This document shows, piece by piece, positions 1 to 22,835 of a stretch of 22,835 nt of DNA; the stretch's first letter is position 1; each line of letters begins with the position of its first letter. Both the position numbers and the translations under genes were made by a program. The stretch is from a virus. Location of the stretch: the IMG/VR virus record IMGVR_UViG_3300031705_000055, positions 1 through 22,835 of that record; one strand, 5' to 3'. A model generated the notes under the pieces. That model was not told the DNA's origin. It was given only the letters and a program-made list of their open reading frames with translations, and did not search any database.

Positions 1-135
1 GTTAATTCTGCATTAGTTTTTTTTTGGACTATCGGAAACGACTACTTGAGAGATTCGCTAACCTCTTTACAGGAGGAACAGGCGACCAAAAGCAGCAAAG
101 CTTCGGTAAGAAGTGGGGTTGGTATTCAATACTAA
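1..135 (+). CDS. 3' end of upstream gene, tail-chaperone-like 0-frame (partial)
   Basis: This is the only + frame open at the left edge; the other two have stops at 3-5 and 14-16. It runs in from outside and ends with TAA at 133-135. Only about 44 residues are visible, without a recognisable domain. The gene crosses a run of nine T (17-25) and overlaps the next reading frame by more than 100 nt. That arrangement is typical of siphovirus tail assembly chaperone pairs (lambda G/GT type), where a short product and a frameshifted longer product are made. The assignment rests on this arrangement and on the tail genes that follow, not on the sequence itself. It could instead be an unrelated gene that simply overlaps the next one. 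Confidence 0.5.
   Translation, partial: VNSALVFFWTIGNDYLRDSLTSLQEEQATKSSKASVRSGVGIQY
17..25 (+). promoter_or_regulatory. T9 slippery run, candidate -1 frameshift site
   Basis: Nine consecutive T. In the incoming frame the codons are GTT TTT TTT TGG, so the heptamer T TTT TTT (18-24) has the correct X XXY YYZ phase for a -1 shift. The shift would continue at TTG 24-26 in the frame of the next product. RNA polymerase slippage on T9 would be an alternative mechanism. I see no convincing downstream pseudoknot. Confidence 0.5.
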
Positions 136-248
136 TGAGTTTATGTAGTGAAGATTTATTAAAGTTAGATGAAGCTACAAAGATAAGCATAGAACAAGCG
201 TTTACCTTCATGAGTTACAAACGAGATCAAGACAGAATAAAGAAATGA
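24..248 (+). CDS. Tail-chaperone-like protein, probable -1 frameshift extension
   Basis: This frame opens after a stop at 3-5. Its only early start codon is a TTG at 24-26, directly on the T9 run, with no ribosome binding site, so it is more likely entered by a -1 shift from the frame above than by its own initiation. The C-terminal half, with FGKKWGWYS, LLKLDEATK and AFTFMSYKRDQDRIKK, resembles small proteins I know upstream of tail genes in Bacteroidota phages and prophages. If it is a tail assembly chaperone extension, it would bind the tape measure protein during tail assembly. The stop overlaps the next start as ATGA at 245-248, which implies coupled translation. The family call is moderate; the shifted expression is inferred. 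Confidence 0.6.
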   Translation: MDYRKRLLERFANLFTGGTGDQKQQSFGKKWGWYSILMSLCSEDLLKLDEATKISIEQAFTFMSYKRDQDRIKK

Positions 249-700
249 AAACATTCAAAGCAGTAGTAAACCAATTTAAGGATATTTGTGAAGCACATAA
301 ACAGCTGAACTCTTTTTCCTTTGGTGATATATTCGAAGTAGATTTAAGTAATGAGATGAACTTTGCAAAGGCTCATTTAATAGAGCAACCTGCAACGATA
401 AACAATAGAGATTTCGTATTCACGTTTGACTTGCTTGTTATGGATTTAGTGGCAGCAGATGGCTCTAATGAACCCGATGTATTGAATGACACCTTCTTGA
501 TAGTATCAGACATTTATAGAGAGTTTAAAAACGGTATAGCAAAATCAACTTCACCGATGACTTCTAGAGATTTCGTGGTAAGTGATAGTATAACCTGTGA
601 ACCATTTACAGACAGGTTTGAGAATCTATTAGCAGGTTGGAAGGCAACTATCTCAATTACAGTACCATCACACAATAACGCTTGTAACAGTCCAATTTAA
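245..700 (+). CDS. Hypothetical neck/tail-terminator-like structural protein
   Basis: A 151-aa mixed alpha/beta protein with no signal peptide or membrane segment. Length and position (after the chaperone-like pair and before a gp10-like protein) match the tail terminator or head-tail joining proteins of siphoviruses. The C-terminal stretch LLAGWKATISITVP followed by NACNSPI is a pattern I associate with conserved hypothetical structural proteins of Bacteroidota phages. The start ATG overlaps the previous stop as ATGA, and its TAA shares one base with the next ATG (TAATG at 698-702). The role is inferred from context; the sequence alone does not prove it. Confidence 0.65.
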   Translation: MKTFKAVVNQFKDICEAHKQLNSFSFGDIFEVDLSNEMNFAKAHLIEQPATINNRDFVFTFDLLVMDLVAADGSNEPDVLNDTFLIVSDIYREFKNGIAKSTSPMTSRDFVVSDSITCEPFTDRFENLLAGWKATISITVPSHNNACNSPI

Positions 701-1224
701 TGGCTGCATTTGATTATGATAAAACAAATAAAGCCTTGCGAAAGTTTGGTCTTGATGTCGTTATTCGTGCTGCAAGTTTATTACAATCTAGAAAGCGTGG
801 TTACGATACTGGTCGTCTGTATAAGTCAATGGACTCAGACCTTCAAGTAGCAGCGAATAGCATCAGTTTAAAATTCAAGATGGAAGATTACGGTCTTGCG
901 ATTGATAAAGGTAGAAAGCCAAGTAGTTCAGGAAGTGGTTCTGAATTATACCCTAAGATATTAGAATGGGTAAAGAGGAAAGGGTTAAGGCCTAGAAACT
1001 CAAAAGGTCAGTTTCAGGCTTGGAAGAATAAAGAAAAACAACAACGAGGTATTGCATATGTAGTAACTCGAAAGATAAATAGATTTGGATATGAAGGAAC
1101 TAACTTCTTTACTGACGCGTTTGCAATGAAGTATAAGAAGCTTCCTCGAGTATTAGTAAAAGCTTTTGGATTAGATGTAGAATCTTTTCTATCTCAAACA
1201 ATAGACGAAGTAAATAAAAAGTAA
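700..1224 (+). CDS. Putative tail completion / HK97 gp10-like protein
   Basis: A 174-aa basic protein. It has a helical N-terminus, then YDTGRLYKSMDSDLQVAANSISLKF and EDYGLAIDKGRKPSS, a central basic region rich in K, R and G (about 95-125), and a helical C-terminus. The order 'TGRLxxS ... xxYGxxIDxGRxP' followed by a basic loop is typical of the gp10/neck-type proteins that complete the head-proximal end of the tail in siphoviruses. It starts on the last base of the previous stop (TAATG) and ends the same way, so it lies in a tightly coupled late operon. A structural role is likely; exact placement in the virion is uncertain. Confidence 0.65.
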   Translation: MAAFDYDKTNKALRKFGLDVVIRAASLLQSRKRGYDTGRLYKSMDSDLQVAANSISLKFKMEDYGLAIDKGRKPSSSGSGSELYPKILEWVKRKGLRPRNSKGQFQAWKNKEKQQRGIAYVVTRKINRFGYEGTNFFTDAFAMKYKKLPRVLVKAFGLDVESFLSQTIDEVNKK

Positions 1225-2777
1225 TGGCAACAACGGTAACAAGTCCTAACTATTGGACGCTAACATTAACGAGTAATACTGCAAGTACATTCAACTTCAA
1301 ATTTGTGGTTGATATAACTATCGGCGGTGTTGTAGTAGCTCGTATTAAACAACCTAAGAACATCAACGGTTCAGCTCATATGTCTTTTGAAAAGATAGTG
1401 AAGAACTACATTGATATATCTCAGAAGCATAAGAATACAATTACAGGTACTCAATACGATTCTATTCACTTGATGCCACAAAACATACCTAACCCAAGCG
1501 GTTCTACATTCAATGACTATATTGCTTCTAAAAATAGTGGCGACCTTAGAACGGTTCTGTTTGAGTTCTATGAAGAGTATTCAAGTACATCAGGAGGAGC
1601 TATTACGGTAAACGCTTCAGGTGCTTCTGATATTACTAAAGCATTAATTAACTTTGCAGATAGCTGGGAGGATCAAAAGACGTTTGACTTGACTAAGTTT
1701 GATTTTGATGCACAAGCAACACCTTCACAATTCATTACTGATAGACCAACGGATACCACAAATCAAAACGATTTAGAAGGTAAGATAGCACAATTAACGA
1801 GTGCGAATGACTACCAGACTATGGCGTTGTTCAATGAAGATTCTACCTACTTCAATACTGAAAATGGTAGATTCTTGTATAAGTTTTATGAAGATAAACC
1901 TGATACTTATGGAGCAAACGATAACCATGTAGGTATTATATCGGTACAGAATAATAGTGCAGCTGGTTCGGAAACACCATCATCATCTAATACAGAAGAT
2001 GAGTACTTAATTTACTTAGCTTGTGGTGGTGCTAACGTTATGAATATGAAATACGATTTGTATGGAGGATACCAACCAACGGCAAGCATTAAATATTATA
2101 CTATTCAATATATAAATACAACTCATACGGCTAGTACTACTCGCATCACTTCAGCAGAAATAAAACAAGGCGAATATATACAGATAATAACGGTAGGAAC
2201 AACTGATTATACAACGATAGGTGCTGCTGATAATAATGTAGGAACTCTATTCTACGCAACAGGATCAACTGTGGGTACTGGAATAAGTCGAGCGTATGAA
2301 TACGCACATTTATCTAAAACATACTTATTTGAAATGGTAAGCGATGCAAATTGCAACTCATCAAAATACGCAGGTAAGAATTTAGCTTGGAAGAATAAGT
2401 ATGGTGTTTGGGATTACTACTATTTCGATGGGGCTTCATCTGATAAAGAGAACTTTAAGCGTTCAACACAGAGAGAGAATGTGGCAGGTTCATGGAATGC
2501 TACAGCGTTCACAATAGATACGTTTGAGCGTGGAAGGATTGACAAGGTAGAAGGTAATAAACTAACCACCATCAATACTAGATACATCGGCGAGGAATGG
2601 AACGAGCATTTCAAAGGCTTACTTATGAGCAACGAAGTACAAATTATCGAAGGAGGTAAGTCTTATCCTGTAAATATTAAGAACAACGCTTTAGATATTA
2701 AGACTAATCTAAACGATAAGCTAGTTCAGTACACATTCAATTATGAATATTCACACGCATTAAAATCTAGGGTTTAA
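1224..2777 (+). CDS. Large tail/baseplate structural protein with GTTDYT module
   Basis: A 517-aa protein of mostly predicted beta character, rich in S, T, N and Y, without signal peptide or membrane segment. The N-terminal part (1-240) begins with WTLTLTSNTASTFNFKFVVDI and resembles beta-rich tail proteins of Bacteroidota phages. At about 312-358 sits a module with YIQIITVGTTDYTTIGAADNNVGTLFYATG, a short glycine-rich unit that recurs in unrelated phage fibre and tail proteins. The region after it (360-517) is again beta-rich. Placed between the completion proteins and the next tail protein, it is probably a tail tip or baseplate component, possibly host-contacting. It overlaps both neighbours by one base. 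Confidence 0.65.
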   Translation: MATTVTSPNYWTLTLTSNTASTFNFKFVVDITIGGVVVARIKQPKNINGSAHMSFEKIVKNYIDISQKHKNTITGTQYDSIHLMPQNIPNPSGSTFNDYIASKNSGDLRTVLFEFYEEYSSTSGGAITVNASGASDITKALINFADSWEDQKTFDLTKFDFDAQATPSQFITDRPTDTTNQNDLEGKIAQLTSANDYQTMALFNEDSTYFNTENGRFLYKFYEDKPDTYGANDNHVGIISVQNNSAAGSETPSSSNTEDEYLIYLACGGANVMNMKYDLYGGYQPTASIKYYTIQYINTTHTASTTRITSAEIKQGEYIQIITVGTTDYTTIGAADNNVGTLFYATGSTVGTGISRAYEYAHLSKTYLFEMVSDANCNSSKYAGKNLAWKNKYGVWDYYYFDGASSDKENFKRSTQRENVAGSWNATAFTIDTFERGRIDKVEGNKLTTINTRYIGEEWNEHFKGLLMSNEVQIIEGGKSYPVNIKNNALDIKTNLNDKLVQYTFNYEYSHALKSRV

Positions 2778-5038
2778 TGGTACAGATAATAGCATATTCA
2801 CAAGATGGTGGTGATGCCACTTACTTAGATTTGGGGGCTATAAGTATCAAAGCTACCTACTCGAGTAAGGAGATACAAGATATAACCTCTCAAAAGAGTA
2901 ATTACACCCATAACATTACGCTCCCGTATAGTAAAACTAACAATGATTTCTTTGCTCACTATTACGAAGTGAATGTCGATGGTGTATTTAGGGCAGATGT
3001 TAAGGCTTCGTGTTCTATTTACGTAGATTCAAACCTACAATTTGAGGGTTATTTACAATTATTAAGAGTTGATAACCTAAAAGAGAACTATACCGTTATC
3101 TGTTATGGTGATATAGCTAACCTAGCTACTGAATTAGGAGAGTCAAAGCTGAATGATTTAGATTTATCTAAGTACAATCACCTATTATCACAAGCTAATA
3201 TTCTAAATAGTTGGAGTGGCGTTACCGATTACATAGGAACTCAACCAGATGGAGTTGAGATATTGTATCCTATCATTGATTATGGTTCTGTTTATCATGG
3301 CGATACGTTAAATACAAACGCAGGAGCAATTAAGCCAAGAGATTTAAAACCGTCCATTCAACTAAAGGCATTGTTAGACGTAATATTAGAGAGTGCAGGA
3401 TACACAATTAGTTCTACATTCTTAAATAGTACATTCTTCACTAGTCAATACATGACTTTAGGGGGTGAGGTTAAGGGTGCTATTACTGATTTAGTAGATG
3501 GGTTTAAAGTTGGTATGAATGCAGACCAAACGCCAACAAGCTCCTCAACTATTGAATTCAATAACGAAACTACTGCAAGTGGGTATTATGATATAAATGG
3601 TAATTTTAGTTCATACAACTACAACGCACCTCATGCAGGAAATTACAACTTTAAAGTACAGGTGGTGTTAAATATTACCCTATCATCTAATTTTGGATTT
3701 AGAGTTTATTTGTACACAAATGGACTTCCTACTGCATGGAAAAACATACCTGAACCTGCAACATCAGGACTATCGGTACATACTTTTGATTTTGAATCAA
3801 TATACCAAACATCTGGGGATGGCGTAAAAGTTGTTTTAGTTAGGGTTAATGGAGATAACACTACGACTACAATAGAAACATCAGGAACGATAAACAGCAT
3901 TCTATACGATTCATTCTTTAAACTTACCTCTATTCCTATTGCAGTTGAAGGTGGTACAGTAGAGTTAGGTGCAGGAAATAACTTACTATCTAAAGATAAA
4001 CAAGTTGATTTTATCAAAGCTATATTCTCAAGGTACAACCTAATTGCTGAATCTGACAAGGATATTCCTAATCAATTAAATATTGAACCAATACAAGACT
4101 ACAGAGATGCAGGAACTTCTAAAGATTGGACTGATAAATTAGATGTTTCTAAGAGTATATTAATAGAGCCAACAAGTAAATACAGAAAGGCAGAGATTAA
4201 CTTAACGGATAAAGAAGATAAGGATATAAATAATGAGGACTGGTTAGACGAGAAAGGTACAATCTACAACTCATACACGTTCCCATTTTATGGGGATTTT
4301 GGAAGTGGAGAATTGAAAGTGCCGACTATATTTTCAAGCTTTGTGCCTGATAAGATCCCTAATAATAGAATGTTTATTTCTAAGCATTACAAGTGGAACA
4401 ACGGAGAAGCCGAAGCTGTAACGACTAAGCCAAAGCTATTCTATTATAGTGGACTTAAAAACTTACCAACAGATTCAAACTTTGAATTAATGAATGAACC
4501 CGCAGGCACTTATTCAGAACGCACAGCTTATCCGTTTTGCCATCACTATTCCATGGCAGGTAATATGGTTGTAAATACGGATAAAGATATTCGTTTCAAG
4601 AGCGGTTCGGTTAAGTATCAAAATGACATTGTAGAAACACAAACCAACAACGATGTTTATACAGATTACTGGGGTGATTCTTTAAACAATATCTACAATA
4701 AAGGTGCGAGAATTATGAGTGCTTACTTCTATTTAGATAGTCAAGACATATCAGACTTTAAATATAACGATAAGGTATTTGTAAAGGATTCTTATTGGTT
4801 AATTAATAAGATAGATAGTTATGCGATGGGTGTAGGTAGTTCGACTAAGGTGGAGCTTATAAAAATAATTGAAACTCCTGACGATAGTGTCTGTGCTTTA
4901 ACTATGATCTCATCTAATGTGGATGGTTCAACTAATTGGGTAGATGCAAGTGGTACAGCTACAGCCCCTACAGCGTTATGCTGTGAAGCTAATGGAATGA
5001 CTTACAGTAGTGGTCATGGTGGTAAATGTTATTGGTAA
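2777..5038 (+). CDS. Large tail/baseplate hub-like structural protein
   Basis: A 753-aa protein, the largest in the window. The N-terminus carries LGAISIKATYSSKEIQDITSQKSNYTHNITLPYSKTNNDFFAHYYEVN, a pattern I associate with big tail proteins of Bacteroidota siphoviruses (folded domain, then a small domain with SIYVDSNLQFEGYLQLLRV). It is mostly beta-rich with aromatic repeats. The extreme C-terminus contains a Cys cluster: VCAL, then CCEANGMTY, then GKCYW as the final residues. Such a terminal CCExxG...KCYW tag recurs in related phage proteins and may be a small folded knob. A hub or distal-tail role is inferred from size and neighbours. Coupled by TAATG to both flanking genes. Confidence 0.65.
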   Translation: MVQIIAYSQDGGDATYLDLGAISIKATYSSKEIQDITSQKSNYTHNITLPYSKTNNDFFAHYYEVNVDGVFRADVKASCSIYVDSNLQFEGYLQLLRVDNLKENYTVICYGDIANLATELGESKLNDLDLSKYNHLLSQANILNSWSGVTDYIGTQPDGVEILYPIIDYGSVYHGDTLNTNAGAIKPRDLKPSIQLKALLDVILESAGYTISSTFLNSTFFTSQYMTLGGEVKGAITDLVDGFKVGMNADQTPTSSSTIEFNNETTASGYYDINGNFSSYNYNAPHAGNYNFKVQVVLNITLSSNFGFRVYLYTNGLPTAWKNIPEPATSGLSVHTFDFESIYQTSGDGVKVVLVRVNGDNTTTTIETSGTINSILYDSFFKLTSIPIAVEGGTVELGAGNNLLSKDKQVDFIKAIFSRYNLIAESDKDIPNQLNIEPIQDYRDAGTSKDWTDKLDVSKSILIEPTSKYRKAEINLTDKEDKDINNEDWLDEKGTIYNSYTFPFYGDFGSGELKVPTIFSSFVPDKIPNNRMFISKHYKWNNGEAEAVTTKPKLFYYSGLKNLPTDSNFELMNEPAGTYSERTAYPFCHHYSMAGNMVVNTDKDIRFKSGSVKYQNDIVETQTNNDVYTDYWGDSLNNIYNKGARIMSAYFYLDSQDISDFKYNDKVFVKDSYWLINKIDSYAMGVGSSTKVELIKIIETPDDSVCALTMISSNVDGSTNWVDASGTATAPTALCCEANGMTYSSGHGGKCYW

Positions 5039-5181
5039 TGATAAACGAAGTTATAAAAGGTATTTGTCAAGGCAAAATAAAACCTAGCAAAGAGAATGAG
5101 ATAGCGTTTGGATTGAATGAATATCCGACCACATTTAAGAAAGCTTGGAAACAAATAAAAGAATTATGGCACAAGAGGTAG
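5038..5181 (+). CDS. Small hypothetical protein between tail protein and tape measure
   Basis: A 47-aa basic protein starting MINEVIKGICQGKIK and ending LWHKR. Its ATG shares one base with the preceding stop (TAATG at 5036-5040), the same coupling seen at the junctions before it, which supports real translation. It overlaps the tape measure start (ATG 5166) by 16 nt. No domain is recognised. Being immediately before the tape measure, it may take part in tail assembly, but this is position only. Confidence 0.55.
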   Translation: MINEVIKGICQGKIKPSKENEIAFGLNEYPTTFKKAWKQIKELWHKR

Positions 5182-6758
5182 TATTAGATTTAGTTGCCAA
5201 TGACAAGGCTTCTAAAGTTGTAAAAGGAACATCAAAAGAGATTAAAGGAGCTACAACAGAAGCAACCTTAATGAGTGGAGCTATGAACACTGTAAGAGGT
5301 GCGATGGTTAAGGTTAAGGCTACTGGAAAATTAATGTTTGGAAGCATTAAGGCAGGACTTATTAGTACTGGTATCGGTGCGTTTGTAGTTGTGATCGGTT
5401 CGCTTGTGGCGTATTTTACACAGACTAAAAAAGGGGCTGAACTACTAGAGCAAGCATTTGCAGGAATAGGAGCAGCGATTTCAGTTCTTACAGATAGGAT
5501 TTCTGCTATTGGTGGAGCTATTATGAAAGTCTTTTCAGGAGATTTTAAAGGGGCAGCCGAAGATGTAAAAGGGGCTTTAAGTGGTATAGCAGATGAGATA
5601 GTATCTGAGGTGGATGCAGCGGTAAGACTTAAGGGTGAACTTCAAAATATTACAGATGCCACAAGAGGGTTTAATATTGAAAAGGCTAAAACAAACCAAG
5701 AGATTGCTAAGGCTTTATTATTAGCAGAAGATGAACACGCAAGTAATGAGGTTAGACTAGAAGCATTAAAAGCTGCATTAGTATTAGAAGAGCAAACTAC
5801 AGCTAAACAATTAGAACTTCAACGAAGAAAAGTAGCAGCCATAGAAGAAGAGGTCGGTTTAGGCGAAAGTTTAGAAGAGGATTTACAACGATTGAATGAT
5901 GAGAAGATTCGTTTAATTGAATTAGAAACGGCATCTATAAAACAAAAGAAAAAGGTAGTTACTCAGGTAAATGACTTTGAGAAAAGCATAAACGCAGAAG
6001 CAGTAGCAAGATATAATAAACAGTTAAAACTTAAAGAGGAATCTGATAAATTAGAATCCGATAGACTAATTAAACAAGCCGAATACAGAGAAACGGCTAT
6101 TGATGCGATTACAAACAAATTCAAACTTGCAAGAGATGAGAGTGAAATAGAAGCCGTTGAAAGGGAAAAGGATAAGCAATTAGCAGAACTCGAAAGATTA
6201 GAAGCAAGTGAACAAGCCAAGGCAGATGTAGAAGCTTTCTTTAGCGATAAGATAGTAGGCATTAAAACCACACAAGCAGCCAAAGAAAAGAAGTTAGAAC
6301 TAGCAAAAGTCAAAGCAACAACAGATACAAACAACGCTACACTTGCATTGGTTGGAGGTTTAGCTGGTGCATTAGGTAAGTTAGCAGGAGATTCAAAAGG
6401 TTTGGCTATCGGTGAAGCTACAATTTCGACTTACTTAGGAGCAACGAAAGCACTAGCAGCAGGAGCAGGTACTCCAGTAGGTTATATTAATGCTGCAGCA
6501 ATTATAGCAACAGGTTTATCGAATGTTAAAACTATTATAAGCACTGATGTAGGGAGTGGTTCAGGTGGGAGTGTTCCTAACGTTGGTTCTGTAGGTGGAA
6601 ATATAGCAGCATCAATTCCAGCTCAAACAGGTTTAGGCGATGTAGTAGATACCATTAACGGACAAGGACAACAACCAGTACAAGCATACGTAATATCACA
6701 AGAAGTAACAGACAGCCAAGAGGCTCAAGCATATATTAATAACCAAAGAACCCTATAA
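5166..6758 (+). CDS. Tape measure protein (short)
   Basis: About 530 aa from ATG 5166; an in-frame TTG at 5145 would add seven residues but has no better upstream signal. Architecture: N-terminal MAQEVVLDLVANDKASK, a hydrophobic segment around 55-80 (SIKAGLISTGIGAFVVVIGSLVAYF), further amphipathic Ala/Gly stretches to 145, a long charged coiled coil (about 155-385), a second Gly/Ala hydrophobic block (about 385-455), and a Gly/Ser-rich tail ending QAYVISQEVTDSQEAQAYINN, a C-terminal motif I associate with Bacteroidota phage tape measures. Tape measures set tail length and enter the host envelope during DNA delivery. At roughly 1.5 angstrom per residue the length suggests a tail near 80 nm. 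Unusually, it lies just before the head genes. Confidence 0.8.
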   Translation: MAQEVVLDLVANDKASKVVKGTSKEIKGATTEATLMSGAMNTVRGAMVKVKATGKLMFGSIKAGLISTGIGAFVVVIGSLVAYFTQTKKGAELLEQAFAGIGAAISVLTDRISAIGGAIMKVFSGDFKGAAEDVKGALSGIADEIVSEVDAAVRLKGELQNITDATRGFNIEKAKTNQEIAKALLLAEDEHASNEVRLEALKAALVLEEQTTAKQLELQRRKVAAIEEEVGLGESLEEDLQRLNDEKIRLIELETASIKQKKKVVTQVNDFEKSINAEAVARYNKQLKLKEESDKLESDRLIKQAEYRETAIDAITNKFKLARDESEIEAVEREKDKQLAELERLEASEQAKADVEAFFSDKIVGIKTTQAAKEKKLELAKVKATTDTNNATLALVGGLAGALGKLAGDSKGLAIGEATISTYLGATKALAAGAGTPVGYINAAAIIATGLSNVKTIISTDVGSGSGGSVPNVGSVGGNIAASIPAQTGLGDVVDTINGQGQQPVQAYVISQEVTDSQEAQAYINNQRTL

Positions 6759-6759
6759 A

Positions 6760-7347
6760 ATGAGAGTAGTAGAATTTGTAATAAACGAGGAAGAAGATGA
6801 TTTCGGAGTATTCGCAATTAGTCTAGTAGATAAACCTGCGATAGAAGAAAACTTCAGATACTTTTCAGAAGAGAAGCAAACCTTTGCGACCGTAGATACG
6901 GATGAGCGTATTGTAATGGGTGCAGTTATGATTCCTGATTTAGAGATTATTCGAGTAGATGAGAACGGAGAAAAGTATAAATGCTTCTTTTCTAAGGAAA
7001 CAGTGAAAAGAGTAAGCCAATTATATATGCTTAATTCTAAGCATCAAAACGCAACGATTGACCATGCAAGAACGGTGAATGGAATCACTACAATAGAAAC
7101 GTGGTTAGTAGCTGATACCAAGCACGATAAGACACAAGCGTTTGGGTTAAGTTATCCAGTAGGCACGTGGGTTGCGACTATGAAGATAGACAACGAGGAC
7201 ATATGGCAGAACTATATCAAAGAGGGTGTAGTTAAAGGTTTTTCTGTGGAGGGATACTTCAACGAAAAGAAGCAAGAGATGAGTGAAGATTCTACTTTAG
7301 CAGCTATCCGTCAAATCATTATGGAAGATGAAAACGCAACAAACTAG
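6760..7347 (+). CDS. XkdF-like prohead maturation protease
   Basis: 195 aa. Hallmarks of the putative phage serine protease XkdF family are all visible: FAISLVDKPAIEENF (18-32), GAVMIPDLEIIR (54-65), FFSKETV (76-82), DHARTVNGITTIETWLVAD (101-119), the Tyr/Pro/Gly/Thr/Trp run YPVGTWVATMKI (132-143) and KGFSVEGYF (159-167). His102 and Ser162 are plausible catalytic residues. It would cleave the scaffold and capsid precursor during prohead maturation. The scaffold-like and major capsid genes directly downstream agree. The start ATG lies one base after the tape measure stop. The protease call is confident; the catalytic residues are inferred. Confidence 0.82.
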   Translation: MRVVEFVINEEEDDFGVFAISLVDKPAIEENFRYFSEEKQTFATVDTDERIVMGAVMIPDLEIIRVDENGEKYKCFFSKETVKRVSQLYMLNSKHQNATIDHARTVNGITTIETWLVADTKHDKTQAFGLSYPVGTWVATMKIDNEDIWQNYIKEGVVKGFSVEGYFNEKKQEMSEDSTLAAIRQIIMEDENATN

Positions 7348-7374
7348 TTTTAATTGTATTATAAAATAAAGAAC

Positions 7375-7962
7375 ATGGAAACATTGAAGAAGATTAAGGT
7401 CTTACTAGGTATGGTGGAGGAAGTAACTCCAGTAGAATTAGAAGAGGCAAAAGAGCAAATGAAGTTCGAAGAGTTAGCTTTGGAAGATGGTACTATCGTT
7501 AGTGCTGATTCTCTTGAAGTTGGTTCTGCTGTATTCATTATGGTCGAAGAAGAAAAGCAACCTTTGCCAATTGGTGAATATGCTTTAGCTGACGGATCTC
7601 TTTTAGTTGTAGTTGAGGAAGGTATCATTGCCGAAATCAAAGCAGCAGAAGAGAAAGTTGAAGAAGAAGTAGTTGAAGAGGAAATGGCTACAGAAGACAA
7701 TTCTAAGTCAGCACTTATCGAAGCTATCGGAGTTCTTGAAAACTTAGTACAGGAGTTTAACTCTATCAAAGAGGAATTTGCATCTTTAAAAGTAGAAGCA
7801 AAAGAAAACGCTGTTAAGGTTGAAGAGTTCGAAGCAGTAGGTGAAGAAGTTAAACCAAATCCAGAAGGTAACTTTAGTTCAACGGTAAGTTTAACATCAG
7901 TAGAGTTTGGTAAATTATCAGCTCAAGGTAGAGTACAGTATTTAATTAACAAAAATAAATAA
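7375..7962 (+). CDS. Scaffold-like capsid assembly protein
   Basis: 195 aa from ATG 7375; a TTG at 7354 would add seven residues but the ATG follows an A-rich leader and fits better. Strongly acidic, with long Glu-rich helices. The core carries LEDGTIVSADSLEVGSAVFI and then GEYALADGSLLVVVEEGIIAEI, two beta-rich 'xLxDGTxIxxxxLexGxxVF' units, followed by a Glu-rich stretch and a coiled coil (about 120-165). This arrangement is typical of the protein between XkdF-type protease and major capsid protein in Bacteroidota phages and fits a scaffold digested by that protease. Function is inferred from context and composition. Confidence 0.7.
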   Translation: METLKKIKVLLGMVEEVTPVELEEAKEQMKFEELALEDGTIVSADSLEVGSAVFIMVEEEKQPLPIGEYALADGSLLVVVEEGIIAEIKAAEEKVEEEVVEEEMATEDNSKSALIEAIGVLENLVQEFNSIKEEFASLKVEAKENAVKVEEFEAVGEEVKPNPEGNFSSTVSLTSVEFGKLSAQGRVQYLINKNK

Positions 7963-7968
7963 AAGATT

Positions 7969-8865
7969 ATGGCAGATTCAATCAATGGGGCATATGTAGG
8001 CGAAGAGGCTGCAGGTTTCATATCAGCATCACTTTTAAGTGGTGAAACATTATCAAAAGGGAATGTAACTATACTTCCTAACGTAAGTTATAGCGTAAAC
8101 TTAAAGAAGTTCGATTTATCAGCTTCTTCTGTAGTAGATGCAACTTGTGATTTCACAGACGCAGGTGATGTAACTTATGATGACAAAGCTTTAACTCCTA
8201 AGAATCTTGGGTTGAACAAGCAACTTTGTAAGAAAGAATGGCTTTCTACTTTTGCAGGTTCTCAAATGAGAGTTGGAATTGACGGTACTTTACCTTCAAA
8301 CTTCCAAGAGTACATTATCAGTCAAGCAGGTGCAGTAGTTGGTCAGGAAATGGAGAAATCTATCTGGCAAGGTGCAGCAGCTACAACTGGAGAGTTTAAT
8401 GGTTTTCAAGCTTTATGTTTAGCAGATGCAGCAGTTGTAGATGTTACTGCAACAACTTTATCAGCAGCAAACATCATTGCTGAATTAGGTAAAGTTCGTG
8501 ATGCAATTTTAGACGCTAACTACGGTCAAGAAGATTTAGGTATCTACATCGGTACTGCTGCAATGAAATTTTACATTTCTGCACAAGCTGCTTTAGGTTA
8601 CCAAGACAACTTCCACGTAGGAGTTTCAGAAGCTAACTTTGAAGGTACTAAGTTAATTCTTGCACCCGGAATGTCAGCTAACAAGATGATTGCTGCACGT
8701 AGATCAAACCTATTCTTTGCAACTGACCTTGTAACAGATATGGCTGAAGTTCGTGTATTAGACATGACTCCAACTGATGGTTCTGATAACGTACGTTTAG
8801 TGATGAAGTGGAATGCAGGTGTAGGATTTGCAAACGGTTCAGACATCGTTTATTACAACGCATAA
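7969..8865 (+). CDS. Major capsid protein (HK97-fold)
   Basis: 298 aa, no signal peptide. The pattern ingaYvGEEAAGFISASLLSGETLSKGNVTILPNV, then DATCDFTDAGDVTYDDKALTPKNLGLNKQLCKKEW, then a helical SIWQG segment and a beta-rich C-terminus ending VRLVMKWNAGVGFANGSDIVYYN is characteristic of Bacteroidota siphovirus major capsid proteins. It follows a protease and a scaffold-like gene, as expected. Six bases separate it from the scaffold gene, with an A-rich leader (aaataaaagatt) before the ATG. It should be the most abundant virion protein. A hairpin lies downstream (8878-8901). Confidence 0.88.
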   Translation: MADSINGAYVGEEAAGFISASLLSGETLSKGNVTILPNVSYSVNLKKFDLSASSVVDATCDFTDAGDVTYDDKALTPKNLGLNKQLCKKEWLSTFAGSQMRVGIDGTLPSNFQEYIISQAGAVVGQEMEKSIWQGAAATTGEFNGFQALCLADAAVVDVTATTLSAANIIAELGKVRDAILDANYGQEDLGIYIGTAAMKFYISAQAALGYQDNFHVGVSEANFEGTKLILAPGMSANKMIAARRSNLFFATDLVTDMAEVRVLDMTPTDGSDNVRLVMKWNAGVGFANGSDIVYYNA

Positions 8866-8877
8866 TAATAACAATAC

Positions 8878-8901
8878 AGAGGGGGTTTAAACGCTCCCTC
8901 T
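8878..8901 (+). terminator. Hairpin after capsid gene, weak terminator or stability element
   Basis: Inverted repeat agaggggg (8878-8885) and ctccctct (8894-8901) around the loop tttaaacg: eight pairs with one G-T. No T run follows, so it is a poor intrinsic terminator. It may protect the 3' end of the capsid message or partly reduce read-through into the tube gene. Confidence 0.45.
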
Positions 8902-8920
8902 TATTTAAACATAAAGAAAT

Positions 8921-9499
8921 ATGGCTTGTTTAGTAGCAAACGGTAGAGCTTTGGAATGTCGAGAGAGTATCGGTGGTATAAGAAACATTTACTTTGTGAA
9001 CAACAATGTGATGGGTGCTTATACGATTGATGTAGATGGGGAATTAGATGACTTAGGGGCTGTTAGTTCAGCGTACAAGTACGAATTAAACCCTCAATCT
9101 TCAGACTTTGACGAAGCGATTACAGTTTCAGAAGAAAACGGAACGGTATTTTATGAGCAAACTATCAATTTAGCTTTGCCTAATTTATCAAAAGATGCAT
9201 TAAAGAACTTGAAATTACTTGCACAAGGTAGATTTCAGATTTTCGTAGAAGATAACAACATCAATGAGGCTACAGGCTTCGGTGATTTGTATCTTGCAGG
9301 TGCTTATAATGGAATGACTGTTACAGGTGGTAACATTGGACGTGGTAAAGCGTTTGGAGATATGAGTGGTTATAACATTGCATTGGTAGGTAGAGAGCAA
9401 AGAGCTGCTTTATCAGTAGTACCTAGTGCAGTTGTAGCAGATACAATCTTCGGAGGACTTACGACTACAGGAAACAGACCAACAATAGTTACTTCGTAA
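8921..9499 (+). CDS. Tail tube (major tail) protein
   Basis: 192 aa. It starts with CLVANGRALECRESIGGIRNIYFVNN and has the central pattern SEENGTVFYEQTINLALPNLSKDALKNLKLLAQGRFQIFVEDNN, followed by GNIGRGKAFGDMSGYNIALVGREQRAA. This 'FxQxLxxxLxKLs...L..LxxgRfxvfVeDnn...tGG...tGkamGDmsGYtlxxxGxE' layout is one I know from tube proteins of Bacteroidota phages. The beta-rich content agrees with a tube fold. Position right after the major capsid gene also fits. It ends just before a strong terminator, so it closes the head module. Confidence 0.75.
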   Translation: MACLVANGRALECRESIGGIRNIYFVNNNVMGAYTIDVDGELDDLGAVSSAYKYELNPQSSDFDEAITVSEENGTVFYEQTINLALPNLSKDALKNLKLLAQGRFQIFVEDNNINEATGFGDLYLAGAYNGMTVTGGNIGRGKAFGDMSGYNIALVGREQRAALSVVPSAVVADTIFGGLTTTGNRPTIVTS

Positions 9500-9521
9500 A
9501 AATAAAGTATAATTTAATATC

Positions 9522-9551
9522 AAAGCCTTCCCTAATCGGAGGGCTTTTTTT
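9522..9551 (+). terminator. Strong intrinsic terminator after tail tube gene
   Basis: Stem 9522-9531 (aaagccttcc) pairs with 9538-9547 (ggagggcttt): ten pairs with one G-T, loop ctaatc, T run to 9551. It is the clearest terminator in the late region and ends transcription after the capsid and tube genes. Confidence 0.88.
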
Positions 9552-9582
9552 AGTTAAAATAAAAACAAAACGCTTATTTTTA
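9550..9582 (+). promoter_or_regulatory. Candidate promoter for spike/portal block
   Basis: TTAG (9550-9553), 21 bases, then TATTTTTA (9575-9582), similar to the TTAG / TAnnTTT(G/A) pairs found elsewhere in this window. It lies directly behind a strong terminator and 23 bases before ATG 9606, where restarting transcription makes sense. The TTAG overlaps the terminator T tail, so the match is partly forced. Confidence 0.4.
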
Positions 9583-9605
9583 GATTATTATAAAAGACAC
9601 ACATT

Positions 9606-9863
9606 ATGCCAACGAATTTAATAGTAAGACAAGGAACAACAGGAGTAGTAGTTACTCCTAGCGATGCCGTAGATATAACTGGATCAACAGCCAATACTCC
9701 AGCAACATTATTTGTAGGAACTGCGGGAGATATTGAAGTTATCACGTTAGGAGGCTCTACATTAGTTCTTAAAAATATTCCTGCAGGTTCTTTCTTACCT
9801 ATACAGGTGACAAGAGTTAAGGCAACACTTACAACTGCATCGGACATAGTAGCTATATTTTAA
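9606..9863 (+). CDS. Spike-base-like small structural protein
   Basis: 85 aa. The pattern VTPSDAVDITG, TPATLFVGTAGDIEVITLGGSTLVLKNIPAGSFLPIQVTRVKATLTTASDIVAIF is that of small phage proteins annotated as spike base (the RCAP_Rcc01079 type, which in the Rhodobacter gene transfer agent sits at the base of head spikes). The protein is a single small beta domain with no signal peptide. It lies four bases before a large Ig/lectin adhesin, so the two probably form an attachment device, base and fibre. Whether it sits on the head or the tail cannot be read from sequence; its place between tube and portal favours the head. Confidence 0.6.
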   Translation: MPTNLIVRQGTTGVVVTPSDAVDITGSTANTPATLFVGTAGDIEVITLGGSTLVLKNIPAGSFLPIQVTRVKATLTTASDIVAIF

Positions 9864-9866
9864 GGT

Positions 9867-11591
9867 ATGATTAATATCATACAGAATACGATTGGTGCTT
9901 CACAGAAAGCTTCGGGAGTTGCTTCAATTTTACCTATAGCATACAACGTGCTTATTACAGGTGACTTTATTGAGGGCGTAACCCTAGCAGGTTCGTATCA
10001 ATATACTGACCCTAATAGTGTACCTCAAGGCGTTACTACATTTAAGTGGTATCGTGCTGCAGATTCAATCGGTACAGGGAAAACGGTAGTAAGTACAACG
10101 CAATCATACACAGTCTTAGGTTCAGATGAAGGTGATTATATATCTTTTGAGGTAACTCCAAAGAATACAAACGGTGATGTTGGTACACCAAGAGCTACTA
10201 CTTACGCAGAAGTTCCAATCCCTTTACCTTTAGCAAACAGCGTTTCTTATGGCTCTGTATTATTCCAAGGAGAAACACTTACAGGTGCTTATACTTATGT
10301 AGAGAATGGAAGCGCCCCTGAAGGTACTACAACGTTTAAGTGGTACACAGCAACAGATTCAAGTGGTACAGGTAAAGTAGCAATAGTTGGAGCTACATCA
10401 CAGACTTATATATTACAAGCAACTGACAAAGATAACTTTATTTCATTCGAGGTGACACCTGTTACCAATACGGGCGTTTCTGGTGCTTCTGTTCAGACTG
10501 CTTATCAAACGGCTATTGGAGGCTTACCAGTTGCTACTAATGTAGTTTATACAGGAGTAGTTCAAGTTGGAGAGATTCAAACAGGTTCATACGATTATAG
10601 CGGTGCTCCTGAAGGTAGTTCTGGTAAATATTGGTATAGATATAATTCAGTAGGCGGTGGTTCGGCTACTTACTTAGGTAGTGGTTCTACATATACAATC
10701 ATTGCAGCTGATGAGGGTAATACAATTAAATTCAGAGTAATTCCTAAATCAGTATCAGGCGTAGCTGGAACAAATGTATACTCACCAACTAGAGGGGTTG
10801 TAGCTCCTTCTGCCTTCACAGGCTTACTAGACACTTACTCAGGTGCAGCAGTAGGTTATTCGCTTAGACAATTAAGTTCTACTTATAGCGGTAATTGCAT
10901 TAAAGTTAGACGAGCTTCGGATAGTACTGAGTTAGATATTGGATTTGTAAATAACGTATTAGACACTGCAAGTTTAGCCACGTTCTGTTCAGGAACTGAT
11001 GGGTTTGTTTCTGTTTGGTACGACCAAAGTGGTAATGCTAAACCGATGTTTAATACCTCGGCATCAAGGCAGCCAAAGATTGTGACTAGTGGTTCGATAT
11101 TGTTGGAAAACGGAAAACCTATATTAACGTCTGATGGCTCTACTAGTGGAATGACTTCTGATTATATAGCAGATTCTGGAGTTTCGGCAAAAGGCTTGTT
11201 TATTGTAACTAAAAGGAATTCAAGTACAAACCAATGTATTTTAGGTTCTTATTCTGATGGAAATAATATAAATTACATATTAGATAGTGGTTCAACAAGT
11301 ACATCAGTAAATCTAAATGTAGCCGTTACATCTCAGAAACTTAATGGTAGCTCGTGGGTATATACTAATAGGGGTGGTGTTTACACCGACTTAAGTGTTC
11401 AGTCAATAATATCGGCTAACGCTGTATATAGTTTTGGAGTTGATACTACTGATGCATTAAGTTTAGGATATAGATATACATCTCCTGTTAATTTTGAAAT
11501 GACTAACATGCAAGAGCTTGTTATATTTGAAAACCAAACAGACCAAGCAGCAAAAGAAACGGCGATTAATTCATTTTACAACGCTTACTAA
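9867..11591 (+). CDS. Adhesin/fibre with three Ig-like repeats and lectin-like C-terminus
   Basis: 574 aa. Three tandem repeats of about 90 residues (25-115, 120-212, 219-310) share an opening like 'GETLTGAYTY...APEGTTTFKWYxAxDSxGTGK' and a closing like 'TYxxxxxDExxxISFEVTPxxxxGxxG', the layout of bacterial Ig-like domains. From about 318 the protein switches to AVGYSLRQLSSTYSGNCIKVRRASDSTELDIGFVNN...LATFCSGTDGFVSVWYDQSGN, a motif of arabinofuranosidase-B/concanavalin-like domains common in phage fibres. The C-terminus (QELVIFENQTDQAAKETAINSFYNAY) matches this domain's usual end. It probably binds surface glycans. Start ATG is four bases after the spike-base gene; its stop overlaps the next ATG (TAATG). 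Confidence 0.75.
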   Translation: MINIIQNTIGASQKASGVASILPIAYNVLITGDFIEGVTLAGSYQYTDPNSVPQGVTTFKWYRAADSIGTGKTVVSTTQSYTVLGSDEGDYISFEVTPKNTNGDVGTPRATTYAEVPIPLPLANSVSYGSVLFQGETLTGAYTYVENGSAPEGTTTFKWYTATDSSGTGKVAIVGATSQTYILQATDKDNFISFEVTPVTNTGVSGASVQTAYQTAIGGLPVATNVVYTGVVQVGEIQTGSYDYSGAPEGSSGKYWYRYNSVGGGSATYLGSGSTYTIIAADEGNTIKFRVIPKSVSGVAGTNVYSPTRGVVAPSAFTGLLDTYSGAAVGYSLRQLSSTYSGNCIKVRRASDSTELDIGFVNNVLDTASLATFCSGTDGFVSVWYDQSGNAKPMFNTSASRQPKIVTSGSILLENGKPILTSDGSTSGMTSDYIADSGVSAKGLFIVTKRNSSTNQCILGSYSDGNNINYILDSGSTSTSVNLNVAVTSQKLNGSSWVYTNRGGVYTDLSVQSIISANAVYSFGVDTTDALSLGYRYTSPVNFEMTNMQELVIFENQTDQAAKETAINSFYNAY

Positions 11592-11794
11592 TGTACTATA
11601 CAGGAACTAAAATAGAGTGCGAGAACTACAACAAGAAGGTAACGCTAAGCGAGGGTTATAGTGGCTCAACTACTAGATGGGCTGACGTGGTTACGCATAA
11701 AGATGGCAATAGATTCGCTATAATTAAGCACGAGAATTATACAGCGAATATGGATTTGATAGTATTAACGGACGATTGGTTTGAAACGACATGA
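11591..11794 (+). CDS. Small hypothetical protein downstream of adhesin
   Basis: 67 aa, unrecognised. It contains ECENYNKKVTLSEGYSGSTTRWADVVTHKDGNRFAIIKHENY and ends with an acidic/aromatic tail. The alternating pattern suggests a small beta-rich domain. The start shares one base with the adhesin stop; the stop overlaps the next start as ATGA (11791-11794). It is therefore probably co-translated with the adhesin, and could be a chaperone or a minor virion part, but nothing in the sequence decides this. Confidence 0.6.
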   Translation: MYYTGTKIECENYNKKVTLSEGYSGSTTRWADVVTHKDGNRFAIIKHENYTANMDLIVLTDDWFETT

Positions 11795-11970
11795 TTAAGA
11801 TAGATAAACTTAGAAGCACGTATCTTATAACGCTAACGGAGAACGGAGAGATTAAACTTCAAACTCAGAGAGATGATTACAAGGTAGCTAAAACCTACGC
11901 TAAGGAATTAGGCAAGAAAAATAAAGTTAAAGTTAAGGATAATGTTAAAGTTAGCAACATCACAGAGTAA
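11791..11970 (+). CDS. Small basic hypothetical protein
   Basis: 59 aa, starting MIKIDKLRSTYLITLTENGEIKLQ and ending with a Lys/Val-rich tail (KKNKVKVKDNVKVSNITE). It has ATGA overlap with the preceding gene, and its 3' end overlaps the next gene by 29 nt. No domain recognised. Lengths and overlaps are consistent with a genuine member of this operon. Confidence 0.55.
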   Translation: MIKIDKLRSTYLITLTENGEIKLQTQRDDYKVAKTYAKELGKKNKVKVKDNVKVSNITE

Positions 11971-12340
11971 TACAGTTTACTTATCATTAGAAGAAAATTC
12001 CTCTAATGCATTTGATAACTACTATTTACTTGTATTTACTAATCTACAGACACGAGTTAGTGAAGCGAAAGTGGTAACTAAGGGCGATGTGAATGCAAGG
12101 TCGGTGGCTTTAACTTTCAATGTAAACACAGGAGCAGAACCTAAATATACAATGCAAGAGAACAGCTTCTTTTCTTACGATGTATATGAACAAACTAGTT
12201 CAAGCAATACAGACATTGCAGATTCAAGCGTGTTAGGATTAAGAGAAACAGGGAAAGCTTGGGTAAACGGAACGAGTGAAGTGGTTTACGTTAAACAAGC
12301 AGAAGCAAACAATACTAATTCAGTATATTTAAAAGTATGA
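11942..12340 (+). CDS. Hypothetical structural protein upstream of portal
   Basis: 132 aa. It begins MLKLATSQSNTVYLSLEENSSNAFDNYYLLVFTNLQTR, a pattern ('SNTVxLxLxE...xxYYLxxFxN') that I recognise from conserved small proteins in Bacteroidota phage structural clusters, without a known function. Beta-rich, with a 'WVNGTSEVVYV' strand near the C-terminus. The start overlaps the preceding gene by 29 nt and its stop overlaps the portal start as ATGA (12337-12340). Confidence 0.6.
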   Translation: MLKLATSQSNTVYLSLEENSSNAFDNYYLLVFTNLQTRVSEAKVVTKGDVNARSVALTFNVNTGAEPKYTMQENSFFSYDVYEQTSSSNTDIADSSVLGLRETGKAWVNGTSEVVYVKQAEANNTNSVYLKV

Positions 12341-14082
12341 GTTTCAAGGTTATAAATTTCGCATCTATAAACACCCCGAAAGCGGTGGAAAGTCCTGCAA
12401 AGGATTGGGTTGCATATGGTGAAGATAACGATTACTTCACTTATCTCATTGATAGGTGTAATGGTTCAGCTGTTTCTAATGCTATTATCTCAAGTGTAAG
12501 CGACCAAATCTACGGAGAGGGCTTATCTGCTACGAATAGCAATACGAAGCCGTTAGACTTCGCTAAAATGCGCACCATATTTAAGGGTGAAGATTTAAGA
12601 AGGGTATCTGGTGACTTGAAAAAGTTAGGAATGGGCGCTTTTAATGTGATTTGGAACAAGGGAAAGACGCAAATTCTACGATCAAAACACATACCAATGC
12701 AGAACCTACGACCTGAGAAGGCTACGGATGGGGAAATCAAGGCTTGGTATTATTCTGACAACTGGAGCGAGTACAGAAAAGCTAGGTATTCGCCTAAAAG
12801 AATAGAAACCTTTACAGGTGCTAAGGGTGAAGACTCTCAAATACTAGTAATTGCTCCTTATTCAGCAGGGTTCTTTTACTTCAGTCCTGTTGATTATGTG
12901 GGTGCTTTAGCTTGGTCAGAGATAGACGAAGAGATAGCTAACTATCATAAAACTAATATACAGAACGGCTTCGCTCCTACGATGTTAGTTAATTTTAATC
13001 AAGGTATTCCAGTAGAAGAAGAACAAGATAAAATTGAACGAGCGATTGAGTCTAAGTTAATAGGTACAGGTGGGAAGAAATGGCTTACATCATGGAACGA
13101 TGATCAATCTACTGCTACAACAATCGAAACAATACCTATTTCAGAAGCTTCAGAGCAGTACAAGTTTCTATCTGAAGAAGCTACACAAAAGATTCTTATA
13201 GGTCATAAGGTTACAAGTCCTATGCTTTTCGGTATTAAGGATTCAGCAGGGTTAGGTAATAACGCAGACGAGATTAAAACGGCTTCACAGTTGTTTGATA
13301 ACAAAGTAATTCGTCCTAAGCAGAATATGATAATAGAAGCCGTTGATAGCGTTCTTGCTGTTAATGGTATTATATTGGATTTATTCTTCAAAACTCTCGA
13401 ACCTATTGAGTTTGTAGAAACTGAAGGTTTAAGCGTAGAAGAAGCAGAAAAGGAAACAGGCGTTAAGATGTGTGAGAACTTTTCAAAGGAGGAAGAAAAA
13501 GAGGATTTTAAGATAGCTGCTGAGCTTATCGGAATGGGTGAGGAGTTGAGCAGCGAAGATTGGGAATTAATATCTGAAGAAGATGCTGAGGAACATGAAG
13601 AACTAGAAGCCTTTGAATTTGCTAGTACAGGAACAGCAAGACCTAATTCCAAAAGTGAGCAAGATAAGACCATAAACGGTTTTATGTATAAGGTTCGTTA
13701 TTCTTATGCACCATTACAAACAAGTTCTAATAGTAGAGAGTTCTGTCGTAAGATGGTGAGTGCTGATAAGCTTTACAGAAAGGAAGATTTAATTTCAATG
13801 GGTAAAGTTAATGTTCACGGAACTCCAAGCAATAAAAAAGGTTGGGGAGAAGGTGGTAAAAAAACCTATTCTATTTGGAAGTATAAAGGTGGTGGAGCTT
13901 GTCATCATAAATGGAAAAGAAAGACTTTCAAGAGTACTATTAAAGTAGATGTTAAAAGTCCTTTAGCACCAACGATAAGCACAAACAAATCGGACAAAGA
14001 AGGCTATAGAATACGCAACGACAAAGATGTAGCAATGAAGCCTATCGATATGATTAATAAAGGATTTATAAAGAAAAGATAA
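12337..14082 (+). CDS. Portal protein with Cys/His C-terminal extension
   Basis: 581 aa. The N-terminal two thirds follow the Bacteroidota portal pattern: DWVAYGEDNDYFTYLIDRCNGSAVSNAIISSVSDQIYGEGL (23-63), LRRVSGDLKKLGMGAFNVIW (87-106), PYSAGFFYFSPVDYVGALAWSEIDEEIANYH (174-204), and HKVTSPMLFGIKDSAGLGNNADEIKTASQLF (290-320). It forms the dodecameric DNA gateway at one capsid vertex. After an acidic linker (about 385-428) comes an extra domain (about 447-532) with SREFCRKMVSADKLYRKEDL and GGGACHHKW; Cys470, Cys522, His523 and His524 may bind metal. I have seen similar extensions in related phages, function unknown. ATGA overlap with the preceding gene. Confidence 0.82.
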   Translation: MSFKVINFASINTPKAVESPAKDWVAYGEDNDYFTYLIDRCNGSAVSNAIISSVSDQIYGEGLSATNSNTKPLDFAKMRTIFKGEDLRRVSGDLKKLGMGAFNVIWNKGKTQILRSKHIPMQNLRPEKATDGEIKAWYYSDNWSEYRKARYSPKRIETFTGAKGEDSQILVIAPYSAGFFYFSPVDYVGALAWSEIDEEIANYHKTNIQNGFAPTMLVNFNQGIPVEEEQDKIERAIESKLIGTGGKKWLTSWNDDQSTATTIETIPISEASEQYKFLSEEATQKILIGHKVTSPMLFGIKDSAGLGNNADEIKTASQLFDNKVIRPKQNMIIEAVDSVLAVNGIILDLFFKTLEPIEFVETEGLSVEEAEKETGVKMCENFSKEEEKEDFKIAAELIGMGEELSSEDWELISEEDAEEHEELEAFEFASTGTARPNSKSEQDKTINGFMYKVRYSYAPLQTSSNSREFCRKMVSADKLYRKEDLISMGKVNVHGTPSNKKGWGEGGKKTYSIWKYKGGGACHHKWKRKTFKSTIKVDVKSPLAPTISTNKSDKEGYRIRNDKDVAMKPIDMINKGFIKKR

Positions 14083-14579
14083 TGGCAGCACTATTTTGCA
14101 ACGAAGATAAATTAAAGAGTTCTACAGCAATCAATTACAACGTAGATACTGCATTCTTGTTACCTTTTTTAAAGATAGCACAAGACAAGAATATGCAGGT
14201 AATATTGGGAACTGACTTATACAGAAAGTTAGAAGCTGATATTGTTGCTGGAACTATTACAGGGAACTACAAGGTGTTAATAGATGACTACGTGCAGGAT
14301 AGTATTATTCATTATGCATTAGTTGAAGCTTTGCCTTTCCTTTCCTTCCAGATCAAGAACGGTTCTGTTACACAAAAGAATAGCGAGAATGGAACGGCTG
14401 CTAACAAGAGCGACATCAACTGGTTGATACAGAAAGAACGTGATACAGCAGAGTTCTACGGTCAAAGGATAGTTGATTATCTATGTGAGAACTCAAGCTT
14501 GTTTCCTGAGTACTCAAGTAATTCAGGCGCAGATATGAGTCCGATTTCTAATGCTTACAATACAGGTTTAAGAATATGA
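14082..14579 (+). CDS. Head-tail connector, DUF6712-like
   Basis: 165 aa, almost entirely helical. Pattern: INYNVDTAFLLPFLKIAQDKNMQVILGTDLYRKLEADIV, then YKVLIDDYVQDSIIHYALVEALPFLSFQIKNGSVTQKNSENG, then a helix with RDTAEFYGQRIVDYL. This matches the small connector family next to portal genes in Bacteroidota phages (DUF6712 from memory), analogous to gp6-type adaptors below the portal. Starts on the last base of the portal stop (TAATG) and its stop overlaps the next small ORF. It closes the structural block before the lysis genes. Confidence 0.75.
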   Translation: MAALFCNEDKLKSSTAINYNVDTAFLLPFLKIAQDKNMQVILGTDLYRKLEADIVAGTITGNYKVLIDDYVQDSIIHYALVEALPFLSFQIKNGSVTQKNSENGTAANKSDINWLIQKERDTAEFYGQRIVDYLCENSSLFPEYSSNSGADMSPISNAYNTGLRI

Positions 14580-14644
14580 TGTACAAGCCAAAGAAGAAGA
14601 ACATAAAAAAGCTATTAATATATTTAAGAAGTGTAAATGTATAA
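14576..14644 (+). CDS. Very small basic ORF (22 aa)
   Basis: MMYKPKKKNIKKLLIYLRSVNV. It overlaps the connector stop by four bases and the next ATG (14637) lies inside its end, so it keeps the chain of overlapping starts intact. It may be a genuine peptide or simply a translational coupling device; coding status is uncertain. Confidence 0.3.
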   Translation: MMYKPKKKNIKKLLIYLRSVNV

Positions 14645-14786
14645 AGATTTAATTGAAACAAATTTAGTAAATACAGCAGCTATCGGAATAAGCTTCGCAG
14701 ATATTAACGGACTTCTAACGGCTATCGTATTGATTACGGCAGCAATATATAACATCAAGAAGATAGAGAATGAGCAGAAGGATTAA
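14637..14786 (+). CDS. Small membrane protein, possible lysis accessory
   Basis: 49 aa with one membrane segment at about 24-41 (INGLLTAIVLITAAIYNI) followed by a charged tail KKIENEQKD, N-terminus soluble. Similar tiny one-pass proteins accompany the endolysin in many Bacteroidota phages. The 3' end overlaps the M15 peptidase start by 17 nt. A holin or lysis regulator role is possible, inferred from position. Confidence 0.55.
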   Translation: MYKDLIETNLVNTAAIGISFADINGLLTAIVLITAAIYNIKKIENEQKD

Positions 14787-15132
14787 GCACTTTGAACCAA
14801 GCGAGTTCACCTGTAACGGAGTAGAATGTTATAACCTAATGAGCGACAAATTGCTTGAAGGTTTAGAGGTTGCTCGATGCCTTGCAGAAATTCCCTTTCA
14901 TATCAATTCCTCTTGGAGAGATAGCAACGTAAATCAAATGGCAGGGGGAAAACCTAATTCTGCTCATTTAAGGGGTAACGCTGTAGATATAGCTTGTGCT
15001 AATAGTTACGATAGACATATCATTTTAAACGCTTGTATAGATGCAGGATTTACTCGTATCGGTATAGGCAGCACGTTTATCCATATAGATGTAGATCAAG
15101 AGCTACCTAACAATGTAATTTGGACATACTAA
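14770..15132 (+). CDS. M15 peptidase endolysin (D-Ala-D-Ala carboxypeptidase type)
   Basis: 120 aa, one Peptidase M15A domain. The zinc motif SxHxxGxAxD is present as SAHLRGNAVD (His66, Asp73), with the third ligand His105 in FIHIDVD and an upstream HINSSWR (44-50) matching the family's 'xSxxR' strand. Length is normal for a single-domain phage enzyme. It would cleave peptidoglycan stem or cross-link peptides to release progeny. It has no signal peptide, so it needs a holin; small membrane proteins on both sides are candidates. Start overlaps the preceding gene; the stop is one base before the next ATG. Confidence 0.85.
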   Translation: MSRRIKHFEPSEFTCNGVECYNLMSDKLLEGLEVARCLAEIPFHINSSWRDSNVNQMAGGKPNSAHLRGNAVDIACANSYDRHIILNACIDAGFTRIGIGSTFIHIDVDQELPNNVIWTY

Positions 15133-15133
15133 T

Positions 15134-15271
15134 ATGACAGGCTTCGAGATAGGGATAGGATTTTACACAGGTATCTTAGCGGGTATTTGGACAGATAAGT
15201 TTGGGGACGGATACAAAACTTGTATATACCTTCCATTTATTTTCATTGAATTTAACACGTATTATGAATAA
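15134..15271 (+). CDS. Small membrane protein
   Basis: 45 aa: MTGFEIGIGFYTGILAGIW, then a hydrophilic turn (TDKFGDGYKT) and a second hydrophobic stretch CIYLPFIFIEF. Two short membrane segments are possible. Its stop overlaps the next ATG (15264). The lysis-cluster position suggests a holin-type or accessory role; no homologue recognised. Confidence 0.45.
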   Translation: MTGFEIGIGFYTGILAGIWTDKFGDGYKTCIYLPFIFIEFNTYYE

Positions 15272-15422
15272 CTTTATTTTAGAGAATTGGATTGCACTTT
15301 TGATAGGTGCTTTAGCTTTTGTCAAGATTGTAGTAAATTTGACTCCAACAGAAAAGGATAACAAGATATTCGGTTACATTGATGACCTTGTAAACTTCTT
15401 TATTAAGGACAATAAGAAATGA
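15264..15422 (+). CDS. Small one-pass membrane protein, holin-like
   Basis: 52 aa from ATG 15264; an in-frame TTG at 15201 would extend it but lies inside the previous gene and adds an unlikely N-terminus. Membrane segment ENWIALLIGALAFVKIVV (7-24), then NLTPTEKDNKIFGYIDDLVNFFIKDNKK. This 'short TM, TPTExDNKxxxxID' arrangement is common in tiny phage proteins next to endolysins in Bacteroidota. Overlaps the next gene as ATGA (15419-15422). Holin function is inferred. Confidence 0.6.
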   Translation: MNNFILENWIALLIGALAFVKIVVNLTPTEKDNKIFGYIDDLVNFFIKDNKK

Positions 15423-15631
15423 ATCCTTTATGGGCGAAAGGCATCTTAACGGTTATACCTGAGATGTTCAAAGACGTAAAAGGAAAGTGGAGCAGTAAGA
15501 GAACTGTGAGCGGTGTTTTAGCAATCGCTGCGGTAACTCAAATAGATGCTACTGGTATCACTTGGCAAACACTTGTATTGGCTACTATCGCAATAATACC
15601 TTTATGTTTTAGCGTATTCGAGAAAAAGTAG
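15419..15631 (+). CDS. Small membrane protein, holin candidate
   Basis: 70 aa. A soluble N-terminus (MNPLWAKGILTVIPEMFKDVKGKWSSKR) is followed by a weak (VSGVLAIAAVTQI) and a strong (WQTLVLATIAIIPLCFSVF) hydrophobic segment, ending in EKK. Two hydrophobic segments in a 70-aa protein beside an endolysin fit a class II-like holin. Last gene of the late operon; a promoter for the next gene lies within and just after its end. Confidence 0.6.
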   Translation: MNPLWAKGILTVIPEMFKDVKGKWSSKRTVSGVLAIAAVTQIDATGITWQTLVLATIAIIPLCFSVFEKK

Positions 15632-15639
15632 TATATTTG
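15609..15639 (+). promoter_or_regulatory. Bacteroidota-type promoter of phosphoesterase gene
   Basis: TTAG at 15609-15612, 19 bases, and a perfect -7 box TATATTTG at 15632-15639 (TAnnTTTG). The start codon follows at 15659 behind the leader caaaacaaaac, which also occurs in the leader of the gene at 20531. Confidence 0.75.
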
Positions 15640-15658
15640 TCAAAACAAAACATAAGTT

Positions 15659-16750
15659 ATGTCAAAGAAGAGCAACAGATTTCGATTAAAAGATGCTGAA
15701 ATTGATTTAATAAAACAGCACAGAGCAAACACCCTAGACAATCTTAACGGAAATTCATCACTTGACATACATCTCATTGAGAGAGGAATAGACAAGAAAG
15801 ATGTTGTGTCTGTTAAACATTGGCAAAATATGGGAGGAGAGCTTCGGTTCTCCATAGTTACCAAAGATGGGCAAGGTGGATTTGATGAAGCGGGTATCTT
15901 TGAAAGGTTAAACACTTTTATCGAAGGACACGCTCCAAGTTATCCAAAAGCACCTAAAAACGACAACGGTACACACCTGCTAGTTATCAACCCTGCAGAT
16001 ATTCACATCGGTAAGTATGCCAATGCAGAAGAAACAGGCGAGGAATACAATACAGACTTAGCAGTTGCTAGAGTTATAGAAGGAGTTCAAGGATTGATTG
16101 ATAAGGCGAAAGGCTTTGAAGTTGAAAAGATACTTTTCTGTATTGGTAACGATATTTTACATATAGACAATGTTTACGGATCGACCACTAAAGGTACTTT
16201 TCAAGACTGCGATGGGAAATGGTGGGAACACTTTGAAATAGCTTTACAATTATACGTTAAATGTGTGGAGATGTTAAGAGAGATTGCTCCTGTTGATTGT
16301 GTACACTCAATGAGTAACCACGATTATCAGTCTGGCTTTCATTTAGCTCATGCATTAAAGGCTTGGTTTAGATTAGCAGACGATGTAAATGTAGATGCAG
16401 GAGTAAGTCATCGTAAATACTACACATTCGGAGCGAATTTAATAGGTTTAGAACATGGTGACGGTGCTAAGATGGACAATCTTCCGATGTTAATGGCACA
16501 CGAGAAGCCTCAAGAGTGGGCAGAAACTAAATATCGTTATTGGTATCTTCACCATTTGCACCATAAAGTGAAATATAAATGGAGAGATGCTAAAGATTTC
16601 ATCGGTGTTACAGTTGAATATCTTAGAAGTCCTAGTTCAGCCGATTCATGGCACTCACGAAAGGGGTTTACTGGAAGCCCTAAAGCAGTTGAAGCTTTTA
16701 TTCATTCCAAGACGCAAGGTCAAGTCGCAAGACTCACACATTTCTTTTAG
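15659..16750 (+). CDS. Calcineurin-like metallophosphoesterase
   Basis: 363 aa. Metal-site motifs occur in the family order: DIHIG (Asp114, His116), GND (163-165) followed by ILHIDN and the conserved STTKGTFQD stretch (175-183), SNHD (219-222; His221), EHGD (265-268) and a final HHLHH (298-302). The standard motif is GNHD; here it is SNHD. The first 100 residues carry a basic, helical N-terminus (SNRFRLKDAEIDLIKQHR) that may bind DNA. This phage family is often annotated as phosphoesterase or SbcD-like exonuclease, but no partner nuclease gene (SbcC) is beside it. Own promoter upstream and terminator downstream. Substrate unknown. Confidence 0.8.
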   Translation: MSKKSNRFRLKDAEIDLIKQHRANTLDNLNGNSSLDIHLIERGIDKKDVVSVKHWQNMGGELRFSIVTKDGQGGFDEAGIFERLNTFIEGHAPSYPKAPKNDNGTHLLVINPADIHIGKYANAEETGEEYNTDLAVARVIEGVQGLIDKAKGFEVEKILFCIGNDILHIDNVYGSTTKGTFQDCDGKWWEHFEIALQLYVKCVEMLREIAPVDCVHSMSNHDYQSGFHLAHALKAWFRLADDVNVDAGVSHRKYYTFGANLIGLEHGDGAKMDNLPMLMAHEKPQEWAETKYRYWYLHHLHHKVKYKWRDAKDFIGVTVEYLRSPSSADSWHSRKGFTGSPKAVEAFIHSKTQGQVARLTHFF

Positions 16751-16759
16751 TTAAGTATC

Positions 16760-16789
16760 AAAGGGTTACAGAAATGTAGCTCTTTTTTT
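16760..16789 (+). terminator. Intrinsic terminator after phosphoesterase gene
   Basis: Stem 16760-16770 pairs with 16775-16785 (11 pairs, two G-T) closed by a GAAA tetraloop and followed by T to 16789. It separates the phosphoesterase unit from the early genes. Confidence 0.82.
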
Positions 16790-16820
16790 ATGCTTTGCAG
16801 CTTACTTATTATACTATTTA

Positions 16821-16852
16821 TTAGTACATCTCAAAAAGAAGTATTATCTTTG
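16821..16852 (+). promoter_or_regulatory. TTAG-type promoter, start of early region
   Basis: TTAG (16821-16824), exactly 20 bases, TATCTTTG (16845-16852, perfect TAnnTTTG). ATG follows at 16876. Its upstream half ATTAGTACATCTC is repeated at the promoter at 21726. Confidence 0.78.
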
Positions 16853-16875
16853 TAGGGAACTAAAAAACTAAAACT

Positions 16876-17055
16876 ATGAGATACGTTATCTATAACACAG
16901 ACGCAGACGAAGGTCAAGAATACATCGGTATTGATATATCAAGAACAGATGACATTGACAACGCTGAACACTTTGAAACTTATGAAGATGCTCAGTTAAT
17001 GATTAGCCAAAGTGGTACATCTTCAATGATTGTAATAGACACATACGATGAATAG
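16876..17055 (+). CDS. Small acidic hypothetical early protein
   Basis: 59 aa: MRYVIYNTDADEGQEYIGIDISRTDD... very acidic, predicted alpha/beta, ending SSMIVIDTYDE. First gene of the early operon behind a clear promoter and an A-rich leader (actaaaaaactaaaact). It overlaps the next start by eight bases (ATG 17048). Small acidic early proteins are often host-takeover or DNA-mimic factors, but no homologue is recognised and that remains speculation. Confidence 0.65.
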   Translation: MRYVIYNTDADEGQEYIGIDISRTDDIDNAEHFETYEDAQLMISQSGTSSMIVIDTYDE

Positions 17056-17476
17056 AGATTTAAAAGGTATTAGCAACCTCATAGAGGACATCACGAAAGA
17101 TATTGATGGATTAGTATTGGACGGTGATTTATACGCCATAGAGGCTATCGTATTAGCTAAGAAGTTCGAGGGTGCTGCAAAGCATTTAAAAGATAGCTGG
17201 GAAGATGAGGCTCTAGTAGTTACTGAATCTTGGAAGGGTGAATCTTTCGCAGGATATACGGCAACACAAAAGGACGGATCAAGAAGGTACAGCTTCAAGC
17301 ATCTGGATAAATGGAATGAAGTAAACGAGTACAAGAAAGATTTAGAATTAGCTTTTAAAAGCTCTTACTTGCAAGCACAAGAGGGAAACATTATAGTAGA
17401 TGAAGACGGTGTTGTAGTTCCACAAGCTGAACCAATCAAAACAAAACAAAGTATTGTATTAACTAGAATTAAATAA
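17048..17476 (+). CDS. Hypothetical early protein, charged helical
   Basis: 142 aa. Helical N-terminal half (LEDI..DIDGLVLDGDLYAIEAIVLAKKFEGAAKHLKDSWEDEAL), then WKGESFAGYTATQKDGSRRYSFKHLDKWNEVNEYKKDLELAFK, and a C-terminal NIIVDEDGVVVPQAEPIKTKQSIVLTRIK. The layout (helical rod, a 'GYxxxxxDGsrrYsfKHl' middle, and a 'DEdGxvvxxaxxxxxkxsixl' tail) matches small conserved proteins I have seen next to recombination genes in Bacteroidota phages, without known function. No catalytic motif visible. Confidence 0.65.
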   Translation: MNRDLKGISNLIEDITKDIDGLVLDGDLYAIEAIVLAKKFEGAAKHLKDSWEDEALVVTESWKGESFAGYTATQKDGSRRYSFKHLDKWNEVNEYKKDLELAFKSSYLQAQEGNIIVDEDGVVVPQAEPIKTKQSIVLTRIK

Positions 17477-17484
17477 GCTATTAA

Positions 17485-17516
17485 TTAGCATATACCGAAA
17501 AGAAGGTTTATATTTG
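17485..17516 (+). promoter_or_regulatory. TTAG-type promoter
   Basis: TTAG (17485-17488), 20 bases, perfect -7 box TATATTTG (17509-17516). Leader catcaaacaaaacaact precedes ATG 17539, the A/C-rich leader type shared with other early genes. Confidence 0.8.
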
Positions 17517-17538
17517 CATCAAACAAAACAACTAAACT

Positions 17539-17757
17539 ATGAGAACACTACTTGAAAGATTGAAGCCCGAAGTTAGAGATAGATTAAATTTATCTTATAA
17601 GGATTATCCTACTACTTGTGGGGAGTTAGAAAGCTCTATGAATGTAAGCGTATCTTTTATTCAGCTAACAATGAACGAATGTTTAAACTTACTTAACATG
17701 ACATCAAAAAACCCATTATCATTCGAAAATGTTGAATCTTTATTTGAATCAAACTAA
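17539..17757 (+). CDS. Hypothetical early protein (72 aa)
   Basis: A small, mostly helical protein: MRTLLERLKPEVRDRLNLSYKDYPTTCGELESSMNVSVSFIQLTMNECLNLLNMTSKNPLSFENVESLFESN. The middle (about 25-55) could form a small helix-turn-helix-type fold, but no family is recognised. First of five genes up to 19025 arranged with short gaps or overlaps, probably one operon from the promoter at 17485. Confidence 0.65.
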   Translation: MRTLLERLKPEVRDRLNLSYKDYPTTCGELESSMNVSVSFIQLTMNECLNLLNMTSKNPLSFENVESLFESN

Positions 17758-17758
17758 C

Positions 17759-17965
17759 ATGGGAAAGCTAAAAGAATTATTTTTAAGAGGTCAAGCTGAT
17801 GTAATGAGTGTTGACGATATGAGAATCGAGCAGATGAACAACGAGTATGCAAGACATTGCGAGTTATCTCAAGAATGGAATGCAGGAGAGCGTTCACCTG
17901 TAACACGATCAATCCTAGAATGGGAACATTTAGGACAACCTGTAAGAACTAGACACGATGGATAG
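17759..17965 (+). CDS. Hypothetical early protein (68 aa)
   Basis: From ATG 17759, one base after the previous stop; an upstream in-frame ATG at 17729 would overlap the previous gene and is less likely. The protein MGKLKELFLRGQADVMSVDDMRIEQMNNEYARHCELSQEWNAGERSPVTRSILEWEHLGQPVRTRHDG is charged and helical with no known motif. Its stop lies inside the next gene (ATG 17958). Confidence 0.55.
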   Translation: MGKLKELFLRGQADVMSVDDMRIEQMNNEYARHCELSQEWNAGERSPVTRSILEWEHLGQPVRTRHDG

Positions 17966-18332
17966 AGGAAAGATAGCAGAGTTATACAAGAAGTATGACC
18001 TAGCAAAAGAGGACATCTACAAGCACCAACATTACCTTATAATCTCAAGGTCTGGAATCGACAAAATACAAGCGATAGAAGGTATCAAGATAGCTTATGA
18101 AGTTATCAAATGTGAAACAAATTTCTGTGTCATTAAGGCAACGACTAAGGATTTAGAAACTTTCGGAAGTGCCATCAAAGGAGTTTCATTTAAAGACGGT
18201 AACACCAACTCTTGGTACGTTATGGAGATGGCAGAAAAGAGAGCCATGAGTAGGATAGTATTAAAGGTTTGTGGATTCTATGAACTAGGTGTATTTGGTG
18301 AAGATGAGAGTGAAGACTTTAAACGCAAATAA
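17958..18332 (+). CDS. Putative DNA-recombination-type protein (AEKRAxSR motif)
   Basis: 124 aa. It has HQHYLIISRSGIDKIQAIEGIKIAYEVIKCE, a beta strand pair (NFCVIKATTKDLETFGSA), and WYVMEMAEKRAMSRIVLKVCGFYELGVFGEDESEDFKRK. The run 'N-x-x-YxxxMAEKRAxSRxVLKxxGFYexxVFGEDEsdDF' is a recurring signature in Bacteroidota phage proteins; similar 'AEKRAxxRAVL' segments occur in Rad52/Erf-type annealing proteins. An annealing or related ssDNA role would fit the neighbouring SSB-like gene, but this is a weak family call. Confidence 0.55.
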   Translation: MDRGKIAELYKKYDLAKEDIYKHQHYLIISRSGIDKIQAIEGIKIAYEVIKCETNFCVIKATTKDLETFGSAIKGVSFKDGNTNSWYVMEMAEKRAMSRIVLKVCGFYELGVFGEDESEDFKRK

Positions 18333-18333
18333 C

Positions 18334-18552
18334 ATGAACGAAAAAGGAAGAGGCTGGATACCTCAAACAAAACTACAAGTGTTATTCTTTAGCACTTACA
18401 CAACGAAGAAAGCAGCAAGTGTAAACATGGGGGTTACAGTTACAACCCTCCGCTTGTTGTTTGGTAGAGAAGATAGATTCACTTACAGCCAACTTAAACA
18501 ACTATCAAAAGATAGTGATGTAAAACTAACAGACATAATCAAACTAATATGA
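18334..18552 (+). CDS. Small HTH (Cro/CI-like) putative regulator
   Basis: 72 aa from ATG 18334, one base after the preceding stop; an in-frame ATG at 18289 would overlap the previous gene. The region TKLQVLFFSTYTTKKAASVNMGVTVTTLRLLFGREDRFTYSQLKQLSKDSDVKLTDIIKLI reads as a compact five-helix XRE-type domain, with KAASVNMGVTVTTLRLLF as the helix-turn-helix. A repressor or activator of the nearby TTAG promoters is possible. Stop overlaps the next ATG as ATGA. Confidence 0.6.
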   Translation: MNEKGRGWIPQTKLQVLFFSTYTTKKAASVNMGVTVTTLRLLFGREDRFTYSQLKQLSKDSDVKLTDIIKLI

Positions 18553-19025
18553 AAGATCAATATTTTGAAAAGCTAATTACGCATTCAGCAAAGATAAACA
18601 AAACATTTGCAGGTGCTTTACTAGATAAGGGAAGACAACAGTTTGACGTTGAGTCAAGAAATATGTGTTACAATGTATTAAGAAAATTGAATTGGAGTTT
18701 GCCGGACATTGGCAATAGATTCAATAGAGGTCATGCTACTGTTATACACGGGATTAAGAACCATGATATTGCTTATGCGAGAGGTGGGTACTATATGAAC
18801 AACTATGATGACTTAGTCATAAGAATGGCTGACAATACAGAGATGGAAAAGATTGAAAACACTAACTACATCGAAAAGAATAGAATCAAGTTCGAGTTAC
18901 TAGAAGATTCAAACGTAAAGCTAAAGGAAGAGCTATTCGATATTAAAAAAACAACAAGGCTTTTATTACGATCAATCAAAGAACAACAATCATTAACCAA
19001 TTTATTAAACAAATCATGCAGTTAA
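18549..19025 (+). CDS. Stand-alone DnaA domain IV-like DNA-binding protein
   Basis: 158 aa. Residues 34-72 (VESRNMCYNVLRKLNWSLPDIGNRFNRGHATVIHGIKNHD) match the DnaA C-terminal DNA-binding domain: the 'SlpeIGxxFgxRxHtTVxhaixkI' core is seen as SLPDIGNRFNRGHATVIHGIKNH. No AAA+ domain, so it cannot be a full DnaA. The C-terminal half (about 100-158) is a charged coiled coil, probably for oligomerisation. It lies upstream of the replication initiator, and may bind origin or promoter DNA. Coupled to the HTH gene by ATGA and overlapping the next gene by ten bases. Confidence 0.75.
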   Translation: MKDQYFEKLITHSAKINKTFAGALLDKGRQQFDVESRNMCYNVLRKLNWSLPDIGNRFNRGHATVIHGIKNHDIAYARGGYYMNNYDDLVIRMADNTEMEKIENTNYIEKNRIKFELLEDSNVKLKEELFDIKKTTRLLLRSIKEQQSLTNLLNKSCS

Positions 19026-19345
19026 AAGGAACAGTTATCGAGATTAAGGAAGTACAAGTTATTTCTGACAAGTTTAAGAAGCAAGAGGTTATTCTTAAAC
19101 AGGAGGGTGTAGAGTATGACGCTGACATTCCTATCGAGTTTATACAGGATAAAGGCATAGAACTTGTGAATGGCTTAAAAGTAGGTCAGTCGTACGAAAT
19201 AGACATTAATATAAGCGGTAGAGCTTGGAAGGATCGTTACTTCGTCAGCTTGAAAGGTTGGAAGGTTGCAGAAGCATCTGAATCTACTGAATCCACAAGA
19301 AGAGCAATAGCTGCAGATGATGGAGCTGATGCCTTCCCCTATTAA
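19016..19345 (+). CDS. DUF3127 SSB-like OB-fold protein
   Basis: 109 aa. The N-terminal 80 residues show the DUF3127 pattern: GTVIEIKEVQVISDKFKKQEVILKQEGVEYDADIPIEFIQDKGIEL, then YEIDINISGRAWKDRYFVSLKGWKVAE. This is a small OB fold found in Bacteroidota phages and hosts, considered an ssDNA-binding type. The tail ends in acidic/aromatic residues (DDGADAFPY) resembling the protein-interaction tail of SSB. It would coat ssDNA in replication or recombination. Ends 33 bases before a strong terminator. Confidence 0.75.
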   Translation: MQLKGTVIEIKEVQVISDKFKKQEVILKQEGVEYDADIPIEFIQDKGIELVNGLKVGQSYEIDINISGRAWKDRYFVSLKGWKVAEASESTESTRRAIAADDGADAFPY

Positions 19346-19378
19346 ACGAGTATTAGATATACTCAAATGGTTAAATTT

Positions 19379-19411
19379 GGAGGAGCTTTAAGTAGTTCCT
19401 CCTTTTTTTTT
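19379..19411 (+). terminator. Intrinsic terminator closing the early operon
   Basis: Stem ggaggagct (19379-19387) with agttcctcc (19394-19402), nine pairs with one G-T, loop ttaagt, then nine T (19403-19411). Very strong. It ends the operon running from the promoter at 17485. Confidence 0.92.
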
Positions 19412-19430
19412 ATACATATCAGTATAATTA

Positions 19431-19462
19431 TTAGTTTAATTAAATACTTATTTGTATATTCG
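19431..19462 (+). promoter_or_regulatory. TTAG-type promoter of short RNA 1
   Basis: TTAG (19431-19434), 20 bases, TATATTCG (19455-19462; six of eight match TAnnTTTG). The only thing downstream before a terminator is about 60 nt of non-coding sequence. Confidence 0.55.
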
Positions 19463-19467
19463 TCTAA

Positions 19468-19529
19468 CATAACTAAATTTTTAATACTACCACTAAAACC
19501 CTCATTGTCACGTGAGGGTTTTCTTTTTT
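19468..19529 (+). ncRNA. Candidate short RNA 1, promoter-to-terminator unit
   Basis: Expected transcript from the promoter at 19431-19462 to the terminator hairpin 19495-19522 with its T tail: about 60 nt. It contains no ORF of note. The start is an estimate, six to eight bases beyond the -7 box. It might be a regulatory RNA, or the remains of a decayed gene between promoter and terminator. Confidence 0.45.
19495..19529 (+). terminator. Perfect hairpin terminator
   Basis: Perfect ten-pair stem aaaaccctca (19495-19504) with tgagggtttt (19513-19522), eight-base loop containing tcacg, then cTTTTTT to 19529. Confidence 0.88.
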
Positions 19530-19538
19530 ACATTAACA

Positions 19539-19570
19539 TTAGATTATTTAATATATTATTTGTATATTGC
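19539..19570 (+). promoter_or_regulatory. TTAG-type promoter of short RNA 2 / initiator leader
   Basis: TTAG (19539-19542), 20 bases, TATATTGC (19563-19570). Shares the block ATTTGTATATT with the promoter at 19431. Transcription would enter the hairpin region 19576-19655 ahead of the replication initiator. Confidence 0.55.
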
Positions 19571-19575
19571 ACCCA

Positions 19576-19655
19576 TCGAGTAGAGGCGATACTTATAACA
19601 TTTTTACAAAAACCTATTTCAGCGAGCCCTCTACCTCCTGAGATAGGTTTTTTTT
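19576..19655 (+). ncRNA. Candidate short RNA 2 or attenuator leader of initiator gene
   Basis: About 80 nt between the promoter at 19539 and a terminator-like hairpin (19608-19655). GTAGAGG (19580-19586) is perfectly complementary to CCTCTAC (19628-19634) in the hairpin's loop, so the RNA could fold into a pseudoknot. Read-through beyond it would transcribe the initiator gene at 19674, so it could be a transcription attenuator; alternatively it is a free small RNA. Confidence 0.5.
19608..19655 (+). terminator. Long-loop terminator ahead of initiator gene
   Basis: Stem aaaaacctatttc (19608-19620) with gagataggttttt (19640-19652), thirteen pairs including one G-T, a 19-base loop and T to 19655. 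Ends 18 bases before ATG 19674, so the initiator depends on read-through here or on an unseen promoter. Confidence 0.8.
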
Positions 19656-19673
19656 ATACCAAATAGTTAAATT

Positions 19674-20480
19674 ATGAAAATCAAATCCGTATTAAGTCAG
19701 GGAGCGTTTTGGCAAATCAATAAGTCATTAGCTCAAAAGGTAGGTTTAGAGTCTGCTTTATTATTATCCGATCTTATAGATAGGGAATCTTATTTTGAGG
19801 GTAGAGATATGTTGATTAATATTAATGGTGAAGGTTATTTCTTTGTAACTAGTAAGCAGATAAGCGATGCAACTACGTTATCATATAGGAAACAAAAGAA
19901 GTGCATTGCAGTGCTTGAAGATGAAGGAATGATTAAGACTTTTTTGCGAGGTGTTCCTGCAAAACTACATTTTACTATATGCGAAAGCAAGATTTGGCAA
20001 AGTGTAAATACTAGTATTAGCGAAACGCTAAAACTAGATTTAGCGAAAACGCAAAACAAGAGTGAGCGAAACGCTAAAACTATTAATAATAATAAAGAAT
20101 TAATAATAAAGAATAATAATAAAGAACAATATAAAAAGGTTGAGAATTATTTTGACAATATTCTGATAGATAATTTATTTAAAGAATTTTTAATATTAAG
20201 AGTATCTTTAAAAGCTAAAAACACAGATAGGGCTGTAGGGCTTATATTAAAAAAATTAGAAGGACTATCTCCAGAACTACAAACGGAGATGCTAGAGCAA
20301 TCAATTGAGAACAGTTGGAAGAGTGTATTCCCTATTAAAAAACAATTCAACAAAGCAGAACCTACAAGCCTAAGCAAACACTACTTCCCTGATATGTTTA
20401 AAAAGGAAGAGAACCCTTTACCGATAGAAACAAAGATTCTAAGCACTGGAGATATGAACGACTTTTTTAGTAAACCATAA
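19674..20480 (+). CDS. Replication initiator protein (winged-helix type), contains origin
   Basis: 268 aa. The N-terminal domain (about 1-105: FWQINKSLAQKVGLESALLLSDLIDRESYF ... GEGYFFVTSKQISDATTLSYRKQKKCIAVLEDEGMIKTFLRGVPAKLHFTI) is the winged-helix domain of phage replication initiators and replisome organisers; the 'Q..l..L...GmI....rGvPak' end is typical. A low-complexity Lys/Asn linker (about 112-155) follows and contains, at DNA level, the iterons and AT-rich 13-mers of the proposed origin. The C-terminal part (about 156-268) is helical and might contact the helicase or its loader. Compare lambda O, where the origin also lies inside the initiator gene. Confidence 0.75.
   Translation: MKIKSVLSQGAFWQINKSLAQKVGLESALLLSDLIDRESYFEGRDMLININGEGYFFVTSKQISDATTLSYRKQKKCIAVLEDEGMIKTFLRGVPAKLHFTICESKIWQSVNTSISETLKLDLAKTQNKSERNAKTINNNKELIIKNNNKEQYKKVENYFDNILIDNLFKEFLILRVSLKAKNTDRAVGLILKKLEGLSPELQTEMLEQSIENSWKSVFPIKKQFNKAEPTSLSKHYFPDMFKKEENPLPIETKILSTGDMNDFFSKP
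20017..20084 (+). repeat. Three iteron-like repeats, 23-bp phasing
   Basis: AGCG cores begin at 20019, 20042 and 20065, exactly 23 bp apart. Copies 1 and 3 share 18 identical bases (AGCGAAACGCTAAAACTA); copy 2 is AGCGAAAACGCAAAACAA. The outer copies contain the inverted repeat TAGCG/AGCG-AAA-CGCTA. The three copies fall in three different reading frames of the initiator gene, so the repetition is not protein-driven. Probable initiator binding sites. Confidence 0.8.
20087..20126 (+). repeat. Three AT-rich 13-mers, candidate DNA unwinding element
   Basis: TAATAATAAAGAA occurs perfectly at 20087-20099, 20101-20113 and 20114-20126; spacings are 14 and 13 bases. Only three bases in 40 are G or C. 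They follow immediately after the iterons, giving the standard initiator-site plus unwinding-element order of a replication origin. Confidence 0.8.
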
Positions 20481-20482
20481 AA

Positions 20483-20514
20483 TTTGCTTAATCCGATAAT
20501 TAGAATTACATTTA
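20483..20514 (+). promoter_or_regulatory. Promoter of helicase-loader-type gene
   Basis: Canonical -33 TTTG (20483-20486), 20 bases, TACATTTA (20507-20514). Leader caaaacaaaacaact before ATG 20531. Shares AATTAGAATTA and ATTTAC with the promoter at 21726. Confidence 0.68.
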
Positions 20515-20530
20515 CCAAAACAAAACAACT

Positions 20531-21205
20531 ATGAAGGAAATAGGAAAAGAACCAAGCGATCAACTATTAAAATTCTGTGAACTAACGATTAATAAATGCT
20601 TGTTTGAGATGAGCCAAAAGAAGTCTTTAGAAGATGCCTCAATAATGGCGAACATATTAATGACTGATTTGAACGACAGCTTCTACAGACTAACTCAGCA
20701 AGATGTAGTTCAAGCATTCCATAGAGGAGTAAGAACAGGAGAACAGTTAGCAATCAATCCTCGAACGTGGTGTAACTGGTTAAATTCTCAGAAGTTGAAA
20801 TCTAACGCCACACGCATCAATTCATCACAGCTTAACGAGAAGATGTTAATTGAAAGTAAATGCAGTAGCGTTGATAAAAAGCAGGTTCTGAAGGATTTCT
20901 TAGAGCTTTGTGTAATTGAACCATATGAAGAATATTGCAAAGATGAAGACATTATACTGCAAGGAGTCAATCAAATATTCATTTGGCTTGAGAAAAACGG
21001 CTTTCTATTTGTATCAGACGAGGAGAAGGAAAAGATTTGGACAAAGGTACAAGGCACGATTAAGAAGCGGAAGATGTTCACGCATAACAATGAGAAGCAA
21101 TTCCATCCAGTAATTATGTGCAGAGAATACGCCATCATGAATTTATTCAAAGAAATGCGTGAGTCAAAAGTTGATTTGCGAAGTGAAATTTTAAAAGCTA
21201 TTTAA
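20531..21205 (+). CDS. Replication accessory protein, possible helicase loader
   Basis: 224 aa, nearly all helical and charged. It contains MANILMTDLNDSFYRLTQQDVVQAFHRGVRTGEQLAINPRTWCNWLNSQKLK (40-91), then helices to the C-terminus ending VIMCREYAIMNLFKEMRESKVDLRSEILKAI. The segment 'LxxdLxxxFxxLTxxdVvxAFxxGvRxxexxxINxrTWxxWL' is one I associate with proteins next to replication initiators in Bacteroidota phages, and position after the initiator and origin fits helicase loading. No AAA+ or P-loop is present, so it is not a DnaC-type ATPase. Function unproven. Promoter directly upstream; two bases separate it from the next gene. Confidence 0.6.
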   Translation: MKEIGKEPSDQLLKFCELTINKCLFEMSQKKSLEDASIMANILMTDLNDSFYRLTQQDVVQAFHRGVRTGEQLAINPRTWCNWLNSQKLKSNATRINSSQLNEKMLIESKCSSVDKKQVLKDFLELCVIEPYEEYCKDEDIILQGVNQIFIWLEKNGFLFVSDEEKEKIWTKVQGTIKKRKMFTHNNEKQFHPVIMCREYAIMNLFKEMRESKVDLRSEILKAI

Positions 21206-21207
21206 TT

Positions 21208-21384
21208 ATGAACGAAGAAATAAGTAAACTATTAGAAGAGAATGCCTTTAACGTAGCCAATTCAGGCACTGGAAGTCATAAAGATATTGGAGGAGAAAAG
21301 GAAGTTCAGAAGGCTTGGCAAATAATACAGAAGAAGATTAAGAAAATAGATGCAGCCTTTTACGAAGTAATCAAAGAACGATGA
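21208..21384 (+). CDS. Small charged hypothetical protein
   Basis: 58 aa: MNEEISKLLEENAFNVANSGTGSHKDIGGEKEVQKAWQIIQKKIKKIDAAFYEVIKER. Helical, with a flexible Gly/Ser centre. Stop overlaps the VRR-NUC start as ATGA (21381-21384), so the two are coupled; perhaps a partner of the nuclease. No family recognised. Confidence 0.6.
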   Translation: MNEEISKLLEENAFNVANSGTGSHKDIGGEKEVQKAWQIIQKKIKKIDAAFYEVIKER

Positions 21385-21725
21385 AATCAAAAGAAGATGA
21401 TTTACAGGTTGCAGTAGTTACCTACTTGAAGCTAAAATATAAAGCTCTTTACTGTGCTTCTTTAGGTGGTCAATACCAAAAGCACATATCTCAAAGAATG
21501 AAAGCTAAAAGAACTGGCTACGTTGCAGGATTCCCTGACCTATTCATTTACGAATCCAAAGGTGATTACAGCGGTTTAGCTATCGAATTAAAAGTAAAAG
21601 GTAACTATGCCTCACCTAAGCAAAAGGATTGGATAGAGAAGCTAAACGCTAGAGGGTATTCAGCTCATGTATGCACAGGCTTCGACAACGCAAAGGAAGT
21701 GATAGACAATTATTTTAATCAATAA
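21381..21725 (+). CDS. VRR-NUC domain nuclease
   Basis: 114 aa, one VRR-NUC domain of the PD-(D/E)XK type. Visible motifs: early E-xxLQ helix (residues 5-9), GYVAGFPDLFIY (46-57, active-site Asp53), LAIELKVKG (67-74, Glu69-Leu-Lys71), SPKQKDWIEKLNARGYSAHVCTGFDNAKEVIDNY (78-111, Gln81). Stand-alone VRR-NUC proteins in phages are thought to act as structure-specific endonucleases for branched DNA in replication or recombination. Spacing of the catalytic residues is normal, so the enzyme should be active. Last coding gene before a promoter at 21726 that overlaps its stop by nothing. Confidence 0.85.
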   Translation: MKSKEDDLQVAVVTYLKLKYKALYCASLGGQYQKHISQRMKAKRTGYVAGFPDLFIYESKGDYSGLAIELKVKGNYASPKQKDWIEKLNARGYSAHVCTGFDNAKEVIDNYFNQ

Positions 21726-21757
21726 TTAGTACATCTCGAAAATTAGAATTAAATTTA
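21726..21757 (+). promoter_or_regulatory. TTAG-type promoter ahead of structured region
   Basis: TTAG (21726-21729), 20 bases, TAAATTTA (21750-21757). The left half (ATTAGTACATCTC) equals that of the promoter at 16821; the right half (AATTAGAATTA, ATTTAC) equals that at 20483. Transcription would begin near 21763. Confidence 0.62.
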
Positions 21758-21761
21758 CGGA

Positions 21762-21917
21762 ATGAAACAGACAAACAGCAAAAGAGTAATGCCACCTATA
21801 CACAAACAAACAGCTTTCGAGCTTATGTTTGGCTGGAGTGGCACAATAGAAAAGGTAAGATTAAAACCATTGAAACTAGAGAAAGGAGCGTCTAGAGTTA
21901 ATGGCGTAAGGATTTAG
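21762..21917 (+). CDS. Small basic hypothetical ORF, possibly starting at 21789
   Basis: 51 aa if started at ATG 21762: MKQTNSKRVMPPIHKQTAFELMFGWSGTIEKVRLKPLKLEKGASRVNGVRI. The first ATG coincides with the predicted transcription start, leaving no leader, so an internal ATG at 21789 (42 aa) is the more likely start. It is basic, without a recognised domain. Coding status is moderate; it may be only the 5' part of a non-coding transcript. Confidence 0.4.
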   Translation: MKQTNSKRVMPPIHKQTAFELMFGWSGTIEKVRLKPLKLEKGASRVNGVRI

Positions 21918-22025
21918 AGGGGTTCTACTTGAGTGAATCAATAACTATTGAACGGCGTAACATTCGGGAGGGGATCTGTCAGATGTTGAGTGAAGTGAGT
22001 AAGCTACTAGAACGCTGCGAATTAG

Positions 22026-22046
22026 TTTAAACCATTGGGGTTTAAA
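22026..22046 (+). repeat. Perfect 8-bp inverted repeat (hairpin)
   Basis: tttaaacc (22026-22033) and ggtttaaa (22039-22046), loop attgg. Not followed by T, so not a terminator. Confidence 0.75.
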
Positions 22047-22053
22047 AGTCAGA

Positions 22054-22081
22054 GTTAGGGAGGGCGGGATTCCTCCCTAAC
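22054..22081 (+). repeat. Perfect 10-bp inverted repeat (strong hairpin)
   Basis: gttagggagg (22054-22063) and cctccctaac (22072-22081), loop gcgggatt. It is the most stable hairpin in the structured stretch and lies 27 bases before the GIY-YIG start codon. Confidence 0.8.
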
Positions 22082-22108
22082 CATGGACTAACTAAAAGTA
22101 ACGCAAAA

Positions 22109-22591
22109 ATGAAGAAATGTACGAAATGCAATATAGATAAAGACTTAATAGATTATCCTAAGCAATCTAGTAAAAAGTCAGGGTTAGCTTCTCAGTGTAA
22201 GAAATGTGATAATTTTAGAAATAGAATTTACCACCTATCTAACTTAGCAAAATCTAATATTAAAAGTAAAATATACCGAGATTCACTTAAAGAAAATGTT
22301 GTGTATAGAGTTTCAGTCGAAGGTAAAGGTTCTTATATTGGAAGTACGACTTGCGGACTACTAGCAAGGTTAGGACACCACAAAGGGTACTTATGTAGAG
22401 GTGAGCATAAAAACCATAAACTACAAGCCATATATAATAAGTTAGGCTGGGATGTGTTTAAATTCAAAGTCATAGAAATATTAGAATCGGATGTAGACCT
22501 AAAGGTTAGGGAGCAATACTATATTGATAACAATAAAGAGTCATTAAACATAGCAACGGCTAACAAAAAAACTAAAACAATACTAATCTAA
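22109..22591 (+). CDS. GIY-YIG endonuclease with Cys4 N-terminus
   Basis: 160 aa. An N-terminal zinc-ribbon-like unit with Cys4, Cys7, Cys30 and Cys33 (CTKC ... CKKC) is followed by a GIY-YIG domain (about 63-150): VYRV (65-68, in place of GIY), YIG (76-78), catalytic-type Arg87 in LLARLGHHKGYL, and Glu135 in VREQYYID, then LNIATA. Phage proteins of this type are usually homing endonucleases, either free-standing or in introns. The A-rich leader (aacgcaaaa) precedes the ATG. Being a likely mobile gene it may have been inserted between the small ORF and the next gene. Stop overlaps a hairpin. Confidence 0.8.
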   Translation: MKKCTKCNIDKDLIDYPKQSSKKSGLASQCKKCDNFRNRIYHLSNLAKSNIKSKIYRDSLKENVVYRVSVEGKGSYIGSTTCGLLARLGHHKGYLCRGEHKNHKLQAIYNKLGWDVFKFKVIEILESDVDLKVREQYYIDNNKESLNIATANKKTKTILI

Positions 22592-22613
22592 AGTAGTCGA
22601 ATTCGACCACTTT
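22590..22613 (+). terminator. Hairpin after GIY-YIG gene, weak terminator
   Basis: aaagtagtcg (22590-22599) with cgaccacttt (22604-22613), nine pairs and one A-C mismatch, loop aatt; nearly symmetric around gtcgaattcgac. It starts inside the stop codon and has no T run, so termination is doubtful. Confidence 0.45.
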
Positions 22614-22627
22614 AAAACAAGACTAAG

Positions 22628-22835
22628 ATGGAAGCACGAGAGATAGACCACATGCTTGAGCTAGGATACTGGATTCAGGTAAGTCCATTAGCTAATGCAG
22701 GTTCAGGTTGGATATGCGGAATATATAAACGAGGAAAGATTTCAGGCAACTGGATAACGGAAGTGTCTAAAAAGTTCGATAACCCGCTAGGTTGTTTTGA
22801 GTGGGCTGATAAAGAGATTGTTCAATTAATAAACA
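22628..22835 (+). CDS. Hypothetical protein, truncated at right edge
   Basis: ATG 22628; 69 residues visible before the window ends, no stop. MEAREIDHMLELGYWIQVSPLANAGSGWICGIYKRGKISGNWITEVSKKFDNPLGCFEWADKEIVQLIN. It is Trp/aromatic-rich, with no recognised domain; small early phage proteins with 'GYWxxvSPl...GWicgIYkxg' patterns exist without known function. Leader aaaacaagactaag precedes the start. Confidence 0.6.
   Translation, partial: MEAREIDHMLELGYWIQVSPLANAGSGWICGIYKRGKISGNWITEVSKKFDNPLGCFEWADKEIVQLIN

Follow-up and report, generated by a model that had tools for sequence, protein, structure and literature searches.

The window, that is, the whole stretch of DNA analysed here, is an IMG/VR virus record of 22,835 bases, and between its SSB-like gene and its O-like replication initiator gene lies a run of cassettes that carries no gene. 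This arrangement leads to the question of which RNAs are encoded immediately before the initiator and what they might do there. The initial annotation had described two gene-free promoter-terminator units in this stretch, at 19431-19529 and 19539-19655, preceded by a strong terminator; the coordinates of both units are correct on the sequence, and the terminator of the SSB-like gene, at 19379-19402, is real. The gene upstream, at 18549-19025, carries a DnaA C-terminal domain (PF08299). The features of the region are the following.

19016-19345, plus strand: SSB-like gene (phrog_4932, E 9e-22), 5' of the cassettes
19379-19411, plus strand: terminator 3' of the SSB-like gene, insulating the next transcription unit
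19431-19462, plus strand: promoter 1, TTAG-N20-TATATTCG, read from the sequence and compared with promoter 2
19466-19529, plus strand: unit 1 RNA body, with a putative start; terminator hairpin at 19495-19522 (11 pairs), T-rich to 19529
19539-19570, plus strand: promoter 2, TTAG-N20-TATATTGC, kept in all homologues
19575-19590, plus strand: unit 2 5' hairpin, AUCG[AGUAGAGG]CGAU, with kissing strand GUAGAGG at 19580-19586, based on covariation and position
19591-19609, plus strand: unit 2 A/U-rich linker, 17-21 nt among homologues
19610-19655, plus strand: unit 2 terminator, with the hairpin at 19610-19650, tip GAG[CCCUCUAC]CUC, kissing strand CCUCUAC at 19628-19634, and then Ts to 19655
19674-20480, plus strand: O-like replication initiator gene (phrog_678, E 7e-19), starting 18 nt past the T-run of unit 2

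The two promoters are built alike. Promoter 1 has TTAG at 19431-19434 and, after 20 nt, TATATT at 19455-19460, and promoter 2 has TTAG at 19539-19542 and, after the same 20 nt, TATATT at 19563-19568; other promoters of this phage are spaced in the same way, for example TTAG-N20-TATATTTG before 17539. The promoter consensus of Bacteroidota is TTTG / TAnnTTTG (PMC7366714), and TTAG-N20-TATATT, taken as -33 and -7 elements, fits its spacing with an imperfect sequence match, the -7 boxes in the window ending in CG and GC and not in TG, while exact TATATTTG is present in the homologues L032, L064, and L065. The units had been said to look like duplicated promoters with differing RNA bodies, and this agrees with the comparison of the two, in which the promoters are identical at 14/20 positions upstream plus 10/10 and the bodies at 15/50. 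Promoter 1 also resembles promoter 2 of the window and of the homologue L041, which fits the idea of a duplicated promoter. The word TTTGTATATT that both promoters have in common is present in two copies and nowhere else, but as many copies were found in 6 of 100 shuffles and by itself the word is weak evidence, not significant. When the folds were compared to dinucleotide shuffles, the z-scores were -3.7 for unit 1 and -5.2 for unit 2. Antisense control of the initiator start was rejected, as neither unit showed antisense pairing to it: the energies of -8.0 kcal/mol for unit 1 and -10.0 kcal/mol for unit 2 do not surpass in strength the medians for random segments, -8.7 and -13.9, respectively. 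None of the Bacteroidota-type minus-strand promoters listed lies inside 19346-19674, the opposite strand having been scanned only with a sigma-70-type model.

Unit 2 is almost certainly a real structured RNA element. Its relatives were gathered through the SSB-like and initiator genes and through DNA patterns, which yielded homologues in 13 other IMG/VR contigs and, with the window included, 9 distinct sequences, referred to here as family A; L077 was rejected as a homologue because its match was due to chance. Common to all versions are the promoter core TATATT, a 5' hairpin whose loop has 8 nt, an A/U-rich linker of 17-21 nt and a terminator hairpin with GAG-8 nt-CUC at its tip. The promoter and the terminator, the loss of either of which from related phages would according to the initial annotation have spoken against its proposal, are thus both kept in the relatives of unit 2. 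What the initial annotation overlooked is that the two loops of unit 2 are complementary to each other. In 9/9 versions 7 nt of the 5' hairpin loop are exactly complementary (7 bp) to the terminator loop, and this is so with four different kissing pairs, namely, GUAGAGG/CCUCUAC in the window, L059, and L046, GUGGACG/CGUCCAC in L024, L041, L030, and L064, GUGGUAG/CUACCAC in L032, where the 5' stem AUCG/CGAU is also replaced by GUUG/CAAC, and GUGGAAG/CUUCCAC in L065. In the alignment (A4) 100% of the cells of the scored pairs are paired, and 6 pairs changed on both sides, three of them in the kissing helix, two in the 5' stem and one in the terminator. None of 500 shuffles scored as high and slid controls gave at most 2 such pairs. 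All the wobbles (6/6 positions) are G-U and none is A-C, and therefore the plus-strand RNA appears to be the selected molecule. The earlier proposal of undescribed RNAs tied to the replication initiator has strong support for unit 2, given its homologues, covariation and conserved position, and less support for unit 1.

In 7/9 versions of family A the next gene is the initiator, and the T-run is separated from the start codon of the following gene by 5-26 nt; the genes that lie between the RNA and the initiator are an HNH-like gene in L032 and a 92-aa ORF in L046. The gap between the SSB-like and initiator genes houses differing genes in L004, L013, L032, and L046 (PAPS-reductase-like, HNH-like and the 92-aa ORF) and, as judged from these sequences, it is a small insertion hot spot among the relatives. 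The initiators of family A are of two N-terminal types (A2 and A3), and the RNA therefore goes with the position and not with a single protein family. No TAnnTTTG was found between the terminator and the start codon in family A or in families C and E described below, and in relatives without the RNA (L006/L019, L018, L028, and L085) TATATTTG or a close variant lies immediately before the initiator. The simplest reading is that the RNA is in the leader of the initiator transcript, in which case the initiator would be expressed by readthrough of the terminator. The kissing strands are 39-43 nt apart in family A, 46-47 nt in family C and 45 nt in family E. By our own estimate the kissing fold is a stacked rod of ~28 bp and ~80 angstroms, which a linker of 17-21 nt can span, and pairing within one molecule is therefore feasible.

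This design was found in other phages as well. When all collected loci were scanned for terminators whose loop complements the loop of an upstream hairpin, 16 kissing cases were obtained among 116 unique terminators compared to 2.2 expected when the upstream sequence was resampled; since 2.2 are expected by chance, single cases from the scan need caution. The scan recovered family A and further cases. Family B consists of four distant contigs (L048, L049, L051, and L052), whose SSB proteins are only 31-38% identical, and in its fold the 5' hairpin is longer and a further hairpin stands in the middle; the loop pairs, of 8 bp each, are GUAGUAAG/CUUACUAC, GUAGUGAG/CUCACUAC, GUCGAGAU/AUCUCGAC, and GUUGAGAG/CUCUCAAC. 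Its terminator lies a few nt 5' of an initiator-like gene that is followed by a helicase-like gene, the functions being read from the sequence. Ten pairs changed on both sides in family B, the unpaired cells being due to the L051 row, which is misaligned by ~2 columns in the loop. Cultured phages were reached by tblastn with the L052 initiator. Family C comprises 46 Flavobacterium phage records, including the cultured Lillamyvirus, Muminvirus, and Hattifnattvirus, with the RNA between a PF11325 gene and the replication genes; 3' of the RNA are a small gene and then initiator and primase genes or, in the mumin group, a small gene and then a helicase gene. The loops of family C are GUGAGACG/CGUCUCAC (lillamy), GUGAGAAG/CUUCUCAC (morran), and GUGGAACG/CGUUCCAC (mumin, snusmum, and mymlan), and 4 pairs changed on both sides. 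Family E is formed by the Cellulophaga phages phi19:1 and phi10:1, with loops GUACGAC/GUCGUAC, a GAG-8 nt-CUC tip as in family A and a weak T-run. A 135-nt RNA of three hairpins at L101:1840-1981, before an HTH initiator and with no clear promoter, has an 8-nt 5' loop that is fully complementary to the terminator loop, and as a single case it is only tentatively assigned to the same design. Overall the different loop pairs number 12; each of them is complementary and, inside a family, they are largely orthogonal. Cognate duplexes have energies of -8.0 to -11.7 kcal/mol and cross pairs are mostly weaker, one cross pair in family B being equal in strength to a cognate pair. The kissing RNA is absent from FpV9/FPSV-S2 and Porphyromonas phage 005b, which have a related initiator, and the scan of Bacteroides phage C3_41T2LP and of Lysinibacillus and Pseudomonas relatives gave zero kissing RNAs. 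Recurrence in at least three other phage groups indicates that the design is a general device of Bacteroidota phage replication modules.

Unit 1 differs from this, being by its sequence a plain terminator RNA without sign of conserved structure or function. It is found, with an identical body, only in near-identical relatives of the window and in L004/L055/L059, which form one lineage, and it is probably an accessory small RNA that came in together with a copy of the same promoter. In L004/L059/L030 a third cassette with its own promoter (unit 0, ~115 nt, with a T-run at its end) lies ahead of unit 1 or unit 2, and in L055 it also lies ahead of unit 1; L030 has units 0 and 2 without unit 1. 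The fold of unit 0 is no better than that of shuffles, and this cassette is limited to these lineages. The joints between cassettes fall in T-runs, and the cassettes were therefore seemingly gained and lost there by recombination. At ~19485-19491 unit 1 contains CUACCAC, the exact terminator-loop word of unit 2 in L032, which could be a coincidence or could serve as a decoy for loops of that type. In L024 and L041 an array of G-rich short repeats (GGGCATT / GGGCAATT / GCGGGTTTT) lies between the SSB terminator and unit 2 in place of unit 1, and these repeats are possibly origin iterons.

What can be read from the sequence of unit 2 are promoter and terminator signals, a conserved position, covarying stems and a covarying kissing helix, and no second promoter was seen. 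We infer that the RNA is made and that initiator mRNA arises by readthrough; the kissing would be mainly intramolecular and would reinforce or gate termination or make the RNA more stable. The best-supported explanation of unit 2, whose chances we put at about even, is that it is a terminated leader (attenuator) of the initiator operon, in which the kissing fold tunes termination and also yields a stable small RNA. Polymerase would start at promoter 2 and make an RNA of ~80 nt whose 5' hairpin folds first; when the terminator hairpin emerges, its loop would pair with that of the 5' hairpin (7 bp) to give a compact kissing-hairpin fold. Most transcripts would then end at the terminator as stable small RNA and the fraction that reads through would express the initiator. 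It supports this explanation that in all loci of families A and B the RNA is followed by the initiator, either directly or after an inserted gene. Against it, there is no competition between the kissing and the terminator stem, so that a route for switching is not evident from the structure, and the initiator could be transcribed from farther upstream if the phage overrides terminators; the imperfect -7 boxes in the window, the weak T-run of family E and the intervening gene in L032 and L046 also count against it. A classical antiterminator was rejected, as by eye there is zero upstream sequence matching the 5' arm of the terminator.

The loops could also act between molecules. In that case the loops of the free RNA would pair with transcripts of the same phage type, either the nascent leader or the readthrough mRNA, and the dose of RNA would set initiator expression in the manner of the antisense RNAs of plasmid copy control and phage P4 immunity. 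The identity of the loops would define compatibility groups. In favour of this reading, the loops are frequently replaced without losing their complementarity, nearly every cross pair is weaker than the cognate ones, and phages from the same Flavobacterium hosts have different loops. IsrK and the P4 CI RNA (PMC4825925) are precedents of terminated leaders that act on the transcript they come from, and in IncK plasmids loop changes set incompatibility (PMC10724649). However, proximity favours pairing within one molecule, and neutral compensatory drift could also vary the loops; we regard control in trans as possible but leaning to the doubtful. It is likewise doubtful that the paired loops are a recognition code by which Bacteroidota phages control their own initiator and possibly exclude or tolerate co-infecting relatives, the loops branching into types that are largely orthogonal in phages with a common host. 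If the loops do act in trans, this would be an RNA-based compatibility system between co-infecting phages.

Three further explanations were weighed. Unit 2 might be a small RNA in its own right with host or other phage targets, its site before the initiator being incidental, as its own promoter and terminator and the tandem cassettes with different bodies could suggest; this is unlikely, considering that the RNA always adjoins replication genes in four phage groups and has no conserved unpaired seed, its most variable part being the loop pair that is already used internally. Even less likely is an origin-linked element in which the transcript or a fold of single-strand DNA helps to start replication as a primer or by activation. 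The RNA does sit in the replication module beside SSB, DnaA-C-domain and initiator genes, but the wobbles are all G-U on one strand, promoter and T-run have both been retained, and we noticed no iterons in the gap of the window. That these are chance hairpins between genes is highly improbable: a scan this loose expects ~2 random matches, but the excess observed, the covariation in three families and the fixed position all argue against it. The chance reading is refuted for unit 2, while it may still apply to unit 1.

No known family accounts for unit 2. A search of the whole window against Rfam 15 gave no family at or above the gathering cut-off, permissive searches (window region, L004, L101, L137, and L049) gave sub-threshold matches or none, and no Rfam match was obtained for families A, B, and C and L101. 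A group I intron at 21650-22835 was rejected, there being no Rfam intron match; in that part of the window a gap of 383 bases (21726-22108) with a strong hairpin at 22053-22082 is followed by a GIY-YIG homing-endonuclease-like gene (22109-22591). ARAGORN gave no tRNA or tmRNA match. The terminator pattern, searched without a positive control in 84,980 host genomes, had 9 matches, of which 0/7 inspected had a 5' hairpin partner, and none was found by the scan used for the loci; among 399 genomes of one order, likewise without a positive control, model R1 matched none and model R2 matched two, both plain terminators without kissing. A nucleotide search with family A gave only short A/T-rich matches in phage records and none in plasmid records. 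The open literature yielded no paper describing such an RNA, subscription journals and preprints being outside the search, and we know of no earlier description in phages of a self-kissing terminated leader whose loop pair changes fast but is always complementary. The RNA has gone without annotation in dozens of cultured phages with sequenced genomes (Lillamyvirus, Muminvirus, Hattifnattvirus, and Cellulophaga phi19:1 and phi10:1), and its presence in them means that its role can be tested now in the laboratory.

Type III toxin-antitoxin RNAs are tandem pseudoknot repeats followed by a ToxN-type gene; unit 2 has a single copy of its fold, and the genes after it are replication genes. Plasmids are the classical setting for structured RNAs ahead of replication initiators. 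The pT181-type attenuators and the IncI/IncB/IncK leaders (RNAI kissing, ColIb-P9 repZ pseudoknot) are, like unit 2 as read here, structured initiator leaders, and in plasmid rep leaders loop-loop pairing controls expression and loop sequence sets specificity (PMC10724649 and its references). Loop-loop complementarity in a replication-initiator leader, which marks the pT181/IncI type, is present in unit 2; however, in the plasmid systems the loop pairs with a second, antisense RNA made from the opposite strand, whereas unit 2 carries both loops on a single RNA of the same strand, closed by a terminator. The P4 CI RNA is also derived from a leader and controls replication genes by transcription termination (described in PMC4825925), but it is processed from that leader and pairs with the separate sites seqA and seqC; complementary sites on both sides of the RNA are not found at unit 2, whose pair is inside the RNA itself. 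The lambda OOP RNA, which is 77 nt long and self-terminating, adjoins the gene for the O initiator (PMC3349717). It is transcribed away from O and is antisense to cII, whereas unit 2 runs toward the initiator on the same strand, is intergenic, overlaps no gene and is antisense to no neighbouring regulatory gene. The short IsrK RNA of the Gifsy-1 prophage has a terminator of its own, at which it stops, and a longer mRNA results from readthrough (PMC4825925); the layout of unit 2 would fit such a short terminated form with a readthrough mRNA. Compared by description, IsrK differs in that it activates translation of its readthrough mRNA and that no self-kissing loop pair is described for it. The kind of element is known from structured initiator leaders and phage small RNAs, while the self-kissing loop-terminator design of unit 2 appears to be new in phages.

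Follow-up and report, generated by a model that had tools for sequence, protein, structure and literature searches.

The window, by which we mean the whole stretch of DNA that has been analysed, is a linear fragment represented by a virus record of 22,835 bases. The features on which the following description builds have been located or predicted at these positions:

19575-19657: leader RNA ahead of the initiator start, following a TATATTTG-like promoter element (recognised by hairpin and loop pairing)
19674..20480, + strand: O-like replication initiator gene, 268 aa (PHROG 678, PHROG 428, Flavobacterium psychrophilum phage relatives)
19674..20027, + strand: predicted winged-helix N-terminal DNA-binding domain, about residues 1-118 (AlphaFold2 and PDB fold matches)
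19884..19922, + strand: predicted recognition helix, residues 71-83 (secondary structure of the model and alignment column)
20019..20034, + strand: iteron 1, AGCGAAACGCTAAAAC, dyad core 20019-20029, AGCG-AAA-CGCT
20042..20057, + strand: iteron 2, AGCGAAAACGCAAAAC, imperfect dyad core AGCG-AAAA-CGC
20065..20080, + strand: iteron 3, AGCGAAACGCTAAAAC, dyad core 20065-20075, AGCG-AAA-CGCT
20081..20140, + strand: A+T-rich putative DNA unwinding element (nearest-neighbour stability)
20087..20126, + strand: three perfect TAATAATAAAGAA copies with starts at 20087, 20101 and 20114 (sequence)
20142..20480, + strand: C-terminal domain, common to initiators with unrelated N-terminal domains (alignment and swap junctions)
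20531-21205: conserved ORF directly after the initiator, 72-88% identity in relatives

The ORF at 19674-20480 matches PHROG 678, described as 'replication initiation O-like', with an E-value of 7e-19 and PHROG 428 with an E-value of 3e-13. Its residues 1-123 share 45% identity with the initiators of cultured Flavobacterium psychrophilum phages, and the host of the phage is probably to be sought among Flavobacterium-like bacteria. In the AlphaFold2 model of the N-terminal domain the structural elements follow each other in winged-helix order, with pLDDT values of about 84-94 across residues 21-110. Fold matches of this model in the PDB include 4pql, 4pt7, 5kbj and 4pta, which, partly from their entry titles, we take to be RepA-type initiators; their E-values range from 0.002 to 0.02, none being below 0.001. 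Plasmid Rep initiators and a Rep-DNA complex are among the best matches, at this modest significance. A PDB sequence search has returned chance-level matches only, and no relative has been found in the bacterial genome contigs searched. The C-terminal domain carries no Pfam name and probably contacts the replication machinery.

The starts of the three iterons, 20019, 20042 and 20065, follow each other in exact steps of 23 bp and fall in frames 0, 2 and 1 of the initiator ORF, and the array begins at codon 115, about 350 bp into the gene. Spacing and frames agree with the initial annotation, in which three AGCG-core repeats in exact 23-bp phase had been assigned to three reading frames, and the AAA-centred palindromic core that had been noticed in two of them is a perfect dyad in iterons 1 and 3. 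The iteron triple scores 40/48 and is the top-scoring tandem array in the window, the other ORFs of which reach repeat scores of 31 at most. Synonymous resampling has yielded a maximum of 35 and synonymous codon permutation of the initiator a maximum of 36, so that 0 of 2000 trials have attained the observed score under either scheme, in line with the earlier proposal that selection acts here on the DNA.

Immediately adjoining the array, position 20081 being the first base 3' of iteron 3, begins the DNA with the lowest stability in the window; according to nearest-neighbour energies, the least stable stretch begins at this base whether its length is set to 40, 55 or 70 bp. The composition of 20084-20140 is 37 A, 14 T, 5 G and 1 C. 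Three perfect tandem 13-mers had been described in this tract, and the TAATAATAAAGAA copies are indeed perfect although not strictly tandem, as they are spaced by 14 and 13 bp, a single base separating the first copy from the second (frames 2, 1, 2). The exact 13-mer has decayed in the related sequences L005, L020, L024 and L031, in which the extreme low-stability tract has been retained at the same place. Because the 13-mer decays in relatives while the tract persists, the conserved feature is low duplex stability and not the three 13-mers. The suggested parallel to the three 13-mers of oriC is consequently weak, the unit lacking conservation, and we have dropped it as a specific homology. 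The 50 bp with the lowest stability in the initiator gene are, for most relatives, situated at or directly 3' of the repeat end; L011 is an exception, in which they lie slightly downstream of the repeats.

Relatives have been obtained from scans of viral contigs (L numbers) and are of two kinds. Type A initiators have the same N-terminal domain as the window, and type B initiators carry a different one (HTH_36, PF13730) on the same C-terminal domain. Type A N-terminal domains are also combined with several other C-terminal domains (L021-L025, L031 and phage Fpv5). In a scan of the linker DNA for triple repeats at spacings of 16-34 bp, the top spacing has been 23 bp in 13 of 14 representatives and 24 bp in L010, whereas among control stretches of equal length drawn from these contigs 23 bp has come out on top in 28/850, and none of the 850 has reached the 23-bp score of its own locus. 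Synonymous shuffles have given p values of 0.001-0.005 for the majority of type A genes that do not belong to the Flavobacterium phage group, of 0.01-0.12 for the Flavobacterium phage group together with its nearest relatives and of 0.001-0.08 for type B genes; the Flavobacterium psychrophilum phage group is characterised by weak iterons (p 0.03-0.12) and a shorter linker. The AGCG iterons have been kept in L005 and L021, and another iteron in equal phase is present in L006, L020, L024 and L031. A loss of the repeats with retention of the linker, which the initial annotation had named as an observation speaking against an origin, has thus not been encountered in these relatives. Further arrays of 22-24 bp have been found in phages of Lactobacillus, Fusobacterium, Eggerthella, Lysinibacillus and Pseudomonas, within initiators that are O-like or HTH_36-like, and in the same scan Funu2, PMBT4, ElaS and EW have shown no clear even spacing. 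Iterons are visible within the genes of the related-type initiators L059, L060, L061 and L062 (Lysinibacillus, Pseudomonas, Fusobacterium and Lactobacillus phages), which bear no origin label in the retrieved annotations, and the initiator gene of Pseudomonas phage Skulduggery contains CCCCTTCGGAAAAC four times.

The dyad cores of the iterons take lineage-specific forms, namely AGCG-AAA-CGCT in the window, L005 and L021, an AGAG-AAA-CTCT-like core in L020, TAAA-GAA-TTTA in L006, TAAA-AGA-TTTA in L024 and a GCC-AAAAC-GGC-like core in L031. With the dyad units delimited by eye, the arms are complementary at 51/72 positions, compared with 27 (sd 8.4) when the right arms are permuted among lineages, and 51/72 has been reached by 101 of 20,000 permutations, about the share that pairs like with like. 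Since the lineage-specific letters stay complementary, both dyad arms change jointly. In the protein alignment, residue 72 is Arg in the window, L005, L021 and L031, whose arms contain G/C, and His in the other lineages. From these few independent lineages one may hypothesize that Arg or His at residue 72 sets the iteron specificity. The relatives constitute a natural series of specificity changes, in which fold and phase are equal and the iterons differ, and as residue 72 tracks G/C versus other arms within this series, origin recognition becomes testable by swaps of residues and half-sites.

The N-terminal domain and the adjoining repeats have also been replaced as one block. L005 and L008 share 96% identity upstream of the initiator and likewise from L005:5444 through the C-terminal part; this position lies directly past the A+T tract, and the replaced block before it comprises the N-terminal domain, the iterons and the A+T tract. 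L006 and L044 are 96% identical upstream and 89% identical downstream of the replaced block, the junctions of which fall at the start codon and within or just past the A+T tract. As the swapped blocks of both pairs hold the DNA-binding domain as well as its target, the two move jointly. The very same event has been described for the staphylococcal plasmid pPR9, in which a pfam13730 helix-turn-helix with resemblance to a phage replication protein has taken the place of about 500 bp with the RepA_N domain and the origin (PMC5703833). A more far-reaching reading, to which we give somewhat less than even odds, is that phages exchange a portable origin cassette, made up of DNA-binding domain, iterons and A+T tract, onto a fixed C-terminal domain, and that the geometry of the complex itself prescribes the 23-bp phase, which is kept across DNA-binding domains without detectable homology (the type found here, HTH_36 and lambda O). 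If this reading were true, the iteron arrays of phages and the specificity of their initiators could be taken straight from the initiator genes. The swap of binding domain and origin also suggests a possible way in which related phages avoid competing for one origin, as has been proposed for pPR9 (PMC5703833).

Origins within initiator genes are known from lambda and Stx phages, in which the origin occupies a central position in gene O and comprises iterons and an AT tract (PMC7466680, PMC4488673), and from pSK41, in which it lies within rep (PMC5703833). As in the lambda origin, the iterons of the window separate the DNA-binding from the C-terminal part of the initiator gene, contain inverted half-sites around an A-tract and are followed on the C-terminal side by an A-rich, A+T-rich tract. 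The lambda iterons start at O codon 116 and those of the window at codon 115. The initial comparison with the lambda origin inside gene O, which concerned order and location, has held up. The annotated iteron spacing of lambda is 20/24/23 bp compared to exactly 23 bp in the window, and lambda O, used as positive control in the same spacing scan, has given 23 bp. Unlike the window with its three iterons, lambda has four, and the iteron sequences are unrelated. A sequence comparison of the window initiator with lambda O has revealed no homology (hhalign probability 0.1, E 0.58), and we have on this basis rejected an assignment to the lambda O family by descent.

The RepA_N plasmids pSK41 and pPR9 resemble the locus with its putative origin in that their origin lies in the middle of rep, within the linker, and in the natural replacement of N-terminal domain and origin with the C-terminal domain kept. 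The winged-helix fold of their N-terminal domain is predicted for the window initiator, Rep initiator structures being among the best PDB fold matches here. The substitute N-terminal domain of pPR9 even belongs to pfam13730, the Pfam family of the type B N-terminal domain. They differ from the present case, which concerns a phage with different iterons and a C-terminal domain unnamed in Pfam; the RepA_N domain (PF06970) has not been matched in the window initiator at E-values up to 0.1. PHROG 678 initiators of Lactobacillus delbrueckii, Fusobacterium and Eggerthella phages are about 22-30% identical at the protein level and possess in-gene arrays with 23- or 24-bp spacing in the same scan, but they differ in hosts and iteron sequences and have DnaC- or DnaB-type neighbours, whereas the next ORF of the window belongs to no named family.

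The locus can be read, with a probability of about 0.88 as judged from the sequence, as a phage origin of theta-type replication that lies within the very gene encoding its initiator. That the origin would lie inside this gene had been proposed in the initial annotation, and all tests open to sequence analysis speak for the proposal, namely the O-like family, the predicted winged-helix fold, the kept phase, the joint exchange with the DNA-binding domain and the least stable DNA adjoining the repeats; the comparison with relatives supports it strongly. Of the hallmarks of a lambda-type origin, those visible in the sequence are present, namely an O-like initiator gene, at least three phased iterons with inverted half-sites and an adjoining easily unwound A+T tract. 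In lambda O and pSK41 Rep, the N-terminal domain binds the iterons, the DNA bends and the A+T tract melts. In the window, the winged-helix N-terminal domain would bind each of the three iterons as a two-fold symmetric dimer, and with a phase of 23 bp, about 2.2 helical turns, a nucleoprotein complex may build up and bend the DNA. The resulting strain would open the adjoining A+T tract at 20081-20140, whereupon the C-terminal domain would recruit the replicative helicase or its loader. For this phage, all these steps, from the occupation of the iterons through bending and melting to the arrival of the helicase and the firing of the origin, are inferred. The GC skew of the window has no turning point at 20 kb and supports neither outcome, and that of phage Fpv5 is equally uninformative as an origin marker, because all genes face one way. 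Among DnaA boxes, TTATNCACA is absent from the window, and two TTWTNCACA and one TTATCCAMA have been found, none of them near 20 kb. As the window is a linear fragment, another origin may be situated elsewhere in the genome. In the literature searched, no described origin has been found for this phage group.

Other functions of the repeats have been weighed against this reading. Rep-type initiators commonly autoregulate, and the sites lie within the initiator's own gene and have the look of dimer sites, as would be expected for an operator at which the initiator blocks transcription of its gene while replication starts elsewhere. We consider this improbable, as the array is situated some 350 bp inside the gene, away from the leader promoter region, and an operator needs neither an extreme A+T tract directly 3' nor the order of iterons and A+T tract known from the lambda origin. 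Less probable still is a partition, packaging or recombination site bound by the initiator or another phage protein; other systems do use iteron-like arrays as centromeres or pac sites, but the present array moves with the DNA-binding domain of the initiator and not with other genes, and the family to which the initiator belongs is a replicative one. The peptide encoded by the tract, NNNKELIIKNNNKE, would make a plausible flexible linker, and Asn and Lys codons are A+T-rich, so that the repeats might be regarded as a mere low-complexity Asn/Lys-rich linker or as DNA slippage devoid of any DNA function. Such an origin of the repeats is very hard to reconcile with a spacing that is not a multiple of 3, with copies in three frames and with a score matched by 0/2000 synonymous recodings, and relatives show the same 23-bp phase with different sequences and complementary changes of the dyad arms.

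Of the features surrounding the putative origin, the leader RNA begins with a small hairpin (19575-19590). Its loop, GTAGAGG, is able to base-pair with the CCTCTAC at 19628-19634, which forms part of the loop of a terminator hairpin at 19611-19649. This loop-loop helix is paired in 8/8 sequences (window, L021, L022, L024, L025, L036, L077, L088), and two of its pairs have changed on both sides (GTAGAGG, GTGGACG and GTGGAAG with matching partners). A search of Rfam has returned nothing above the gathering scores of the families. From its predicted pairing, the leader RNA possibly controls the expression of the initiator, be it as an attenuator or as a small RNA; its L088 counterpart stands before a different ORF. 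Hairpins resembling intrinsic terminators are located upstream of the initiator and before the leader RNA (19379-19402 and 19495-19522), and two genes before the initiator, 18549-19025 encodes a small protein with a helix-turn-helix similar to DnaA domain IV (PF08299, E 1.8e-8).

The conserved ORF at 20531-21205 has no Pfam or PHROG match, and its structure model is of low confidence (pLDDT 44). It occupies the position of lambda P, to which it has no meaningful similarity (E 4.0). Judged solely by its position, the ORF could encode a helicase loader. A DnaB-type helicase has not been matched in 9/10 related contigs, most of which are fragments, and is present only in that of L031. At the end of the window, an ORF resembling GIY-YIG homing endonucleases has been observed (22109-22591).
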